Position numbers and translations under genes: made by a program. From positions 124,001 to 188,000 of the forward strand of contig NZ_CP150291.1 of NCBI RefSeq assembly GCF_038051985.1: 64,000 bases of DNA, written 5' to 3'. Within the stretch, counting starts at the first letter, position 1; every line of letters begins with the position of its first letter. The notes beneath the pieces were generated by a model. The model had not been told where the DNA came from and did not search any database. It saw only the letters and a list, made by a program, of their open reading frames with translations. Shown one piece after another: positions 1-64,000 of this stretch. This stretch comes from Solibacillus sp. FSL H8-0523. Lineage in GTDB: Bacteria; Bacillota; Bacilli; Bacillales_A; Planococcaceae.

Positions 1-751
1 TTGCACTTAAAATCGATACAAGTCCACCGCCAACTTTTGGCGCGGCAATAGAAAATAATAGAATCGGTAAAATAATTCCGAATAACCCCAGTGCTAAACC
101 AAATTTCCAAAGGCCAGCTGTTAATTGCCCATTCCATAAGATTTCTGGTGATAAAAAGACAGAAACAACAGCGAGTGACACAATTGATAAAATAAATGTG
201 CGTCCAATGGTTGTGATCCCTTTAACAGGGTATGAGTTTACTTGTAAGAACGCCGCAAAGCTAAATGCTGCAGCAAAGCCAAGTGCCCAACCTTGCCATG
301 GGATTTGAGAAAGGTCGACGTCTAAAATACCTGCCGCGAAAATCGTTCCGCCAAATAAAAGGGCTAAAGAAATGAATTCAATACGGCTCGGGAATCGTTT
401 CTTTATGATGCAATCAATTAAAAGGCCAATCCATGTAAATTGGAATAACATGACAACGGCAAGTGATGCAGGTAAGTAATTTAAACTTTGTCCGTAAACC
501 ATACCTGTAATTGCAGTAAGCGTACCGGCGAAAATCAGCATAAACGCTCCTGACTTCGATACTTTTGGTAAAGTACGCTGCGTTACGATAAATAAAATTA
601 ACGCTAAAAAGAAGCCAAAAAGATATTGGCTTGTAATCGCTTCGGCTGATGTGAAGCCGTGCTGCATTGCGACTTTTACAATGGTTGATAAAATCCCATA
701 GCTACTTGAAGCGATGACAATCATCAGCGGGTAAATCCAGTTATGTTTCAT
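1..751 (-). CDS. EamA/DMT-family transporter (3' end outside window)
   Basis: Reading the minus strand from the ATG at 749-751 gives an uninterrupted hydrophobic protein of about 250 residues that runs off the left edge. It starts MKHNWIYPLM and shows repeated membrane segments with short charged loops, as in the 10-TM drug/metabolite (EamA, RhaT-like) exporter family; roughly eight segments are visible. The start is fixed by AGGAAG a few bases upstream. It lies 20 bp downstream of, and in the same direction as, the acetyltransferase gene, so the two are probably co-transcribed. The substrate cannot be told from sequence. The C-terminus is missing because of the window edge, not because the gene is broken. 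Confidence 0.85.
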   Translation of the reverse strand, partial: MKHNWIYPLMIVIASSSYGILSTIVKVAMQHGFTSAEAITSQYLFGFFLALILFIVTQRTLPKVSKSGAFMLIFAGTLTAITGMVYGQSLNYLPASLAVVMLFQFTWIGLLIDCIIKKRFPSRIEFISLALLFGGTIFAAGILDVDLSQIPWQGWALGFAAAFSFAAFLQVNSYPVKGITTIGRTFILSIVSLAVVSVFLSPEILWNGQLTAGLWKFGLALGLFGIILPILLFSIAAPKVGGGLVSILSA

Positions 752-771
752 TCGTGTTTCTTCCTATTCTA

Positions 772-1332
772 TTAGAGCGGTTTCACCATATGATGAAACG
801 GTTCGTTAATAATGGTCCAGCCTTCTGTTACGACGTAGCCAGTACGCTCGTATAGTCGGCGGGCATCGAGCTTTTCTAGTTCGACATTTAATGAGATTTT
901 TTTGTAACCTAGTTCGCGTCCATGGCTTTCAGCAAATTGTAAGAGCTTTGTGCCGATACCTAAACCGCGTGCATTTTTTGCTACACAAATTGTATCAATA
1001 TAATATTCGTCATCATGCGCTTCAATATCTAATGTGACATGAATATTTTGTGAAGCCAATTGCTTTTCGAGCTGACGATCAAGGATGTCACCTTGTTTAC
1101 CATCATATAGTACGACAATACCTAAAACTTCCTCGTTTTGTACGGCGACAAACGTATTTAAGTAGCTATGTCGGTTTGTTTTCTCGGTTACAAATTGTTC
1201 TAAAGAAGCGAGAATCCTTGGTAATTCTTGCTCTCCGGTCAAATTATTTGCAATGTCCCCGATGGCATCATAAATTAGAGGAGCCACCTTTTTTGCATCC
1301 TGTGGTGTTGCTTGTCGAATGGAAATTGTCAT
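772..1332 (-). CDS. GNAT-family N-acetyltransferase
   Basis: A 186-residue GNAT fold protein predicted to transfer an acetyl group from acetyl-CoA to a small molecule or protein amine. It contains the acetyl-CoA loop RGLGIGTKLL in the second half, preceded by a beta strand with IDTICV and followed by the C-terminal LYERTGY segment typical of the family. The reading frame extends further upstream, but AAGGAGAGG lies just before the ATG at 1330-1332 (MTISIRQATP), so this start is chosen. It is divergent from the sugar kinase at 1482 and lies upstream of the EamA gene in the same direction. The substrate is not known. Confidence 0.85.
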   Translation of the reverse strand: MTISIRQATPQDAKKVAPLIYDAIGDIANNLTGEQELPRILASLEQFVTEKTNRHSYLNTFVAVQNEEVLGIVVLYDGKQGDILDRQLEKQLASQNIHVTLDIEAHDDEYYIDTICVAKNARGLGIGTKLLQFAESHGRELGYKKISLNVELEKLDARRLYERTGYVVTEGWTIINEPFHHMVKPL

Positions 1333-1481
1333 GTAAAATCCTCTCCTTATCGAACAAAGTATAACAGAAAATAGGATAAGTGCACGAAAAAGAGTTACTG
1401 TCAGAATAGTATAAAGTTTTATGAATATATCTTTTATGTGGTAAATTAATAAGAACAATAATGTCGGAGGTTAGACAATTC

Positions 1482-2429
1482 ATGAGCCAGTTAGACAAAG
1501 AATTTGTTCTCATCTATGGGGATGCGTTCGTTGATTATATTGCAAATGACCAAACAAATACGTCATTTACGAAGTTTTTAGGTGGAGCAACGATTAACGT
1601 TGCAGCAGGGATTAGTCGAATTGGCGCGCCTTCAGCGTTAATTACGATTACGGGTGATGATGAAACGTCACAGTTTTGTCGCGAGGAAATCGCCAGTGAA
1701 GGCGTAAATATGGATTTTTCCATTTTTGATCCAGCAAAACGTGTAAGCGGTGTGTATGTGCATTTAACAGAAAACTGTGAGCGCGAATTTAAAGATTATG
1801 TTGATGAGACGCCGAATTTACAAGTAACACCAGAGCAATTACAAGAGGAAGCATTTAAGCACGCTTCAATCTTTAATGTTTGCTCAGGGACAATGTTTGA
1901 ACCGACTGCGTTAAAAACAACGCAAAGAGCAGTAGAGATGGCCAAGGATAAAGGCGCAATTATCGCAATTGATGCCAACATTCGACCATTACGCTGGGAA
2001 TCTGAAGAAATTTGTCGCGAAACAATTGGCTCATTTTTCGAAGATGCGGATATTTTAAAGCTAACGGATGAAGAGTTGTTTTTCTTAACAGAAACAACAA
2101 CAATTGAAGAAGGCTTATCGAAGTTGGACGAGCTATTAGTGCCGATTATTTTAGTAACGGTTGGTGGCGACGGTGCCTATGCGGTATTAAATGGTGAAGT
2201 AACGCATGTACCTGTAAAACGTATTGTACCGGTTGATACAACGGGTGCTGGAGATGCATTTATGGCGGGCGTACTACGCTATGTACACTTTAACGGTTTA
2301 CCGACAGTAACAGAAGATTTAGTAGAATGTGTAGCATTCGGTAACAAGCTCGGTGCACTTGCGGCGACAAAAGCAGGCGCATTAACGGCTTTACCAAGCT
2401 ACGAAGAAATTAAGCATTTAATTAAATAA
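1482..2429 (+). CDS. PfkB-family carbohydrate kinase (fructokinase-like)
   Basis: A 315-residue cytoplasmic sugar kinase of the PfkB/ribokinase family. The N-terminal family signature GGATINVAAGISRIGA and the C-terminal signature DTTGAGDAF, with its catalytic Asp in the GAGD anion hole, are both intact. General similarity is to bacterial fructokinases (ATP + fructose to fructose-6-phosphate), but the sugar is not proven. An in-frame ATG exists at 1461, but GGAGG at 1466-1470 points to the ATG at 1482 (spacing 11), giving MSQLDKEF. The gene stands alone, divergent from the acetyltransferase, and is closed by a strong terminator. No sugar transporter or hydrolase lies next to it. Confidence 0.88.
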   Translation: MSQLDKEFVLIYGDAFVDYIANDQTNTSFTKFLGGATINVAAGISRIGAPSALITITGDDETSQFCREEIASEGVNMDFSIFDPAKRVSGVYVHLTENCEREFKDYVDETPNLQVTPEQLQEEAFKHASIFNVCSGTMFEPTALKTTQRAVEMAKDKGAIIAIDANIRPLRWESEEICRETIGSFFEDADILKLTDEELFFLTETTTIEEGLSKLDELLVPIILVTVGGDGAYAVLNGEVTHVPVKRIVPVDTTGAGDAFMAGVLRYVHFNGLPTVTEDLVECVAFGNKLGALAATKAGALTALPSYEEIKHLIK

Positions 2430-2439
2430 ATAAAAACGT

Positions 2440-2478
2440 AAGGAAGCCCGGCTGGAGAGTGGGCTTCCTTATTTTTTT
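2440..2478 (+). terminator. Rho-independent terminator of the PfkB kinase gene
   Basis: Perfect 10-bp stem AAGGAAGCCC/GGGCTTCCTT with an 11-nt loop followed by an A and a run of seven T. Confidence 0.9.
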
Positions 2479-2582
2479 GTTTATACGCAACTATTAGTTG
2501 ACTAAAGTTTGAAAATGTAACGAGGATTCGCTACTAATTTGTGTAAATTATTTCTATAATGAAAGCAAAGAGGTGAAGCGAT

Positions 2583-3695
2583 GTGAACAATTTTCAATTT
2601 GCAACGATTTTTACGCACAAGCGTAAAGCATTAAATGTCACGCAAGAGGACATTGCGCGCTATGTGGGGGTATCAAGAGCAGCGGTTTCGAAATGGGAAA
2701 AAGGTCAAAGCTATCCAGATATTTCGATCTTGCCGAAGCTTGCCGCATATTTTAATGTGTCGATTGATGATTTACTTGGCTATGAGCCCCAAATGACCGA
2801 ACAACGTATCTTTAAAACGTATGCGGAACTAGCAGAGAAATTTTCGAAGTATCCGTATGAGGAAGTAGATCAAGAAATTCAAGTACTTATTAATGAGTAT
2901 TATTCATGTTTTCCACTGCTACTTAAAATCGCGCTGCTGTATGCAAATTATTTTAACGTAGCAACAGACAAAGAAAAGGCTGTCGAGAAAATTCAGACGC
3001 TGTGCACACGAGTGAAGGAATTTAGTGGAGACTATAAGCTTGTAAATGAAGCTACGATGCTAGAGGCACTGAGCTATATTTTACAAGGTGCACCGCAAAA
3101 GGTATTAACACTACTTGGTGAGGATGCGAAAGTACAGCTTGGCGCGGAGCAGCTTATCGCGATGGCACAAACGATGCTTGGCAATGTGGAGAAGGCGAAG
3201 GAAATTCATCAGGTGAATCAATACCAATATTTACTGGGGTTACTCGGCAATGCGAGTGAGCTATTAATGCTCGAAATCGGAAACCCAGCATATTTTGAGC
3301 AAATCGTGACACGTGTCGAGGCAGTGACGGAGACGTTTCATATTGAAAAACTGAATGTGAATACGGCCTTGGTGTTTTATTTACGCACGGCGAGTGGCTT
3401 TGCGATGCAAAATCGTACAGATGAAGCGTTACGTTATTTAGAGCGTTACGTGAAAATTTGTCTGCACATGGAATTCCCGCTTCGACTTAAAGGCGACGAT
3501 TACTTTTATTTACTTGAAAATTGGATAAAGCGCGAAGTCATGCTGAGCTCGCAAACACCACGAGACGATGATTCGATTAAAAAATCCCTTTATGAAAGCG
3601 TTGCGACGAATCCAATGTTTGAAAGCTTAAAAGACAATGCGGCTTATAAAAACCTAATAACAAATTTACAACATCATTTACGTATAGGAGGTTAA
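2583..3695 (+). CDS. XRE-family transcriptional regulator with long C-terminal domain
   Basis: A 370-residue regulator. Residues about 6-62 form a Cro/CI-type helix-turn-helix (QEDIARYVGVSRAAVSKWEKG, then PDISILPKLAAYFNVSIDDLLG). The remaining 300 residues are helical and resemble the TPR-like C-terminal part seen in Bacillales XRE proteins. Translation starts at GTG (2583) behind AGAGGTGA. Only 3 bp separate it from the small PLDc_N gene, and the next two genes overlap, so this is the first gene of a four-gene operon and probably controls the YxlEFG-type ABC module behind it. In Bacillus subtilis the yxlEFG genes instead belong to the sigY operon; here an XRE regulator takes that place. Confidence 0.85.
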   Translation: MNNFQFATIFTHKRKALNVTQEDIARYVGVSRAAVSKWEKGQSYPDISILPKLAAYFNVSIDDLLGYEPQMTEQRIFKTYAELAEKFSKYPYEEVDQEIQVLINEYYSCFPLLLKIALLYANYFNVATDKEKAVEKIQTLCTRVKEFSGDYKLVNEATMLEALSYILQGAPQKVLTLLGEDAKVQLGAEQLIAMAQTMLGNVEKAKEIHQVNQYQYLLGLLGNASELLMLEIGNPAYFEQIVTRVEAVTETFHIEKLNVNTALVFYLRTASGFAMQNRTDEALRYLERYVKICLHMEFPLRLKGDDYFYLLENWIKREVMLSSQTPRDDDSIKKSLYESVATNPMFESLKDNAAYKNLITNLQHHLRIGG

Positions 3696-3698
3696 ATT

Positions 3699-3899
3699 AT
3701 GGATCAGTTAGCGAATATTCCTTGGGCGTTAGTAGCCCCATTACTTGTTTTACAGCTTGTGTTAGCACTTTTGGCGATTGTTGATATTGTGCGCATTCAC
3801 GACACGCGCGGACCAAAATGGATGTGGGTGCTTATTTCACTATTTGGGAGTACACTTGGACCGATTGCTTACTTCATTATCGGACGTAAAAGCCAATGA
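3699..3899 (+). CDS. YxlE-like PLDc_N-domain membrane protein
   Basis: A 66-residue membrane protein with two hydrophobic segments (residues about 8-28 and 40-60) joined by a loop with DTRGPKWMW. This is the pattern of the phospholipase D N-terminal (PLDc_N) superfamily, which has no catalytic residues of its own. AGGAGG lies upstream of the ATG at 3699. It sits between the XRE regulator (3-bp gap) and the ABC ATPase (4-bp ATGA overlap). Because YxlE precedes YxlF and YxlG in B. subtilis, this is interpreted as the YxlE counterpart. Its biochemical role is unknown; a part in controlling the regulator or the ABC complex is inference. Confidence 0.8.
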   Translation: MDQLANIPWALVAPLLVLQLVLALLAIVDIVRIHDTRGPKWMWVLISLFGSTLGPIAYFIIGRKSQ

Positions 3900-4798
3900 G
3901 GACGATTGAAGTTAATCAGTTAACCAAACAGTTTGCTGCAAAAAAGGTCGTGGATGATGTGTCGTTTACACTTGCACCACACACCGCAACGGCACTCATT
4001 GGACCAAATGGTGCGGGTAAGACGACAACGCTCTCGATGCTTGCAGGTTTAATGGCACCGACAACGGGTGATATTGTGATGCCGGGCGTAAAGGATGTAC
4101 GCACAGCAATTGGCTTTTTACCACAGTACCCGCAGTTTTACTCGTGGTTAACGGCGCTTGAATATATGGAGATGGTCGCGAATTTAAGTGGCGTTGAAAA
4201 ACGCACAATCAAAGAGAAGTGTAAAAAGATGCTGAGCTTTGTTGGCTTAGAACAAGCAATGCATAAAAAAACGGTTACTTTTTCAGGTGGGATGAAGCAG
4301 CGTTTAGGTATTGCACAGGCACTCATTCATGAACCGAAATTATTACTGTTAGACGAACCGGTATCGGCACTTGATCCAGTAGGGCGTCGTGAAGTGATGA
4401 ACTTGTTAAAGGAAGTTCAACAGCGCACAACGATTCTCTATTCGACACACATTTTAAATGATGCCGAGGAAATGACCGACCAACTATTATTTTTACGTGA
4501 AGGTCGATTAGTGGAGCAAGGATCTCTGGCAGAAGTGAAGGCGAAATTTGAAGCACCACGTTTTAAGGTCACATTTGCTACGGAAATCGATGCTTTGCAG
4601 TTTGCAAGTCAGTCAGAGCTACCTGCCGTGAGCGAAGGGGCATGTGCTTACGTTGAAATCGTAGACGCACAGCCGACGATGCACCAGCTGCTGAACCGGT
4701 TAGCGAATTCACCATTTGACGTGTTAAAAGTAGCGCGTCAAACGGCGAGCTTAGAGGAAATCTTTATGAAGGTGGCGGGTGACGATGCAGCAATTTAA
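3896..4798 (+). CDS. ABC transporter ATP-binding protein (YxlF-like)
   Basis: A 300-residue cytoplasmic ATPase of an ABC-2-type exporter. The Walker A GPNGAGKT is at residues 36-43, the signature appears as FSGGMKQR, and the Walker B/D-loop as LLLLDEPVSALDP, with the H-loop STHIL after it. A roughly 75-residue C-terminal extension follows the nucleotide-binding domain. It overlaps the preceding YxlE-like gene by 4 bp (ATGA) and the permease by 14 bp, indicating translational coupling. Together with the next gene it should form a two-component ABC transporter of the YxlFG type; the cargo is unknown. Confidence 0.9.
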   Translation: MRTIEVNQLTKQFAAKKVVDDVSFTLAPHTATALIGPNGAGKTTTLSMLAGLMAPTTGDIVMPGVKDVRTAIGFLPQYPQFYSWLTALEYMEMVANLSGVEKRTIKEKCKKMLSFVGLEQAMHKKTVTFSGGMKQRLGIAQALIHEPKLLLLDEPVSALDPVGRREVMNLLKEVQQRTTILYSTHILNDAEEMTDQLLFLREGRLVEQGSLAEVKAKFEAPRFKVTFATEIDALQFASQSELPAVSEGACAYVEIVDAQPTMHQLLNRLANSPFDVLKVARQTASLEEIFMKVAGDDAAI

Positions 4799-5567
4799 CG
4801 CATTACTGTTAAAGGAATGGCGCGATAGCTGGCGCAGCTTCAAGCTTATCTGGATTCCACTCGTATTTTTACTGCTAGGAGTAAGTGATCCGCTCATGAA
4901 CTATTTCATGGATGATATTTTGCAGGCAGTTGGCAATATGCCAGAAGGATTCGAAATGATCATGCCCGAGCTAAAACCGGTAGATTTACTCGCTGCTTCT
5001 ACGGGACAATTTCAATTGATTGGGATTATCGTGCTTATTGCGGCCTATATCGGAACGTTTAGTCGTGAGCGCCAAAATGGTACCGCTACACTTCTATATG
5101 TACGCCCCATTTCGTTTCGTGCGTTATTTTTAAGTAAATGGGTTGTTGCAAGCATTGTTGCGGTAATAAGCGCGGTGGCAGGGTATGCCGGGAGTATGTA
5201 TTACACGGCGCTTCTCTATGGCACAGTGGACTGGCTGAAATTTTTTGCGATGGTTGGCACGTATTGTGTATGGTTAATCTTTGTAATGGCACTGACAATC
5301 GCGATGAGCGCGGCATTTCAAACTGCGGTAGCAGCGACGATTACCATTGTGCTCATACCTTTCGGACTGCTCATTGATCAGGTAATCGGAGGATTTTGGG
5401 AAATATCACCGTGGAAGCTAGCGAATTACGGGCTGGCGCTTGTTACCGATAGCGTACTCATGAAACATTATTGGTGGACGTTTGGGTTTGTTGTCGTGCT
5501 CATGGTTGCTAGTATGATGTTCGGTATTGTGATGAGTAAGCACAATAGCAGTAAAGTGAAAATTTAA
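4785..5567 (+). CDS. ABC-2-type permease (YxlG-like)
   Basis: A 260-residue integral membrane protein with about six hydrophobic segments, starting MQQFNALLLKEWRDSW, a typical N-terminus for ABC-2 permeases with the first helix after an amphipathic stretch. The segment SRERQNGTATLLYVRPIS is the family hallmark loop. A GTG at 4779 lies almost on the Shine-Dalgarno AAGGTGG, so the ATG at 4785 (9-nt spacing) is preferred. It is the last gene of the XRE-yxlEFG-type operon and pairs with the ATPase in front of it. Function in envelope stress or peptide export is inferred from the YxlFG resemblance only. Confidence 0.85.
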   Translation: MQQFNALLLKEWRDSWRSFKLIWIPLVFLLLGVSDPLMNYFMDDILQAVGNMPEGFEMIMPELKPVDLLAASTGQFQLIGIIVLIAAYIGTFSRERQNGTATLLYVRPISFRALFLSKWVVASIVAVISAVAGYAGSMYYTALLYGTVDWLKFFAMVGTYCVWLIFVMALTIAMSAAFQTAVAATITIVLIPFGLLIDQVIGGFWEISPWKLANYGLALVTDSVLMKHYWWTFGFVVVLMVASMMFGIVMSKHNSSKVKI

Positions 5568-5610
5568 CTTAATTCAGCTCGGGTTAAAGCCCCTGCAGAT
5601 GTCACAGATG

Positions 5611-5678
5611 GTTAACGGATAAGAGATGTTACGGCGGAAGTGTGAAACTTTCTCTGTAGCATCTTTTTTTACGTTAAC
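5611..5678 (+). terminator. Terminator-like structure after the YxlG-like gene
   Basis: AGAGATGTTAC (5622-5632) can pair with GTAGCATCT (5656-5664) with one G-U pair, followed by seven T. It is nested inside an outer repeat GTTAACG (5611-5617)/CGTTAAC (5672-5678). Weaker stem than the other terminators here. Confidence 0.6.
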
Positions 5679-5736
5679 TTTTCTAAAAATTAAGAATATA
5701 ATAGTTTTTAGCTATAGTTAACGAGGAGGGATTGCT

Positions 5737-6444
5737 ATGCGAAATTCAGATCGTTTTTTAACCGCATTTAATCGCATTGACCATACGATGCGTGACATCA
5801 TTGGTACAAAGGATTTTATGGCGTTTTATCGTTTAGTGGATCAGGCGAAAAGGAAGAGTCCACTTGTCCGAAAATATGAGGATGATTTGCGTTCTTATGC
5901 AGATTTACGTAATGCCATTGTTCACAATCGAACATCAACGGAATATGTCATTGCGGAGCCGCATACGGACGTTGTTGAAAGAATCGAGCAGATTGATCAG
6001 GTGCTAGCGAAACCTAAGCTTGTTGGGCAATTATTTTGTAAGCCTGTCTTAACGTTTGAAACGAAGGATTCTCTGCAGCAGGTGTTAAGGGCAATTGATA
6101 AACAAAAGTATACGCAATTCCCTGTTTATGACGAGCGCAAGCAATTTCAAGGCCTGTTAACAACGGTAGGAATTACAAACTGGCTTGCTACGACAATGAC
6201 GGGAGACAAGCCAGATTTACCTAAGGATTACCCAACATTAAAAGATATTTTACATCATGAAAAAAACACGGAAAATTACCGATTTATTAGTCGTTCTATG
6301 ACGATCTATGAAGCGGAAGAAATTTTTAAAACCGGCGTAGAGCGCGGTCGTCGTTTTGAAGCACTTCTGATTACTGAGCATGGCCAAGCCGACCAGAAAT
6401 TGATTGGGATTGTTACACCAATCGACATTATGAAGGTGGACTAG
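5737..6444 (+). CDS. HEPN-motif-like plus twin CBS-domain protein
   Basis: A 235-residue soluble protein. The C-terminal part (about 95-235) contains two CBS domains, recognisable from KYTQFPVYDE...GLLTTVGITNWL and FEALLIT...IGIVTPIDIMKV; CBS pairs commonly bind adenine nucleotides. The N-terminal part (about 1-90) is helical and contains DLRNAIVHNR around residue 56, an R-x4-H arrangement like the catalytic or structural motif of HEPN domains. The CBS assignment is firm; the HEPN reading is inference from one motif and helical context. A GAGG-containing ribosome site precedes the ATG at 5737. Its 3' end overlaps the convergent YetF gene by 17 bp. No cognate nucleotidyltransferase (MNT) lies next to it. 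Confidence 0.75.
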   Translation: MRNSDRFLTAFNRIDHTMRDIIGTKDFMAFYRLVDQAKRKSPLVRKYEDDLRSYADLRNAIVHNRTSTEYVIAEPHTDVVERIEQIDQVLAKPKLVGQLFCKPVLTFETKDSLQQVLRAIDKQKYTQFPVYDERKQFQGLLTTVGITNWLATTMTGDKPDLPKDYPTLKDILHHEKNTENYRFISRSMTIYEAEEIFKTGVERGRRFEALLITEHGQADQKLIGIVTPIDIMKVD

Positions 6445-7129
6445 CATTTTTCTTGCTAATATAAAGTGAGCCGTTTTCTAAAATTTGTACATAATATAAT
6501 GATTCGACAGATTGAATGTTTTTCTTTGATAACTTTTTAGTGAGCCATTCCTCCGTTAACTGCAACTCTGCTAAATTTTCTATAATGATTTGGCCGTCCG
6601 ATACGAGCTCTGTCGGTAAATACTGCGGAGCGGGTGCAGCCGCGTGGACATCTTCTTTTGTTGCTGTGCGGGCGAGTGGTTTTTTTAAGACGCTTAATTG
6701 GCCGTTCGTTTCAAAAACGGCATAGAGCACTTCATCAAATGAAAAAATACTTTGTTCGCGTAGTAACATCGCAAGTTCATCGGTATGAAGTCGTGCTTTT
6801 TTTAATTTGTCATTTAAAATAACGCCATTTTGGATAAGGATCATAGGTTTGTCATCAAATAAAACACGTGCTTTTTTTGATTTTAATGATAGATAACTTA
6901 CGAATAGTGTCAACACTGTCCACCAGATAAGTGAAACCAGTCCATCTAAAAAGGGTGTTTCGACTTGAGCAGAAATTTCAGCGGCAATGGAGCCGAATGT
7001 TATACCAGTAACATAATGAAAGAACGTCAGCTGGCTTAATTGTTTTTTTCCGATAACGCGTGCAAGTAAAAGAATCGCAAAAAATGCACAGCTTGAGCGG
7101 ATTAACATTTCAGCTAAGTTTAATTCCAT
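6428..7129 (-). CDS. YetF/DUF421-family membrane protein
   Basis: A 233-residue membrane protein of the DUF421 (YetF, YrbG, YkjA) family: three N-terminal membrane segments (residues about 8-80) followed by a cytoplasmic beta-rich domain. Visible hallmarks are RVIGKKQLSQLTFFHYVTGITFGSIAAE and, in the soluble part, KPMILIQNG and FSFDEVLYAVFETNGQLSVLKK. The role of the family is not settled. GTG and ATG codons at 7138 and 7135 sit on top of the AAGGAG site; the ATG at 7129 (8-nt spacing) is the best start. Its end overlaps the convergent CBS gene. Confidence 0.88.
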   Translation of the reverse strand: MELNLAEMLIRSSCAFFAILLLARVIGKKQLSQLTFFHYVTGITFGSIAAEISAQVETPFLDGLVSLIWWTVLTLFVSYLSLKSKKARVLFDDKPMILIQNGVILNDKLKKARLHTDELAMLLREQSIFSFDEVLYAVFETNGQLSVLKKPLARTATKEDVHAAAPAPQYLPTELVSDGQIIIENLAELQLTEEWLTKKLSKKNIQSVESLYYVQILENGSLYISKKNASPPS

Positions 7130-7210
7130 TGACATCACTCCTTGTAGTCGGTAGCATGGACAAAAAATAGTGGGAATATGCGATTTTTAAAATAGAAAGA
7201 ATGTGAAAAT

Positions 7211-8416
7211 ATGTCGACAACTACAGTAAAACAGTCCAATCCCGTCTATCCGATTATGGTCGCAATTGGTGTGTGTCACTTAATCAATGACACGATGCAG
7301 GCCGTCATTCCAGCAATGTTTCCGCTGCTTGAGCGTGATTTAGGGTTAACATTTACGCAGCTTGGGATGATTTCGTTCGTACTTAATATGATTGCGAGTT
7401 TACTACAGCCGGCTGTCGGATTTATGACTGATAAGCGTCCCGTGCCGTATGCGTTGCCGTTTGGAATGGTCAGCTCATTTATTGGGCTATCGCTGTTAAT
7501 TTTATCTACCGAGTATTGGATGATTTTAGTATCGGTCATTTTTTTAGGGCTTGGCTCGGCGGTATTTCATCCGGAAGGCTCGCGCGTGTCGTTTATGGCG
7601 GCGGGCAATAAGCGTGGGTTAGCGCAGTCAATTTACCAAGTTGGCGGGAATTCGGGACAAGCATTAGCACCGTTACTAAGTGCGTTTGTTATTTTGCCTT
7701 TTGGGATGAATGGCGTGGCGATGGTGCTAGTCTTCACATCAATCGGTATTTTCTTATTAACGAAAATTGCCGCTTGGTATAAGCGTCAGCTAGAGGCGGA
7801 AAAATTGTCGAAAGTCAAAAAAGTACTCATTTCGTCATTGCCCCCGTTATCGAAAAAACAAATCGGCTATGCACTTGTTGTGCTGCTACTCATTATTTTT
7901 GCCCGTTCTTTTTATGTGACGAATATGACGAGCTTTTATGTGTTTTATTTAATAGAAGAGTACGGGATTTCAGTGGAGCGCGGACAGCTATTTATTTTTC
8001 TTTTTATGGCCTTAGGGGTAGTAGGGACCTTTTTTGGTGGACCACTATCAGATAAATTCGGACGGAAAAATATTATTCTACTATCGGTAATTGTGCCGAT
8101 TCCGTTTTGCTTAGCGCTGCCATTTGTCTCGCTGTATGTCGCGCTACTGTTCCTCATGATCATAGGGGCACTTATAATGATTAGCTTTACGGTAACGGTT
8201 GTTTATGCGCAGGAATTAGTGCCTTCGAAAATTGGGACAATGGCGGGTTTAACGGTCGGTGTCGCTTTTGGAATGGGTGCGATTGGTTCTGTTGTTATTG
8301 GTATGGTAATGGATGCGATGGGCATTCGTTTCACGATGATTGCAGTGTCGATTTTGACATTCCTATTATTTGTCGCGTTTTTCTTGCCAAAGGATACGGT
8401 TGGAAAAACGACTTAA
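7211..8416 (+). CDS. MFS transporter, fosmidomycin-resistance (Fsr) type
   Basis: A 401-residue, 12-TM major facilitator. The N-terminal CHLINDTMQAVIPAMFP, the loop GFMTDKRPVPY, and GSAVFHPEGSR with QVGGNSGQALAP match the fosmidomycin-resistance (Fsr) branch of MFS drug exporters. A central cytoplasmic loop (KSKVKKVLISSLPPLSKKQ-like) separates the two six-helix halves, and GGPLSDKFGRKN is the second-half loop 2-3 motif. It is a stand-alone gene closed by a bidirectional terminator. Export of fosmidomycin or other small drugs is inferred from family membership. The ribosome site upstream of the ATG is weak. Confidence 0.87.
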   Translation: MSTTTVKQSNPVYPIMVAIGVCHLINDTMQAVIPAMFPLLERDLGLTFTQLGMISFVLNMIASLLQPAVGFMTDKRPVPYALPFGMVSSFIGLSLLILSTEYWMILVSVIFLGLGSAVFHPEGSRVSFMAAGNKRGLAQSIYQVGGNSGQALAPLLSAFVILPFGMNGVAMVLVFTSIGIFLLTKIAAWYKRQLEAEKLSKVKKVLISSLPPLSKKQIGYALVVLLLIIFARSFYVTNMTSFYVFYLIEEYGISVERGQLFIFLFMALGVVGTFFGGPLSDKFGRKNIILLSVIVPIPFCLALPFVSLYVALLFLMIIGALIMISFTVTVVYAQELVPSKIGTMAGLTVGVAFGMGAIGSVVIGMVMDAMGIRFTMIAVSILTFLLFVAFFLPKDTVGKTT

Positions 8417-8430
8417 TGTTATAGCAAAAT

Positions 8431-8469
8431 AAAAATGCATGACTCCAACAGTGGAATCATGCATTTTTT
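8431..8469. terminator. Bidirectional terminator between Fsr-type pump and Usp gene
   Basis: AAAAATGCATGA...TCATGCATTTTTT with an inner TCCA/TGGA stem. It has A-runs on one side and T-runs on the other, and serves the convergent genes on both strands. Confidence 0.92.
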
Positions 8470-9151
8470 ACTCATTTACTGGGCGACATGCCAGTGGTAT
8501 TTTTTCGGGATCTGTTACAAGGCCCTCCGTAATATTCACTTCATGCATTTTGGCATCATAGGCAAATTTGAAAATACCATTATCAAAATCTGTGCCGATT
8601 TCCTTAAAGAATATGCCTTCAAGTGAGACAACTTTTGGACAAATGAACGCTACTTTAAAGTGCTCGCCTTCTTCGACTAAGTAAGCACGTACCCCTTTTT
8701 CAAAAACATCGATCAGCTCGTCTTCAGAAGGACGTTTTACCGATACAATGTGGAAATCTACGAATGGCACTTCTTTCAGTAAAACGTTTAAGAATGAGCC
8801 TTTCGTAATTTCTTCCCAGCGGCTTTGTGCGCTTTGACCTACGATGATTTGTGTAATATTAAAGTCCATCGCAATTTCTGTAATGACTTTATGAATCGGG
8901 CGTTTTTCGTTATCTTTTACAATGAACTCTTCTACTTCTAGCTCTTCTGTAAGCTGTTTCCATTGTTCAATGTAGCCAGATTTTTCCGCATCAAATGCAT
9001 CTAGTGGTTTGGCGTCGACCGTTAAAACGTAGAGTGGGCAATCTAGTAAAGTCGCTAGCTTGTGTCCACGACGAATTAAACGCTCGCCATTTTTTCCGTA
9101 ATATACACAAACTAAAATACTTTCATCCAAGCGGCCTTTTACGTATTTCAT
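8468..9151 (-). CDS. Universal-stress (KdpD-type Usp) domain protein
   Basis: A 227-residue soluble protein. The first 140 residues (ESILVCVYYGKNGERLIRRGHKLA, then LYVLTVD and IIVGQSAQSRWEEI) match the UspA-like domain of the KdpD sensor kinases, but no kinase, transmembrane or Walker domain is present. The last 85 residues form an unassigned domain. A GTG at 9163 overlaps the Shine-Dalgarno GAGGTG, so the ATG at 9151 (9 nt from it) is preferred. The gene is divergent from mrpA; linkage of a Usp domain with cation-transport genes suggests a role in ionic stress, which is inference. Confidence 0.75.
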   Translation of the reverse strand: MKYVKGRLDESILVCVYYGKNGERLIRRGHKLATLLDCPLYVLTVDAKPLDAFDAEKSGYIEQWKQLTEELEVEEFIVKDNEKRPIHKVITEIAMDFNITQIIVGQSAQSRWEEITKGSFLNVLLKEVPFVDFHIVSVKRPSEDELIDVFEKGVRAYLVEEGEHFKVAFICPKVVSLEGIFFKEIGTDFDNGIFKFAYDAKMHEVNITEGLVTDPEKIPLACRPVNE

Positions 9152-9494
9152 TTTAGTTCGCACCTCGTTTTCTTGTTCTATTAATATTTTATGGAAGATA
9201 AATTGTTGTTGAGAAATTCAGTATAAAAGAGTTAAAAATGATGCTATTACAGTGCATTCCATACATCATTATTGTATACTTAAAACTGTAATGTTTCACG
9301 GCGTTTAGTAATTTTTACATAATAATTTACGATTGGTTATAATTTCCGTTTCGCCTATCCATAAATGGAAGGATACTTTCTCTATATGCCACATTATTAT
9401 GAAGTGAGTTAAATGGTTAGTCAAGTGTCATTATTTAACCGACATTACTATACATAGCGTACATTGACTTTAAGTATGTAGGAGGTTTTTGCTT
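9152..9494. promoter_or_regulatory. Divergent intergenic region upstream of mrp; putative sigma-A promoter
   Basis: The gap holds a good plus-strand promoter: TTTACA (9314-9319), 18-bp spacer, TATAAT (9338-9343), giving a leader of about 140 nt before mrpA. An 8-bp inverted repeat ATTACAGT (9246-9253)/ACTGTAAT (9285-9292) lies between the two divergent genes and could be an operator or loop. AGTCAA near 9419 and TTGACT near 9466 are a weaker inverted pair in the leader. No open frame with a ribosome site was seen. Confidence 0.55.
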
Positions 9495-11906
9495 TTGATT
9501 GTTGTATTGTCGATTTTACTTCCATTTTTAGCTGCGGCTTTAATTCCGTTTATATACAGGCGTTTTAAAAGCATTCATTTAGGATGGTTTATTTTAGTTG
9601 TGCCTGTCGTATTATTTTCGTTTCTAGCTACGTATATATCACGAATTGCTCGTGGTGAAACCTTTATCTACACGTTCGAGTGGATCCCCTCTTTTGGTAT
9701 TAACATAACGACCTATTTAGACGGTTTGAGTATGATTTTTGCGTTGCTCATTACCGGTGTAGGAAGTTTAGTAATACTTTATTCTATTTTCTATCTATCA
9801 AAAAAAGAATCTTTGCATCACTTTTATTGCTACTTGCTATTATTCATGGGGGCAATGTTAGGTGTTGTACTTTCCGACAATTTAATGGTGCTGTATGCGT
9901 TTTGGGAATTGACGAGTGTATCGTCGTTCTTATTGATCGCGTTTTGGCATCACCGTAAAGCTTCGCGTGCAGGTGCGCGTAAAGCAATGACAATTACCGT
10001 TTCTGGCGGCGTGGCCATGCTAGCCGGATTTTTAATGTTATATGTTGCTTCAGGCACATTTAGTATTCGTGAAATTTTGACGAATTTAGATGTTGTGCAG
10101 GGGAGCGGTTACTTTGTGCCAGCGATGTGCTTAGTGCTGCTGGGGGCTTTTACAAAATCCGCGCAGTTCCCGTTCCACATTTGGTTACCAGATGCGATGG
10201 AAGCACCAACGCCAGTTTCGGCTTACTTACACTCGGCAACGATGGTAAAGGCCGGGATTTATCTTGTTGCGCGTACGACACCAATTTTTGGTGGGCATGA
10301 GGTATGGTTTTGGGCTGTCAGCGGCGTCGGGTTAATGACGTTATTCTGGGGTTCATTTAACGCGGTACGTCAATTCGATTTAAAGGCGCTGCTTGCGTAT
10401 TCGACAATTAGTCAGCTTGGGTTAATTATGAGCTTGTTTGGACTTGGTTCTGCAGCCTTGCATTTTGGTTATACGGCGGAATCGGTTATTTATACGCAGG
10501 CCACATTTGCTGCACTGTTTCACTTAATTAACCACTCGACGTTTAAAGGTGCGCTATTTATGATGGTCGGAATTGTCGACCATGAAGTTGGTACACGTGA
10601 TATTCGTCGGCTGGGTGGCTTAATGGCACTGATGCCGTTTACGTTTACGATTGCAGTAATTGGCAGTTTTTCAATGGCCGGGTTACCGCCATTTAACGGC
10701 TTCTTAAGTAAGGAAATGTTCTTTGCTGCCACATTAAAAATTACGCAATTAGATATTTTTTCACTTGATTCATTTGGTTTAGTATTCCCGATTGTGGCAT
10801 GGATCGCGAGTATTTTCACGTTTATTTACTGCGTTATTATTGTCATGCGCACGTTCTTTGGGAAATTACAGCCAGATCGTTTAGAAAAGCCGCCACATGA
10901 GGCGCCGATTGGGATGCTAATTCCACCGTATATTTTAATTGCACTTGTGATTGGGATTTTCATCTTCCCAAATGTGTTAGGGCATTATATTTTAAGTCCG
11001 GCGATGGCGAGTATTTATCCAACGTTCCCATCAACTGAAGAAATGACCCCACATATTGCAGCGTGGCATGGCTATATTAATTCCGAATTGATTATGACGT
11101 TTGGAGTAGTGATTGTCGGGATTTTCTTATATAAAACGCTGAAAAAGTGGCGTCCCATGTATCAGTTAATTCCGCCGAACTATACGCTAAATGGTATTTA
11201 TGAACGCGTTATTGGTTCAGGGGAACATTATTCAGGCACGATTACAAACCGTTATATGAATGGCAATTTAACGTATTACTTCATTTATATTTATGTGGTT
11301 TTTGTCGGGATTTTAGCAGGCTATATGATTTATGCAGATCTGTTTAGCTGGAATCCAGCAAATGATTCGGTCATTGAGCCGTACGAATTAATTTTAGTGT
11401 TTGTCATGATTGCCGCAGCGGTCGCGATTCTTTTTGCGAAGCATCGCATTACGACGGTTTTACTAAACGGGGTACTTGGTTATTCGGTGGCGTTCTTCTT
11501 TGTGGTATTCCGTGCGCCAGATTTGGCGTTAACACAGCTTGTAGTAGAGTCTGTCACAACCGCGTTATTCTTACTGTCCTTTAAATTTTTACCGGAATTA
11601 CAGCCAGAAAAAGTATCAAAGGCTTGGAAATTTACGAAGGCGACTATTTCAATTGCAGTGGGGGCTACGGTAACCTTAATTGGTTTGGCGGTCATGAACT
11701 ATGATAAGTTCGAACCGATTTCCGCGTACTTTGAAGACGCGTACAATTTGGCGGGCGGAAAAAATATCGTCAATACGATTTTAGGTGATTTCCGTGCGTT
11801 CGATACGATGCTTGAAGTTGTCGTACTATTTATTGCAGGACTTGGCGTCTACACACTCATTAAGCTAAAGGCGAAAAAGGGGGATACAGACGTTGAAAGT
11901 AAATGA
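9495..11906 (+). CDS. mrpA: Na+/H+ antiporter subunit A (MrpA)
   Basis: An 803-residue membrane protein with about 20 membrane segments, the largest subunit of the hetero-oligomeric Mrp (Sha/Mnh) cation/proton antiporter. The N-terminal two thirds resemble complex I NuoL (FWELTSVSSFLLI, PDAMEAPTPVSAYLHSATMVKAG, ALFHLINHSTFKGALFM, GLPPFNGFLSKE), and the C-terminal third is the MrpA-specific MrpB-like region (FRAPDLALTQLVVESV). The length fits full MrpA. AGGAGG at 9480-9485 is 3 nt from a TTG at 9489 and 9 nt from the TTG at 9495; the latter is chosen. It begins a seven-gene operon with overlapping genes that expels Na+ and supports pH homeostasis. Confidence 0.95.
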   Translation: MIVVLSILLPFLAAALIPFIYRRFKSIHLGWFILVVPVVLFSFLATYISRIARGETFIYTFEWIPSFGINITTYLDGLSMIFALLITGVGSLVILYSIFYLSKKESLHHFYCYLLLFMGAMLGVVLSDNLMVLYAFWELTSVSSFLLIAFWHHRKASRAGARKAMTITVSGGVAMLAGFLMLYVASGTFSIREILTNLDVVQGSGYFVPAMCLVLLGAFTKSAQFPFHIWLPDAMEAPTPVSAYLHSATMVKAGIYLVARTTPIFGGHEVWFWAVSGVGLMTLFWGSFNAVRQFDLKALLAYSTISQLGLIMSLFGLGSAALHFGYTAESVIYTQATFAALFHLINHSTFKGALFMMVGIVDHEVGTRDIRRLGGLMALMPFTFTIAVIGSFSMAGLPPFNGFLSKEMFFAATLKITQLDIFSLDSFGLVFPIVAWIASIFTFIYCVIIVMRTFFGKLQPDRLEKPPHEAPIGMLIPPYILIALVIGIFIFPNVLGHYILSPAMASIYPTFPSTEEMTPHIAAWHGYINSELIMTFGVVIVGIFLYKTLKKWRPMYQLIPPNYTLNGIYERVIGSGEHYSGTITNRYMNGNLTYYFIYIYVVFVGILAGYMIYADLFSWNPANDSVIEPYELILVFVMIAAAVAILFAKHRITTVLLNGVLGYSVAFFFVVFRAPDLALTQLVVESVTTALFLLSFKFLPELQPEKVSKAWKFTKATISIAVGATVTLIGLAVMNYDKFEPISAYFEDAYNLAGGKNIVNTILGDFRAFDTMLEVVVLFIAGLGVYTLIKLKAKKGDTDVESK

Positions 11907-12315
11907 TGTGATTTTAAAAACCGTTGTACGATTCGTTGTATTCATCGTCTTTACGCTTGGGGTGTATTTGTTCTTTGCTGGACATAATGCACCAGGTGGC
12001 GGCTTTATTGGTGGTTTGGTGCTTGGTTCGGGGATTGTACTGCTCTACATTACGTACGATATCGAAACTGTGCATAAAGGAATGCCGTTTGATTTCAAAA
12101 GGGTTGCAGCGCTTGGTGTGTTACTTGCGACAGGGACTGCGGTCGCTTCGTTATTTTTTGATGCACCCTTTTTAACACAAACGGATGGCTATTTTGATAT
12201 TCCGCTACTTGGTGAAAAGCACTTATCAACGGTAACGATTTTTGAAGCGGGAGTGGCGCTGACGGTTGTTGGGACACTTGTGACGATTATTTTAAATATA
12301 AGTGAGGATGAATAG
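11893..12315 (+). CDS. mrpB: Na+/H+ antiporter subunit B (MrpB)
   Basis: A 140-residue protein with four membrane segments. The MrpB hallmark FFAGHNAPGGGFIGGLV is near residue 30, and the C-terminal helix follows the TVTIFEAGVAL segment. Translation starts at TTG (11893) behind a GGGGGAT stretch and overlaps the end of mrpA by 14 bp, so it is probably translationally coupled. It is a structural subunit of the Mrp complex in the cytoplasmic membrane. Confidence 0.95.
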   Translation: MKVNDVILKTVVRFVVFIVFTLGVYLFFAGHNAPGGGFIGGLVLGSGIVLLYITYDIETVHKGMPFDFKRVAALGVLLATGTAVASLFFDAPFLTQTDGYFDIPLLGEKHLSTVTIFEAGVALTVVGTLVTIILNISEDE

Positions 12316-12316
12316 T

Positions 12317-12655
12317 ATGGAATCATTAATGATTGTGCTTGTTGGCATACTCGTAGCAGTTGCTACTTATTTAATCCTCTCTCGTAGTGTGTTACGTGTC
12401 ATTGTCGGAACAGCGATTTTGTCACATGCCGTGCACCTTTTATTACTGACGGTAGGTGGCTTGAAAAAAGGAAGTGTACCGCTTTTAGGACAGGGGGCTG
12501 CACCGTTTACAGATGCCTTGCCGCAAGCGTTAATTTTAACGGCGATCGTTATTAGTTTTGCGGTAACTGCATTTTTACTTGTCCTTGCGTATCGGATGTA
12601 TTTAACGAATGGCAGCGATGACTTACAGGAGCTTGGAGGGTCATCAGATGAGTAA
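12317..12655 (+). CDS. mrpC: Na+/H+ antiporter subunit C (MrpC)
   Basis: A 112-residue, three-TM protein homologous to NuoK of complex I. SHAVHLLLL and DALPQALILTAIVISFAVTAF are the conserved NuoK/MrpC segments; the latter carries the family's ALVLTAIV-type helix. The frame extends upstream, but GAGG at 12304-12307 places the start at the ATG of 12317, one base after the mrpB stop and close to the family's usual length. It ends inside mrpD. Confidence 0.93.
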   Translation: MESLMIVLVGILVAVATYLILSRSVLRVIVGTAILSHAVHLLLLTVGGLKKGSVPLLGQGAAPFTDALPQALILTAIVISFAVTAFLLVLAYRMYLTNGSDDLQELGGSSDE

Positions 12656-14132
12656 TATATTAGTGTTACCTATGATCGTGCCGATTATTACAGCGGCACT
12701 ACTTGTATTTTTACATGATCAGATTAAATTACAACGAATCGTAAGTCTGATTACGATGATTTTCGTAAGCGGGGTATCGGTTGTCCTGTTGCAGCTTATT
12801 CAAACAGAGGGCATTTTGCGCCTTGATTTTAGTGGCTGGTTACCGCCGTTTGGGATTTTATTTGTGGCGGATTCGTTTTCTGTACTGCTCGTCTTAACGT
12901 CGAGTATTGTTACGACCATTTGTTTGATTTATGCGTTTTCGACAATTGGCGAAGCGCGTGAAAAAATGTACTTTTATCCGTTTGTGTTGTTTTTAATTGC
13001 AGGGGTAAATGGTTCGTTTTTAACGGGCGATATTTTTAACTTATTCGTTTGTTTTGAAGTCATGCTACTTGCCTCGTATGCGTTAATCGCACTTGGTGGA
13101 GAGAAATTCCAGCTACGTGAATCATTAAAATACGTATTGATTAATGTGGTGGCGTCATGGATGTTCTTAGTGGCGTTAGCGTATTTATACGGCACAGTGA
13201 AAACGTTAAACATGGCACATATTGCACAGCGTGTAGCAGAGGTTGGGCAAGAGCCGTTATTAACACTTGTGTCGTTTATTTTCTTACTGGTCTTTGCGCT
13301 AAAAGCCGGGTTACTGTTATTCTTCTGGCTACCAGGCTCGTATAGTGTGCCGCCAACCGCGGTGCAGGCACTATTTGCCGCACTGTTAACGAAAGTCGGG
13401 ATCTATGCGTTATTCCGTACCTTTACGCTAATGTTCCCACTACAGCCGGAGATTACACACACGGTGATTGGTGTGATGGCTGGGCTGACGATACTTGCAG
13501 GCTGTCTAGGGGCGTTGTCAGGTAAAGATGTTCGAACGATTGCTTCTTATAATGTCATTATTGGCGTCGGCTTTATTTTGATGGCACTTGCGATTGGCAA
13601 TGAAGAGGCTTTCGCTGGGGCTGTGTATTATTTAATTCATGACATGATCGCAAAGGCGCTATTGTTCTTATTAATTGGCACAATGGTCATGCTGACAGGC
13701 GAAATAGTCGTGAAAAACATGAACGGACTCATTCGAAACTATCCGCTATTCGGTTGGCTGTTCTTTTTAACAATGTGTGGACTAATCGGAATTCCGCCAC
13801 TAAGTGGATTTATCGGCAAAGTGTTAATCGGGCAAGGTGCGGTCACACAAGGTTCTTACGTATTATTAGCGTTAGGCTTTGGCTCTAGTATTATTGTACT
13901 GTACTCACTGCTCCGTATTTTCTTAGCCTCTTTCTTTGGGGAAGCGACGATTAGCGAGGAAGATAAAAAGCCGATTCCAACAGGTGCGTATGTGTCGTTT
14001 GTACTTTTAGCGATATGCATGATTGTACTAGGTGTTGGCGCGGAGGGAATTGCTGTTTATGTAAATGACGCGGCGTATACGTTAGCCAACCCATCTGTTT
14101 ATATTGACGCGATTTTAAATACGAATAAGTAA
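12648..14132 (+). CDS. mrpD: Na+/H+ antiporter subunit D (MrpD)
   Basis: A 494-residue, 14-TM proton-channel-type subunit related to NuoM/NuoN. Visible conserved parts are FNLFVCFEVMLLASYALIALGG (with the membrane Glu), LLLFFWLPGSYSVPPTAVQALFAALLTKVGIYAL and GLIGIPPLSGFIGK. GGAGG lies 8 nt before the ATG at 12648, and the gene overlaps mrpC by 8 bp. Together with MrpA it forms the proton-translocating core of the complex. Confidence 0.95.
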   Translation: MSNILVLPMIVPIITAALLVFLHDQIKLQRIVSLITMIFVSGVSVVLLQLIQTEGILRLDFSGWLPPFGILFVADSFSVLLVLTSSIVTTICLIYAFSTIGEAREKMYFYPFVLFLIAGVNGSFLTGDIFNLFVCFEVMLLASYALIALGGEKFQLRESLKYVLINVVASWMFLVALAYLYGTVKTLNMAHIAQRVAEVGQEPLLTLVSFIFLLVFALKAGLLLFFWLPGSYSVPPTAVQALFAALLTKVGIYALFRTFTLMFPLQPEITHTVIGVMAGLTILAGCLGALSGKDVRTIASYNVIIGVGFILMALAIGNEEAFAGAVYYLIHDMIAKALLFLLIGTMVMLTGEIVVKNMNGLIRNYPLFGWLFFLTMCGLIGIPPLSGFIGKVLIGQGAVTQGSYVLLALGFGSSIIVLYSLLRIFLASFFGEATISEEDKKPIPTGAYVSFVLLAICMIVLGVGAEGIAVYVNDAAYTLANPSVYIDAILNTNK

Positions 14133-14145
14133 GGAGGGTGAGCGT

Positions 14146-14628
14146 ATGTTAGGACAATTTATTATTAATATATTTATTGCGGCGTTATGGTTTTTATTAG
14201 CGGATGACCCGAATGCTGACTTTGCAACATTTATGTCAGGCTTCTTTGTCGGGATGCTGATTTTATATGCGATGCACCGATTTTTCGGTACGCAATTTTA
14301 CTTACGCCGTGTATTAAAGATTTTGAAGCTCATCCTGTTATTTATTCAAGAGCTATTATTATCGAGCGTCGAGGTGTTAAAGCAAGTGCTAGACCCACAA
14401 CTTAAAATTACGCCGGGCATCTTTACATATGAAACATGTCTTGAGGGTGATTGGCAAGTAACAGCGTTAGCATTGCTTTTAACGTTAACACCAGGGTCAG
14501 TCGTGATGGAAGTATCAGAAGACGGGAAAACGTTTTACATTCACGCCATGGACATTGTGGAATCAAAAGAAACGGTGCTGCGTTCGATAGGGAAATTTGA
14601 AATGGCCATCTTGGAGGTGACACAATGA
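14146..14628 (+). CDS. mrpE: Na+/H+ antiporter subunit E (MrpE)
   Basis: A 160-residue protein with two to three N-terminal membrane segments and a soluble C-terminal domain. The conserved MrpE block TLTPGSVVMEVSEDGKTFYIH and the preceding ALALLL are present. AAGGAGG lies upstream of the ATG at 14146. It ends with a 4-bp overlap with mrpF. It is specific to Mrp antiporters and has no complex I counterpart. Confidence 0.94.
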   Translation: MLGQFIINIFIAALWFLLADDPNADFATFMSGFFVGMLILYAMHRFFGTQFYLRRVLKILKLILLFIQELLLSSVEVLKQVLDPQLKITPGIFTYETCLEGDWQVTALALLLTLTPGSVVMEVSEDGKTFYIHAMDIVESKETVLRSIGKFEMAILEVTQ

Positions 14629-14909
14629 TTGATTTAATATTAAAGGCATCATTAGTGTTATTTATGGTAGGGATTGCGTTGTCACTTGTACGTGTGATTA
14701 AAGGGCCATCCTTACCAGACCGAGCGATTGCGTTGGATACGATTAGTGTGAATTTGATTTCGGCAATAGCGATTATTTCTATTGTGTTAAAGACGAAAGC
14801 ATTTTTAGAGGCGATTTTAATTTTAGGGATTTTATCATTTATCGGAACAATCGCATTCTCGAAATACATTGAAAGAGGTGTCATCGTTGAGCGTAAATCA
14901 ACTGATTGA
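14625..14909 (+). CDS. mrpF: Na+/H+ antiporter subunit F (MrpF)
   Basis: A 94-residue, three-TM subunit with the MrpF pattern VIKGPSLPDRAIALDTISVNL and AFLEAILILGILSFIGTIAF. The start ATG overlaps the mrpE stop (ATGA), and the gene overlaps mrpG by 23 bp, so translation is coupled through the 3' part of the operon. Required for assembly of the Mrp complex in studied Bacillus species. Confidence 0.94.
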   Translation: MIDLILKASLVLFMVGIALSLVRVIKGPSLPDRAIALDTISVNLISAIAIISIVLKTKAFLEAILILGILSFIGTIAFSKYIERGVIVERKSTD

Positions 14910-15279
14910 GTTAATGGCGGCACTGTTCATTTTACTTGGCGCGATTGTTAGTGTCATTAGTGCATACGGCATGATTCGCTTGCCAGATGTGTATACGCGC
15001 TCACATGCAGCGACGAAAAGTGCGACGTTATCGGTACTATTGTGCTTATTCGGTGCGTTCGTGTATTTTTGGATTCATGATGGCTATGTGAGTATTCGTT
15101 TGATTTTAGGGATTGTCTTTGTATTTATTACAGCACCGGTTGCGGGACATTTAGTATGTCGCGCTGCGTATCGTTCACGTGTACCGCTTGCAGAAGGTTC
15201 AGGGGATGATGCATTAAAGCCGGTATTGTTTGGAGAAGAAGACGGTGAAGTAAAGTCAGATGGAGAAGAAATGAAATAA
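14887..15279 (+). CDS. mrpG: Na+/H+ antiporter subunit G (MrpG)
   Basis: A 130-residue protein with three membrane segments; YGMIRLPDVYTRSHAATKSATLSV is the MrpG signature. The frame opens upstream, but AAAGAGGTG at 14872-14880 fits a TTG start at 14887 (SVNQLIELMAALF after the initiator). The C-terminal tail is long and acidic (GEEDGEVKSDGEE), slightly longer than the usual subunit. It is the last gene of the operon and is followed by a strong terminator. Confidence 0.92.
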   Translation: MSVNQLIELMAALFILLGAIVSVISAYGMIRLPDVYTRSHAATKSATLSVLLCLFGAFVYFWIHDGYVSIRLILGIVFVFITAPVAGHLVCRAAYRSRVPLAEGSGDDALKPVLFGEEDGEVKSDGEEMK

Positions 15280-15289
15280 GTTGATGCAG

Positions 15290-15329
15290 AGCGCCACAAG
15301 TTATTAACAAAACTTGTGGCGCTTTTTTT
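15290..15329 (+). terminator. Terminator of the mrp operon
   Basis: Perfect 13-bp stem AGCGCCACAAGTT/AACTTGTGGCGCT with an 8-nt loop and a run of seven T. Confidence 0.95.
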
Positions 15330-15354
15330 GTTTTATACGCAAAAAAATTATTGC

Positions 15355-15635
15355 TGTGGATACATGTGGATAACTTTGTGTATAACTCGTAATTAGCACG
15401 CAAGTAGGAGCGAGAAAAGTAGGAAAAAAGGAAAATATGTACGTTTAGTAGCAAGCATTAGGACGAAAAAACGAAGATCCACACAAGCATGTAACCGTCT
15501 AATAGCAGGAGTTTCCCCATCATTATGCTCGTTTTGTGGATAACTAAAGGACAAGTTGTTGAAAAAGCGTGCTTAAATTGTGTGTAACTGTTGAAACAGT
15601 GGATAACTCTGTGGATAAAAAGAATATGTGGATAG
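15355..15635 (-). promoter_or_regulatory. DnaA-box cluster (non-oriC)
   Basis: On the plus strand TGTGGATAA (the complement of the DnaA box TTATCCACA) occurs exactly at 15365-15373, 15535-15543 and 15610-15618. One-mismatch copies lie at 15355 (TGTGGATAC), 15377 (TGTGTATAA), 15598 (AGTGGATAA) and 15627 (TGTGGATAG). All point the same way. The stretch has no gene and fills most of the gap between the mrp terminator and the GntR promoter. No dnaA or dnaN gene is near, so this is not the usual oriC; DnaA-box clusters away from oriC that affect initiation are known in B. subtilis. Confidence 0.7.
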
Positions 15636-15649
15636 TTTTTCTCGTTTAA

Positions 15650-15678
15650 TTGACAAATACGCTAAGTTTTTATATAGT
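15650..15678 (+). promoter_or_regulatory. Sigma-A promoter of the GntR/ABC operon
   Basis: TTGACA (15650-15655), 17-bp spacer, TATAGT (15673-15678): near-consensus promoter directly upstream of the YtrA-type regulator gene. Confidence 0.85.
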
Positions 15679-15699
15679 ACACTACAACACTAATGTACT
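15676..15699. promoter_or_regulatory. Operator-like palindrome over the GntR operon start
   Basis: AGTACA (15676-15681) and TGTACT (15694-15699) form an inverted repeat with a 12-bp centre that overlaps the -10 box and the expected transcription start. The position fits autorepression by the GntR protein encoded next; the protein-site pairing is inferred. Confidence 0.55.
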
Positions 15700-15724
15700 G
15701 ATTAAGAAAGAAGGGGGGATCCAT

Positions 15725-16096
15725 TTGGATTTCAACGCGCAAAGTACAACGCCTATTTATATGCAACTTGCAGATTGGTTGGAGCAAGAAATTCTTGCTG
15801 ACCGTTTACTACCAGATGGCAAAGTGTATTCGCAATATCAGCTCGCCGAAATTTTCAATATTAATCCAGCAACAGCGGGCAAGGGATTAACGATTTTAGT
15901 AGAAAAAGAAATTCTATATAAAAAGAGGGGACTTGGGATGTTTGTTGTAGCTGATGCAAAACAGCGGATTATTGCAACGCGTAAAAATGAAACATTAACA
16001 CAGCTAGCAAAGGAGCTTGTACAAGAAGCCAAGCGTTTAGGTGTTTCGGATGAGGATGTTATTAGCTTAATACAACATATTCAACAGGAGGGGTGA
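15725..16096 (+). CDS. GntR-family (YtrA subfamily) transcriptional regulator
   Basis: A 123-residue regulator, the short length typical of YtrA-type GntR proteins: winged helix at residues about 8-80 (PIYMQLADWLEQEILADRL, QYQLAEIFNINPATAGKGLTIL, GLGMFVV) followed by a short helical dimerisation tail. The frame runs upstream into the promoter, so the TTG at 15725 behind AAGGGGGG is the supported start. It heads an operon with an ABC ATPase and two membrane proteins, the arrangement of ytr-type operons that respond to cell-wall antibiotics in Bacillus. It probably represses its own operon. Confidence 0.88.
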   Translation: MDFNAQSTTPIYMQLADWLEQEILADRLLPDGKVYSQYQLAEIFNINPATAGKGLTILVEKEILYKKRGLGMFVVADAKQRIIATRKNETLTQLAKELVQEAKRLGVSDEDVISLIQHIQQEG

Positions 16097-16101
16097 GCGA
16101 T

Positions 16102-16989
16102 TTGATTTTATGCGAACAACTACAAAAGCGTTATGGGAAAAAAATGATTTTAGCGAATGTGTCTTTTGAAATAAATGAACCAAAAATTGTCGGTTTAATT
16201 GGTCGTAATGGGGTCGGCAAGTCGACGTTATTAAAAATGCTTGCAGGCCATCTAAACGCATCGAGTGGCACGATAGAAGTTGTTGGGAAAAAAGCATTTC
16301 AAAACTTAACGGTCGCTGCGAATACGATTTTGGTTGAGGCCCACATGACGTTTCCAAGTGTGTTAACGCTAAAAGAAATTTTGCAAAACGCACCGAAGTT
16401 TTATCCGAATTTTGCGCTTGATTTAGCGTTTGAACTGTTGAAATTTAGTGGCATTGCGGATGAAAATCATCACCATCAGCTGTCTAAAGGGCAAAAGGCA
16501 GCATTCAATTTAATATACGGCATGGCGAGCCGTAGTGCGGTGACGCTACTAGATGAGCCAATGAATGGTATGGACGAAACGATTCGCGATGATATGTATC
16601 GTGTGATTTTAAAGGACTTCTTAGCACATCCGCGCATTCTGATTATTTCAAGCCATTACTTAAATGAGATGGAGCATTTAATCGAAGATATTTTGCTACT
16701 TCATGAAGGACAGGTTGAGCTTTTTGCGCCGGTAGATGAAGTGCAAAACATCGCCGTAAAGCTTGTTGGGCAAAAGGATCAGGTCGCGCCGTATTTAGCG
16801 AAATGTGACGTGCTGTTAACACGGGAAAACGGGCCACTGTTTGAAGCGATTGTGCGCAGTAATGATGTGCCACTACCAGACAATGTGCGCCAGCAAAATT
16901 TAACGGCAAGTGACGTGTGTAAAGTATTAACGACGACGAAGGGAGGTTCTATTGATGACATCTATCGTAACGGTGAGTCCGGCGCGTAA
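16102..16989 (+). CDS. ABC transporter ATP-binding protein (YtrB-like)
   Basis: A 295-residue ABC ATPase. Walker A GRNGVGKST is near residue 37, the signature is the unusual LSKGQKAAFNL (Lys in place of the second residue of LSGGQ), and Walker B is VTLLDEPMNGMD. The second half is a C-terminal regulatory extension. A GTG at 16093 lies inside the AGGAGGGG ribosome site, so the TTG at 16102 is preferred. It follows the GntR gene by 5 bp and overlaps the next gene by 35 bp. The degenerate signature is common in YtrB/EcsA-like ATPases. Cargo unknown. Confidence 0.88.
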   Translation: MILCEQLQKRYGKKMILANVSFEINEPKIVGLIGRNGVGKSTLLKMLAGHLNASSGTIEVVGKKAFQNLTVAANTILVEAHMTFPSVLTLKEILQNAPKFYPNFALDLAFELLKFSGIADENHHHQLSKGQKAAFNLIYGMASRSAVTLLDEPMNGMDETIRDDMYRVILKDFLAHPRILIISSHYLNEMEHLIEDILLLHEGQVELFAPVDEVQNIAVKLVGQKDQVAPYLAKCDVLLTRENGPLFEAIVRSNDVPLPDNVRQQNLTASDVCKVLTTTKGGSIDDIYRNGESGA

Positions 16990-17665
16990 TGTATGGGAAC
17001 AAGTGAAATGGAAGTGTCAGACGAGTAGTTCGATGTTCAGTACGATTATTTTAGTGCATCTTATTTTAGGGTTTCTGACGTCGGGTGGAACCGGTTCATT
17101 TTCTACGGGAGGTTCGTTTTTATCATTTGAAGCGCGTACGTATACATTAGACGTAGCGTTTTTATATAGCATTATCCTGATGCTTGGTATTGGCTGGATG
17201 CTTGCATCAGGTGCGTTGTCGCGAGATCAGTTTTCAATTGTGACAACGAATCAAACGGAAGTAGTATCGACCTTTTTCTTTTTTGTGCTACTGTCAATTT
17301 TTACGTTCGTTTCATCGGTTTGTATGCTTTGTATAAGTGTCGCAATTGAGATGCTGAAACTGAATGAACCGCTTGTGGTCGAAAATCAATTCTTTTCGGT
17401 AAGTACAATGGCGATGTTTATTGTTTGTATGCTTGTGGCGAGTACAATGGGTTACTTTATCCGTACGGTGTTTCAGTTTTCAAAGGTGCTACTTGGTTTA
17501 CTCACAGTTCTGCTATTTTTACTCATTCGCATGTACGGCGTAGATAGTTGGAGTGCTGTATTTGGGACAACGAGTGCAGAAATTATTGGGCGTAGTAGCT
17601 TGTATGTCGTCTTATTATGGGGTGCGATTTTTGTTATGCGCCTACGTCGAGAGGTGAATCGTTGA
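16955..17665 (+). CDS. ABC permease-like membrane protein
   Basis: A 236-residue protein with six hydrophobic segments (about 25-45, 65-85, 105-140, 145-170, 175-195 and 210-230) and short polar loops. It fits the permease partner of the preceding ABC ATPase, but no strong family motif is visible. A TTG lies at 16952; GGGAGG at 16941-16946 points to the ATG at 16955. It overlaps the ATPase gene by 35 bp and the following gene by one base (TGATG). Confidence 0.75.
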   Translation: MTSIVTVSPARNVWEQVKWKCQTSSSMFSTIILVHLILGFLTSGGTGSFSTGGSFLSFEARTYTLDVAFLYSIILMLGIGWMLASGALSRDQFSIVTTNQTEVVSTFFFFVLLSIFTFVSSVCMLCISVAIEMLKLNEPLVVENQFFSVSTMAMFIVCMLVASTMGYFIRTVFQFSKVLLGLLTVLLFLLIRMYGVDSWSAVFGTTSAEIIGRSSLYVVLLWGAIFVMRLRREVNR

Positions 17666-18327
17666 TGAGTATGGTTTTAATAATTACGATGGTGCCGGCT
17701 GTTTTTATCGTTTTACTAGGCATTTTTATGGCGAAATTTCGTATTTGGAAGCCGAAGCGCACATTTTATTTTGTAATTACTTATGCACTTTGTGGACTTG
17801 TGGCGTTTACGTATTTACTCATTGCGTCAAAGGATATGGATCAGGCACAATCAAAGGATGTAATTGTGCAGCAACTCGCTGAAAATGAAGAAATGACGGA
17901 GCGGTTAAAAATGCGTGATTTTACGGTGCTAAAACAAGAGCAGTTACAATTCACGGAAATGTTTGAACCAAGTGCTGAAGATGTTACAGTGAATCGTGAT
18001 GGGGGGCTACGCCACATTCATACGGTCATTAACTGGGTAGATACCCCAGAGAATACCATTACCGCGAGCTATTACGAAACACCGATTTACATAAAGCGTG
18101 TTTATATGACGCCCTATGTAAAGGCTCCAGAGATTACGTTTGAAAATAATACAATCTTTATAAAAGACAAGGAAAGTCGCATTACGAGGAAGACAATTAA
18201 TATGTCATTGGAAATGCTTAACGACGAAAGATGGAATGATCGAACGGATGAATTCGTCGGAAATCGTATTTTATACTTGAATGTTCCGAAGCAGTTCAAT
18301 ATCATTGATAGCGGTGGGTGGTATTAA
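17665..18327 (+). CDS. Membrane-anchored protein of the GntR/ABC operon
   Basis: A 220-residue protein with two N-terminal membrane segments (about 3-24 and 34-54), then a soluble, probably extracytoplasmic domain of about 160 residues rich in beta-strand-like segments (TVNRDGGLRHIHTVINW, YYETPIYIKRVYMTPY). The family is not recognised. GAGAGGTG at 17649-17655 supports the ATG at 17665, which overlaps the stop of the previous gene by one base. The operon position suggests it is an accessory or sensing part of the ABC complex. A short gap without terminator separates it from the phosphoesterase gene. Confidence 0.7.
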   Translation: MSMVLIITMVPAVFIVLLGIFMAKFRIWKPKRTFYFVITYALCGLVAFTYLLIASKDMDQAQSKDVIVQQLAENEEMTERLKMRDFTVLKQEQLQFTEMFEPSAEDVTVNRDGGLRHIHTVINWVDTPENTITASYYETPIYIKRVYMTPYVKAPEITFENNTIFIKDKESRITRKTINMSLEMLNDERWNDRTDEFVGNRILYLNVPKQFNIIDSGGWY

Positions 18328-18362
18328 ACCACCTAAAACTTTCAATGAATTGAGCGAACACG

Positions 18363-19178
18363 TTGAAAAAGTTACTAAAACTTATTGTATTAATAGTAGG
18401 GATTTATGTATTTTTATATGTAAATAACAATTGGCTTGTGACGACGGAGCTAGTGTACGAGTCTGAAAAGATTCCACAAAGCTTTGATGGTTTTCGCATT
18501 ACGCAAATAACGGATTTACATGATGCCACATTTGGTGAAAATCAATCACGGTTAGTTGAAAAAGTACGGGCTACCAATCCAGATGCGATTTTTTTAACTG
18601 GTGATTTAGTCGATAGTAGACGCTATGATTTGGATAATAGCTTGCAGGCGGTTGCGCAGTTTGTAGACATTGCGGATGTTTATTACGTGCTTGGAAATCA
18701 TGAGGTTGCACTAAATTTAACAGATGAAATTTATGCGGCCCTAATGGATTTAGGCGTGCACGTCTTACCGAATGAGTCAGTAACGATTGAGCGTAACGGG
18801 GAACGCATCGTTGCTCTCGGTATTGAAGATCCGTTAATGGGACAAAATGTCGATGAGTCGATTGAGGCAGCACGAAACAACGTAGGAACCGATTCCTTCA
18901 CGATGCTGTTATCACACCGACCTGAGCAATTCGAAACGTATATCGAAAAAGAAGTAGATTTAGTGTTTACCGGGCATGCGCACGGTGGCCAAATTCGTTT
19001 GCCGTTTATCGGAGGGCTTGTAGCACCAACACAAGGCATATTCCCAACGTATACAGCGGGTGTGTTTGAAGAAAAGGAAACGACGATGATTATTAGTCGT
19101 GGATTAGGTAATAGTCTGTTTCCGTTTCGTATCTTTAACTTGCCCGAAATCATTACTGTAAAATTGCAAGCAAAATAA
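18363..19178 (+). CDS. Membrane-anchored metallophosphoesterase (YkuE/YaeI-like)
   Basis: A 271-residue calcineurin-like phosphoesterase with an N-terminal membrane anchor (residues about 5-22). The metal-binding motifs are complete: ITDLHD (the first motif, with DxH), GDLVD, GNHE and GHAHGGQ. Related YaeI/YkuE proteins act on lipid or cell-wall-associated phosphates, but the substrate here is not known. TTG at 18363 is the first possible start after an upstream in-frame stop; its ribosome site is weak. It lies 35 bp behind the ABC operon without a terminator, so partial read-through is likely. Confidence 0.87.
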   Translation: MKKLLKLIVLIVGIYVFLYVNNNWLVTTELVYESEKIPQSFDGFRITQITDLHDATFGENQSRLVEKVRATNPDAIFLTGDLVDSRRYDLDNSLQAVAQFVDIADVYYVLGNHEVALNLTDEIYAALMDLGVHVLPNESVTIERNGERIVALGIEDPLMGQNVDESIEAARNNVGTDSFTMLLSHRPEQFETYIEKEVDLVFTGHAHGGQIRLPFIGGLVAPTQGIFPTYTAGVFEEKETTMIISRGLGNSLFPFRIFNLPEIITVKLQAK

Positions 19179-19180
19179 TA

Positions 19181-19207
19181 AAAACGTCACATTTGTGGCG
19201 TTTTTTT
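19181..19207 (+). terminator. Terminator after the metallophosphoesterase gene
   Basis: AAAACGTCACA/TGTGGCGTTTT hairpin with a very short loop and a G-U pair, followed by more T. Confidence 0.8.
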
Positions 19208-19360
19208 GTTGCAAAATTGACATATTAATTATTATTTACTTCCTTCTAAAAGTTATATATGATGAAAATAGATTAGATAATAATACAAAAAATAGAAAAA
19301 ATATAATTATTATAGATTATATTTAACAGGTAGATATAATTAAGAGTTGGAGGGACCTTG

Positions 19361-21358
19361 ATGAAAAATTGGGGGATTGGTGCGAAACTAACGGCATCGA
19401 TTATCACATTATTAACATTAACATGTGCAGTTTTAGGGGTAACAAGTTATTTAAATAGCCATACGGCGTTAGAAAGACAGGTTCACGATAATTTACAGTC
19501 AAAAGCAGAGGACCTATCGCAATATGTAGAAGAGTTCTTTAAGCGTACGAATACTGAAGTAGAGGGAATTGCGGAGCAGGATGTTATTCGTAATATGAAT
19601 TTTGCTGAGCAAAAAGCGTATTTACAGAAGCGTTTAGCATCAAGTGAAGATTATTTAGAGTTTGCGATTGTCGATGCAGATGGAATCGCCCATTATTTAG
19701 ATGATTCTACGACAGATTTAGCAGACCGTGCATACATAAAAGCGGCATTTGCTGGTGAAACAGCGATGTCAGATACGTTGATTAGTCGTGTAACGAACGA
19801 GCCGGTTGTAATGATTGCCACGCCAATCGATACAGCAACAGGTGAAAAAGCCTTATTATTAGCTCGTATGGACGGTTACTTTTTATCAAACGTCTTAAAT
19901 GAAATTGTTGTTGGAGAAACGGGTTATGCGTTCTTAGTAAATAAAGACGGGACCATCCAATCTCATACAAATGCGGAATTTGTAAAAAATCAAATGAATT
20001 TCATTTCGGAAGCACAGGAAACAGGAAATTCAACAGCCGAAGCGAAAGCGATTGAAGAAATTATCTCAAATGACCGAGGCTTTTATGAATTTAAGCATTC
20101 GGACGGTGATAATCGCTTTTTAGGGTACTACACCTTAACGAACGGTTGGAAGATGGCGGTTATGGCAAAGGAAGATGAAATGTTCGTTAGTTTAGAGACT
20201 ATGCGTCTATTCATTTTACTTTCAACTGTTGTCGTTTTAATTATTGGACTTATTTTTGCCATTCTTGTATCGAGAGGTATTAGCCGCCCAATTCGCGCGG
20301 TAGTGAAAGTAAGTGAATTTATTGGTCAAGGTGATTTTACGCATAAACCAAATGCACATCATCAAAAGCGTCGTGATGAACTAGGGGTTTTAGCGCGTTC
20401 GTTAAACCAAGTAGTAGAGAATATGCATATGATGATTACAAAAGTGCAAACAAGCTCAAGTAACGTAAATGAAGCGTCATGCGAACTAATGGGCGATGTA
20501 GCAAAAGTTACTGATAATGCACAAGTCATTGCGCGCTCAATCGATGAAGTCGAGCGTGGTTCAATCAGTCAGGCACATGTCGCAGAAGAAAGTGCGGGTA
20601 CGATGGGTCAAATGGCGATTGGCATTCAACAGGTTGCTGAAGTGGCAGGCACGGTTTCACAGCATACGGAGTTTATTGAAACAAAGGTACGTGATGGCTA
20701 CAATGCGGTGCGTCACTCGATTGCACAAATGAATGCGATTCAAAGTGGTACCGCAACAGAAATCGATGTCATTCATAAATTAAAAAAGGAATCATCAGAA
20801 ATCGGCTTAATTTCAAAAATGATTACCGACATTTCGGATCAAACGAATTTACTGGCATTAAATGCATCGATTGAGGCAGCACGTGCAGGTGAGGCGGGTA
20901 AAGGCTTCGCGGTTGTTGCAGGGGAAGTACGTAAATTATCTGAGCAAACAGCGGATTCAGCAGCACAAATTAATGCACTGATTCAAAAGGTGCAGCAGTA
21001 CACAGAACAAGCGGTGCAAGCTGCAGAATTTGGTGAAGAAAATGTCGCACTTGGTTTGGCGTCGATTCATCAATTAGAAGAGCGTTTTGGTGAAATTGTC
21101 GAAGCCGTTACGGAAATTGCAACTGAAATCGAGCATTTAAGCGGTTCGGCACAGGAAATGAGTGCCAACACAGAAGAGGTTTCAGCTTCGATGGAAGAAA
21201 TGTCGGCTTCGGTTACATCCGCTGCAGGCTATGTAAAGGATGTAGGCGTTTCGGCATCTGGCCAATTACAAACAGTCGATCAGATGAAAAAACAAGCAGA
21301 TCAATTATCTCAGATGGCGAGCGACTTACAAGTTGCTACGCAGCAGTTTAAATTATAA
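19361..21358 (+). CDS. Methyl-accepting chemotaxis protein (dCache-HAMP-MCP)
   Basis: A 665-residue chemoreceptor. A membrane segment at about 10-30 is followed by a 250-residue extracellular dCache-type sensor ([38 protein letters not shown]), a second membrane segment near 280-303, a HAMP domain ([16 protein letters not shown]...GDFT) and a long coiled-coil signalling domain whose tip carries [19 protein letters not shown]. It should signal to CheA/CheW and be methylated by CheR. TTG at 19358 is adjacent; GGAGGG favours the ATG at 19361. The gene stands alone with its own terminator. The ligand is unknown, though dCache domains often bind amino acids or other small metabolites. Confidence 0.93.
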
Positions 21359-21365
21359 GGTTCAG

Positions 21366-21397
21366 CAGCATAGGAGCACGTTTCCTATGCTGTTTTT
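21366..21397 (+). terminator. Terminator of the chemoreceptor gene
   Basis: Perfect 10-bp stem CAGCATAGGA/TCCTATGCTG, 7-nt loop, five T. Confidence 0.9.
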
Positions 21398-21474
21398 ATT
21401 TGATAAAACATTATATTCGCATCATTTTCTTGCGTTGCGTACAATGAAGAAAAGACGCTTTAAAGGAGTAGACT

Positions 21475-21831
21475 ATGGAACAATGGATTACATGGATTGC
21501 GCTAGTTTTAATGGCAATCATGATTTTTCGCTTTATGCCGAAAAAGGGCGTGAAGTATATTTCAACGAAGGAGCTACAGCCGCTGCTTGAACGAGGGGAT
21601 GTCGTGTTTGTCGATGTGCGTTCGGCAAGTGAATATAAAGAGGCGCATATTCCCAACTTTATTAATCGCCCAGTCGGTAGCTATTTAGGTGATTTACCGA
21701 AGGACAAGCCGATTGTGGTCATTTGTCAGAGTGGTGTGCGCAGTAATAAAGCGTGTAAGGAGCTTGTGAAGCTTGGGTATACAGACGTAACGAATGTACG
21801 TCGCGGGATGAATGGCTTAAAGGCAGCGTAA
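21475..21831 (+). CDS. Membrane-anchored rhodanese-domain protein
   Basis: A 118-residue single-domain rhodanese with one N-terminal membrane helix (residues 4-20). The active-site loop CQSGVRS has the catalytic cysteine at residue 84; VFVDVRSASEYKEAHIPN is the CH2A-like N-terminal motif of the fold. Expected to carry persulfide sulfur at the membrane; the partner is unknown. AAAGGAG precedes the ATG. It is the last gene before an AT-rich islet and is closed by a terminator. Its base composition (near 48% G+C in the segment counted) contrasts with the following genes. Confidence 0.9.
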   Translation: MEQWITWIALVLMAIMIFRFMPKKGVKYISTKELQPLLERGDVVFVDVRSASEYKEAHIPNFINRPVGSYLGDLPKDKPIVVICQSGVRSNKACKELVKLGYTDVTNVRRGMNGLKAA

Positions 21832-21838
21832 ATAATAA

Positions 21839-21872
21839 GGAGAAGTCCCGCAGTTGGATTACGGGTTCTCTT
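21839..21872 (+). terminator. Terminator of the rhodanese gene
   Basis: GAGAA(GT)CCCG pairs with CGGGTTCTC, with a 2-nt bulge, followed by TTT. Confidence 0.7.
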
Positions 21873-21902
21873 TAGAGGTACAAAATTTAAAATAACTATT
21901 GA

Positions 21903-21975
21903 AATACCCTGTGAAATCTATTTGTTTTCAGAGGGTATTTTACATACTATATCGCATCTAAATTAGTACGATATA
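21903..21975. repeat. Inverted repeats at the left edge of the AT-rich islet
   Basis: Two hairpins without a gene: AATACCCT (21903-21910)/AGGGTATT (21932-21939) with inner TGAAA/TTTCA pairing, and TATATCG (21948-21954)/CGATATA (21969-21975). The first ends in TTTT-like sequence and could be a terminator for a gene no longer present. Confidence 0.5.
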
Positions 21976-21981
21976 AAGGTG

Positions 21982-22020
21982 AACGTTCCCAAACAGTGGT
22001 TTGGGGACTTTAATACAAGG
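21982..22020 (+). repeat. Islet repeat copy 1 (AACGTTCCCAAA)
   Basis: AACGTTCCCAAA at 21982-21993, then a 6-nt loop and TTTGGGGAC, so the repeat folds into a hairpin. The same 12-mer recurs at 22460 and 23253. Confidence 0.7.
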
Positions 22021-22073
22021 AGTTTTATAGATTATATAGAATATAAAACTTAACTAAAGGCGGTGTGTAAACT

Positions 22074-22424
22074 ATTAGAAAAATAATTATATTGTTTTTT
22101 ATAATGACGGTTCTTGTAGCTTGTTCAGAAAATAATGTGAAACTTAATGAATTAGTAAGTTTTTCAAAAGTTAAAACGGAGACTGAAAAAACATATACTG
22201 ACGAACTTGAAGTAGAAATTTTTAGAAATGCAATAGAACACGCAATTAAATTAGATGGTATTGTTGATGTAGTTGACCCAATGTATAAATTTAAATTAGA
22301 TGGTAAAGAATATTTTCTTTGGCTACATGATGCGGGTGGTTCAATTATGGAGACAAATGATACACATACAATTTATAAATTGCTAGAAGAAGATGCAAAG
22401 CAACTTAAAGAAGTAGTCAATTGA
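22074..22424 (+). CDS. Putative lipoprotein, possible ATT start codon
   Basis: A 116-residue protein if started at ATT (22074): MRKIIILFFIMTVLVAC with a lipobox (LVAC) and then a soluble acidic domain of about 95 residues; no family was recognised. AAAGGCGGTG (22056-22065) lies 8 nt upstream of this ATT, and the frame is closed by a stop at 22068. The first conventional start, TTG at 22092, would lack both a ribosome site and the positive n-region. Either ATT is used as a rare initiator or a former ATG has mutated. The gene is AT-rich (about 25% G+C in a sampled 60 bp) and lies between repeat copies 1 and 2, suggesting acquisition. Confidence 0.6.
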   Translation: MRKIIILFFIMTVLVACSENNVKLNELVSFSKVKTETEKTYTDELEVEIFRNAIEHAIKLDGIVDVVDPMYKFKLDGKEYFLWLHDAGGSIMETNDTHTIYKLLEEDAKQLKEVVN

Positions 22425-22459
22425 TAGATTTTGTATATTAACGCACAAATTAATAAGAT

Positions 22460-22489
22460 AACGTTCCCAAATGACACATAGGGAACGTT
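22460..22489. repeat. Islet repeat copy 2 (perfect palindrome)
   Basis: AACGTTCCC (22460-22468)/GGGAACGTT (22481-22489) around a 12-nt centre. It shares ATAACGTTCCCAAAT with copy 3. A further inverted repeat AGCTAAGA/TCTTAGCT follows at about 22500-22526. Confidence 0.7.
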
Positions 22490-22565
22490 CAATCCAGCAG
22501 CTAAGATTTTCAACCAGTCTTAGCTACATCGCTTTGGGAATATTTATTCAACTAACGTCTTAGAA

Positions 22566-22733
22566 TAGTGAAAGAAAAATCAATTGTTTTTTGAAATCTA
22601 TATGTTGAACTTATGAAACTAACATTTCATTAGAATGAAAATCTAACTAAGAATACGTCGCCATCCATGGCAGCGACGCACTCGATTGAGGAAGATCTTT
22701 TAGAACGGAAAACTTTATAACTTTCTTTCACTA
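22566..22733. repeat. 168-bp segment with 12-bp terminal inverted repeats
   Basis: TAGTGAAAGAAA (22566-22577) and TTTCTTTCACTA (22722-22733) are perfect inverted repeats. Inside are ATTTCAT/ATGAAAAT-type and GTCGC/GCGAC hairpins. No gene is encoded. It may be a small non-autonomous (MITE-like) element or a structured leader of the gene that begins at 22754; no target-site duplication is evident. Confidence 0.5.
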
Positions 22734-22753
22734 CTGAGCAGGAGGATGAAATA

Positions 22754-23212
22754 TTGCAAAAGAAAATAAAAATAATTGAAGACAGAAAATCATTTCTTTT
22801 AGCTATTGCTTTATTAATATATATTTGGATCTTTTTCAGTAATTACTGGCATTATCCATCTCCACCATTCGAGTCACTCACTTCAAAAGAGGTTATTCGT
22901 ATTTTCGAGGAAGAAAGTTCTGAGAGCGGATTTATGAAAATTGCTACTGAAAAAAATTTTGATTGGTACGCATGTAAGGATACTATCTGTATAGACAAGA
23001 ATATATTTTTCCCACTTGCAGATAGAGGTTGGGATAAACAAAATATGACTCCATATTATAAACCGAACGGAAAATCTATACGTATTGAGTATATTTACAC
23101 TAAGAATCAATTTGACGGTAACCTAGGCACTACTCTAAAAATAGAAACATACCCTTGGGTGAATAGTGAAGATATTATTTTTTTGAAAATACCTCAAGAT
23201 GTAGATTTTTAA
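22754..23212 (+). CDS. Hypothetical single-pass membrane protein
   Basis: A 152-residue protein: positively charged N-terminus, one membrane segment (about 13-31), then an extracytoplasmic domain of about 120 residues containing two cysteines close together (YACKDTICID) that could form a disulfide. No family was recognised. Start TTG at 22754 behind AGGAGG (22740-22745). It is AT-rich and lies between repeat copies 2 and 3, alone. Together with the lipoprotein gene it makes a small accessory islet of surface proteins. Confidence 0.7.
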   Translation: MQKKIKIIEDRKSFLLAIALLIYIWIFFSNYWHYPSPPFESLTSKEVIRIFEEESSESGFMKIATEKNFDWYACKDTICIDKNIFFPLADRGWDKQNMTPYYKPNGKSIRIEYIYTKNQFDGNLGTTLKIETYPWVNSEDIIFLKIPQDVDF

Positions 23213-23252
23213 TTTAGATACATTGCATAATTAATCCATCCCATTATGAAAT

Positions 23253-23276
23253 AACGTTCCCAAATCGAAGTTTGGA
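23253..23276 (+). repeat. Islet repeat copy 3
   Basis: AACGTTCCCAAA (23253-23264), a 6-nt loop and TTTGG, the same geometry as copy 1, 41 bp after the hypothetical gene. Confidence 0.65.
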
Positions 23277-23283
23277 CGCATAT

Positions 23284-23327
23284 AAAAAAGGCAGAAATGT
23301 TGTTAAATCAACGTTTCTGCCTTTTTT
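23284..23327. terminator. Bidirectional terminator
   Basis: AAAAAAGGCAGAAATGTTG pairs with CAACGTTTCTGCCTTTTTT (one G-U), 6-nt loop. It lies between the islet and the convergent AlaX-like gene. The remaining bases to 23483 show nothing further. Confidence 0.92.
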
Positions 23328-23483
23328 AGTGGAACATTGTTTATACGCAATTTTATGCACGTTTCTACAAAGTCAGTGCCAGCAATGGTTTGATCGTGTT
23401 TTGTTGGATGATACAGCACTGGTCTTATTGAATGAAATCGTGCATATTTTCCAACCTCTAATTGTGGGCTTCTCCTTTTTTAT

Positions 23484-24656
23484 TTACAGGCTATCTTTCA
23501 TTGCTTGTAGTAAGGCGTCAGCTGTGATTCCTTTTTCGCCGCCACCTTGAACGAGTGCATCATTGCCGCCGCCTTTGCCGTTAATAAGCGGTAGCGCGGC
23601 TGCTGAGATGGTTTTCATCGATGTCGTATGAGCTTTCCCGCGTGCTGCAACGAATTGTAATTTGTCGTCATTTGTTGCGACAAGTAGCGCAATCGCTTGT
23701 TCGTTGTGCTCAGTAATGAAGCGTGCGAGCTTTTGTAACTCTTGAATCGAACGGTTTTCAAATGTACGCGCGGCAATTACTTCACTTGCTAGCGCTTGTG
23801 CTTCGTATTGTAGCAGTGCGTCCTGAGCGTCTTTTAAGTTTTTCTCGGTTTGCTTTGCAGCTGTCGCGAATTTACGCATCGCGTCAGCTGCTTGCTCTTC
23901 AGGTGCGCTTAGTTGGCGTGCGACATCTGAAAGTACGTTTTTACGCATGGCAAGTTGCTGGAGTACGCGCTGGCCGCATACAAAATGAACGCGAATTTGC
24001 TGTTTCATTTTTTCAGTTGCTAAAATTTTCAGTAGACCAACTTGTCCAGTAGACGTTGGGTGCGTCCCACCGCAGCCATTGTAATCGAACTCGGGAATAA
24101 TGACTAAGCGAATGTCTTCGTCGACAATTACATCTTTACGTAAGTTGTAGTTGACTAAGTCTTCTTTTGTTACCCATTTTGTTTCAACTGGACGGTTTTC
24201 TAAAATAATTTCGTTGGCACGTTGTTCAGCGGCCGCTAATTGCGCTTCTGTCACGTCAGTTGTGTTTAAATCAATTGTCACAAGCTCTGTGCCTAGGTGG
24301 AAGCTCGTTGTTGCTAGATCAAAGAGCTCGACAAAAGCGGCGGTTAAAATGTGCTGGCCGGTATGCTGTTGCATATGGTCGAATCGACGCACCCAGTTGA
24401 GCTTGGCAGAAATTTCCCCGGAAATATTCGACACGTCCGCTGCTGTATAATGACGAATTTCATCATCCACTTTTTCAACGTCGCTAATTTCGATACCAGA
24501 AATCCAGCCTGTATCATGCGGTTGACCACCACCAGTTGGGTAAAAAGCGGTGTTGTCTAACACGATGTAGTTACGGCCTTCCTCACTGCCTGTTTTGACG
24601 ACGGTTGCGTGAAACTCGGAAATCGTCGCATCTTGGTAATATAATAAATCCTTCAT
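23484..24656 (-). CDS. Alanyl-tRNA editing protein (AlaX-like with DHHA1 domain)
   Basis: A 390-residue stand-alone editing protein that should hydrolyse mischarged Ser- or Gly-tRNA(Ala). The four zinc ligands of the editing domain are visible: HTGQH (H98, H102) and CGGTH (C195, H199). An N-terminal barrel with FYPTGGGQPHDTG precedes them. A coiled-coil region (about 235-300) and a C-terminal DHHA1 domain with NGKGGGNDALVQGGGEK complete the long AlaX form. No aminoacylation domain exists. A GTG at 24665 abuts the AAGGAG site; the ATG at 24656 with 9-nt spacing is chosen. It is divergent from the small acidic protein gene at 24790. Confidence 0.92.
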   Translation of the reverse strand: MKDLLYYQDATISEFHATVVKTGSEEGRNYIVLDNTAFYPTGGGQPHDTGWISGIEISDVEKVDDEIRHYTAADVSNISGEISAKLNWVRRFDHMQQHTGQHILTAAFVELFDLATTSFHLGTELVTIDLNTTDVTEAQLAAAEQRANEIILENRPVETKWVTKEDLVNYNLRKDVIVDEDIRLVIIPEFDYNGCGGTHPTSTGQVGLLKILATEKMKQQIRVHFVCGQRVLQQLAMRKNVLSDVARQLSAPEEQAADAMRKFATAAKQTEKNLKDAQDALLQYEAQALASEVIAARTFENRSIQELQKLARFITEHNEQAIALLVATNDDKLQFVAARGKAHTTSMKTISAAALPLINGKGGGNDALVQGGGEKGITADALLQAMKDSL

Positions 24657-24789
24657 CTGTATCACTCCTTAAAACCTAGTTTGGCATATGGAAAACGGTG
24701 TGTCACGCGCAAATTTGGTCGTGTCATTTGACGCGTGAAAAATATCGTTTATCATTAGAAGAGAGATTTCCAAAAAGGGAGCTATTTAC

Positions 24790-25098
24790 ATGAACATTAC
24801 ACAGTATTCAGTTGACGAAATTTTAGATCCAACGAACATCATTGAAGGTAAGCGCTTTGAATTTTTACTAGATATCGAAGTGGATGAAGACGATGAGCTA
24901 TATTCGGAAGCCGGATTAGAAATCCGCGCAATCGTTGGCTTAATTAATGAAGAAGTACGCATCATGAACTACTTCATTATTGATAAATCAAACAACGAAT
25001 CACTAGAGTTTGCGTTAGAAGAAGACGAAGAGGCAATGGTTTTAGCGTTCTGCCAAGAAGAGCTATTAGCACCACCTACATCAGAAGACGCACAATAA
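24790..25098 (+). CDS. Small acidic conserved Bacillales protein (DUF6509-like)
   Basis: A 102-residue, strongly acidic cytoplasmic protein without membrane segment: ITQYSVDEILDP at the N-terminus, LDIEVDEDDELYSE in the middle and FALEEDEEAMVLAFCQEEL near the end. This pattern resembles a small Bacillales family (DUF6509) sometimes mislabelled pullulanase; it has no hydrolase features. AAAGGGAG lies upstream of the ATG. It is monocistronic with its own terminator. Function unknown. Confidence 0.75.
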   Translation: MNITQYSVDEILDPTNIIEGKRFEFLLDIEVDEDDELYSEAGLEIRAIVGLINEEVRIMNYFIIDKSNNESLEFALEEDEEAMVLAFCQEELLAPPTSEDAQ

Positions 25099-25104
25099 TG
25101 GAAG

Positions 25105-25135
25105 GGCAGCACGAGTAGTCGTGTTGTCTTTTTTT
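25105..25135 (+). terminator. Terminator of the small acidic protein gene
   Basis: GGCAGCACGA/TCGTGTTGTC (G-U pairs), 4-nt loop, seven T. Confidence 0.9.
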
Positions 25136-25202
25136 ATGGGAATTTAAGGTTGATCACCATAAGTTGTCGGGAAAATAGTGTCGACGCGTAAATAGGGAAA
25201 TG

Positions 25203-25241
25203 AAAAAGCTTCGGTACATGTTATTTCACATGCACCGAAGC
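25203..25241 (-). terminator. Terminator of the gamma-glutamyltransferase operon
   Basis: Read on the minus strand, GCTTCGGTGCATGT pairs with ACATGTACCGAAGC, then TTTTT. It lies 9 bp after the stop codon of the gene. Confidence 0.9.
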
Positions 25242-25249
25242 GTTTATTT

Positions 25250-26857
25250 TTAAAAAGCAGCAATTGTACCGTCTGTGCGAGGTTCTGTACCACCATACAA
25301 CACGCCGTTTGCATCGCGCCAAATAATTTGACCGCGTCCAAAGCTGCCACCATCTGTTGCGACATGAATGTCATGGCCTTTACGTTTTAACGCTTGCACT
25401 AAATAATTCGGGAAGTGCGGCTCCACATCAATGCGCTTATCACCAATCCATTGCCAGCGCGGCATATCGAGCGCGGCTTGTGGATTAAGTGCGAAATCCA
25501 CAGTATGTGTCACGACTTGGAAATGCCCTTGAGGCTGCATATAACCGCCCATCACACCAAATGGTCCTACTGCTTCATTGTCCTTTGTTAAGAAGCCCGG
25601 AATAATCGTGTGATACGTACGTTTTCCTGGCTTTAAGAAGTTTGGATGGTTTTCATCGAGAGAAAAATCATAGCCCCGGTTTTGCAGGGACACACCTGTT
25701 CCGGGAATGACAATACCTGAACCGAAGCCCATGTAGTTACTTTGAATAAATGACACCATGTTGCCGTCAGCGTCTGCGGTTGCTAAATAGACCGTACCAC
25801 CTTTAGGAATATCAAAAGGTGTTGGCTGCAGAGCGTGATCTGTTATTTCCGCGTAGCGCTTTTCACCGTAGTCTTTTGATAACAATGTTTCAGTCGTTAC
25901 CAGCATTTCATCGCGTTCTGTGACGAATGCTTTGCCGTCTGTGTAAGCAAGTTTCATCGCTTCAATTTGCTTATGAAGTGTATCTGCGTCCTGCCATTTG
26001 GCTTCTGAGTGCTGATAAATATTGAGTGCCATTTGCGCGACAATGCCTTGGCCGTTCGGTGGAATCTCCCACACGTCATAGCCTTTATAATTCACTTTGA
26101 TAGGATCGACCCATTCCACTTCGTAGCTTGCTAAATCGTCTTTTGTAAGAAAGCCATCGTGCTGTTTCATGAAGGCATCGATTTTGTCGGCGATGTCGCC
26201 TTTATAAAATGCCTCGGCATTCGTTTCGGCGATTTTACGTAACGTATCCGCATGACCGGGGGATGCCCAAATATCGCCGATTTCAGGCATGCGTCCGTCA
26301 ATTGAAAACGTCTCAAACCAAGACTTAAATTCTGCGGTTGTCAGTGTTTCTTTATATTTTTTATAGCCGTTTTGCCAGTTTTGCCCGAGTGTCACGGAAA
26401 TCGGATAGCCTTGTTCGGCATACGAAATCGCGGGTGCGAGCACTTCTGTTAATGGTAATTTCCCGAAGCGCTTTGACAATGCCGCCCAAGCAGCCGGCGC
26501 ACCCGGTACAGTTACAGGAATGACCCCGTGCATCGGCATTTTATCAAAGCCGCGCGCGACGAGTGCTTCTTTTGAAATGGATGTTGCTGAAGGGCCGGAA
26601 GCATTTAAGCCGTGCAGCTTTTTGTCGTCATTAATCCAAACGAGCGCAAATGCATCACTGCCAATGCCGTTTGATGTTGGTTCAACAACGGTAAGGGCAG
26701 CAGCAGTCGCGATGGCTGCATCAACCGCGTTTCCACCCTTTTTTAAAATATCGAGCCCAGCCTGTGCGGCAAGTGGCTGAGATGTTGCCACCATTCCGCG
26801 GTTGGCAATGACCGTATTACGCTGACTTGCAAACGGATAATGTGATAAATCGAACAT
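25250..26857 (-). CDS. Gamma-glutamyltransferase family protein (YwrD-like)
   Basis: A 535-residue Ntn-hydrolase precursor. The GGT core is complete: ANRGMVATSQPLAAQAG and GGNAVDAAIATAAALTVVEPTSNGIG at the N-terminus, and GGT at residues 353-355 where Thr355 should become the nucleophile after autocleavage, followed by DADGNMVSFIQSNY. No signal peptide is visible, unlike secreted GGT, which agrees with the cytoplasmic YwrD group. The predicted reaction is hydrolysis or transfer of gamma-glutamyl groups. TTG at 26872 coincides with the GGGGGA ribosome site, so the ATG at 26857 is chosen. It lies 21 bp behind the oxidoreductase gene and is presumably co-transcribed with it. Confidence 0.9.
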   Translation of the reverse strand: MFDLSHYPFASQRNTVIANRGMVATSQPLAAQAGLDILKKGGNAVDAAIATAAALTVVEPTSNGIGSDAFALVWINDDKKLHGLNASGPSATSISKEALVARGFDKMPMHGVIPVTVPGAPAAWAALSKRFGKLPLTEVLAPAISYAEQGYPISVTLGQNWQNGYKKYKETLTTAEFKSWFETFSIDGRMPEIGDIWASPGHADTLRKIAETNAEAFYKGDIADKIDAFMKQHDGFLTKDDLASYEVEWVDPIKVNYKGYDVWEIPPNGQGIVAQMALNIYQHSEAKWQDADTLHKQIEAMKLAYTDGKAFVTERDEMLVTTETLLSKDYGEKRYAEITDHALQPTPFDIPKGGTVYLATADADGNMVSFIQSNYMGFGSGIVIPGTGVSLQNRGYDFSLDENHPNFLKPGKRTYHTIIPGFLTKDNEAVGPFGVMGGYMQPQGHFQVVTHTVDFALNPQAALDMPRWQWIGDKRIDVEPHFPNYLVQALKRKGHDIHVATDGGSFGRGQIIWRDANGVLYGGTEPRTDGTIAAF

Positions 26858-26878
26858 AAACAATTCCCCCAAATGTTT

Positions 26879-27811
26879 TTATTTTAATAATTCATCGACC
26901 CAGCGTTGTACCTTTAAGCCTTCTTCAAATGAAACGATAAAGCTTTCCTCACCAAGTAGCACATTGCGGCACGCCTCAAGCATCGTTTGCGGTGCTTCTT
27001 TTGGTGTAACTTCCACTTCTGCTTCATACGCTTTTGAAGTGAACACCTGTGACCAGTTGCGTAATGTGACCGTTTTTTCTGCACCAAAAATTTTGTAGTC
27101 AATGCGCTCTTCTTGGCCAATGCCGGCAAGGCCGTTAATAATCATTGGAATCCCACTCGTTGTTTTTGCGAGTGCCGATACACCTGTTTCACAAAGCGCT
27201 TCGTTTTCTGGATAGGTCGTATGGTGCGCGGTAATATCGAGATCGCCAAACAGATGATGCGTTAATTGTAAGTAATGCGGGAAAATCTCACGAATGAACC
27301 CGCCTTGTTCACGCGAGGCAATCCACGGATTTTGCTGCCATTTGCGCGGCCATTCTGAGAAATAGGTATGTAACTCAATGCGTACAATATCACCGATGTC
27401 CTGCAATTCCTCTTTTAATTGATGCACTGCTGCACCGTACATTAACGGGAAGTGCATCGCTGTTTTTACGTTTGCCTCATTCGCAACTTGTACCATCACT
27501 TCTCCGTCCGCGGCGTCATGGGCAAGTGGCTTTTCAGATAAAATATGCAGGCCGTTTTTTGCGATTTCCTGTGCAAGTGATGCGTGGCTAACGGGCGGTG
27601 TGCCGATATAGACCCAATCTGGCTTTAGCGCAAGTAGCGACTGTAAATCGTTTGTCGTCGGGACGGTATATTTTTCTTTTAGCTCGTTTGTGCGCTGTTC
27701 ATTCGTATCGAAAATAGCAACGATCTCGTAATGTTCATTGTTTAAGGCTTGGTTAATAATGCGTTCACCGACAACACCTGTGCCGATAATCCCGATTGTA
27801 GTTTTTGTCAT
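26879..27811 (-). CDS. Gfo/Idh/MocA-family oxidoreductase
   Basis: A 310-residue NAD(P)-dependent dehydrogenase. The Rossmann glycine motif GIIGTGVVGERI is at the N-terminus, the EKP motif (HILSEKPLAHD) follows strand 5, and the C-terminal alpha/beta domain carries GGFIREIFPHYLQL, where the catalytic region of the family lies. The substrate is probably a sugar or inositol derivative, but cannot be named. CAAAGGAG lies before the ATG. First gene of a two-gene operon with the gamma-glutamyltransferase; the functional link between them is unclear. Confidence 0.88.
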   Translation of the reverse strand: MTKTTIGIIGTGVVGERIINQALNNEHYEIVAIFDTNEQRTNELKEKYTVPTTNDLQSLLALKPDWVYIGTPPVSHASLAQEIAKNGLHILSEKPLAHDAADGEVMVQVANEANVKTAMHFPLMYGAAVHQLKEELQDIGDIVRIELHTYFSEWPRKWQQNPWIASREQGGFIREIFPHYLQLTHHLFGDLDITAHHTTYPENEALCETGVSALAKTTSGIPMIINGLAGIGQEERIDYKIFGAEKTVTLRNWSQVFTSKAYEAEVEVTPKEAPQTMLEACRNVLLGEESFIVSFEEGLKVQRWVDELLK

Positions 27812-28040
27812 AAACTTGCTCCTTTGTAAGAGTATTCTGATAGTTAGTGTAGCATATTTTTCGGGAATCGGAATATAAAGAACAGGCTTTTCTCACAGTA
27901 GGCGCCGTTTGTGTGAAATACAGGGAAATATGTTTTACTTAGGGTAAGTTATCGCGCTTAAACTGTGAGTATGAAAAAAAGTAGACAAAAAGTGAAAATT
28001 AATTTCATAAATGGGAATAGATAAGCAAGGAGTGATCAGG

Positions 28041-29369
28041 ATGAAGGTAATAATTATTGGTGGAGACGCGGCTGGCATGAGTGCGGCGATGGAAATCGTA
28101 CGTAACAATAAAACAGCAAAAATTTTAGTGTTAGAAAAAGGTGATGTCTATTCGTACGGACAGTGTGGGTTGCCATATGTCATTAATGGCAAGGTAAAGA
28201 GTGCGGATGAGTTAATCGCACGTGATGTCGAGGAATTCCGTTCGAAATATGGGATTGATGCGCGCATTTTTCATGAAGTAACTGCGATTGATACGAAATT
28301 GCGAAAAGTATGTGGGATTGATGTGAATAGCAATGAACTGTTTGAATTTGACTATGATAAATTATTAATTGCAACCGGTGCTAAGCCGACGATTCCACCG
28401 ATGGACAATGGAAAGTTAAAAGGGATTCATACGGTGAAAACGGTGCCGCAAATGGATGCATTAATGCGAGAGCTGCCGGATGTGAAGCATGTCACGGTTA
28501 TTGGTGGCGGCTATATTGGTTTAGAGGTGGCAGAAACGGTGCGTGAGCGTGGGCTTGAGGTTCGATTAATTCACCGTGGCAATCAGTTGATGCCAGCACT
28601 TGATCCGGAACTCGCACAACTGTTGCTTGAGGAAGCAAAAAAGCACGGCGTTGAAGTGCTGTTAAATGAAAATTCGATAGGCTTTGAAGGTACAACCCAT
28701 GTCGAGGGCGTGCGTACCGAAACAGGGGTTTACGAAACCGATTTAGTCATTGTCGCAACAGGTGTACGCCCGAATACGCAGTTTGCAGAAGGCTTTGCGA
28801 AGCTAGAAAACGGCGCGTTAATTGTCAATGATCATATGGAAACATCGATTGAGCATGTATATGCAGCGGGGGATTGTGCCACGCAGTATCACCGTATTAA
28901 GCGCCAGGTCGACTATTTACCGCTTGGCTCGACAGCAAATAAGCAAGGGCGCATCGCGGGGCTAAATATTGCTGGTTTCAACCAAATCTATAAAGGTATT
29001 GTCGGTACGTCGATATTAAAATTCTTTAATTTACACATTGGCATGACAGGCTTAACGAATCAAGCGGCAGATGAGCTAAATACACTTGTTGAGGCATATG
29101 CCATGACCGTCAATGATATTGCCAGCTACTATCCGAATGTACGCCCGATGAAAATGCGGATGTTAATCGATCAGCAAAGCCGTAAGCTACTTGGGTTGCA
29201 GGTTGTTGGGGAACATGGGGTTGATAAACGTATCGATGTATTTGCAACAGCACTTTATAATGACATGACGTTTGAGGATTTACTCGATTTAGATTTAGCG
29301 TACGCACCGCCATTTAGCGGTGTATGGGATGCCATTATGCAAATGCCGAAGCGCTACGGCAAAAAATAA
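28041..29369 (+). CDS. CoA-disulfide reductase-type FAD/NAD(P)H oxidoreductase
   Basis: A 442-residue flavoprotein of the pyridine nucleotide-disulfide oxidoreductase family, single-cysteine branch. It shows the FAD motif VIIIGGDAAGMSAA, the redox Cys42 in YGQCGLPYV (as in CoA-disulfide reductases), the NAD(P)H motif VTVIGGGYIGLEVAE, the second FAD motif VYAAGDCA and a C-terminal dimerisation domain. Expected to reduce CoA disulfide or a related persulfide with NAD(P)H. An upstream in-frame ATG at 28011 lacks a ribosome site; AAGGAG precedes 28041. It is monocistronic with a strong terminator. Confidence 0.9.
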   Translation: MKVIIIGGDAAGMSAAMEIVRNNKTAKILVLEKGDVYSYGQCGLPYVINGKVKSADELIARDVEEFRSKYGIDARIFHEVTAIDTKLRKVCGIDVNSNELFEFDYDKLLIATGAKPTIPPMDNGKLKGIHTVKTVPQMDALMRELPDVKHVTVIGGGYIGLEVAETVRERGLEVRLIHRGNQLMPALDPELAQLLLEEAKKHGVEVLLNENSIGFEGTTHVEGVRTETGVYETDLVIVATGVRPNTQFAEGFAKLENGALIVNDHMETSIEHVYAAGDCATQYHRIKRQVDYLPLGSTANKQGRIAGLNIAGFNQIYKGIVGTSILKFFNLHIGMTGLTNQAADELNTLVEAYAMTVNDIASYYPNVRPMKMRMLIDQQSRKLLGLQVVGEHGVDKRIDVFATALYNDMTFEDLLDLDLAYAPPFSGVWDAIMQMPKRYGKK

Positions 29370-29376
29370 ATACAAC

Positions 29377-29424
29377 GAAGAAGGCACGAGCTACTATTGG
29401 GAATAGCTCGTGCCTTCTTTTTTT
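29377..29424 (+). terminator. Terminator of the CoA-disulfide reductase gene
   Basis: GAAGGCACGAGCTA/TAGCTCGTGCCTTC, 14-bp stem, 10-nt loop, seven T. Confidence 0.95.
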
Positions 29425-29432
29425 CGTCCAGC

Positions 29433-29591
29433 ATATAGCGCCAACTCCTCGAACATTTCGGTCCCTCCTGCAAAAGTTTTGCAGGAGGGACCTCCAATGT
29501 CTAGGCTCACACGATGTGAGTCATGTCGGTCATACCACATGGATGTGGCATGACCGACCGGTGTTGAACGGGCGCTATATACCTTTTTTTT
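29433..29591. repeat. Cloverleaf-like palindromic element
   Basis: An outer 10-bp perfect inverted repeat ATATAGCGCC (29433-29442)/GGCGCTATAT (29571-29580) encloses three hairpins. (1) GGTCCCTCCTGCAAAA (29460-29475)/TTTTGCAGGAGGGACC (29477-29492), flanked by CATT/AATG. (2) GGCTCACA/TGTGAGTC (29504-29522). (3) GTCGGTCAT-a-CCACAT/ATGTGG-c-ATGACCGAC (29525-29558). Eight T follow at 29584. It directly follows a gene terminator, carries no credible gene, and looks like a mobile palindromic repeat or a structured RNA. Its family is not recognised. Confidence 0.75.
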
Positions 29592-29896
29592 ATGAAAGAG
29601 GTAATAGTCAAATGGTCCAAAATGAATGAATATTTATGCGTTTTTGCATGCGAGCAGCTAGGTATCCTGCACCGGTGGAATCATGAAAAAGTGTAAATAT
29701 TCGTTTGAACTTAAAACCACTATAGCGCAAAAATAATAACAAAATGCCATTTTAATGAAACTGTAAATGACATGTAATGTAGTCGGAATTCGCTTGAAGC
29801 CTATCGCAACAGGGGTTTATCCGCCATTTTAGTAAAAATACGCTGTCATGTGATGATATTTACATAACAAATAGATGACACATATGACAAACGAAT
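29592..29896. other. Gene-free stretch between the palindromic element and the yxdL promoter
   Basis: No open frame with a ribosome site. TGTCAT (29844-29849) and ATGACA (29875-29880) are an inverted pair, and TATAGCGC recurs at 29721. Otherwise nothing clear. Confidence 0.4.
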
Positions 29897-29949
29897 TAAG
29901 GTTTTCGTAAGGTTGGACGCAGTTTTTTGTAAGGTTCGCTCGGTATAGT
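29897..29949 (+). promoter_or_regulatory. OmpR-type direct repeats and -10 box upstream of yxdL
   Basis: TAAGGTT occurs at 29897, 29908 and 29930, with a degenerate copy (GCAGTTT) at 29919: heptamers on an exact 11-bp period separated by 4-nt linkers. The last copy ends 7 nt before TATAGT (29944-29949), and no good -35 box is present. This geometry is typical of promoters activated by OmpR-type winged-helix regulators. Confidence 0.7.
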
Positions 29950-29978
29950 AAAACTAACAACAAAACGAGGTGTTCCAT

Positions 29979-30746
29979 ATGACAACTATTTTAAAAGTGA
30001 ACAATGTTTCAAAGGTATATGGCAAAGGCCAAACCATATTTGAAGCGCTTAAAAAGATAACATTCGATATTGAAAAAGGTGAGTTTGTTGGGGTGATGGG
30101 CCCATCAGGTGCGGGGAAGTCCACGTTACTGAACGTCTTAGCGACAATTGATGCTCCAACGGATGGTGACATTTTAATCGATTACGCCAATATCGCCAAA
30201 ATGAATGAAGAAAAGCTCGCAGATTTCCGTCGCGATCATTTAGGCTTCATTTTCCAAGATTATAACTTACTCGATTCGTTAACGGTACGCGAAAATATCG
30301 TGCTACCCCTAGCAATTGCCAAAGTAAAACCAGCAGACATCAAACAACGTGTTGAAAATATTGCCACGCATTTTGGCATTGCGGATTTACTTGATAAATA
30401 CCCCTACCAAATTTCCGGTGGGCAAAAGCAGCGTACAGCCGCGTCACGTGCATTAGTAACCGAGCCAAAAATAATTTTTGCGGATGAACCAACAGGGGCA
30501 CTCGATTCGAAATCAGCAACGGATTTACTTGAAAGCATGAGTCAATTAAACGAGCAGCAGGAAGCGACAATACTGATGGTTACACATGATGCTTATGCGG
30601 CGAGTTTTTGTCAGCGAATTTTACTCATTAAAGACGGGCAGCTATCAAAAGAGCTATTGCGCGGGACGAAATCGCGTAAGCAGTTTTTCCAATTCATTTT
30701 AGAAGAGCTGGCAGCATCGGACGGTGATATGCATGACATTATTTGA
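29979..30746 (+). CDS. yxdL: BceA/YxdL-type ABC transporter ATPase (antimicrobial peptide module)
   Basis: A 255-residue ATPase of the peptide-7-exporter (BceAB) class. Walker [10 protein letters not shown] (residues about 38-46), Q-loop [14 protein letters not shown], signature ISGGQKQR and Walker [15 protein letters not shown] are all intact. A GTG at 29970 lies inside the GAGGTG ribosome site; the ATG at 29979 (6-nt spacing) is the start. It overlaps the permease gene by 14 bp. Such transporters free cell-wall precursors from peptide antibiotics and act as flux sensors with a partner kinase. The YxeA gene downstream fits the yxdLM-yxeA arrangement known from B. subtilis. Confidence 0.9.
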
Positions 30747-32586
30747 TTTAGCGCTAAAAAACATCCGCCGCAATATGAAAAGCTATTCGCTCTATATCGG
30801 CTCGATGGTATTTAGTATTTTAATTTACTTCACGTTCGTAACACTGAAATATAGTGATGACATGTTCGCCGAGGCAGGCGGCTCGAAATTAATTAGTACG
30901 TTAATGAATCTTTCCTCGGTCATGCTCGTCATTTTCGTCGCGATCTTTATCGCCTATTCCAATTCGTTTTTCATGAAAAAACGTAAAAAGGAAATTGGCT
31001 TGTATTCACTATTAGGCGTACGCAAAAAACAAATCGGCTTTTTATTATTCTTTGAAAATATGGTCATTGGGCTATTTTCATTAATCGTCGGCATCCTGCT
31101 TGGCTTTTTAGCTTCAAAGGGCATTTTAGCGATTTTAATTCAGCTGATGGGCTTAACGATTGTTTCTAGCTTTACATTATCCGGTGAGGCAATTCGACAA
31201 ACACTGTTGATTTTTATGATTATTTTTTTCCTGACGTCACTACAAGGCTACTTTGTGATTTATAAGTTTAAATTAATCGATCTTTTCAATGCAGAGAAAA
31301 AAGGGGAGGCCTTACCAAAGGCGAAGGCCATTGCGGCAATTTTTGGCGTAGTGATGATTGGCACGGGCTATTTTTTAGCATCGGCGGATCTGTTTACGTC
31401 TCAGGCTTGGAAACTGCTTGGAATCTCGACGCCACTTGTAATTGTTCTACTTGTTATAGCTGGCACATATTTATTATTTCATAGTGTTACGGTATTCGTG
31501 TTAACGAAACTAAAAAACAACGAGCAATTTGCATGGCGTGGCTTAAATTTAATGACCGTTTCGCAAATGCTGTATCGTATTCGCGGAAACACCAAAACAT
31601 TAACATTAATTGCCATTTTAAGTGCAACGACCATTACGGCAGGTGGAGCAGTATTTGGACTTTATTACAATATTGGAAAAGATGTGGGGAAATCAGCACC
31701 AAATACATTCATGTGGCAGGGTAAATTTGTAAATATACAATCCGGTGGAATTTTATACAACGAAAATATAGAGGTTAAAAATAGCGATCTAACAATATAC
31801 AGTAATTCGTATAACTATACATTTATAACATTATCTCAATATAATAAAATAGCATCTCTACAGGGAAAAGAGTCGTTAGAGTTGTTGGGAAATAATTCGT
31901 ACGTCATTGATGCCTTTTATGATGAACGTTTTTCACAGGATTATACAGGAGGCAAAATGGAGGTAGGCAAGCAAATCTTTACGATTCAAGATTTTACAAC
32001 GGAAGCGATGTTCAATACTCCAACTGTATTTGTAGCAGTGGTTGTTACAGATGAGGCTTACGAAGCAATTGAAGGCGAAGAACTTACGTATCAAATCGTA
32101 AAAATGGAAGACGAGAAAAATCAGTTAGCCGTTTCAGAGAAAATTCGCAAAGAAATTGGCGACACGGGTACATTCTCAAGCTACCCAGAAATGTATCAAT
32201 CAATGGTGCAGTCATTTGGAGCGTTACTATTTGCCGGTAGCTTCTTGGGGTTAGTGTTCTTAATGGCAATGGGCAGTGTCATTTACTTCAAAATGATTAC
32301 CGAAGCCGAGGAGGATCGTAGTAAATACGAGGTGCTCTTTAAAATGGGTGTGAGTGAAAAGGAAATGAAAAAAACAATTCGTGCACAGGTCGGCTTGATT
32401 TTCGGAATTCCGCTTGTACTTGGCATTGTGCACAGTGTGTTTGCATTAAAATTATTTTCGACATTGCTAAGTATGAATATCATCACACCGGTACTTATGT
32501 GGATCGCTGTGTATTCAGCTATTTACGGTGTGTACTACGTATTAACGGTATCGTATTTCAATAAAGTCATTCGACAAAACTTATAA
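30733..32586 (+). CDS. yxdM: BceB/YxdM-type ABC permease with large extracellular domain
   Basis: A 617-residue FtsX-family permease starting [21 protein letters not shown], a typical BceB N-terminus. About ten membrane segments: helices 1-6 in the first 280 residues, a roughly 200-residue extracellular domain at about 322-500, then the last three helices. The extracellular part between 31741 and 31860 is much richer in A+T (about 20-30% G+C counted) than the rest. The ATG at 30733 overlaps the ATPase gene; a GTG at 30724 is less well placed. It forms the membrane half of a peptide-sensing transporter. The permease presumably signals to a kinase, but the two-component genes are 2.4 kb away on the other strand. 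Confidence 0.9.
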   Translation: MTLFDLALKNIRRNMKSYSLYIGSMVFSILIYFTFVTLKYSDDMFAEAGGSKLISTLMNLSSVMLVIFVAIFIAYSNSFFMKKRKKEIGLYSLLGVRKKQIGFLLFFENMVIGLFSLIVGILLGFLASKGILAILIQLMGLTIVSSFTLSGEAIRQTLLIFMIIFFLTSLQGYFVIYKFKLIDLFNAEKKGEALPKAKAIAAIFGVVMIGTGYFLASADLFTSQAWKLLGISTPLVIVLLVIAGTYLLFHSVTVFVLTKLKNNEQFAWRGLNLMTVSQMLYRIRGNTKTLTLIAILSATTITAGGAVFGLYYNIGKDVGKSAPNTFMWQGKFVNIQSGGILYNENIEVKNSDLTIYSNSYNYTFITLSQYNKIASLQGKESLELLGNNSYVIDAFYDERFSQDYTGGKMEVGKQIFTIQDFTTEAMFNTPTVFVAVVVTDEAYEAIEGEELTYQIVKMEDEKNQLAVSEKIRKEIGDTGTFSSYPEMYQSMVQSFGALLFAGSFLGLVFLMAMGSVIYFKMITEAEEDRSKYEVLFKMGVSEKEMKKTIRAQVGLIFGIPLVLGIVHSVFALKLFSTLLSMNIITPVLMWIAVYSAIYGVYYVLTVSYFNKVIRQNL

Positions 32587-32601
32587 TGGAGGAAAATATA
32601 G

Positions 32602-32961
32602 ATGAAAAAACTATTTATCGCATTTGGCGTAGTCCTTGCGCTATTTGTAGCGGGATTAGTGGTTTTAGCAACCGTCGATTATAATCGGCTAGGCAAAGAA
32701 AATGTCTATGTGCACATTACAGAAGATGGCGTAGAAGATCGGTTTGTTGCAGGTGATGGTGCGGTGCATAACATGTACTGGTATGAGCAGTCGGCTTACG
32801 ATGAAAACGGGAACGAAATGCAAGTGAAATTCTCGGCACACAAAAATTTACGTCACAATGCGTATTTAATGCTGTATTTAAAAAATAGGAACGAGGTAAC
32901 ATCGTTTGATGAAGTACAATTCGATGATTTACCTACAAATGTGCAGGCTCAATTTAAATAA
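32602..32961 (+). CDS. yxeA: YxeA-family (DUF1093) secreted or anchored protein
   Basis: A 119-residue protein with an N-terminal signal or anchor helix (residues 4-24) and a small beta-rich extracytoplasmic domain. YWYEQSAYDENGNEMQVKFSA and LRHNAYLMLYLK match the YxeA/DUF1093 pattern. AGGAGG-like sequence (ATGGAGGAAA) precedes the ATG, 15 bp after yxdM. As in B. subtilis it is the last gene of the yxdLM operon. Its role is not established; association with envelope stress comes from context. Confidence 0.85.
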   Translation: MKKLFIAFGVVLALFVAGLVVLATVDYNRLGKENVYVHITEDGVEDRFVAGDGAVHNMYWYEQSAYDENGNEMQVKFSAHKNLRHNAYLMLYLKNRNEVTSFDEVQFDDLPTNVQAQFK

Positions 32962-32995
32962 TAGTTTGACAATTATTAGAAAATATTGAAAAATT

Positions 32996-33038
32996 AACAG
33001 TCATAAAGGGGTTGCTCAGCTGCCCTTTTATGGCTGTT
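32996..33038 (+). terminator. Hairpin after yxeA
   Basis: AACAGTCATAAAGGGG pairs with CCCTTTTATGGCTGTT (G-U pairs allowed); the T-run is weak. Confidence 0.65.
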
Positions 33039-33067
33039 TATGATTTAAAAATAAGGTGGGATTTGAA

Positions 33068-34060
33068 ATGATTAGCGAACAAATTGAACGAAGAATATAT
33101 ACAAAAGAGGCCACACCGATTGAGCAGTTAGCACGTTTTTCTGAAGTTTTAGGTGGACCAACTATTTATATAAAGCGCGATGATTTACTTGGCTTAACCG
33201 GTGGAGGCAATAAAACGCGCAAACTGGAATATTTAATGGCCGATGCACTTAAAAACGGTGCGGATACGATTGTGACGTGTGGTGCTTTACAGTCGAATCA
33301 TTGCCGACTGACACTCGCAGCGGCGGTAAAAGAGGGGCTACATTGTCAGCTCGTTTTACAGGAGCATGCGCATCGTAAATTTGATGAACAGGCACTTGGG
33401 AACCAGCAAATCTTTAAACTTTTAGGCGCAGAACAGCTACATATTGTCGCGCATGATACGGATTTAGTGGCACAAGCATTGGCGGTAACCGAGCAACTAC
33501 GCAGGGAAGGGCGCAAGGTGTATTTTATTCCGGTTGGCGGTTCGAATGCGCTTGGGACACTTGGTTATGTGCGCGCGGCGGAGGAAATTTTAGCACAGTG
33601 TAAGGCGGAAGGTTTAGTGTTTAAAGAGGTCCTTGTTGGTAGTGGGAGTGGGGGCACACATGCCGGATTAGCGCTTGGTTTTTACGAGGGCAATGCACCG
33701 TTTTCGCTAATGGGGATTAATGTATCTGCACCGAACGCGGTTCAAGTTCTGAAAGTCGAGCAGGTGTTACAGGGCGCGGCACAATTACTAAAACTCACCG
33801 ATTTACCAGACGGGCTCATTTCGTGTGAGGACGGCTATGTCGGGGAAGGTTATACCTTGTCAACGCCGAAAATGGTAGAGGCCGTGAAACTTTTGGCTCA
33901 GACAGAGGGGATTTTACTAGATGCGGTGTACACCGGAAAAGTAATGGCCGGACTAATTGATTTTGTGCGCCAAGGGAAGTATACAAAGGAAGACAAGATC
34001 TTGTTTATTCATACAGGTGGCGCCATGAGCTTATCGGCGTTTGGTAGGGAATTCATATGA
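33068..34060 (+). CDS. dcyD: D-cysteine desulfhydrase / ACC deaminase family PLP enzyme
   Basis: A 330-residue fold-type II PLP enzyme, predicted to convert D-cysteine to pyruvate, H2S and ammonia. KRDDLLGLTGGGNKTRKLEYL carries the PLP lysine (NKTRK), TCGALQSNHCR is the substrate loop, GSGSGGTHAGL binds the phosphate, and FIHTGGAMSLSAF closes the protein. ACC deaminase and D-cysteine desulfhydrase are close relatives, so the substrate is probable rather than certain. A GTG at 33056 lies on the AAGGTGG site; the ATG at 33068 fits better. The last 4 bp overlap the acetyltransferase gene. Confidence 0.88.
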   Translation: MISEQIERRIYTKEATPIEQLARFSEVLGGPTIYIKRDDLLGLTGGGNKTRKLEYLMADALKNGADTIVTCGALQSNHCRLTLAAAVKEGLHCQLVLQEHAHRKFDEQALGNQQIFKLLGAEQLHIVAHDTDLVAQALAVTEQLRREGRKVYFIPVGGSNALGTLGYVRAAEEILAQCKAEGLVFKEVLVGSGSGGTHAGLALGFYEGNAPFSLMGINVSAPNAVQVLKVEQVLQGAAQLLKLTDLPDGLISCEDGYVGEGYTLSTPKMVEAVKLLAQTEGILLDAVYTGKVMAGLIDFVRQGKYTKEDKILFIHTGGAMSLSAFGREFI

Positions 34061-34593
34061 TTACCATTCATCCAGTTACAAAAAAGGACTTTCCCAATGG
34101 TAAAACTGTAACTTATCAATATTATTCAAATAGTTATTATGATATTCGAATGGAACAAACAGTTATCGGGTGGAATTGCACGTTACAATTACAACCACTT
34201 AGTCAACCATTCGAAAAGCAATTAGTAGAAGAAATTTTCGAGGATTATAAAAAAGGTTCAGAAAGTTACGTTGCAAAATGGAATAAGCAAGAAGCAGCGG
34301 TGATAGTATTTCAAAAGATGGCTTGGAACAATACGTTATTAATTCACGATTTATACGTAGAGGAAAGCTTTAAGAACCGTGGGATTGGTCAATATTTAAT
34401 GAACTATGTGAAACAGCGTGCACATGAAATAAATGTAAGGGCGATTGTACTCGAAACACAAACATCTAATGTACCAGCTATTCAGTTTTATTTGAAAAAT
34501 GGTTTTGCACTGGTCGGTCTAAATACAATTTCCTATTCCAATGAAGATATAAAAAATAAAGAGGTACGTATTGAAATGGCGTACATCCTATAG
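34057..34593 (+). CDS. GNAT acetyltransferase, streptothricin acetyltransferase (SatA)-like
   Basis: A 178-residue GNAT protein. HDLYVEESFKNRGIGQYLM holds the acetyl-CoA loop, and VLETQTSNVPAIQFYLKNGF with VGLNTISYSNED resembles SatA/YyaR streptothricin acetyltransferases, which inactivate the antibiotic by acetylating its beta-lysine. The start ATG overlaps the dcyD stop (ATGA), so translation is coupled. Its A+T content is somewhat higher than in the neighbouring dcyD. Antibiotic resistance is plausible but unproven; acetylation of another amine is possible. Confidence 0.8.
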   Translation: MITIHPVTKKDFPNGKTVTYQYYSNSYYDIRMEQTVIGWNCTLQLQPLSQPFEKQLVEEIFEDYKKGSESYVAKWNKQEAAVIVFQKMAWNNTLLIHDLYVEESFKNRGIGQYLMNYVKQRAHEINVRAIVLETQTSNVPAIQFYLKNGFALVGLNTISYSNEDIKNKEVRIEMAYIL

Positions 34594-34597
34594 TAGT

Positions 34598-34624
34598 AAA
34601 GGGACTCCTTAATAAGTCCCTTTT
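34598..34624 (+). terminator. Terminator after the SatA-like gene
   Basis: AAAGGGACT/AGTCCCTTT, 8-nt loop, TTTT. Confidence 0.88.
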
Positions 34625-34664
34625 GCATTCCCGCGGGCTTAGAGGTGGCTCATGCGCGGTTTTT

Positions 34665-35012
34665 TTAATGTAACACCCGACTGTCCAGCAAGTATTTCAC
34701 ATCATATTTCGTTGCAAGGTGCTTTAATAATAGTAGCAATGCGTCAAAATCATCTGCTTGAAGGAGCTGCTGGTAACTTGATTTTTCCTCGGTCGTGGCC
34801 TGTTTTTTAAAATAGCCCCACATATGCATGATGGCGTTACGCTGACTGCCGGTAGTAGGGGGCACGTTCAGCGCATCAGAAATGAGTGACGGGACGGTCG
34901 TGTAGTTTGCTTCTTTCATCGCCGTGCGAATGGTGTTGTAGTGATATTGACTATGAAGCATGACATGGTATTTTTCCTCGCGCCACAGTGTTTCAGCCTG
35001 CTTTTTCTCCAT
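34665..35012 (-). CDS. YbgA-family (DUF1722) protein
   Basis: A 115-residue all-helical cytoplasmic protein: LWREEKYHVMLHSQYHYNTIR at the start, HMWGYFKKQATTEEK in the middle and LLKHLATKYDVKYLLDSRVL at the end match DUF1722 (YbgA). The domain is often found fused to or near DUF523 and photolyase genes; the role is unknown. GGGGGTGA precedes the ATG at 35012. It follows the sensor kinase by 11 bp and thus forms the last gene of a response regulator-kinase operon, an unusual context. Confidence 0.8.
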   Translation of the reverse strand: MEKKQAETLWREEKYHVMLHSQYHYNTIRTAMKEANYTTVPSLISDALNVPPTTGSQRNAIMHMWGYFKKQATTEEKSSYQQLLQADDFDALLLLLKHLATKYDVKYLLDSRVLH

Positions 35013-35023
35013 CTGCTCACCCC

Positions 35024-36415
35024 CTAAAGTTGAATCGTTACAGTAGTACCCTTACCAATTTCACTTGTAATTGAAACCTCACCGCCATGTGCGACGAGGA
35101 TATCGCGTGCAATCGCTGTCCCAAGACCAGTACCGCGTATGTTTTCCGTATCGGAACCGCGGTAATAGCGTTCAAATACATTTTCGACATCCGCTTGTGC
35201 CATCCCACGCCCGTTGTCACGAATTTCAAGGTATGCCCGGTCATTTTTTGCTGTGAGGGTAACCATTATGCTCGTGTCATTCGGATTATGAATGAGGGCA
35301 TTCACTAAAAAGTTGAGTAATGCCCGCTTCATTAAATGTTCATCAAGTGACCGTACAAGCTGCGGTGCATCGCTGTCAAAGCTTACATCACGTAGTGTAA
35401 ATTGCGGATCATTCAAGACATCAATGACAACATCTCGTACAAGCTTTTCAATGCGCACCTTTGTTAGCTGAAGCGGTAATTGCTGTTCACGTAGCTTCAT
35501 CGTTAAATTGAAATCATCAATCAGTTCACGCATATAAACGGACTTGCGTTCAATGACCTCTGCATATTCTTTGCGTTCTGCGGGCGAAACATTCGCATCG
35601 TTTAGTAATTCCGCATAGCCTTGAATCGATGCGAGGGGTGTTTTCATGTCATGCGAAATATTGCTAATCCATTCATTGCGCATTTGTTCTAATTTTTTAC
35701 GCTCCTGCTCCTGTTTTTCTAGCTCACCTGAAACGTCCTGTAAGTTCGTGAAAACTTGCTTATAAATGCCGGGGCGCTTTACTTTTTGTAGCTGGAAATT
35801 GCGATTTTTAAGCTGCTGAATGCGATCAATCATCATATAAAGCGGCTTTGTTAAAATCGAGCCAAACATCAGCCCAGCTAGAAGGGCAATGACTAAATCG
35901 ACGGCAATAATGTACAGCAAATACTGAGAAATGGTGTTAAGAATGGCCGAGTTATCGACCATAAAGGACACACGTGAAATATTCGGATTTTCAATGCCGA
36001 TTAAATAGCTATAATCTTCAAATTCACTTATAAAAATGGTCGTGGCGTTGTCATATTCCTGGTATTTATAGTGCTGAATGAGATCGACTGGGCGATAGTG
36101 GGTCGGTGCTTCTTCAGGTGCAAGGGCGCGCACGATTTCTTGCCCATTTTTATCTAAAATTTGAATCCATGCTTGGCGACTTTGTAACACGTGTAAGCCT
36201 TCATCCATAATACGCGGCACACCCTGTTCAAGCGTTAAATAATCTGAAAAGCTCCGTACAAATACCTCGCCGGTCGTGTCAGTATTGCTATTAATGCCGT
36301 CTGTTGTGGCCTCTTTATATAAAATGACAAGCAGTAAAATGGTATTGGCAATAATGACGATAAATACAATCGTTAAAATTGTCATTAAAAAACGATTCGT
36401 CAGCTTCCATTTCAT
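35024..36415 (-). CDS. Sensor histidine kinase with extracellular domain and HAMP
   Basis: A 463-residue kinase: membrane segment about 9-33, extracellular sensor of about 130 residues, second segment about 164-187, HAMP linker, HisKA with phospho-acceptor His255 in ISHDMKTPLASI, and HATPase with DNGRGM and GTGLGTAIARDILVAHGG. Unlike BceS-type kinases it has a real extracellular domain. GGAGGTG lies before the ATG. It follows its response regulator by 19 bp. It may regulate the yxdLM-yxeA operon at 30 kb; this is inferred from proximity only. Confidence 0.9.
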   Translation of the reverse strand: MKWKLTNRFLMTILTIVFIVIIANTILLLVILYKEATTDGINSNTDTTGEVFVRSFSDYLTLEQGVPRIMDEGLHVLQSRQAWIQILDKNGQEIVRALAPEEAPTHYRPVDLIQHYKYQEYDNATTIFISEFEDYSYLIGIENPNISRVSFMVDNSAILNTISQYLLYIIAVDLVIALLAGLMFGSILTKPLYMMIDRIQQLKNRNFQLQKVKRPGIYKQVFTNLQDVSGELEKQEQERKKLEQMRNEWISNISHDMKTPLASIQGYAELLNDANVSPAERKEYAEVIERKSVYMRELIDDFNLTMKLREQQLPLQLTKVRIEKLVRDVVIDVLNDPQFTLRDVSFDSDAPQLVRSLDEHLMKRALLNFLVNALIHNPNDTSIMVTLTAKNDRAYLEIRDNGRGMAQADVENVFERYYRGSDTENIRGTGLGTAIARDILVAHGGEVSITSEIGKGTTVTIQL

Positions 36416-36434
36416 CGCGATTCACCTCCGAATC

Positions 36435-37133
36435 TTAAATGATAAATTTGTAGCCAAGCCCCTTAACGGTTGTAATGAAAACTGGCTTTGATGGGTCTTG
36501 CTCGACTTTTTCACGAAGACGGCGAATGTGGACCATGAGCGTATTATCGGCTCCAAAAAAGTCCTCGCCCCAAACCCGCTCAAATAATAGTTCCTTACTT
36601 AAAATGCGGTTTGGATTTCGCATAAAGCACGCCATTAAGCCCACTTCTTTTGCAGTTAATTCAAGCAAAGCTGCGTTCTTTTTTATTTCCGTTTCATCGG
36701 CATTCATCTCGAATGGCCCGCATATGGTAGAAGTACTTTCCACGATTGGTGCACTTTGCGTATAGCCAAGCCTACGTAACTGGGCCTTCACTCGAAACGC
36801 GACTTCCTTTGGGCTAAAGGGCTTTGTAATATAATCATCGCCACCGATTGCAAGTCCTAAAATTTTGTCGACCTCGTCGGATTTTGCGGATAAAAACAGC
36901 ACAGGAATATGTGAGGTTTCACGAATTTTTTTACATAAGTCATAACCTTCTCCGTCAGGCAGCATGACGTCGAGTAACGCGATTGTTGGGGAAAATTGTT
37001 CGAATACACGAAGCCCCTCTGCGACGGATCCAGCGGTTTGGATGTCAGTAAAGCCTTCTTTTTTCAGTGCGGCCTTTAGTAAATTTCGTAAATCTGCTTC
37101 ATCATCGACAATCAAAATACGCGGTTGTTCCAT
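36435..37133 (-). CDS. OmpR-family response regulator
   Basis: A 232-residue regulator. The receiver domain (1-120) begins ILIVDDEADL and carries Asp55 in LLDVMLPDG as the expected phosphorylation site; the C-terminal winged helix includes LTAKEVGLMACFMRNPNRILSKELLFERVWG and VHIRRLREKVE. The frame extends upstream to a TTG, but AAAGGACG supports the ATG at 37133. It is the first gene of a minus-strand operon with the kinase and the DUF1722 gene, divergent from the acetamidase gene. TATAAT on the minus strand at about 37166-37171 may be its -10 box. Confidence 0.9.
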   Translation of the reverse strand: MEQPRILIVDDEADLRNLLKAALKKEGFTDIQTAGSVAEGLRVFEQFSPTIALLDVMLPDGEGYDLCKKIRETSHIPVLFLSAKSDEVDKILGLAIGGDDYITKPFSPKEVAFRVKAQLRRLGYTQSAPIVESTSTICGPFEMNADETEIKKNAALLELTAKEVGLMACFMRNPNRILSKELLFERVWGEDFFGADNTLMVHIRRLREKVEQDPSKPVFITTVKGLGYKFII

Positions 37134-37309
37134 ACAAGCACGTCCTTTCAAAAACTAGTAATTTCATTATAGAGCAAGTGGAAATGTTTTACCTTTGTGA
37201 TAATTCGATTCGTAATCATTGTCGAAAAAATTGTATAATAGAGGAAAGGGTTAATTTTCCTAATATTCACGCGATTTTTACGATTTTCATATTTCAAGGA
37301 GGTTTTTAC

Positions 37310-38683
37310 ATGACAAATAACTATCAAACAGAAAACAACCCTGCACTCGATGTAGAGGAAACATTAACATTTATCGAGGAGCTGACTGTCGAGGCAGCGG
37401 AAACCTTATTTGTAAACGAATTTACGAACGGGATTTTAAATCCGAACGAACCGATGCTTGGCCCATTAAAAGATGGTGGTACCATTATTGCGAACACCGC
37501 ACCGGGCTGCTGGGGACCCATGATTACACCGGCAATTCGTGGTGGGCATGAAGTGACAAAGCCAGTTTATATAGAGGGTGCTGAAGTAGGGGATGCACTT
37601 GTTATTGAAATCAAGTCGATTCAAGTGACATCAATTGCCACGTCTTCTGGAACTGATGAGGCTCAAAGCGACCGCTTTATCGGGGATCCTTTTGTGAAAG
37701 TGAAATGCCCAGGTTGCGGCAAGCTGTATCCGGCAACGGAAATTCAAGGCATTGGGCAAGAAGCGGTAAAATGTGTGACTTGTGGGACGGATACAACACC
37801 GTTTAAAATGACAAACGGCTATACGATGGCACTTAGTCATAAAGGGGATATCGGGTTAACGCTTGGTAAGGAAGCTGCGCGTCGCATCGCACTAAACCCA
37901 AAACAATTTATGCGTACACCGGAAAACTCGGTTCAAAACCCTGTAACTGCGTTTGCGCCGAGTGATTTAATCGGACTAATGGCTAGAATGCGTCCATTTG
38001 TTGGACAACTTGGTACAACGCCGTCAAAAGCAATGCCCGATTCGCATAATGCAGGCGATTTTGGTACGTCTTTAATTGGTGCGCCGCATGAATTTACAAT
38101 GACGGAAGATGAGCTCGACATTCACCGTACAGACGGGCATATGGACATTAGTCGCGTACGTGAAGGCGCGGTTGTCATTTGCCCCGTGAAGGTACCAGGT
38201 GGTGGGTTATATGTGGGCGATATGCACGCGATGCAAGGTGACGGTGAAATCGCAGGGCATACAACCGATGTGTCAGGAATCGTACAGCTTAAGGTAAGTG
38301 TGCTGAAAAAGGCGAATTTACAAGGGCCTGTACTATTACCAAATGCGGAGGACCTACCATATACAGCGAAGCCATTTACAAAAGAAGAAAAACGAGTGGC
38401 GCGTGATTTGGCTGAGGAATTTGGCGTGAAAAATATGGAAGATAGCCTACCATTAGCAATTGTTGGTTCGGGGGCAAACTTAAATCTTGCCACGGATAAT
38501 GCGTTAGCCCGCGCGGCGAAGCTATTTAACTTATCAATAGAAGAGGTAAAAAACCGTGCGACCATTACAGGTTCTATTGAAATTGGCCGTCACCCAGGTG
38601 TCGTAACAGCCACGATGCTGGTGCCAAAAACGATGTTAAAGCAGGCGCGACTACTTAAGCCAATTAAGCGTCAGTACGATTAG
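37310..38683 (+). CDS. Acetamidase/formamidase family protein with zinc-ribbon insert
   Basis: A 457-residue FmdA/AmdA-family amidase, predicted to hydrolyse short aliphatic amides to acid and ammonia. NTAPGCWGPMITPAIRGG, DSHNAGDFGTSLIGA, VDxHMD-like DGHMDISRVREGA and VPGGGLYVGDMHAMQGDGEIAGHTTD are the family's core motifs. Between residues 133 and 158 lies CPGC...CVTC, a zinc-ribbon-like pair. AAGGAGG lies just before the ATG at 37310; the open frame reaches back over the regulator gene but has no ribosome site there. It is divergent from the two-component operon. No amide transporter or further nitrogen genes are adjacent. Confidence 0.9.
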   Translation: MTNNYQTENNPALDVEETLTFIEELTVEAAETLFVNEFTNGILNPNEPMLGPLKDGGTIIANTAPGCWGPMITPAIRGGHEVTKPVYIEGAEVGDALVIEIKSIQVTSIATSSGTDEAQSDRFIGDPFVKVKCPGCGKLYPATEIQGIGQEAVKCVTCGTDTTPFKMTNGYTMALSHKGDIGLTLGKEAARRIALNPKQFMRTPENSVQNPVTAFAPSDLIGLMARMRPFVGQLGTTPSKAMPDSHNAGDFGTSLIGAPHEFTMTEDELDIHRTDGHMDISRVREGAVVICPVKVPGGGLYVGDMHAMQGDGEIAGHTTDVSGIVQLKVSVLKKANLQGPVLLPNAEDLPYTAKPFTKEEKRVARDLAEEFGVKNMEDSLPLAIVGSGANLNLATDNALARAAKLFNLSIEEVKNRATITGSIEIGRHPGVVTATMLVPKTMLKQARLLKPIKRQYD

Positions 38684-38777
38684 AGCTAGGAAAATCATTT
38701 TACAACCATTCGCTTGTGACGTTTTTTGATACTACTTTTCGGGAAATACAGTACTAGAAATGTAGAGAGGTGAGACC

Positions 38778-39293
38778 ATGCAGCCAGTAATTAAAAAAAT
38801 CGAAGCACTTGCCCTCTCGATTAGCGTCCAATCGGGTGTAGGCATAATCGAAACAATCAGTGAAAAAGATGGAACGAAAAAGGCTATTTTCAAAATCACA
38901 GCAAAAACACCGCTGATGACAAAGGACGGTCATCAAATCGGAGCGTCTGCGATTCCAGTAAAGGGTCGTTTGATCGCATTTGTCGATTCAAGCATACCGC
39001 TACCCATGCAAGCACCACCGCAAACTGAGCCACTACTTGTTATTTTTGATCAGTACGATAAAAAAGGTGAGGTCGCAGTGGGGGTATTTAATGAGATGCT
39101 GTTTAGTGAGCAGTTGAACTTGAAGCTTCATGTAAAGGATTCAACTGAAATCGTGGATTTGCAAGGCAAGCGTGTTGAAAAAGAGGGGCTTTATCGTAAG
39201 GTACTCATTGTACTTTACGAGGTGACAACGCGTAGCAGACCTACACAAACAAATCCGACGAAGATTATTGTGACCAATGTTTTAGCGGAATGA
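38778..39293 (+). CDS. Conserved hypothetical protein
   Basis: A 171-residue soluble, probably cytoplasmic protein of unknown family. It is rich in beta-strand-like stretches (KKAIFKITAKTPLM, GRLIAFVDSSIPLP, PLLVIFDQYD, GEVAVGVFNEMLF) and ends in a Thr/Pro-rich tail. No membrane segment, signal peptide or catalytic motif is visible. AGAGGTGAG precedes the ATG. It is monocistronic and followed by a strong terminator. Confidence 0.7.
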   Translation: MQPVIKKIEALALSISVQSGVGIIETISEKDGTKKAIFKITAKTPLMTKDGHQIGASAIPVKGRLIAFVDSSIPLPMQAPPQTEPLLVIFDQYDKKGEVAVGVFNEMLFSEQLNLKLHVKDSTEIVDLQGKRVEKEGLYRKVLIVLYEVTTRSRPTQTNPTKIIVTNVLAE

Positions 39294-39298
39294 TCGAT

Positions 39299-39341
39299 GG
39301 GTGTGTTAAAAGTTTTTTGGCTTTTAACGCACCCTGTTTTT
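39299..39341 (+). terminator. Terminator after the hypothetical gene
   Basis: GGGTGTGTTAAAAG/CTTTTAACGCACCC, 8-nt loop, TGTTTTT. Confidence 0.92.
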
Positions 39342-39424
39342 AATTTTTTCATTTCACACATTGGTGTGGAATGGTATATTTTTCTATAGATAACAGTGGG
39401 ATATGTGAGGAGGAGGAATGGCCG

Positions 39425-40870
39425 TTGTTGCTTTCATTTGATGAGCAGCTTTTAACAAAAACATCAGGATTAACAGACAATCGATTAGAGCGCGCTTTAC
39501 AGGAGTTTGGTACAGAAAGTGCTATATGGGGTGTAGCGTTTGATAGCAATGCATTTTTACTAGAGCAGGAACGTGCGGAAACGTTTTGCTTTTCATTACT
39601 GAAGCATTATTGGGGGAAAGTGAACTTATTTTCCTACGATTCTTTTCATGAGGCGCATTTCAATGTTGAGGTCGTAAATGAAAAGATTCAGCACTTTTTT
39701 GATGCGCCAGAAAATAAAAAAGCACTTTTTGCATTTATACATAAAAAAGACGGAATTCATTTTTCACAGCTTGTTGAATTATTATTTACGAAGTCGATTC
39801 AAACACCTGTCACCGAAACAGGGCTTGAACGATTAATCGTTTTTCAAGTAGGACAGCGCTTTTTCGTGCAGCCGATTTATTCAGATTCTAGTGACTACTG
39901 GGAGTATATCGCGGCAAAAAAAATGTATGCGCTGTTTTTACAGCAGCCACTCGTAGCAATCGAACGCCCGCTTCAATTGATGCGCCTGTTTAAAGAGGGG
40001 CTCTTGCTACAATTTAGTAAAAATCGTGTGGCGACGATGATTCATAAAATCGTACAGCAGCTAGATTTTGAAAATCCGAAAAGCTATGTGTTAAAGCAAC
40101 TGCATTTATTTAACATTGAGATTCACTTTTCGAGTGGGCGTCGGCATTTGAAAAAACTGCGAAAATGTATTGCCCAAGTGCAAAGCGAATGGGAAGAGGG
40201 CCCCTTTGCACTTAATGAAAAAGAGCAAACCCTCCTAAGCTATATGCTTTTTCAAGAAGCCATTACACGGCAAGACAACGGTGCCATTATTCAGCACGGC
40301 CTGTATTTAATTGAGGAGGAGCGGCTGTCTAATCATGCGATCGAGCTCGTTGTGGACTACGAGGACGTCCTACCAAGCATGAATCCACAGCCGCAAGCCC
40401 TTGTGAAAAATTATCATAAAAATTACGTAGAGCATTTATTTTTTGTGCTACTCCATACACTTGTTAAAGAGGAACAGTGGAATGATGCAGTAACCTTGCT
40501 TAAAAACTATGAACTGGCAAGCTGTACGGCAATTTTTGAGCTGTTGCAGGAACAAAATCCGGACATGTTGCATTTAATTGAAGCCACTGTGCAGCAGGAT
40601 ATCGCGGTGCTTGTCGATGGAACGACGCAAATTATTCGAGATTCACTTGTAACGTGGCAAACTTCGTATGTCCAAAAAAATAGCCCGTACTATGAAATCG
40701 CGCTACAAACGTCACAGCATATGTGCAATTTACTACAAATTTTATTTTACGCTGAGCAAGATCTTTTAGTAGAGAAGCTACTAGTGGTATATAAAAAATA
40801 CATGCTAATTCCGGCGCATTTTGAAAATTTACGTCAGTTTATTGAACAACGAACGGCGCTGCTTGCCTGA
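39425..40870 (+). CDS. Hypothetical 481-residue protein
   Basis: A large soluble protein not recognised. The sequence is helix-rich with many Phe, Leu and Gln, e.g. FSLLKHYWGKVNLF, RLMRLFKEGLLLQF and DDA-type repeats such as VKEEQWNDAVTLLKNYEL, hinting at TPR-like helical pairs in the C-terminal half. An ATG at 39371 exists, but GAGGAGGAGG (ending 39416) favours the TTG at 39425. No signal peptide or membrane helix. It is monocistronic and located between the hypothetical gene and a tiny membrane peptide. Confidence 0.65.
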   Translation: MLLSFDEQLLTKTSGLTDNRLERALQEFGTESAIWGVAFDSNAFLLEQERAETFCFSLLKHYWGKVNLFSYDSFHEAHFNVEVVNEKIQHFFDAPENKKALFAFIHKKDGIHFSQLVELLFTKSIQTPVTETGLERLIVFQVGQRFFVQPIYSDSSDYWEYIAAKKMYALFLQQPLVAIERPLQLMRLFKEGLLLQFSKNRVATMIHKIVQQLDFENPKSYVLKQLHLFNIEIHFSSGRRHLKKLRKCIAQVQSEWEEGPFALNEKEQTLLSYMLFQEAITRQDNGAIIQHGLYLIEEERLSNHAIELVVDYEDVLPSMNPQPQALVKNYHKNYVEHLFFVLLHTLVKEEQWNDAVTLLKNYELASCTAIFELLQEQNPDMLHLIEATVQQDIAVLVDGTTQIIRDSLVTWQTSYVQKNSPYYEIALQTSQHMCNLLQILFYAEQDLLVEKLLVVYKKYMLIPAHFENLRQFIEQRTALLA

Positions 40871-40961
40871 AACGCAAAAAGATACAACTTTTGCTGTGAT
40901 TTTTCTCACAGCTAAAAAGCTATTCCTTCTATTACACTTAGAGATAGAAGGAGTGAGCAAA

Positions 40962-41054
40962 ATGATTAAAAACGTTTTATTAAGCTGTGCAGGCGTCGTA
41001 TTTTCGGTAGTAGCTGGCATTGGAATTTATTTCAGCTTCGTATCAGTAGGATGA
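40962..41054 (+). CDS. 30-residue membrane peptide
   Basis: A small open frame MIKNVLLSCAGVVFSVVAGIGIYFSFVSVG: one hydrophobic helix with a basic N-terminus, one Cys and no soluble part. AGAAGGAG lies 8 nt upstream of the ATG, an excellent ribosome site, and a strong terminator begins 7 bp after the stop. Small single-pass peptides of this kind often modulate membrane complexes; the role here is unknown. Confidence 0.6.
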   Translation: MIKNVLLSCAGVVFSVVAGIGIYFSFVSVG

Positions 41055-41061
41055 GCGATGA

Positions 41062-41107
41062 AAAAAGGTGTATCCACGTTTAACAACAAACGCGGATACA
41101 CCTTTTT
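41062..41107. terminator. Bidirectional terminator
   Basis: AAAAAGGTGTATCC-a-CGTTT / AAACG-c-GGATACACCTTTTT, serving the small peptide gene and the convergent CoA transferase-family gene. Confidence 0.93.
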
Positions 41108-42292
41108 CTATTTTAAAACGCCAGATTTTGTTAGTTCCTCAATTTGTTCCTTTGAATAGCCATAGCCTGTTAAAATTTCCTCGGTATGTGCACCGATCTT
41201 TGCCCCAACGAATTGATAGCTAGGTTCAACGCCTTCAATTTTTAATGCGGTTCCAATTTGGCGCTGTGTTGTGCCGTCTGGTTTTGGAATATCTACGACC
41301 ATGTTACGCGATTGGATTTGTGGATGCTCGCACGCCTCGTCGAATGTTAAAACCGGTTCGACACACCCATGGAAGTCCTCATTGAAAATTTCTAGCCACT
41401 GATTAAAGGTTTTAGAGCAAAATGCATCCTTTACCGCCTCTTTGAAGCGTTGCTGTGTATAGGCGGAACCATTGAATGTGCTATCAATCAGCTCTGGAAT
41501 ATCAAGTGCCTCACAAAGCAGCTTGCGGAATTGCGGCTCTAAGCTCCCAACTGAGAAATAACGCCCATCTTTTGTGCGGTAGTAGTCATAGAACGTCCCG
41601 CCATTTAAAATTTCCTCTTCTGGCTGTGGTGCGCGGCCGCTACCGAAATATTGTGCGCCGTATAGTGCGTTCATCGCAAACATCGCATCGGTCATCGACA
41701 CATCGATAAATTTTCCTTCGCCTGTTTTTTCACGGTGAAGCGCGGCGGCTAATATGCCGACTGCCGCATGCATTGTCCCACCGGCAATATCAGCAATTTG
41801 AATGCCCATCGCAACCGGCTTTTTGTCCTTTAAGCGTGAATGATCGAGCACGCCGCCAAGTGATAAATAGTTGTTATCATGACCGGGACGCAATGCGTAT
41901 GGACCCGTTTGCCCGTAGCCTGTAATTGCACAGTAGATTAGGCGCGGATTAATCTTGCGTAATGTTTCGTAATCGATGCCAAGACGCTTCATTACCCCTG
42001 GACGGAACCCTTCAATAACGATGTCGTAATCCTGTACGAGCTTTTTAATAATGTCGGTACCTTCGTCGGATTTTAAGTTAATTTGCAGTGACTTTTTCGA
42101 GCGATTTAAATGCTGATGGATGTAGGATTCACGGTCTTCGTCATATGGTGGCATAATGCGCATTAAATCGACGCGGCGCTCAGATTCAATATGAATTACT
42201 TCAGCCCCTAAATCTGCAAACATCATCGTCGCAAGTGGCCCCGGTAATAGTGAACTAAAATCTAAAATTTTTAACCCATTTAAAATTGTCAT
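41108..42292 (-). CDS. CaiB/BaiF family, alpha-methylacyl-CoA racemase-like
   Basis: A 394-residue family III CoA-transferase-fold protein. The motif GHDNNYLSLGG with the following IADIAGG corresponds to the catalytic His and Asp of alpha-methylacyl-CoA racemases, which epimerise the alpha-methyl centre of branched acyl-CoA through an enolate, rather than the aspartate of formyl-CoA transferases. N-terminal DFSSLLPGPLATMMFADLGAEVIHIE is the CoA-binding region. The ATG at 42292 follows GGGGGATGGAG. It appears monocistronic. No other acyl-CoA genes are adjacent, so the pathway is unknown. Confidence 0.87.
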   Translation of the reverse strand: MTILNGLKILDFSSLLPGPLATMMFADLGAEVIHIESERRVDLMRIMPPYDEDRESYIHQHLNRSKKSLQINLKSDEGTDIIKKLVQDYDIVIEGFRPGVMKRLGIDYETLRKINPRLIYCAITGYGQTGPYALRPGHDNNYLSLGGVLDHSRLKDKKPVAMGIQIADIAGGTMHAAVGILAAALHREKTGEGKFIDVSMTDAMFAMNALYGAQYFGSGRAPQPEEEILNGGTFYDYYRTKDGRYFSVGSLEPQFRKLLCEALDIPELIDSTFNGSAYTQQRFKEAVKDAFCSKTFNQWLEIFNEDFHGCVEPVLTFDEACEHPQIQSRNMVVDIPKPDGTTQRQIGTALKIEGVEPSYQFVGAKIGAHTEEILTGYGYSKEQIEELTKSGVLK

Positions 42293-42500
42293 GACTCCAT
42301 CCCCCTATGTGATCAAAACAGCATTCTGTAATAATACAGTTAATTTATATTTAATTAGTATTATAACAGTTGAACTTAAAAATTCCTATATTTATCCTTT
42401 TTAAGGAGAAATAAAATGGATTGTTCTGTAAAAAAGTGATTACCCTCATTATATTTAAAATAGTCAGAAAATTATAGTGAAAAAATGAGTAAATTTTTAT

Positions 42501-42534
42501 AAAAAAACTCGAGAGAACGTATCTCTCGAGTTTT
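42501..42534 (-). terminator. Terminator of the CAP-domain gene
   Basis: AAAACTCGAGAGA/TCTCTCGAGTTTT stem with T-run on the minus strand. The bases 42293-42500 between the two minus-strand genes are AT-rich and otherwise without clear signals. Confidence 0.92.
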
Positions 42535-42538
42535 AACA

Positions 42539-43738
42539 TTATAACGAGTAAAAATTCATTGTAAAGTAAGGTTGGTTTTTGCTGTTGAAGTCCACACCAA
42601 CAAATACATGAGTAAATTCGTTACGTAAAATATTTTCACGGTGACCGAGTGAATTCATGAGTGCTTCGTGGGCATAAATTGCACTATATTGACCATAGGC
42701 TAAGTTTTCGCCCCACCAGTTATACGTCACGCCGCCTTTTCTCATGCGATCGCCGCCGCGCAGCCCGTTTAAGTCCACATGTCCGAAGAAGTTAGAATCG
42801 GCCATGCTCGCACTATGCTGACGGGCAACTGGATTATACTTGGGTGTGTATTGTAATGGTTTTAAGCCTTCTGCGACACGGGCTTGGTTGATGAGTTCGA
42901 CCATTAAGTTTTCAAGGCCGTCACGTAGCTGTGTAGATTGTGTCGCAAAGAAGCCCGGTTTCGACATTTCTGTTGCAGCACTTACCCATGTCACCGAGCG
43001 TACTTTGTATTTTTTATGGGCATCATAGAAAAAGGTAACATACTGATTGTCAATTAAGTACGTACCGCTTGTTTCTTGGTTGTATTTATCGGTATAGCTT
43101 TGTGTGTATTTCGTGTTGTTTTTTGAAATCCCTTTTAATGGTGCACCGTATTTCGCTTTGACGGTATCACGGGAGCTACCAACTTTAATGCCAAAAACCG
43201 TTTGACCAGTGCGTGTTTCATAGCCGCCGACCGTGTTGCTATTTTTTGTGCCAACTAAATGAAATGCTTTGTAATTTGCTGAAGGCATTTTCCAAAGTAA
43301 ATCATATTCAGAGGCGAAGGTTTTAACTGAAGATGGCGTATTTGAAGTAGCTGAAGTTGCTTCTGTATTTTTTATTGTTGTAAATGGGATGATAATTTCT
43401 TGATTTATGACCTTTCCCTTCGTCGACTTTAATTTATCCGTAACGACAAGTTTGTAGCTGGTACCGTTCGTTAATTTAGTAGTCGGTTTCACTTTTAGTT
43501 TTTTCCCAGAGACAGTTGTAGTAACGGCAATTTTTTTATTAGTTGTAGTTACTATATAGACATTATTTGCAATGGAGCTCGCTGCGATATTTTGATTGAA
43601 TGTAATGGTCCACTCTTTGTTTGTTGCTATATTGGAATAAGATTTCCACTCGGTCTTTGTGCTTGCATTGGTAATAAGTAAGAGCGAACTAAAAAATAGA
43701 GGGATCATGATTGCTATCAGAAAGCTTATTTTTTTCAT
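42539..43738 (-). CDS. Secreted CAP-domain (SCP/YkwD-like) protein
   Basis: A 399-residue exported protein. Residues 1-26 form a signal peptide (KKISFLIAIMIPLFFSSLLL); 30-118 resemble an SbsA-type Ig-like domain (WTITFNQNIAASS, TNGTSYKLVVTDKLKSTKG); 150-265 a CAP-associated domain; and 275-399 a CAP/SCP domain (LINQARVAEGLKPLQY, RQHSASMADSNFFGHVD, GENLAYG, HRENIL). CAP proteins of Bacilli are secreted with roles in envelope or spore biology that remain unclear. GAAGGGAA lies before the ATG. Divergent from the surface-layer gene at 44344. Confidence 0.9.
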   Translation of the reverse strand: MKKISFLIAIMIPLFFSSLLLITNASTKTEWKSYSNIATNKEWTITFNQNIAASSIANNVYIVTTTNKKIAVTTTVSGKKLKVKPTTKLTNGTSYKLVVTDKLKSTKGKVINQEIIIPFTTIKNTEATSATSNTPSSVKTFASEYDLLWKMPSANYKAFHLVGTKNSNTVGGYETRTGQTVFGIKVGSSRDTVKAKYGAPLKGISKNNTKYTQSYTDKYNQETSGTYLIDNQYVTFFYDAHKKYKVRSVTWVSAATEMSKPGFFATQSTQLRDGLENLMVELINQARVAEGLKPLQYTPKYNPVARQHSASMADSNFFGHVDLNGLRGGDRMRKGGVTYNWWGENLAYGQYSAIYAHEALMNSLGHRENILRNEFTHVFVGVDFNSKNQPYFTMNFYSL

Positions 43739-44343
43739 TATTACGTTCCCTTCGTTTTTGCTAACGAAGAGTATTTTATACTGATTTTGTAGGTCATTTC
43801 ATGCATTATGATTGAGCAGCTCATTTGTAAAAGCTACTAAAAAAGCGGAGTTAATCGATATGTTCTAAGGAATATCCAAAAAAAGGGGTGTGGGTATTTT
43901 TGGTTAAAGCTTATTAGGATATAATATATTGGATTGAGAAATGATTTTTTGTACATAGGCTAAAAAAATGAGGTAAAAAAAGTTTTAGAAAATTTCTGGT
44001 TATCGTAAATTCACAATTCCGCCACTTCAAACTAGGTATTTATAACCATTTTTGAAATCTAATGAAAACTTATTTTCCATCTGAACACAATTTTTTGGAT
44101 AAATATTGGAATAATGGGTGAGGTGAAGTTGGTTGGTGATCTAGAGTGATTTTGTCCTTTGACTGGTAAGGTCAGATCAAAATCAGTCCTTTTTTTTGCT
44201 GAAATTGAGGGAATTTGTACAAAAAGCAAAACAAATCACTCTTTTTTGTACAATTTTAAGGAGCGGATGCCGATATAAAGGAAGTAGAATTACAAGTAGA
44301 TTCAGCATGATTTTACAATTCAAAAAGGGAGGTATTCTCTAGC
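43739..44343 (+). promoter_or_regulatory. Long regulatory region upstream of the SLH protein gene
   Basis: 600 bp without a credible gene. TATAAT (43920-43925) may be a -10 box, which would give a leader of about 410 nt. GATTTTG (about 44148) pairs with CAAAATC (about 44178), with a run of eight T after it, terminator-like. TTGTACAAAAAG (44215-44226)/TTTTTGTACAA (44243-44253) is a strong hairpin, and TTTTTTGTACA also occurs at 43945. AAAGGGAGG before the ATG is the ribosome site. Long structured leaders are known for S-layer genes; the attenuation reading is inference. Confidence 0.5.
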
Positions 44344-47300
44344 ATGGAATCGAAAAGAGCACAAAAACTTTCAAAGGCTACAGTTGCAACAATTTTAGCA
44401 GCCAGTGGTGTGATTGTCGCGATCCCACAACCATCACATGCCTATTCTTTCAAAGATATAAATCCATTATCAGACTACTATGAGCCCATCTTAGATTTAG
44501 CGAGCCGCAAAATTGTGACAGGCTATTCAGACGGGACATTTAAACCAAACCAATCAATCACACGTGAAGATGCTGCGAAAATGCTGGCATTAACAATTGA
44601 TATTAATATAAAAAACCCAAAAAAACCAGGATTCAAGGACGTTCCAATGAATAGTCCAAACTACCGCTACATTGCAGCATTAGCAGAAGCGGGCATTATT
44701 AATGGCTATCCAGACAAAACGTTTAAGCCGAAAGAGCCGATTACACGCGGTCAAATGGCAAAAATCTTAACACTAGGTTTTGAATTTGGTGTGTCGACTA
44801 AGTTAAATCACGGCTTTAAGGACGTATCAAGTAAAGATGGCTATGCGTACTTTATTCAAACGCTTTATGATTTAAACATCACAAAGGGAAAGACGGCCAT
44901 TTCTTATGATCCGTTAAACAGCGTAACACGTGCTCAAATGGCAACGTTTATTTGGCGTGCTGAAAAGGCAGACCGTGGCAACCCGGTGTATACGGTAGGG
45001 GATATCATTGGCAACCAAATTTACATAAATGGTGTTGCGCATACAATCGCACCGCATTTACGCAGTATTTTAAGTGCAGCCAATAAAAATATTTTAAAGG
45101 ATGCGACCATTGAGGGGGACTTCTCTGGTAATCGCATTAACAATATTTCAAGACTAACGATTAATGCGAGTGGTACCTCATCGCGCTTACTTGCGATGGA
45201 CGGAGAGTATTCGTCATTTGCAGGCGAGCTTGTGGTCAATGGGAGCTATGTGCGCTTTAAAAACATTACGTTTACGGGTCGCGTTGAACTTGCGGAGGCA
45301 CCGCGTCGTTCATTAGCGAATTTAAGCAATGTCCGTGTGGCAAGTGTTGGTAATGTTGCGCAGTTTATCGATTGGAGTAAGCCAACTGTTGATAAAAACG
45401 AGGACTTTTTAAATCCGATTGATAAGGAAAATTTAGTAGATAAACCAGATCCAACGAAGCCTAATAAAACGTATAAAGATCGTATGCCAAACTTAAAAAA
45501 ATACGTGGACTTTGAGGGCTCAGATGTCCGTCATTTATATGTAACAGCAGATCATGCGTTTTTAAAGGCAGATTATGATATCGATCGTTTATATGTACAG
45601 GGCAATGTGGCCAATTTCGAGCTGTATGCAAGTCCAAATGCGATGTATATCGACACGGATTATAACGTCAACATTTACGGTGTGCATGATATTCGCTATG
45701 TGTACAAGAACACATTAAAAAACGTTCATTTACGTTCGGATGCAACCTATGATAACTACTACATTACATCGAGTAATGGTTTTACAAATATTAGCGATCA
45801 TACGTATATTACGGATGCGATTATTCCTCCAAATAAAACGGTGAATGATGTATTTGACGATTTCGAAACCGACGAGCCACAAATTGGTCATATTGAGGAT
45901 ACGAACGGGAAGCCTGTGTCGCGTGATCCAGTCGGCGATACAGTCATTAAAGACGTAACCTCACCACGTATTACCGATTTAACTGTATCTGCGGGTGGGA
46001 CGATTGCGGATGTTAGTTTAATAGCCGATGAAGACGGCACTTACTACTATGTGGTAAAGCAAGCAGATGAAAAGGCCCCATCGATTAATGAAATTAAAAC
46101 AGGTGGTACAAAACATGCAGGGAAAGGTCCAATTGTGATGGACGAGCCTGCAAAGTTCCAAATAGTGGGGTTAGATACGAAAACAGATTATGTCATTTAT
46201 GCGATTGTGATTGACGCTGCGGACAATGTATCGGAGAAGGAATCTACGGAGTTCTCGACGATTGATAACAGGCCACCGACATTACTTTTAAAACCAACAA
46301 CACCACAGCCAGCTGGTGGTAAACGTTTAGAATTTACGTTTGAAAAAGTTAGTGAACCGGGGACAATTTATTACTACATTCGCGAAGGCAGTAGTGGTAA
46401 CCCACCAGAAATGTCAGTGGATGATGTTATTAAAAATGCGACTGCTACGATTACAGCAACGAAACCGGGAGATATTATCGAAACATCTCGTATTCATGGG
46501 AGCAAGCCAAATCTAGCGGCTATTGAACCGAATAGAACTTATTATGTTTATGCGGTAATGGTTGATAGTACTGGAAATAAGATGACGGTAGTTGAGAATA
46601 AAACGATTAAGTCGGCAATGCCGGATGAAGCCCAGCCGTTTGTAGCAGATAGCGCTCAATTAAGAGTGGTTGATAAGGATAAAGGGATTTTTGAATTTAC
46701 CGCTTCTGAAGAATTAGATAAAACGACAGCTGAAAATGTAGATAATTACACATTAACAGGTACAGCTGTTTTAAATATTACAGGTCAAAAAACAATTAAG
46801 CCGTCAAAGGTTGAAGTAAATAAAAACAAAGTACGTTTTACAATCCCAGCGCTCAACTCATTAGTTAAAGGCGATACCATTCGTGTAACGGTATCAAAAG
46901 ATGTACTCGATTTAGCAGAAAATGAATTTGAGCACACGGATCGTTACCCAGAGGATCAAAACGCGCCGCGAAATGAAGCGTACTATACACATAGTGATGA
47001 TACATTGCCAACGATTAAAATTAACAAAGTAGTTGTTGAAAAGGATCGTAACTTAGTAGAATTCGAAGCCCCAACAAAGGCGGGTACGTACTACTATATG
47101 ATTATGGAATCCGGATTTGATTTTGCTGGAAAAGGCATCACAGCGCGTGACTTCTTAGATGAGTTCGAGCCACAAAATTTAACGAAACCAACGAAGTTTA
47201 ATGAATCAACAGGTGGTAAAGCGTATATCGGCAACCTATTAAACCAGTCTGGCCCAGCGGAATTAGGGGTTAATACTCAATCAATTAAAATTGATTTTGA

Positions 47301-48744
47301 TAAGTTAAATCCGTTCAAGAGTTATTCGGTATACATGATCTTAAAGGACCGTGCTGGTTTAGTGAGCACGCAAATTGTGGGTGCACCCATTGTTTCAGAT
47401 TCGAAGGCACCGTTAATTTATGGCCTAGAAGTAGGGGCAACAAATGGCTTAAATAATAGTGTAGAGTTTAAATTTACAGCAGATGAGCCAGGGGAATTAT
47501 CTGTAATTGCTGTACGTAAATATTTATTTGATACAACAACGAATAGCTATCGTTTAAATACGCAGTTCTTTAATGCGGATGGCACATTAAAAGAAATTCC
47601 ACAGGTGTATCCAACATCAAGCTCGGATGCACAGCGCGAGGCGTTTAAAGCATTAGCAGCAAGTGCTGGCGGTGCAGAAATAGAGCCATTCCGTAAAGGT
47701 GATAACTCGATTAAAATTGGTGGCCTAAATGCGCACCAGGAGTATGGCTTCTATGTAGCAGCAGATGATAAGCTTGGTACAACAGGGAACTTTACCATCT
47801 TTAGTCGTAAAGATGGTGCGGACCCAGCAGCACCAAATGAACCGAATGGTGGTCAGATGCTGAAGACGGCTTATACAGATGGGAAAGCTCCAGAAATTCA
47901 AGAAGTTATTTCACGTAAAGGTGAATTAACTCAAGCTTCTTCAGAATTTATCATTACATTTAGTGAAGCGATTATGCGTCAAAAAGGTGATAGTAACCTT
48001 GCTGACTACAACAAACCAAAAGGCTTTACATTAGGTGAAATTTTAACAATCACTGATGAAAATGGCGTAAATATCACAAGCCAGTATGAAATTGCTGAAG
48101 ATTACGTAGCGGGTATAAGTACAACCGCAACGGATAAGGCTTCTTCGTTGAAGATTAAGCTCAAATCGCCAATCTTAGCAGCAGCAAATCGTTCAATCAA
48201 CGTGAAGCTGAATGAAAACAAGTCTGTTGTTTACGATTACGTTGGTCGAAATGGTGTGAATACAGCTAAGAACCTTGGGAAGTATGTATACCCAGCAGCG
48301 ATTGCGAGTAAATTACTTGATGCAGTACTTACAGGCTACAACATTGGGACAATCCAAGTACCTGCATCTAAGACGATGCGTGTAATTACAGAGTTAGACA
48401 TTGATTTAACTTTAAATCAGAAGTATTACTATGCAGTTACAAGTAGCTCGAGAACATCTGTTGATCCACAACTAGTTCTGAACTTAGTAAGTGACTCAAA
48501 CACGCCGAACAATGATATTTTGACTTATGGCTCAGGTGTCTTACAAACGAATAGCCCAGCAGATAAACAGTTTGTGCTGAATTTAAATGCCCCACCAGCA
48601 AGTGCTGGCTATAATCCAGTATTCACACGAGGAAATCATATTTTCATATTTACAATAGATAAGTATGGAAATATTGTTTGGGCAACGGATACAGGAAATA
48701 AATATCGTTCAATTAGTAACGATTTAAATATTCCGTTGAATTAA
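44344..48744 (+). CDS. Surface-layer-type protein with three SLH domains
   Basis: A 1,466-residue exported protein. A signal peptide ends at SHA (residue 33). Three SLH domains follow at about 34-75, 95-140 and 157-200 (GYSDGTFKPNQSITREDAAKML; GYPDKTFKPKEPITRGQMAKIL; YDPLNSVTRAQMATFIW) and should bind pyruvylated secondary cell-wall polymer. A beta-rich region (about 215-530) is followed by repeated Ig-like modules, each with a Tyr-Tyr-Tyr strand (567, 676, 916, 1361) and several SAPEFT-type linkers such as FTASEELD and FTADEPG. No LPXTG motif. Codon use is clean and biased, as in highly expressed genes. It is monocistronic with a strong terminator and is likely an S-layer or large surface protein; which of the two is unsure. 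Confidence 0.9.
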   Translation: MESKRAQKLSKATVATILAASGVIVAIPQPSHAYSFKDINPLSDYYEPILDLASRKIVTGYSDGTFKPNQSITREDAAKMLALTIDINIKNPKKPGFKDVPMNSPNYRYIAALAEAGIINGYPDKTFKPKEPITRGQMAKILTLGFEFGVSTKLNHGFKDVSSKDGYAYFIQTLYDLNITKGKTAISYDPLNSVTRAQMATFIWRAEKADRGNPVYTVGDIIGNQIYINGVAHTIAPHLRSILSAANKNILKDATIEGDFSGNRINNISRLTINASGTSSRLLAMDGEYSSFAGELVVNGSYVRFKNITFTGRVELAEAPRRSLANLSNVRVASVGNVAQFIDWSKPTVDKNEDFLNPIDKENLVDKPDPTKPNKTYKDRMPNLKKYVDFEGSDVRHLYVTADHAFLKADYDIDRLYVQGNVANFELYASPNAMYIDTDYNVNIYGVHDIRYVYKNTLKNVHLRSDATYDNYYITSSNGFTNISDHTYITDAIIPPNKTVNDVFDDFETDEPQIGHIEDTNGKPVSRDPVGDTVIKDVTSPRITDLTVSAGGTIADVSLIADEDGTYYYVVKQADEKAPSINEIKTGGTKHAGKGPIVMDEPAKFQIVGLDTKTDYVIYAIVIDAADNVSEKESTEFSTIDNRPPTLLLKPTTPQPAGGKRLEFTFEKVSEPGTIYYYIREGSSGNPPEMSVDDVIKNATATITATKPGDIIETSRIHGSKPNLAAIEPNRTYYVYAVMVDSTGNKMTVVENKTIKSAMPDEAQPFVADSAQLRVVDKDKGIFEFTASEELDKTTAENVDNYTLTGTAVLNITGQKTIKPSKVEVNKNKVRFTIPALNSLVKGDTIRVTVSKDVLDLAENEFEHTDRYPEDQNAPRNEAYYTHSDDTLPTIKINKVVVEKDRNLVEFEAPTKAGTYYYMIMESGFDFAGKGITARDFLDEFEPQNLTKPTKFNESTGGKAYIGNLLNQSGPAELGVNTQSIKIDFDKLNPFKSYSVYMILKDRAGLVSTQIVGAPIVSDSKAPLIYGLEVGATNGLNNSVEFKFTADEPGELSVIAVRKYLFDTTTNSYRLNTQFFNADGTLKEIPQVYPTSSSDAQREAFKALAASAGGAEIEPFRKGDNSIKIGGLNAHQEYGFYVAADDKLGTTGNFTIFSRKDGADPAAPNEPNGGQMLKTAYTDGKAPEIQEVISRKGELTQASSEFIITFSEAIMRQKGDSNLADYNKPKGFTLGEILTITDENGVNITSQYEIAEDYVAGISTTATDKASSLKIKLKSPILAAANRSINVKLNENKSVVYDYVGRNGVNTAKNLGKYVYPAAIASKLLDAVLTGYNIGTIQVPASKTMRVITELDIDLTLNQKYYYAVTSSSRTSVDPQLVLNLVSDSNTPNNDILTYGSGVLQTNSPADKQFVLNLNAPPASAGYNPVFTRGNHIFIFTIDKYGNIVWATDTGNKYRSISNDLNIPLN

Positions 48745-48798
48745 ATTCCTGCACCAGGCATCAAACATTTCACCACAATTCATAAATCTATAAAATAG

Positions 48799-48836
48799 AA
48801 CGTCGTGCGAGGGTAACATCTCGTGCGGCGTTTTTT
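48799..48836 (+). terminator. Terminator of the SLH protein gene
   Basis: AACGTCGTGCGAG/CTCGTGCGGCGTT with three G-U pairs, 8-nt loop, T-run. Confidence 0.9.
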
Positions 48837-49080
48837 GTGTGCACTACATGTAGACTAACTTTTCTAAATCTTGCTAAAAAATAATTTTAATATAACAATT
48901 ACTATTCATTTTTTCGGAAAGATGTTATATAATCAATTCATTAATTTTCGTAAATAAACAATATTAAGTCTATAAAATAATTAAATTAATGAAAATTTTG
49001 ATTAAAAAGCGAAAATAATATAAAATATTTCACTTAATGTTCGTGTTTATAAGTGGGATAGATAATAAAGGAGTTTTGTT
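48837..49080. other. AT-rich gap upstream of the OFA transporter
   Basis: No gene. AATCAATTCATTAATT (about 48931) and AATTAATGAAAATTTTGATT (about 48986) form an imperfect inverted repeat. AAAGGAG at 49067 is the ribosome site of the next gene. Confidence 0.4.
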
Positions 49081-50349
49081 GTGGGGAAGTTTGAAAATAA
49101 GTGGATACGTGCTGTTATTCCGGCTTTATTAATTCACTGTAGTATCGGTACGGTTTACTGTTGGTCATTATTTAAGGCGGATATTGCTGCTTACATTGGA
49201 AATTCGGTCGGTGAAGTGGAATGGGCATTCAGTATTGCCATTTTTGTTCTTGGGATGTCGGCGGCTTTTGGTGGGAAGTTTGTGGAAAAAGATATTCATA
49301 AATCATCGCTGCTCGCTGCGCTATTTTTTGTAGTTGGGATGGCGGCAACCGGGTTCTTTATTTCTCAAAAATCACTACTTGGTATTTATATTTCTTATGG
49401 GTTTGTAATGGGGATTGGCCTTGGAATCGGCTATTTAACACCAGTAAAAACACTGATGCTGTGGTTTAAAGAGCAAAAAGGATTGGCAACGGGCCTTGCA
49501 GTTGCTGGCTTTGGTTTAGCAAAAGTAATTGCAAGTCCATTAATGGAACAATTAATGGGTGAAAGAAACAGCGACGGAACGTTAGTAGATCCAACAAATA
49601 TTTATACAATGTTTTACATTTTAGCCGGCTTGTATTTAGTGATGATGGTGATTGGCCACATCCTGTTAAAGAAACCAGCAGGCTATGAAGAATCAGATGT
49701 ACAAGCGCACAGCTTTAGCTATCGCAAAGTGTTAACGAACAAAACGTATCTTGGTATTTGGTTCATGTTCTATATTAATATTACATGTGGCCTTGCGTTA
49801 ATTTCGCAGGAAAAAGGGATTTTAGCATTCATCGGATTTACTGCGATTGGTTTAGTGAGTTCGTTAACGGCGATTTTCAATGCTGGTGGACGTATTGCGT
49901 TTTCTTCATTGGGCGACCGTTTAAAGGACCGCAACTCGATTTATAAAATTATTTTCATTTCATCAATCGCCATTATTGTATGTACGATTGCGTTGGATGG
50001 CATTAATAATTCGATGGCCTTTCTGATTATTGCCTTACTTTGTATTGTCAATGCAGGCTACGGTGGGGGCTTCTCTTCTTTACCGCCACTATTATCGGAC
50101 CGCTTTGGTTTAAATAATATTTCAACGGTGCACGGCTTAGCCTTATCAGCTTGGGCATGGGCAGGATTGTCAGGAAACCAGCTAAGTGCATTTATTCTGG
50201 AAAAGACACAATCGTACGACATGGTGTTATATGTAATTGCTGCGTTATTCGCGGTTGCGACGTTAATTAGTATGTTCGTTGTGAAACCTGAAAAAGTAAA
50301 CTTGGAGCAGGAAGCGTTTTCTAAGAAAGAAGAAATGATCGTAGGGTAA
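49081..50349 (+). CDS. OFA-family MFS transporter (oxalate/formate antiporter type)
   Basis: A 422-residue, 12-TM major facilitator of the oxalate:formate antiporter family. Hallmarks are the N-terminal HCSIGTVYCWSLFK, GLGIGYLTPVKTLMLWF, KGLATGLAVAGFGLAK and YGGGFSSLPPLLSDRFG. Substrates of the family are small carboxylates; the one here is unknown. GTG at 49081 follows AAAGGAG by 7 nt. It is monocistronic, with a 14-bp palindrome 4 bp after the stop and a terminator. Confidence 0.88.
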   Translation: MGKFENKWIRAVIPALLIHCSIGTVYCWSLFKADIAAYIGNSVGEVEWAFSIAIFVLGMSAAFGGKFVEKDIHKSSLLAALFFVVGMAATGFFISQKSLLGIYISYGFVMGIGLGIGYLTPVKTLMLWFKEQKGLATGLAVAGFGLAKVIASPLMEQLMGERNSDGTLVDPTNIYTMFYILAGLYLVMMVIGHILLKKPAGYEESDVQAHSFSYRKVLTNKTYLGIWFMFYINITCGLALISQEKGILAFIGFTAIGLVSSLTAIFNAGGRIAFSSLGDRLKDRNSIYKIIFISSIAIIVCTIALDGINNSMAFLIIALLCIVNAGYGGGFSSLPPLLSDRFGLNNISTVHGLALSAWAWAGLSGNQLSAFILEKTQSYDMVLYVIAALFAVATLISMFVVKPEKVNLEQEAFSKKEEMIVG

Positions 50350-50352
50350 ATT

Positions 50353-50366
50353 TGTGTACGTACACA
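50353..50366. repeat. Perfect 14-bp palindrome
   Basis: TGTGTACGTACACA, directly after the transporter stop codon; possible protein-binding site, function unknown. Confidence 0.5.
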
Positions 50367-50393
50367 GTGAAGTAACAATTTTATAAAAATTTG

Positions 50394-50432
50394 AAGAGCC
50401 TTGTGTAGTTTTTAATTATGCAGGGCTCTTTT
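50394..50432 (+). terminator. Terminator of the OFA transporter gene
   Basis: AAGAGCCTTG/CAGGGCTCTT (one G-U), loop of 17 nt, TTTT. Confidence 0.8.
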
Positions 50433-50559
50433 CAATTTCCTGCATCCAAATAATTCATAGTGCATGAAGTCTAATTACTTTTTTTCTATAGTAATCTCAT
50501 TGTAAACTGATAGGTATATGAGTATTTCTCATGACTATCTAGACGAAAGAGGTAACAAT

Positions 50560-51186
50560 ATGACGACATCTACACAATCAATGACAGACTTAATGCATGC
50601 ACGTAAATCTGTGCGTAAATATAAAGCAGGCGTATCTATTCCACAAGAAACCTTAGCAAAAATTTTAACGGATGCTACTTCTGCACCGTCTTCAAGCAAC
50701 ACGCAACCTTGGCGCTTTTTAGTTTTCCAAGACCAAGAGCTAAAAAAGGAATTACGTGGCTTAGCGTATAACCAAGAACAACTTGAAACTTCTTCTGCGG
50801 TCATTGCAGTACTAGCAGACACAGAAATGTACACACGAAGTGAAGAAATTTACAGCGCAACATGTGAGCAAGGCTTCATGCCACGCGACGTTGCAGAAAA
50901 AATGATTGAAAATACGATTAACCTCTATAAAAATGCACCGAAAGAAACAGTAAAAAATATCGTACACTACGATGCTGGTTTAATTTCTATGCAAATTCTG
51001 CTTCTTGCAAAAGAACGTGGTTATGACACAGTAACAATGGGCGGGTTTGATAAAGTGAAATTTGCAGAGCGCTTCGAGTTACCTGCAAATGAAGTACCAG
51101 TTGTATTGATCGCTATTGGTGAAGCGGCAGAACCAGCGCGTGGTACATCTCGTATGCCACTTGAACGTATTGTTAAATTTTTATAA
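50560..51186 (+). CDS. Nitroreductase family protein
   Basis: A 208-residue FMN-dependent NAD(P)H oxidoreductase of the nitroreductase family. MHARKSVRKY binds FMN phosphate with SAPSSSNTQPWRFLVF, and GGFDKVKFAERFELPANEVPVVLIAIGEA is the C-terminal FMN/dimer region. The upstream frame extends to 50518, but AAAGAGG supports the ATG at 50560. Reduces nitro compounds or quinones in general; the physiological substrate is unknown. It is monocistronic with a small terminator. Confidence 0.9.
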   Translation: MTTSTQSMTDLMHARKSVRKYKAGVSIPQETLAKILTDATSAPSSSNTQPWRFLVFQDQELKKELRGLAYNQEQLETSSAVIAVLADTEMYTRSEEIYSATCEQGFMPRDVAEKMIENTINLYKNAPKETVKNIVHYDAGLISMQILLLAKERGYDTVTMGGFDKVKFAERFELPANEVPVVLIAIGEAAEPARGTSRMPLERIVKFL

Positions 51187-51249
51187 TCTGCATTAAGTAA
51201 ATTAGAATTTTCTGCAGTGGGTGCACACAACGAATCCCATGCAAACCAG

Positions 51250-51275
51250 CGCTCGGCTAATCGCCGGGCGTTTTT
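51250..51275 (+). terminator. Terminator of the nitroreductase gene
   Basis: CGCTCGGC/GCCGGGCG (one G-U), 5-nt loop, five T. Confidence 0.8.
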
Positions 51276-51402
51276 ATTTGCGAATACTCCAGAAGCGACT
51301 TAATCCAACTACCTAATTAATCCCCTAAAATTTTACTCGTTTATAAAGGGGAAGTAGGGGGAAGCTTAGTAAAGAACACGCTATTCAAAAGGAGGAACTT
51401 TA

Positions 51403-51711
51403 ATGTCTGAAGAATTAAATCAAGTAGATCAGAAATTGAAAGATTTATCCCCAGAAGAAAAAGACAGGATTTTAAATAACTTTAATCAGTTCAAAAGCTA
51501 TTTAAATGAGCAGCTCTCTAAAGGAAAAAGACTCGGTCTAAGCGATGAGTTTTTAGCTAAGGGTGCCAAGTTTGTTGCTGACCATTTAGCGAAAAATGAA
51601 GAACCACGTAATAGTGAACAAAAACTGCTGCAAGAAATGTGGAAGGTTTCGGATGATGAAGCCAAAAAACATATTGCGTTGGCATTAGTGAAAATGATTC
51701 AAACTGATTAA
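51403..51711 (+). CDS. DUF3243 (YmfJ-like) protein
   Basis: A 102-residue helical cytoplasmic protein. FNQFKSYLNEQLSKGKRLGLSDEF and NSEQKLLQEMWKVSDDEAKKHIALALVKMI match the DUF3243 pattern of B. subtilis YmfJ, which is small and of unknown function. AAAGGAGG precedes the ATG at 51403. Monocistronic with its own terminator. Confidence 0.85.
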   Translation: MSEELNQVDQKLKDLSPEEKDRILNNFNQFKSYLNEQLSKGKRLGLSDEFLAKGAKFVADHLAKNEEPRNSEQKLLQEMWKVSDDEAKKHIALALVKMIQTD

Positions 51712-51757
51712 ACGTACTGTAAAGCTACTGCACGCAGTAAACAAGTCATAAAACCCC

Positions 51758-51796
51758 AAAATCCTTGTGTGAAGCTCAAGCCACGCAAGGATTTTT
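51758..51796 (+). terminator. Terminator of the DUF3243 gene
   Basis: AAAATCCTTG/CAAGGATTTT with an 18-nt loop containing a further GTG/CAC pair, T-run. Confidence 0.85.
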
Positions 51797-51933
51797 TACA
51801 TGAACGGCAAGGATTACTCCCTAATCCGTGCAACGTTTATTTTTTTAATTGCCTTTGATTGGGGGTTTGTTTTCTACAAAATACCCAATAATAAACACGG
51901 TACCAACTCCAACATGCAAAGGGGACAAGAATT

Positions 51934-52716
51934 ATGAAACGTTTCGAGAAAAAGGTAGTACTTCTTACAGGTGGTGGTTCAGGTTTAGGACAAGCGGCCG
52001 CATTACAGCTTGCCGCAGAAGGTGCGAAGCTTGTATTAGTCGATTTAAATAAGGACGGCCTGGAGGAAACGAAGGCAAAAATTGAAGCGGCTACGCCTGG
52101 TGCGGAAACAGTACTTATTACAGCGAATGTAGTAGACGAAAAAGCGGTAGAAAATTTTGTGATGCAAACCGTCGCCACATTTGGAAAGATTGATGCGTTC
52201 TTTAATAACGCTGGTGTAGAAGGCAAGCAAAACCTAACGGAAGACTACGGGGTGGATGAATTCCAAAAAGTTGTGTCGATCAATTTAAATGGTGTGTTTT
52301 ACGGTATGAAATTTGTGCTTAAGGTTATGAAAGAGCAAGGTTTTGGCACAATCGTTAATACCGCATCAGTTGGGGGTATTCGGGGTGTCGGCAATCAGTC
52401 AGGCTATGCGGCGAGTAAGCACGGAGTTGTTGGCTTAACACGCAACTCAGCTGTAGAATACGGACAGTTTGGTATTTCTGTGAAAGCCATTGCACCAGGT
52501 GCGTTTTTAACACCAATGGTTGAAGGCTCACTGCGTCAAATGGGCGGCGACAACTGGGAAGAAGTTGGCCGTGAATTTGTTCAAGGTAACCCAATGAAGC
52601 GCTTCGGTAAACCAGAGGAAATCGGCTATTTAGTGGCATTTTTACTGTCAGACCAGGCAAACTTCATTAACGGTGCAGTCATTCCGATTGATGGCGGCCA
52701 GTCTTATAAATATTAA
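51934..52716 (+). CDS. Short-chain dehydrogenase/reductase
   Basis: A 260-residue classical SDR. TGGGSGLGQAAAL is the NAD(P)-binding motif, NNAG the structural motif, Ser in NTASVGG and YAASK the catalytic Ser-Tyr-Lys, and the C-terminus ends VIPIDGGQSYKY. It resembles 2,5-dichloro-2,5-cyclohexadiene-diol- or 3-oxoacyl-type SDRs used in many pathways; the substrate is unknown. AGGGGAC lies before the ATG. Monocistronic. Confidence 0.9.
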   Translation: MKRFEKKVVLLTGGGSGLGQAAALQLAAEGAKLVLVDLNKDGLEETKAKIEAATPGAETVLITANVVDEKAVENFVMQTVATFGKIDAFFNNAGVEGKQNLTEDYGVDEFQKVVSINLNGVFYGMKFVLKVMKEQGFGTIVNTASVGGIRGVGNQSGYAASKHGVVGLTRNSAVEYGQFGISVKAIAPGAFLTPMVEGSLRQMGGDNWEEVGREFVQGNPMKRFGKPEEIGYLVAFLLSDQANFINGAVIPIDGGQSYKY

Positions 52717-52760
52717 TTTACTAAACGTACACACAACTAACTCAACATAATTTATAAATT

Positions 52761-52802
52761 TTAAAAGCTTTGCGTACGGTTCGCTATTAGCAAAGCTTTT
52801 AA
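52761..52802. terminator. Hairpin after the SDR gene
   Basis: TTAAAAGCTTTGC/GCAAAGCTTTTAA, 16-nt loop. A strong stem but without a long T-run; it may terminate on both strands. Confidence 0.7.
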
Positions 52803-52975
52803 GTTTGCATGCGTGAAATTCGCAAATAATTAACAAAACTGCAAGCTGACTATAGGCTCTAACGTCGTGCAATCTAATGAAAGCAGCTACAAGGTAATCC
52901 TTTATAAGTATTGTTCTGTTATTTAGATATATAATGATAATTATTAGATTGAAATTAGAAGGGTTTGTTATCAGC

Positions 52976-53176
52976 ATGTTCTCTATAAATTATGAAGCTT
53001 TGTTTGAACTGAATACAGATGCGATGATCGTTGTGAATCAAACGGGCGTTGTTATTCAGGCTAATCAGGCTTTTCATGCGTTGTCACAGTTTGAATTCGA
53101 AGATTTTCAACATAGAAATTATGAGACATTTTTCCAATATTTGCATGATCAACACGAAATAACAAAAAGCGATTAG
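52976..53176 (+). CDS. PAS-domain-only small protein or remnant
   Basis: A 66-residue frame that reads as the first half of a PAS domain: LNTDAMIVVNQTGVVIQANQAFHALSQFEFEDF is the typical PAS start. It stops before the rest of the fold and before any output domain. The ribosome site (AGAAGGG) is 14 nt from the ATG, which is poor. Likely a remnant of a PAS-containing sensor or signalling protein, or a short sensory peptide; 150 bp behind it contain no continuation in another frame that I could see. Confidence 0.45.
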   Translation: MFSINYEALFELNTDAMIVVNQTGVVIQANQAFHALSQFEFEDFQHRNYETFFQYLHDQHEITKSD

Positions 53177-53332
53177 CGCATGCAGTTAATTTGTAAAGAT
53201 GTTGTGGCCTCACTGATGGTTTGATTAATTTCAAAACTCTTTCGTTTTTACAATTAAAAGGGGAAATCTCTGCATTTAAAAAAGGACTATGTTAAAATTT
53301 TAGTAGAATAATAGATAAGGGAGTCGATTAAC

Positions 53333-54058
53333 ATGAGTCAATCAATCCAAGGTAAAGTAGCAGTAGTTACGGGTGCCGCGCGCGGTATCGGGAAAGCAAT
53401 TGCGTTAGAATTAGCAAAAGAGGGCGTAAACGTAGCAATTATCGCTCGCTCTGAAAGCGATTTACAAGCAGTTGCAAAAGAAATTGAAGGTTATGGTGTG
53501 AAAGCAGCGTATGCTGTAGCAGATGTAACGAATTTAGAACAAGTACAAGCAGCAGCAGAAAAATTCAAAGCAGAATTAGGCTTAACAGACATCTTAGTAA
53601 ACAATGCAGGTGTTGGGAAATTCGAAAAGCTAGTGGACATGGACCCAGCTGATTTCAAAAACATTGTCGATGTAAGTGTGATGGGTACATTCAACGTATC
53701 ACACACAATCGTGCCACAGTTAATCGAAAAAAATGCCGGTGATGTCATTAATATTTCATCAACAAACGGTTTAAACGGTGCGGCAACATCAAGTGCCTAT
53801 AGTGCAGCAAAATTCGGTGTCATTGGGATTACGGAATCGTTAGCAGCAGAGGTTCGTCGTAACAACATCCGTGTTACAGCATTAACACCAAGTACGATTG
53901 CGACAGACTTAGCAGATTCACTGAACTTAATTCCAGCTGATAAAAAAGAGCAATACATGCATCCACAAGATATCGCAGAATATATCGTGGCGCAGTTAAA
54001 GCTAAACCAACGTATGTATATTAAAAACGCAACGTTAATGAATACAAACCCATTCTAA
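53333..54058 (+). CDS. Short-chain dehydrogenase, 3-oxoacyl-ACP reductase-like
   Basis: A 241-residue SDR. VTGAARGIGKAIA binds the cofactor, NNAG and the Ser-Tyr-Lys triad (ISSTNGLNG, YSAAK) are complete. It resembles FabG-like 3-ketoacyl reductases (B. subtilis YoxD-type). Alternatively it acts on another keto substrate. AAGGGAG lies 9 nt before the ATG. Codon use is strongly biased, suggesting high expression. Monocistronic, with a strong terminator. Confidence 0.88.
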   Translation: MSQSIQGKVAVVTGAARGIGKAIALELAKEGVNVAIIARSESDLQAVAKEIEGYGVKAAYAVADVTNLEQVQAAAEKFKAELGLTDILVNNAGVGKFEKLVDMDPADFKNIVDVSVMGTFNVSHTIVPQLIEKNAGDVINISSTNGLNGAATSSAYSAAKFGVIGITESLAAEVRRNNIRVTALTPSTIATDLADSLNLIPADKKEQYMHPQDIAEYIVAQLKLNQRMYIKNATLMNTNPF

Positions 54059-54066
54059 TAGTCGTG

Positions 54067-54107
54067 AAAAAACGAAATTGCCCTTGTGTGCAATTTCGTT
54101 TTTTTTA
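54067..54107 (+). terminator. Terminator of the second SDR gene
   Basis: AAAAAACGAAATTGC/GCAATTTCGTTTTTT, 8-nt loop, T-run. Confidence 0.95.
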
Positions 54108-54197
54108 TGGATAGGAAAATATAACTTTTTCAAGGAATTCCACATAAGAAAGGACATCATTTTGCGCTATTTGGTGCGAAATGTGTTTTTCTAAAAT

Positions 54198-55442
54198 TCA
54201 TTCCACTCCAACGGCCATCCAGTGCGAATCCCATTCGGTAATGGCGTTTCCTACGCGGCATGCCACCCCGCAAGCTTTCCCGTCTACCATAAACGAGCCA
54301 ATAAGCCATTTTTTCTTATGCGTGCCGTCCTTTAACTGAATCGTCACTTCAGGCATCTCGGTAAATTCCTGGTACAAGTACAAATTATCGGTATAGTGGC
54401 GATTGGGTGATGCGATTTGCATGTCACCGTGTGCGTCGAAAATTTCTACGGTATTACCCTCGCGTGAGAACACCGGCTTTTTCACGAATGCGCGACCCGC
54501 TTCTAAAAATGGGGCATCGCTTAAAAACGTCGGCAGCATATAGCGCTTAACCGCCCCGCGCTCATGCTTCGTAAATAGGGTTTCATCGTTACGACGCTCC
54601 CAAATTAGCCATAGTAAAATTTTCGATTGCAGTAAATAAGCAGCCGGTGCGTTGATGATGGCAAGCTCCTTGTCACGTACTAAATCCAGTAGCTGTAAGC
54701 CGATAAGGTCACCATCATCTGCCACATCATCTAATAAAAATTCAATTGGGTGAGCAGGGCGGTATAAAATATCAATGCGCTCTAATGCCTTGGTGTATAA
54801 GCCACGCTTTGGGCCTTCGCTAATAATAATTAGCTCTTTAATCGGGATATATTCGATGTCAAAGGGCAGTGCGTTTTGAATAAATTTCACCTGGCAGTGC
54901 TCCTCGATATCATCTTCAGCCGTTTTCCCGGTAATGACGACTTTCGGCTTGTCAGCTTTCCCGATATACTGCATTGCCTGAAACAGTGCCTGTGACATTC
55001 CTTTTACGAATTGCTTTGTATCATTTGGGCTGTTCACACCAAACTCCGCGCATAATTCCTCGTTCATCTCAAATGTTTCCTGTACTAAAAACGGTGTATC
55101 TCCGTTTAGCTCTATGCATTTAATGCGCCCATCATCGGTACAAATAAAATCAAAACGCGCGAGTACCGCCATTTCATTGAGGTAATCAATATTGATATAT
55201 GGAAGCATGTCCTGACGTAAACCAAGTGCAAGTAGCTGCTCTTTTGGCATGTGCGGTAACACTCGCGCAACCTTACAAAAAATGCCCCACAGCATGTGTG
55301 AGGCAAAGCGAATTTCTTCGATTTTTTTCCTCGGTATGACCATCACATCATATAAGGCATATTCAAGATTAACAAAATCAGCGAAAAAGCTGTCTTTATA
55401 AGGCGCATAAAATTTCGCGCGCTTGCTGTAATCTCGTCTCAT
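54198..55442 (-). CDS. YgiC-like glutathionylspermidine synthase-family ATP-grasp protein
   Basis: A 414-residue protein of the glutathionylspermidine synthase (GSP_synth) family, with ATP-grasp features: DFICTDDGRIKCIELNGDTPFLVQETFE near residue 95 and KKPVFSREGNTVEIFD toward the C-terminus. The E. coli YgiC subgroup has this domain without the amidase half and lacks proven synthase activity. AAGGAGG precedes the ATG. It lies 12 bp after the YgiB-like lipoprotein gene and is co-transcribed with it, the same pair as in E. coli. Function unknown. Confidence 0.85.
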   Translation of the reverse strand: MRRDYSKRAKFYAPYKDSFFADFVNLEYALYDVMVIPRKKIEEIRFASHMLWGIFCKVARVLPHMPKEQLLALGLRQDMLPYINIDYLNEMAVLARFDFICTDDGRIKCIELNGDTPFLVQETFEMNEELCAEFGVNSPNDTKQFVKGMSQALFQAMQYIGKADKPKVVITGKTAEDDIEEHCQVKFIQNALPFDIEYIPIKELIIISEGPKRGLYTKALERIDILYRPAHPIEFLLDDVADDGDLIGLQLLDLVRDKELAIINAPAAYLLQSKILLWLIWERRNDETLFTKHERGAVKRYMLPTFLSDAPFLEAGRAFVKKPVFSREGNTVEIFDAHGDMQIASPNRHYTDNLYLYQEFTEMPEVTIQLKDGTHKKKWLIGSFMVDGKACGVACRVGNAITEWDSHWMAVGVE

Positions 55443-55454
55443 GACTTATCCTCC

Positions 55455-56024
55455 TTATGATGACGAAGAGCCACCGCGTGATGCGCCACCTGAACTGAAG
55501 CCTGATTTCCCGCTGCTATAGTTCGTCGTGCCGTTTGATGGTTTGTTTGTGTTTTGCGTGCTGTCTGTTTTGTTTAGTGATGGGGATGTCGTTGTTGCCC
55601 CGTTTGTCGTACTAGAAGTGCCACGCGAACCGCTTCCACCACCTGAGCTTGATCCGATTGGTTGCTCTTGTTTAAGTGCTTTTGATTTGTAATAAGAACT
55701 CGCAAGCATCGCGCCCATCGTTGCGTACATCAGCCCACCGAAATAGTGCTGTCCGTGATAGCTTGAGGCCTGATCCTCACATGTATAAGACCCGTCCTCA
55801 TGCTCAGCCCATTCCTCACATGCCTCATAAAACTCGGATTCTTCAATTGCTTGTAAATTTTCTTCTGAATTTGGTACGCTTGTTGTTTCATCGTAGCTTG
55901 TGTCTGTATAAACGATTTCTTCAGCCGTTTCCTCATAAACCGCCTGCTCTGCGCCGCACGCAGTTAATTGTAATGTCATGGCAGAAGCTGTTGTTACTGC
56001 CGCTACCTTTTTCCAAGTTGCCAT
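55455..56024 (-). CDS. YgiB-like lipoprotein (DUF1190-type)
   Basis: A 189-residue lipoprotein: signal peptide with lipobox LTAC (Cys23), acidic N-terminal domain with two cysteines (FYEACEEWAEH, YTCEDQ), a hydrophobic Tyr/Met-rich middle (QHYFGGLMYATMGAMLASSYY) and a long low-complexity Ser/Gly/Thr tail (residues about 120-189). The tail and the gene order with the YgiC-like gene resemble YgiB (DUF1190) of enterobacteria. Start ATG at 56024 follows GGGAGAGG. It is the first gene of this two-gene operon. Confidence 0.8.
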   Translation of the reverse strand: MATWKKVAAVTTASAMTLQLTACGAEQAVYEETAEEIVYTDTSYDETTSVPNSEENLQAIEESEFYEACEEWAEHEDGSYTCEDQASSYHGQHYFGGLMYATMGAMLASSYYKSKALKQEQPIGSSSGGGSGSRGTSSTTNGATTTSPSLNKTDSTQNTNKPSNGTTNYSSGKSGFSSGGASRGGSSSS

Positions 56025-56201
56025 AAAATCCTCTCCCGTTCGATGGTGTTAATTATTCTACGATAGAACAATTAAGAAAGTTTCAATAATTTGTTAATTT
56101 TCATGAGAGGTAATGCATAAAAAATTCCTACATCATCAGTAATACTTTTCTGCTACAATTAATTTACAGTAAATTCAAACTATTCAACGGGGGATGAGGA
56201 A

Positions 56202-57596
56202 ATGGGAGAAATTCAAGCGAGGATATTAGTACCTGAGGCGGTTACAGCACTTGATCAAGCTGTCGAACAAAGCTTAGGAAAAGACAAGGCGACGTTTACA
56301 TTACGAGACCGCCAAACCGGTGAAATTTTATATAGCTATCGCGGTGAGCATTTAATGCGTCCGGCATCAAACATGAAAATTATTTCAGGTGCAGTCGCAT
56401 TAGAGGAGCTTGGGTTAGACTACCGTTTTCAAACGGAAGTTTATGTAGACGGGGATATCGAAGCGGGGATACTAAACGGCAATGTATATATAAAAGGCTA
56501 CGGAGACCCAACGATTAATAAAGAAACACTCGAGCAGTTTGCAGACATCTTATTACAACAAGGCATTGAGCATATAACCGGCCAAATAATCGGCGATGAC
56601 ACGTATTTTACAGGTGATACCCTGCCACCGGGCGTGGACGAGGAAGGGGAAACGCATTATTACGGGGCGCGCATTTCACCGATTACGATGTCACCAACTG
56701 ATGATTTTGATGCGAGTACGATTCTCGTAACCGCACAGGCTCAAGCGATTGGAGAGCCCCCAACATTCGAAGTGATTCCACATTTAAGTGGTCATACGAT
56801 TACAAATGAAGCGGTAACCGTAGCAAGTGAAGCCGAAAACACGCTCGAAGTGATTCGTCTAACTAACACGAATCAAATCGTCATTACAGGTGAACTACCA
56901 GCCGGCGAAAGCGCAAAAGTATGGGTGTCGCTACAAAACCCAACGCTGAACACACTCGGATTTTTTAAAGTGCTCTGTGAAGAAAAGGCGATTTTGTTTA
57001 CACATAGTGAGCCGGTGACAGCTGGGGTTGTGCCTTTAAAGGCCAAGCTCCTTTATACACATCAATCCCGTACAGTGGGAGAACTGTTTTCGATTTTCAT
57101 GAAGCTCAGCAACAATAGCATTGCTGATATTTTCGTGAAAACGCTTGGGAAATTAAAACACGGTGTTGGCGATTATGAAGCGGGGTTACGTGTTGTACAG
57201 GACTATTTAGTAAGAAAAAATATTGATTGTGCTACGTGGCAATTTGTTGATGGCTCGGGGCTGTCGCACGGAATCCGTCTGCATGCAAATGGCATTTCAC
57301 AGCTATTATTCGAGCTACAAAAAGAGCCATATTTTGATGTGTTCTTTGAATCCTTACCAGTTGGTGGCAATAACAATCGTTTAATCGGCGGTACGTTAAA
57401 GGAACGCTTTTTAGAGCCGGAATACTTGGAGAAAATCTTCGCCAAAACAGGCTATATTCATGAGGTTAACTGCTTATCGGGCTACGTCACTGGGATGAGT
57501 GGGAAGGATTATATTTTTTCGGTTATGTTAGAAGGTCGTGAAGACGGAATACCGTATATAGATGAGGGCTTAAAGGCAGCTATAAGTGCAATATAG
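56202..57596 (+). CDS. Peptidase S13-type D-Ala-D-Ala carboxypeptidase, no signal peptide
   Basis: A 464-residue PBP4-class protein. Its catalytic motifs are intact: SNMK (Ser56, Lys59), SNN (303-305) and KTG (415-417), with an inserted middle domain (about 75-270) as in the S13 family, which trims peptidoglycan peptides. The start at 56202, behind GGGGGATGAGGA, is preceded in frame by a stop near 56165, so no signal peptide or membrane anchor can be added. How it reaches the wall is therefore unclear; cytoplasmic action on peptides or leaderless export are open. Monocistronic, 68 bp before the DUF418 gene. Confidence 0.88.
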   Translation: MGEIQARILVPEAVTALDQAVEQSLGKDKATFTLRDRQTGEILYSYRGEHLMRPASNMKIISGAVALEELGLDYRFQTEVYVDGDIEAGILNGNVYIKGYGDPTINKETLEQFADILLQQGIEHITGQIIGDDTYFTGDTLPPGVDEEGETHYYGARISPITMSPTDDFDASTILVTAQAQAIGEPPTFEVIPHLSGHTITNEAVTVASEAENTLEVIRLTNTNQIVITGELPAGESAKVWVSLQNPTLNTLGFFKVLCEEKAILFTHSEPVTAGVVPLKAKLLYTHQSRTVGELFSIFMKLSNNSIADIFVKTLGKLKHGVGDYEAGLRVVQDYLVRKNIDCATWQFVDGSGLSHGIRLHANGISQLLFELQKEPYFDVFFESLPVGGNNNRLIGGTLKERFLEPEYLEKIFAKTGYIHEVNCLSGYVTGMSGKDYIFSVMLEGREDGIPYIDEGLKAAISAI

Positions 57597-57663
57597 TATT
57601 TCAATCTAAGTATTCTGAAACTTAATTCATTATCCATCCGTATACAAAAGTAGGAGGTGTATG

Positions 57664-58797
57664 ATGAATAAACGAATTGAAGTCATTGATGCGTTAAGAG
57701 GTTTTTCGTTACTAGGCATACTGATTGCCAATATGCTGTATTTTCAATATGGCGTTAATACGGAAGATGGGATTGAGCCATCAACCTGGTGGGATCAAGC
57801 AGCATACTATTTTACGAAAATTTTCGTAGAGGCATCAGTTTATCCGATTTTTGGTTTTTTATTTGGTTATGGAGTTATTTTGTTTGTGCGCTCTTTTGAA
57901 AAGCGTGAACTAAGTGCGAAGGGTCCGCTTTGGCGCCGTGCGATTGGGCTCATTGTGTTAGGTGCGGTACATATCACACTTGTATGGGACGGCGATATTT
58001 TACTTACATATGGCGCAGCACTGTTGTTTATACTAGTATTTTTCTTAAAGCGTCGCGTCAAAACATGGGTTGTATGGTCAATTATTTTGGCCGTACTGAT
58101 GGTGCCATTTTTATTTATGAAAACGACATTTTTAGATTTACTTGCTAAGGAAAATGAAAAAGCGGCGGTTATTTTATCAAATGGTAGTTATTTAGAAGTC
58201 GTGCAACACCGCATTGGGATTACGGATGACGAATTTGGAGTTATTTTTTGGCTCATCGGACTTGTTATTGCGTTTTTATTTCTTGGAATTATAGCCTTTT
58301 TTGCGGTCGGTAGCTTCATTTTACTTGGGATGGCGGCAGCAAAGGTTGATTTGTTTAAAGATATCGAGCAAAAACAGCAGCTCGTAAAACGCTTGGCCTT
58401 ACTTGTGCCAGTTGGTTTACTATGTAAAGCATTTTTATTGTGGGATCATTTTGTCGGCACGATTATTTATGGACTCGGTACGTATGTGCTTTCAATTGGC
58501 TACATCGCGCTCTTTACATTGATTTTTATGAAGGTAAAAGACAGCAAGCTGATGGACGGCTTTGCGAGTGTCGGGCGTTTGTCATTATCGAATTATTTAC
58601 TGCAGTCGATCATTTGTACGACGATTTTTTACGGCTACGGCTTTGGCTACTTCGGCGAGCTTGGTGTGGCACTCGGACTTTTACTAGCGCTTGTCATTTA
58701 TAGTGTGCAAGTTGTCAGCTCGCGATTATACCGTCAGCGTTTTTCGATGGGTCCAGCCGAGTGGTTGCTACGTAAGTTTGTTTATCTAGGGAAATAA
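57664..58797 (+). CDS. DUF418 (YeiB-like) multi-pass membrane protein
   Basis: A 377-residue membrane protein with about nine to ten segments. The N-terminal RIEVIDALRGFSLLGILIANM and the C-terminal block GRLSLSNYLLQSIICT...GYG match the DUF418/HGSNAT-related family (YeiB, YrkO). The role is not established; some relatives are acyltransferase-like. ATGATG: AGGAGG is 3 nt from the first and 6 nt from the second ATG, so 57664 is chosen. It probably shares its transcript start with no neighbour, although the S13 peptidase gene lies just upstream in the same direction. Confidence 0.85.
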   Translation: MNKRIEVIDALRGFSLLGILIANMLYFQYGVNTEDGIEPSTWWDQAAYYFTKIFVEASVYPIFGFLFGYGVILFVRSFEKRELSAKGPLWRRAIGLIVLGAVHITLVWDGDILLTYGAALLFILVFFLKRRVKTWVVWSIILAVLMVPFLFMKTTFLDLLAKENEKAAVILSNGSYLEVVQHRIGITDDEFGVIFWLIGLVIAFLFLGIIAFFAVGSFILLGMAAAKVDLFKDIEQKQQLVKRLALLVPVGLLCKAFLLWDHFVGTIIYGLGTYVLSIGYIALFTLIFMKVKDSKLMDGFASVGRLSLSNYLLQSIICTTIFYGYGFGYFGELGVALGLLLALVIYSVQVVSSRLYRQRFSMGPAEWLLRKFVYLGK

Positions 58798-58865
58798 CGG
58801 TGTGAATGAAAAGGTATGTTTAATTTTATGGTCTCTTAGGAGTATAACTATTTAAACAATTAACG

Positions 58866-58904
58866 AAATCCCCTAAGAAATATTCATATTTTTTAGGGGA
58901 TTTT
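58866..58904 (+). terminator. Terminator of the DUF418 gene
   Basis: AAATCCCCTAA/TTAGGGGATTT, 16-nt AT-rich loop, TTTT. Confidence 0.88.
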
Positions 58905-58944
58905 GACTACTCATCGCTTTTCTTTGAAGGGAGGGTACGACACT

Positions 58945-59454
58945 ATGGAAATTCGCCTTACAGATTATAGTGTAGATTGGTCTCAAATGTTTAAAATTGA
59001 GGCAGAGTTTCTTAAAACAATATTTGGCGACGAAATAATCAAATGCGAGCATTTTGGAAGTACGTCAGTTTATGGAATGAAAGCAAAACCTGTAATCGAT
59101 ATGATGTGTATCGTTAAGAACATTGAGAAAGTTGATTTATTCAATAACCACATGGATTCTCTTGGTTATGATGTTGTTGGGGAATGGGGTATTACAGGTA
59201 GAAGGCTATTTAGAAAAGGTGGAGAGAACAGAACCCACCATATCCATTTTTATCAACATGATAATCCTGAAATTCAACGCCATTTGATCTTTCGAGATTA
59301 TCTGAGATCTCACCCCCAAGAAGTAACCAATTATAGTCGCTTTAAAGAAGAGTTGGCTCAACGCTACGATAATACAAGCCAATACAGTCCAGCAAAAAAG
59401 AAATTTGTAAGTGACATGGAGCAAAAAGCTCTCAGTTGGTTTCAAGAAAGGTAG
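58945..59454 (+). CDS. GrpB/UPF0157-family protein (nucleotidyltransferase fold)
   Basis: A 169-residue protein of the GrpB (UPF0157) family with a nucleotidyltransferase-like fold: FGSTSVYGMKAKPVIDMMC carries the GS...D pattern; GRRLFRKGGENRTHHIHFY and HLIFRDYLRSHP are further family blocks. No target is known. GAAGGGAGGG precedes the ATG at 58945. The gene is more AT-rich than its neighbours and may have been acquired. Monocistronic. Confidence 0.85.
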   Translation: MEIRLTDYSVDWSQMFKIEAEFLKTIFGDEIIKCEHFGSTSVYGMKAKPVIDMMCIVKNIEKVDLFNNHMDSLGYDVVGEWGITGRRLFRKGGENRTHHIHFYQHDNPEIQRHLIFRDYLRSHPQEVTNYSRFKEELAQRYDNTSQYSPAKKKFVSDMEQKALSWFQER

Positions 59455-59579
59455 AGGAAAGTAGATCCCTATGGAAAAATGTATTAAAATGAGCGTAATA
59501 TTTACTACAACAATCAGTTTAAAGACGCTTTGGGGCAATACGGAAAGGTTTTCTGTAGAAATTCTATAAAAGACTATAA

Positions 59580-59613
59580 AAAAGAGGCATCCTAATGAAA
59601 GGATGCCTCTTTT
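59580..59613 (-). terminator. Terminator of the cold-shock protein gene
   Basis: AAAAGAGGCATCC/GGATGCCTCTTTT with an 8-nt loop; T-run on the minus strand. Confidence 0.93.
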
Positions 59614-59629
59614 AGCTACACTGTAAAAA

Positions 59630-59830
59630 TTAAAGTTTTACGATGTTTGTAGCTTGTGGTCCACGTTGGCCGTCTTCGATACCGAATTCAACTTTTTGAC
59701 CTTCGTCTAAAGATTTGAAACCGTCACCTTGGATAGCTGAGAAGTGAGCGAATACATCCGCGCCGCCTTCAACTTCGATGAAACCGAAACCTTTTTCTGC
59801 GTTAAACCATTTTACTGTACCTTGTGTCAT
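59630..59830 (-). CDS. CspA-family cold-shock protein
   Basis: A 66-residue OB-fold RNA chaperone. RNP-1 (KGFGFIE) and RNP-2 (DVFAHFS) motifs are both present, as is WFNAEKG. GGAGGTC lies before the ATG. About 120-170 nt of AT-rich sequence precede it, a typical length for csp leaders with temperature-dependent structure. Likely binds single-stranded RNA and DNA and melts secondary structure. Monocistronic. Confidence 0.95.
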
Positions 59831-60100
59831 TTAAATGACCTCCATTAATCGTATTTAATAAGATCATCCTATTTCTTCTAAAAGAAAAAAATTCACATAT
59901 TACAAAAAGTACTAAATAAAACACGAATACTCTTTGGAATAGGTGAATTTATAGTGTTCTTGTAAACATCTTATTAACCTTAGTATACATGAAAGAAATC
60001 CGTTTGTCTATAGCTGAGATTACATTTAATTTCCTTTAGCAAAATTGTTCAACGATTCCTTCGCTTTTTACACTAAACTAGTAGGTAACTTTATGATTTT
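59831..60100. other. Divergent gap between the cold-shock and ECF sigma genes
   Basis: AT-rich, no gene. The minus-strand half is the long leader and promoter region of the cold-shock gene; no clear -35/-10 pair could be fixed. Confidence 0.4.
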
Positions 60101-60130
60101 TGAAACTATTCCCAAGTGCTCAGGGTCTAA
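60101..60130 (+). promoter_or_regulatory. Putative ECF-type autoregulated promoter
   Basis: TGAAAC (60101-60106) followed 16 nt later by GGGTCTAA (60123-60130). This resembles ECF promoters (GAAAC ... CGTC/CGTA) but with spacing one base longer; it stands 22 bp before the sigma gene start. Confidence 0.5.
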
Positions 60131-60152
60131 TGATTTAAGGAGGAGAGCTGCG

Positions 60153-60662
60153 ATGGATTCACAAACATTTGAACAGGTTGTTCATACATACGGCGATTAC
60201 CTAGTGCGGCTTTGCTATACCTATACAAAGGATTGGCAAATGGCGGAGGATTTAACGCAGGAAACCTTTTTGCGCTTTTATGCCTCGGATTACCGGGCAG
60301 ATGCGGATGTGAAGACGTATTTGTATCGCATTGCAGTCAATCGCTGCAAAAGTTATTTAGTGAGCTGGCGTTATCGGCAAACGCAGCTACTGCAGTTAAG
60401 TCAGCGCCTCGTTGTGAAGGATCAGGTTGCCCAGCAGGTAGAGCAAAATGAATTAGCTTCTCGGTTATATGAAAAAATCACCGAGCTGCCCGTAAAATAT
60501 CGCGAGGTCGTTGTGTTTTATCATTATTTTGAATTTACAACCGCGCAAATAGCGGCTGTGTTAAAGCTACCGGAAAGTACCATAAAAACAAGGCTAAGGC
60601 GCGCGAGGCAACAGCTTGGTATCACACTGCAGAAGGGGGCGCTGTTAGATGGATCCAATTAA
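60153..60662 (+). CDS. ECF-family RNA polymerase sigma factor
   Basis: A 169-residue sigma-70 factor of the extracytoplasmic function group. Region 2 is visible as DYLVRLCYTYTKDWQMAEDLTQETFLRFY and KTYLYRIAVNRCKSYL, region 4 as ITELPVKYREVVVFYHYFEFTTAQIAAVLKLPESTIKTRLRRAR. AAGGAGGAG lies before the ATG at 60153; the longer frame from 60045 has no ribosome site. It overlaps the next gene, its probable membrane anti-sigma, by 14 bp. The promoter-like sequence just upstream suggests autoregulation. Confidence 0.93.
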   Translation: MDSQTFEQVVHTYGDYLVRLCYTYTKDWQMAEDLTQETFLRFYASDYRADADVKTYLYRIAVNRCKSYLVSWRYRQTQLLQLSQRLVVKDQVAQQVEQNELASRLYEKITELPVKYREVVVFYHYFEFTTAQIAAVLKLPESTIKTRLRRARQQLGITLQKGALLDGSN

Positions 60663-61824
60663 ACAGGCGTTAACAGAGGAACTGGAACAAAAAACACTAT
60701 CCCTGCACAAAAAGCAGGCGATTTTACAACATCAACAACCACAGCGAAAGTTATGGCTACCAAAAATTGTAGCGGTATGTATCGCGGCAATTGCCCTATT
60801 TTTACTCGTCACAATCTCAGAACAAAAGCCAGAACCATTAACGGCAACAGGTCCTTTAGGTTCTGTAGACACTGGGGTAGTGGAGTATTTCAACAAACAT
60901 GCAACGCGCGAGGCATCAGACCTTTATAATGGTGACGCGTATTTACTGCGTCTTGCATTAGAAAACAATAGCCAGATGTTTTATGAGGACTCCCAGCTTT
61001 CGCTAAAGAATCGCTTCTTAGTCAGCGAGCTTTTACATTATATCCAAGAGGCGAGCTGGCAGGGGGACGTGCAATTTTCCTTACAGCCGGTTACATCCAT
61101 TGAAGAGCTTGTCATACTGGCCCCCAAAATCATTTCCGAGTTAAAACCACAAGTTAACTTTTCTTATATGACGGTCGCAGATGAAAAAAAGCATCAGTGG
61201 AAATTTTACAGCTACGATACAAAGGCTTGGGTAGGTTATGTGGTCGTTTTAGCTTTGTTGCTAATGGCCATTGTAAAGTTAGGGCGCGATAGGCACTGGA
61301 TTATTCTGTCGTGCTGCGTGTTTCTCGCTGTTGTTGCCGCTTATCAGCCATTCGATAAGCCTTATAAGGATACAGCAGCCTATGACGAGCAACTCTTAAT
61401 AGAAGTAGTTTCAAATCAATTAGCAGAAATGGACGTTAAAGCAACCGGTGAGCCCGTGCTTCAATACGCCGCTACGATTCATACGACGCGCGCGGCACTC
61501 GTTGCGTTCGATGATTTCAAAGTACTGGCGACGTTTACTTACAAAAACGGACATTATGTAAAACACATGATGACGTGGCATACAGAGGAATTATTCCGTG
61601 AAACGGCGTTTGATACTAAGGTGAATTCGCCTCAGCAAACGTTAGTATTTGGCTTTGCAGACGGGCATAACGTGGCGACATTGCGTTTAGCAGACGAGGC
61701 TCGTTACAAACAAGAAATTGCCATCACTCAAAATGAGCCAACAATTATTTTCTATAAAAAACCACAAGACTTGTCCGGTTTTGGAGTTTTATATTTGGAT
61801 GAACAAGGGCAGCAGGTGCAATGA
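60649..61824 (+). CDS. Probable membrane anti-sigma factor
   Basis: A 391-residue protein coupled to the ECF sigma gene. A short N-terminal cytoplasmic part (about 1-35) precedes a membrane helix (KIVAVCIAAIALFLLVTI), an extracellular domain of about 145 residues, two further helices (about 197-240) and a C-terminal extracytoplasmic domain of about 140 residues. No known anti-sigma fold (e.g. zinc ASD) is visible in the cytoplasmic part, which is short; pairing with the sigma factor is inferred from the 14-bp overlap. It probably senses envelope conditions. It is the last gene before a bidirectional terminator. Confidence 0.75.
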   Translation: MDPIKQALTEELEQKTLSLHKKQAILQHQQPQRKLWLPKIVAVCIAAIALFLLVTISEQKPEPLTATGPLGSVDTGVVEYFNKHATREASDLYNGDAYLLRLALENNSQMFYEDSQLSLKNRFLVSELLHYIQEASWQGDVQFSLQPVTSIEELVILAPKIISELKPQVNFSYMTVADEKKHQWKFYSYDTKAWVGYVVVLALLLMAIVKLGRDRHWIILSCCVFLAVVAAYQPFDKPYKDTAAYDEQLLIEVVSNQLAEMDVKATGEPVLQYAATIHTTRAALVAFDDFKVLATFTYKNGHYVKHMMTWHTEELFRETAFDTKVNSPQQTLVFGFADGHNVATLRLADEARYKQEIAITQNEPTIIFYKKPQDLSGFGVLYLDEQGQQVQ

Positions 61825-61827
61825 GTA

Positions 61828-61868
61828 AAACGAGCCAATCTTTCAGCGATTGGCTCGTTTCATTTTGC
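61828..61868. terminator. Bidirectional terminator
   Basis: AAACGAGCCAATC/GATTGGCTCGTTT, 7-nt loop, between the anti-sigma gene and the convergent ABC permease. It overlaps the permease stop codon. Confidence 0.92.
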
Positions 61869-62651
61869 TAACAATCTCCGCTCAATCATTTCCACCATCT
61901 TATACATCAGCGTAGCTAGAACCAAAATCATCACTAACGCTAAAAACACGAGCGTAAAATTAAACACCTGAAAACCTGAAATAATTAAATACCCCAAGCC
62001 TTTTGAGGATACTAAAAACTCCCCAACAATAACCCCAACCCACGACAATCCTACATTGACCTTCAATGTTGAAACAATCGTCGGCATCGAAGCCGGTAAC
62101 ACCACATGCCGAAACGTTTCGTATTTTGTCGCATGGAATAACTGCATGACCTTCAGATAATTTTCATTGACCTGCAAAAAGGCCGAGAAAATGACAATGG
62201 TTGAAATAATAACCGAAATTAGCACACCCATTACGAGCACTGCGAGCATATTTGGACCAAAAATTACCAAAATAATCGGACCAATCGCCACTTTCGGCAT
62301 CGCATTTAACACAACTAAATACGGATCCAGTACCTCGGCAGCAGTTTTCGATGCCCATAAAAAGATTGCAAGGAGCGTACCAAACAGTGTGCCGAGTAAA
62401 AACCCAACGACCGTTTCAAATAAGGTGATCCCAACATGCGGTAAGAGGGAGCCGTCAACAAGCTTCTTTAAAAAAAGCGAGGCCACCGCCCCAGGACTAC
62501 TAAAAATGAGCGGATCTACTAAACGGAACTGTGTGGCGAGTTGCCAAGCTAACAATAAACTGACCAGTAATACGAGCTGAAGCAGGATTACTTTCCGCTT
62601 ATGACGACGGCGAGCGTGCCTGAATTGCTTTTGCAGTAAATCAATGTTCAT
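61860..62651 (-). CDS. ABC importer permease (SsuC/TauC/ThiX type)
   Basis: A 263-residue, six-TM permease. The EAA loop region (VMQLFHATKYETFRHVVLPASMPTIVSTLKVNVGLSWVGVIVGEF) and N-terminal PLIFSSPGAVASLF match the aliphatic sulfonate/taurine/pyrimidine precursor importer family. The frame extends upstream, but GGAAGGAG...ATG at 62651 fits best and overlaps the ATPase gene by 11 bp. Last gene of the three-gene importer operon. Substrate unknown. Confidence 0.88.
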   Translation of the reverse strand: MNIDLLQKQFRHARRRHKRKVILLQLVLLVSLLLAWQLATQFRLVDPLIFSSPGAVASLFLKKLVDGSLLPHVGITLFETVVGFLLGTLFGTLLAIFLWASKTAAEVLDPYLVVLNAMPKVAIGPIILVIFGPNMLAVLVMGVLISVIISTIVIFSAFLQVNENYLKVMQLFHATKYETFRHVVLPASMPTIVSTLKVNVGLSWVGVIVGEFLVSSKGLGYLIISGFQVFNFTLVFLALVMILVLATLMYKMVEMIERRLLAK

Positions 62652-63384
62652 CACGCTCCAGCTCCTTCCAAATCGTTTGAAATAATGATTGAAACAGCGG
62701 GTCATTCCGCGCATCTAGTGGCGGTAATTTGCGAATCGCTTCAGGGACGACAAAGCACTGTGTAATCGTGCCAGGGCGTGGGGAAAAAATGAAAATTTTA
62801 TCGCTCATCGCAATCGCTTCGCTAATATCATGGGTGACTAAAATTGTCGTCGTTTTAAAGTGCTGTAAGGTTTTGGCAACAAAATTTTCGAGCATTAATT
62901 TTGAACGAAAATCTAAGGCGGAAAACGGTTCATCCAGCAAGAGCAGGGAAGGGTTTACCACCAAGGTGCGGGCGAGCGCGATTCGCTGACGCATGCCACC
63001 AGACAGCTGTGTAGGATAGAGCTTTTTTGTGTGACTGAGTTCAAAGCTTTCAAGGAGCTGATCGACAACTGAAGAAGGTGACCGTTTTAAAATCGTGAGC
63101 CCAAGTGCGACATTTTCTTCGATCGTTTTCCACGGAAACAAAAAATCCTGTTGAAGCATATAGCCGATTTCGGGTGAACCTTGTGAAAATCGAAGCTCGC
63201 CCTCTGTAGGGGTTAGCAGCCCAGCAATGATGGAAAGTAATGTCGATTTGCCGCAGCCACTCGGACCTAAAAAGGCTACGAATTCGCCTTCCTCAAGCGT
63301 AAAGTGAATATCACGAAGGGCAGTGGTCACATCTTTTTCAGTGAAAAAATGATGCGATATATTGTGTACATGTAAAAAGGTCAT
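62641..63384 (-). CDS. ABC importer ATPase (SsuB/TauB/ThiZ type)
   Basis: A 247-residue ATPase. Walker A GPSGCGKST, Q-loop YMLQQDFLFPWKTIEENV, signature LSGGMRQRIALART and Walker B LLLLDEPFSALDF are intact; H-loop VTHDISEA follows. The PW after the Q-loop is typical of the SsuB/TauB branch. The start ATG directly follows the stop of the substrate-binding gene, with GTGGAG in the end of that gene as ribosome site. It overlaps the permease gene. Confidence 0.92.
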   Translation of the reverse strand: MTFLHVHNISHHFFTEKDVTTALRDIHFTLEEGEFVAFLGPSGCGKSTLLSIIAGLLTPTEGELRFSQGSPEIGYMLQQDFLFPWKTIEENVALGLTILKRSPSSVVDQLLESFELSHTKKLYPTQLSGGMRQRIALARTLVVNPSLLLLDEPFSALDFRSKLMLENFVAKTLQHFKTTTILVTHDISEAIAMSDKIFIFSPRPGTITQCFVVPEAIRKLPPLDARNDPLFQSLFQTIWKELERDEH

Positions 63385-64000
63385 TTACTCCACAACCGCA
63401 TCGGCAAGCGAGCGGTTCACAAGATCACTGTACGTTACGCTGTGGTCAAGCGTGCCAGCCTCACTCATCACATCGAGTAAATTTTGAAATTCATCTTCAT
63501 CGATGATTGGATTTTCAGCATAGGATTTCTGTGCGCGATAGCGTTCGACTACCTGCTCAATTAAGGCAAGGTCGGTATCTTCAAAATAAGGGGCAATCGC
63601 TTCTGCAACATCTTTTGCTGAAGCTTCGTACACCCACTTTTGTGCTTCATATATCGCTTTTGTAAAGCTTGTGATGAACGCATCATCAACGATCGTACTT
63701 TCCTTTGTCATAAACGCGGTATATGGAATGGCACCAAGCTCCTCACCGAAGGAAGCGACAATTTTCCCAATGCCTTGCTGTTCGAAAATACTAGCAGTTG
63801 GTTCAAAGAGCTGTACATAATCTCCCGTACCCGAAGCAAAGGCATTGGCAATATTAGCAAAATCGATATTTTGAATAAGTGTCAGATCTTGCTGTGGGTT
63901 GATGCCATTTTTCTTCAATACAAACTCCCCAGCCATTTGTGGCATCCCGCCAACCCGTTGCCCTAAAAATGTACTGCCTTTTAAATTATCCCACGTAAAA
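63385..64000 (-). CDS. ABC importer substrate-binding protein, 5' end outside window
   Basis: The C-terminal 205 or so residues of a periplasmic-binding-protein-like domain. From the right edge: FTWDNLKGSTFLGQRVGGMP, FVLKKNGINPQQDLTLIQN and SGTGDYVQLFEPTAS match NMT1/SsuA/TauA-type substrate-binding proteins. The signal peptide and lipobox would lie beyond the window. It heads the importer operon with the ATPase starting at its stop codon. Missing N-terminus is due to the window edge. Confidence 0.85.
   Translation of the reverse strand, partial: FTWDNLKGSTFLGQRVGGMPQMAGEFVLKKNGINPQQDLTLIQNIDFANIANAFASGTGDYVQLFEPTASIFEQQGIGKIVASFGEELGAIPYTAFMTKESTIVDDAFITSFTKAIYEAQKWVYEASAKDVAEAIAPYFEDTDLALIEQVVERYRAQKSYAENPIIDEDEFQNLLDVMSEAGTLDHSVTYSDLVNRSLADAVVE

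Follow-up and report, generated by a model that had tools for sequence, protein, structure and literature searches.

A modular palindromic repeat behind transcription terminators in Solibacillus and its relatives

A cloverleaf-forming sequence in an intergenic gap of a Solibacillus genome (genus assigned by named relatives) belongs to a family of modular, apparently mobile palindromic repeats whose preferences for terminators and for one replication strand are unusually precise. Copies are dispersed, are present or absent at orthologous sites, follow terminators at spacings specific to each class of leader sequence, and are co-oriented with replication. With a probability of roughly two in three, we interpret the element as non-autonomous mobile palindromic DNA resembling MITEs or REP sequences, whose plus strand enters, always in one orientation, the T-tract that immediately follows an intrinsic terminator hairpin, and the cloverleaf as a frame (P1 and P2) that carries a module (P3+P4) related to the Bacillaceae-1 repeat. 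Such an element would offer a small and testable example of a mobile DNA for which transcription terminators are docking sites.

Structure and distribution of the element

As originally predicted, a 148-bp structure bounded by a 10-bp palindrome and ending in eight T is present in the window, by which we mean the whole stretch of 64,000 nucleotides analysed (Table 1). The outer arms read ATATAGCGCC and GGCGCTATAT, the latter followed by ACC and the T-run. They enclose a first hairpin of 16 perfect base pairs, a second of 8 pairs including one G-U, and a third in which 15 of 16 positions pair. The three hairpins agree with the prediction, but the nesting ascribed to them does not hold, since they lie side by side in a multibranch cloverleaf. 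Predicted folding energies are −80.8 kcal/mol for the plus strand and −86.3 kcal/mol for the minus strand (z = −9.9 and −10.7, respectively), and none of 200 dinucleotide shuffles folds equally well on either strand. The covariance model R1, built from relatives, matches the window over a span wider than the outer palindrome (84.2 bits, for a copy that is itself one of the 25 sequences used to build the model). P2 is perfectly palindromic in the window and nearly so in copies L018 and L002. Most other aligned copies have an imperfect P2 with a longer loop, a pattern that template-switching correction of quasi-palindromes could produce.

The 452-aa gene before the gap reads as an FAD/NAD-type oxidoreductase and the gene after it as an ABC transporter, both named by reading. 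The element was also thought to lie behind a complete gene terminator, and an 18-pair hairpin at 29378-29419 does precede it, assigned to the minus strand in a pattern scan and to the plus strand (−28.0 kcal/mol) by our in-script finder. By eye, a similar hairpin follows the upstream gene in most orthologous loci. A mechanically called 101-aa open reading frame (29324-29629) crosses the element and is taken as a chance occurrence. No Rfam family reaches its cut-off over the element; the only match in the window at a gathering score is a cspA thermoregulator (RF01766, 97.3 bits) on the minus strand at 59580-59971. Directly behind the element, the stretch 29592-29730 (GAGGTNNTAGTCAAATGG...GCAGCTAGG...GGTGGAATCATG...TTTGAACTT...ACTATAGCGCA) looks conserved in 13 of the 15 orthologous loci read by eye, and is kept in S. 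faecavium, whose downstream gene differs. This stretch has no Rfam match even at E values up to 5 and is a candidate for a conserved RNA or leader.

Table 1. Features of the element and its upstream terminator, in window coordinates
Feature	Position	Strand	Evidence
Intrinsic terminator and T-tract of the upstream oxidoreductase gene, insertion target side	29378-29425	+	18-pair hairpin, −28.0 kcal/mol
Whole element, long form without leader	29426-29589	+	R1 match, 84.2 bits
Frame stem P1, 5′ arm (family consensus GGCTAAAGCGCC)	29433-29442	+	Sequence, fold
Hairpin P2, a perfect 16-bp palindrome here	29460-29492	+	Fold, copy alignment
Optional module P3+P4 (hairpins 29504-29522 and 29525-29558)	29504-29558	−	RF01690 relation; absent in short copies
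Frame stem P1, 3′ arm	29571-29580	+	Sequence, fold
Eight T, element end	29584-29591	+	Sequence

The original prediction favoured neither a mobile palindromic repeat nor a structured RNA, and named a single copy without covariation as the outcome that would speak against it. BLASTN with the element against its own genome returns 33 hits, which we read as 25 distinct loci, and R1 finds 64 matches there, with two-sided changes in 36 of 43 pairs (see below). Two relatives, G150 and G151, carry 28 and 21 matches, and at least one occurs in 14 of the 16 genomes of the genus, the other two having none; because the frame stem is palindromic, R1 may in a few cases count both strands of one copy (one such case was seen). 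Family-wide, matches occur in 124 of 200 genomes and in 16 of 19 genera, with 13 candidates scored per genome, such that counts per genome are lower bounds. Common to the copies are a frame stem, GTCTAGGCTAAAGCGCC...GGGCGCTTTAGCGCTTTT, and an inner AGCCCC/GGGGCT stem. Most copies also have P2, and P3+P4 is added in some (alignment A1), giving short forms of about 121 nt and long forms of about 180 nt. Other combinations include P3+P4 without P2 (115 nt) and forms of 97 nt and 81 nt. A conserved leader often precedes GTCTAG and is either of type A (ATAAGAAAGTATAAAATTTT...) or of type B (GTTAAGGAAATTATAG...TTGTGGATAAC...). The sequence TTGTGGATAAC, frequent in type-B leaders (upstream of the element in L139 and in other leader-B copies), is presumably the complement of a DnaA-box-like sequence. 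In other genera, neighbouring copies lie head to tail on the same strand at G078:C1:4180292-4180782, G170:C1:104405-105028, G023:C1:787899-788140 and G045:C1:90144-90385.

In keeping with a MITE, the element is short, non-coding, multicopy and intergenic. No open reading frame of at least 70 aa spans it in 65 copies, once frames lying largely within the element are dropped. As for terminal inverted repeats, the frame stem arms are present in nearly all of the 25 aligned copies, and a TIR-like pair, ATAAGAAA/CTTTTCTTAT, is seen by eye in leader-A copies only. Copy L003 with its flanks has no blastn match at E values up to 0.001 among 72,556 plasmid and 50,697 phage records. In the open-licence part of PubMed Central, we recognised no description of this repeat.

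Orthologous sites differ in their occupancy. Among 16 genomes compared by eye at the window site (all loci but L091 read), the long element occurs only in its own genome; three others have a short stub hairpin, six an unlike insert of about 150 nt, three are empty and two differ further. In named records, S. palustris has the stub and S. faecavium the empty site. Likewise, among 12 genomes read by eye at the KH-rimM gap (a count that leaves out L207-L210), only its own has the element frame, and another palindrome family, as traces or full copies in either orientation, occupies nine of the other 11, with neither in two. At the locus of copy 1727539 the frame is missing in 12 of 16 genomes. There, a bidirectional terminator separates the copy of the element's own genome from those of G154 and G107, which have the opposite orientation; a remnant in G127 shares the side and orientation of the latter two. 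Of six genomes at the locus of copy 3044343, four are empty, G150 has 220 bp and the element's own genome has a different, short copy; G151, which agrees with G150 in the adjoining C-terminus, is among the empty ones. Occupancy in two genomes could stem from separate insertions or from a single one that has since been remodelled and, elsewhere, lost; some empty sites, too, could be losses. A target-site duplication is not definable by eye, the junctions lying in A/T-rich tracts. The empty sites, other inserts and opposite orientations at orthologous positions indicate mobility, and together with the many dispersed copies they give the mobile-repeat option good support.

Pairing of the stems and the Bacillaceae-1 module

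The other option, a structured RNA, is not favoured. It would hold that the element is a non-coding RNA family, as Rfam treats Bacillaceae-1, that acts in trans or within 3′ untranslated regions, and its fixed orientation behind genes and sub-threshold match to RF01690 (see below) are what one would expect of such a family. Pairing is also conserved: in an alignment of 66 copies, two-sided changes affect 36 of 43 pairs, and the true pairing register stands far above slid registers. However, a selected RNA strand should favour G-U over A-C. Where Watson-Crick is the commonest type, the pairs include 69 G-U and 85 A-C (p = 0.23), even though the alignment was fitted to a G-U-preferring model; G-U is therefore not in excess, which speaks for a DNA palindrome. 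When all pairs are counted, G-U exceeds A-C (215 to 102), since at a few P2 positions most copies have G-U, which agrees with an RNA. For Bacillaceae-1, Watson-Crick pairs fill 445 of 459 cells, with two G-U and nine A-C (p = 0.07), in 27 of 30 loci (two contig-end loci and one with an extra base left out), although these are top-scoring matches, a choice that favours perfect pairs. By comparison, 26 tRNAs from the fetched loci have G-U at 29 of 556 drawn pairs, from a program that draws no A-C and is thus silent on that class. Further evidence against an RNA is the range of 0 to 64 matches within one genus, the lack of a sigma-70-type promoter-like site within the window element in a pattern scan, and the dispersed nature of the nearest Rfam family. 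We thus judge the RNA interpretation improbable. Counting G-U against A-C in covarying stems could be a simple way of telling DNA palindromes from RNAs.

The nearest family is Bacillaceae-1 (RF01690), which matches the minus strand of P3+P4 in six of the seven loci searched with 21.8-34.9 bits. No copy scored reaches the gathering cut-off of 35, the best being L008 at 34.9 and the window copy scoring 22.0 (29506-29569); the long copies L002 and L009 have no match at E values up to 5. RF01690, too, is a dispersed repeat: in a sample of 150 genomes of the order, 105 carry it, with one to at least 31 matches per genome (31 candidates scored in each). Three or more contexts recur among the flanks of the 30 best-listed loci; sorted by motifs chosen after inspection, the flanks are of type A (5), B (10), C (7), none (6) or contig end (2), and flanks of the present frame type occur at 5 of these 30 loci. 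Because frame-type flanks recur around RF01690, its homology to P3+P4 is supported by position as well as by score. In an ungapped test for inverted repeats, the median score of RF01690 flanks is 7.25, compared with 7.0 for each of the two controls, and 4 of 28 exceed the displaced control's 95% level; given this negative outcome, the claim that a module sits inside repeats rests on the recurring flank sequences. The stretch 29502-29558 also resembles TwoAYGGAY RNA (RF01731; 24.8 bits against a cut-off of 43) on the strand opposite to the Bacillaceae-1 match, and the two families may describe similar palindromes in mirror image. A passage of a 2022 survey names Bacillaceae-1 among abundant sRNA families (PMC9029176). 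The present data suggest that this catalogued family consists for the most part of a mobile DNA repeat module, in which case sRNA censuses would need correcting.

Terminators and the replication strand

To define targets and strands, we used 65 copies, comprising 51 of the genome's own 64 matches and 14 of the 21 in G151. An intrinsic terminator lies within 130 nt upstream on the element strand in 50 of these, as called by the in-script finder, compared with 3.4 of 65 for mononucleotide-shuffled upstream sequence. Terminators facing the element 3′ end are found in 9 copies and downstream terminators on the same strand in 12; no upstream terminator was detected in 15. The 50 copies thus have a group IIC-like insertion mode, 3′ of intrinsic terminators in the sense orientation. 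Distances depend on leader class, assigned by pattern. Leader-A copies (21) have a terminator in 17 cases, with 39-47 nt between T-tract and element in 15 of these, and leader-B copies (15) have one in 12, with 58-67 nt in 10. Among the 29 copies with no or another leader, 21 have a terminator, and the spacing is 5-16 nt in 17. This class-specific spacing implies that leader and element together start directly behind the T-tract. At 19 loci in 19 other genomes of the family, the terminator is upstream in 12 and downstream-facing in 4. At some of these loci a tandem copy lies in front, and its 3′ end is what was called as the "terminator", consistent with a rule that asks for a hairpin and a T-tract.

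At their other end, elements abut convergent genes: in 26 of 32 such cases the stop codon falls between −5 and +9 nt relative to the element end. Start codons of co-oriented downstream genes fall in that range in 1 of 32. This proximity, together with a 3′ end formed by a stem and a T-run, would be expected if the element were an accessory bidirectional terminator or read-through insulator selected at convergent genes, its mobility being ancient and incidental. Such a role has little probability in our estimation, since most copies (50/65) already follow a terminator, most of the relatives read at the loci of copies 1727539 and 3044343 have an empty site, and the outer stem of the window copy closes a loop of more than 100 nt, unlike a typical terminator.

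Orientation follows replication. With the replication terminus of the element's own genome set at 2.15 Mb, 58 of the 65 copies are in the leading orientation (46/51 in that genome, 12/14 in G151), compared with 336 of 469 open reading frames of at least 120 aa in the same stretches, some of which are counted repeatedly where a stretch holds several copies. When the upstream gene points the opposite way, 11 of 13 copies are still leading (28% expected, p = 4×10−5). Five of the seven lagging copies are oriented like their upstream gene (p = 0.02), which argues against replication as the sole cause of orientation and suggests that the terminator matters too. Copies shared by descent between the element's own genome (G000) and G151 were all kept in these tests, so that p-values serve as guides. 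GC skew of the stretches agrees: measured on the element strand, it is below zero for each of the seven lagging copies and above zero for every leading copy but one (−0.005). Split at half-genome, the matches listed are leading in 17 of 18 cases in G127 and in 5 of 6 in G107. In G103, which belongs to another genus and has 12 of its 13 matches listed, 11 of 12 are leading at the half-genome split, and 12 of 12, with a single strand switch, at the best split, chosen from the same data. This replication-strand rule resembles single-strand transposition.

It is very unlikely that terminator adjacency merely reflects survivorship after random insertion, with post-terminator copies alone tolerated: any small insertion would behave alike, and other palindromes do share the KH-rimM gap, but tolerance alone would not lead one to expect near-fixed spacing for each leader class, a 50 to 9 asymmetry or a replication orientation. 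In the mobile-DNA interpretation that we favour, the target would be a DNA hairpin that the terminator forms where the lagging-strand template is exposed. The element would enter as a single strand, presumably moved by some enzyme acting in trans, and selection would keep harmless sites behind a terminator and at a stop codon.

Candidate mobilising enzymes and known systems

The element's own genome has one Y1_Tnp gene, preceded by a gene that we take to be comM-like. Within 1.5 kb on either side, the only 6- or 7-mer of the frame is one CTAGAC more than 1 kb away, so that the arrangement of a RAYT gene flanked by repeats is not seen. RF01690 lies within one of 11 Y1 loci searched in this and other genomes. 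Because copies do not flank the gene, and because Y1_Tnp is absent from the element-rich genomes G150, G151 and G127, a RAYT/Y1 transposase as resident mover is not supported. The genome also encodes four equal-scoring group II intron reverse transcriptases (one was read, at 421 aa) and has one other RVT_1 match. A reverse transcriptase as obligatory resident mover is not supported either, RVT_1 being absent from G150 and G151, although one could have acted in the past. Both enzymes are thus missing from these two genomes, and neither is linked to the element.

By eye, each of the four resident group II introns lies directly behind a terminator-like hairpin and T-tract, and all four are in the leading orientation; size and site lead us to read them as putative class IIC introns. 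One of them is directly followed by a tiny frame element (L264, 1739-1804), so that this intron separates the element from a terminator. Introns and elements, both placed behind terminators, thus use the same docking place. The element itself has no room for an intron-encoded reverse transcriptase, the 25 copies measuring 81-181 nt without leader. A SINE-like scheme is conceivable but unlikely, in which the element would home to terminators via the replication-coupled single-strand route of group II introns, possibly with their reverse transcriptase in trans, and would so spread modules, Bacillaceae-1 included, throughout the family.

A modular mobile palindromic DNA has parallels among known systems. 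In general description the element resembles bcr1, both being dispersed structured repeats of about 150 bp in Bacillales. The occurrence of bcr1 in the Bacillus cereus group is mentioned in a passage of PMC2267715. Group IIC introns, which insert at intrinsic terminators according to an excerpt of PMC4424553, share with the element the position behind terminators, as do the four resident introns. Unlike them, however, the element lacks a reverse transcriptase gene, and the intron ends seen are not those of the element. REP elements with RAYT, described in part of PMC3733652 as palindromic, intergenic and possibly moved in trans on single strands, resemble the element in each of these respects. 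In contrast, the element is longer and has several hairpins, and the only Y1_Tnp gene of its genome lacks flanking copies. The two hairpins of Bacillaceae-1 RNA correspond to P3+P4 on the element minus strand, with up to 34.9 bits. That family is listed as a likely RNA, not cis-regulatory, in a passage of Weinberg et al. (2010; PMC2864571), whereas here it is dispersed in 105 of 150 genomes and pairs almost without G-U. The pneumococcal BOX, RUP and SPRITE repeats, as portrayed in a section of PMC3049150, are likewise small and structured, modular in the case of BOX, subject to nested insertions and enriched between convergent genes. Those repeats mirror coding bias, with 60.8-63.3% on the leading strand (PMC3049150), whereas the present element is leading in 58 of 65 copies compared with 336 of 469 open reading frames, and its 5′ end lies at a fixed spacing behind terminators.
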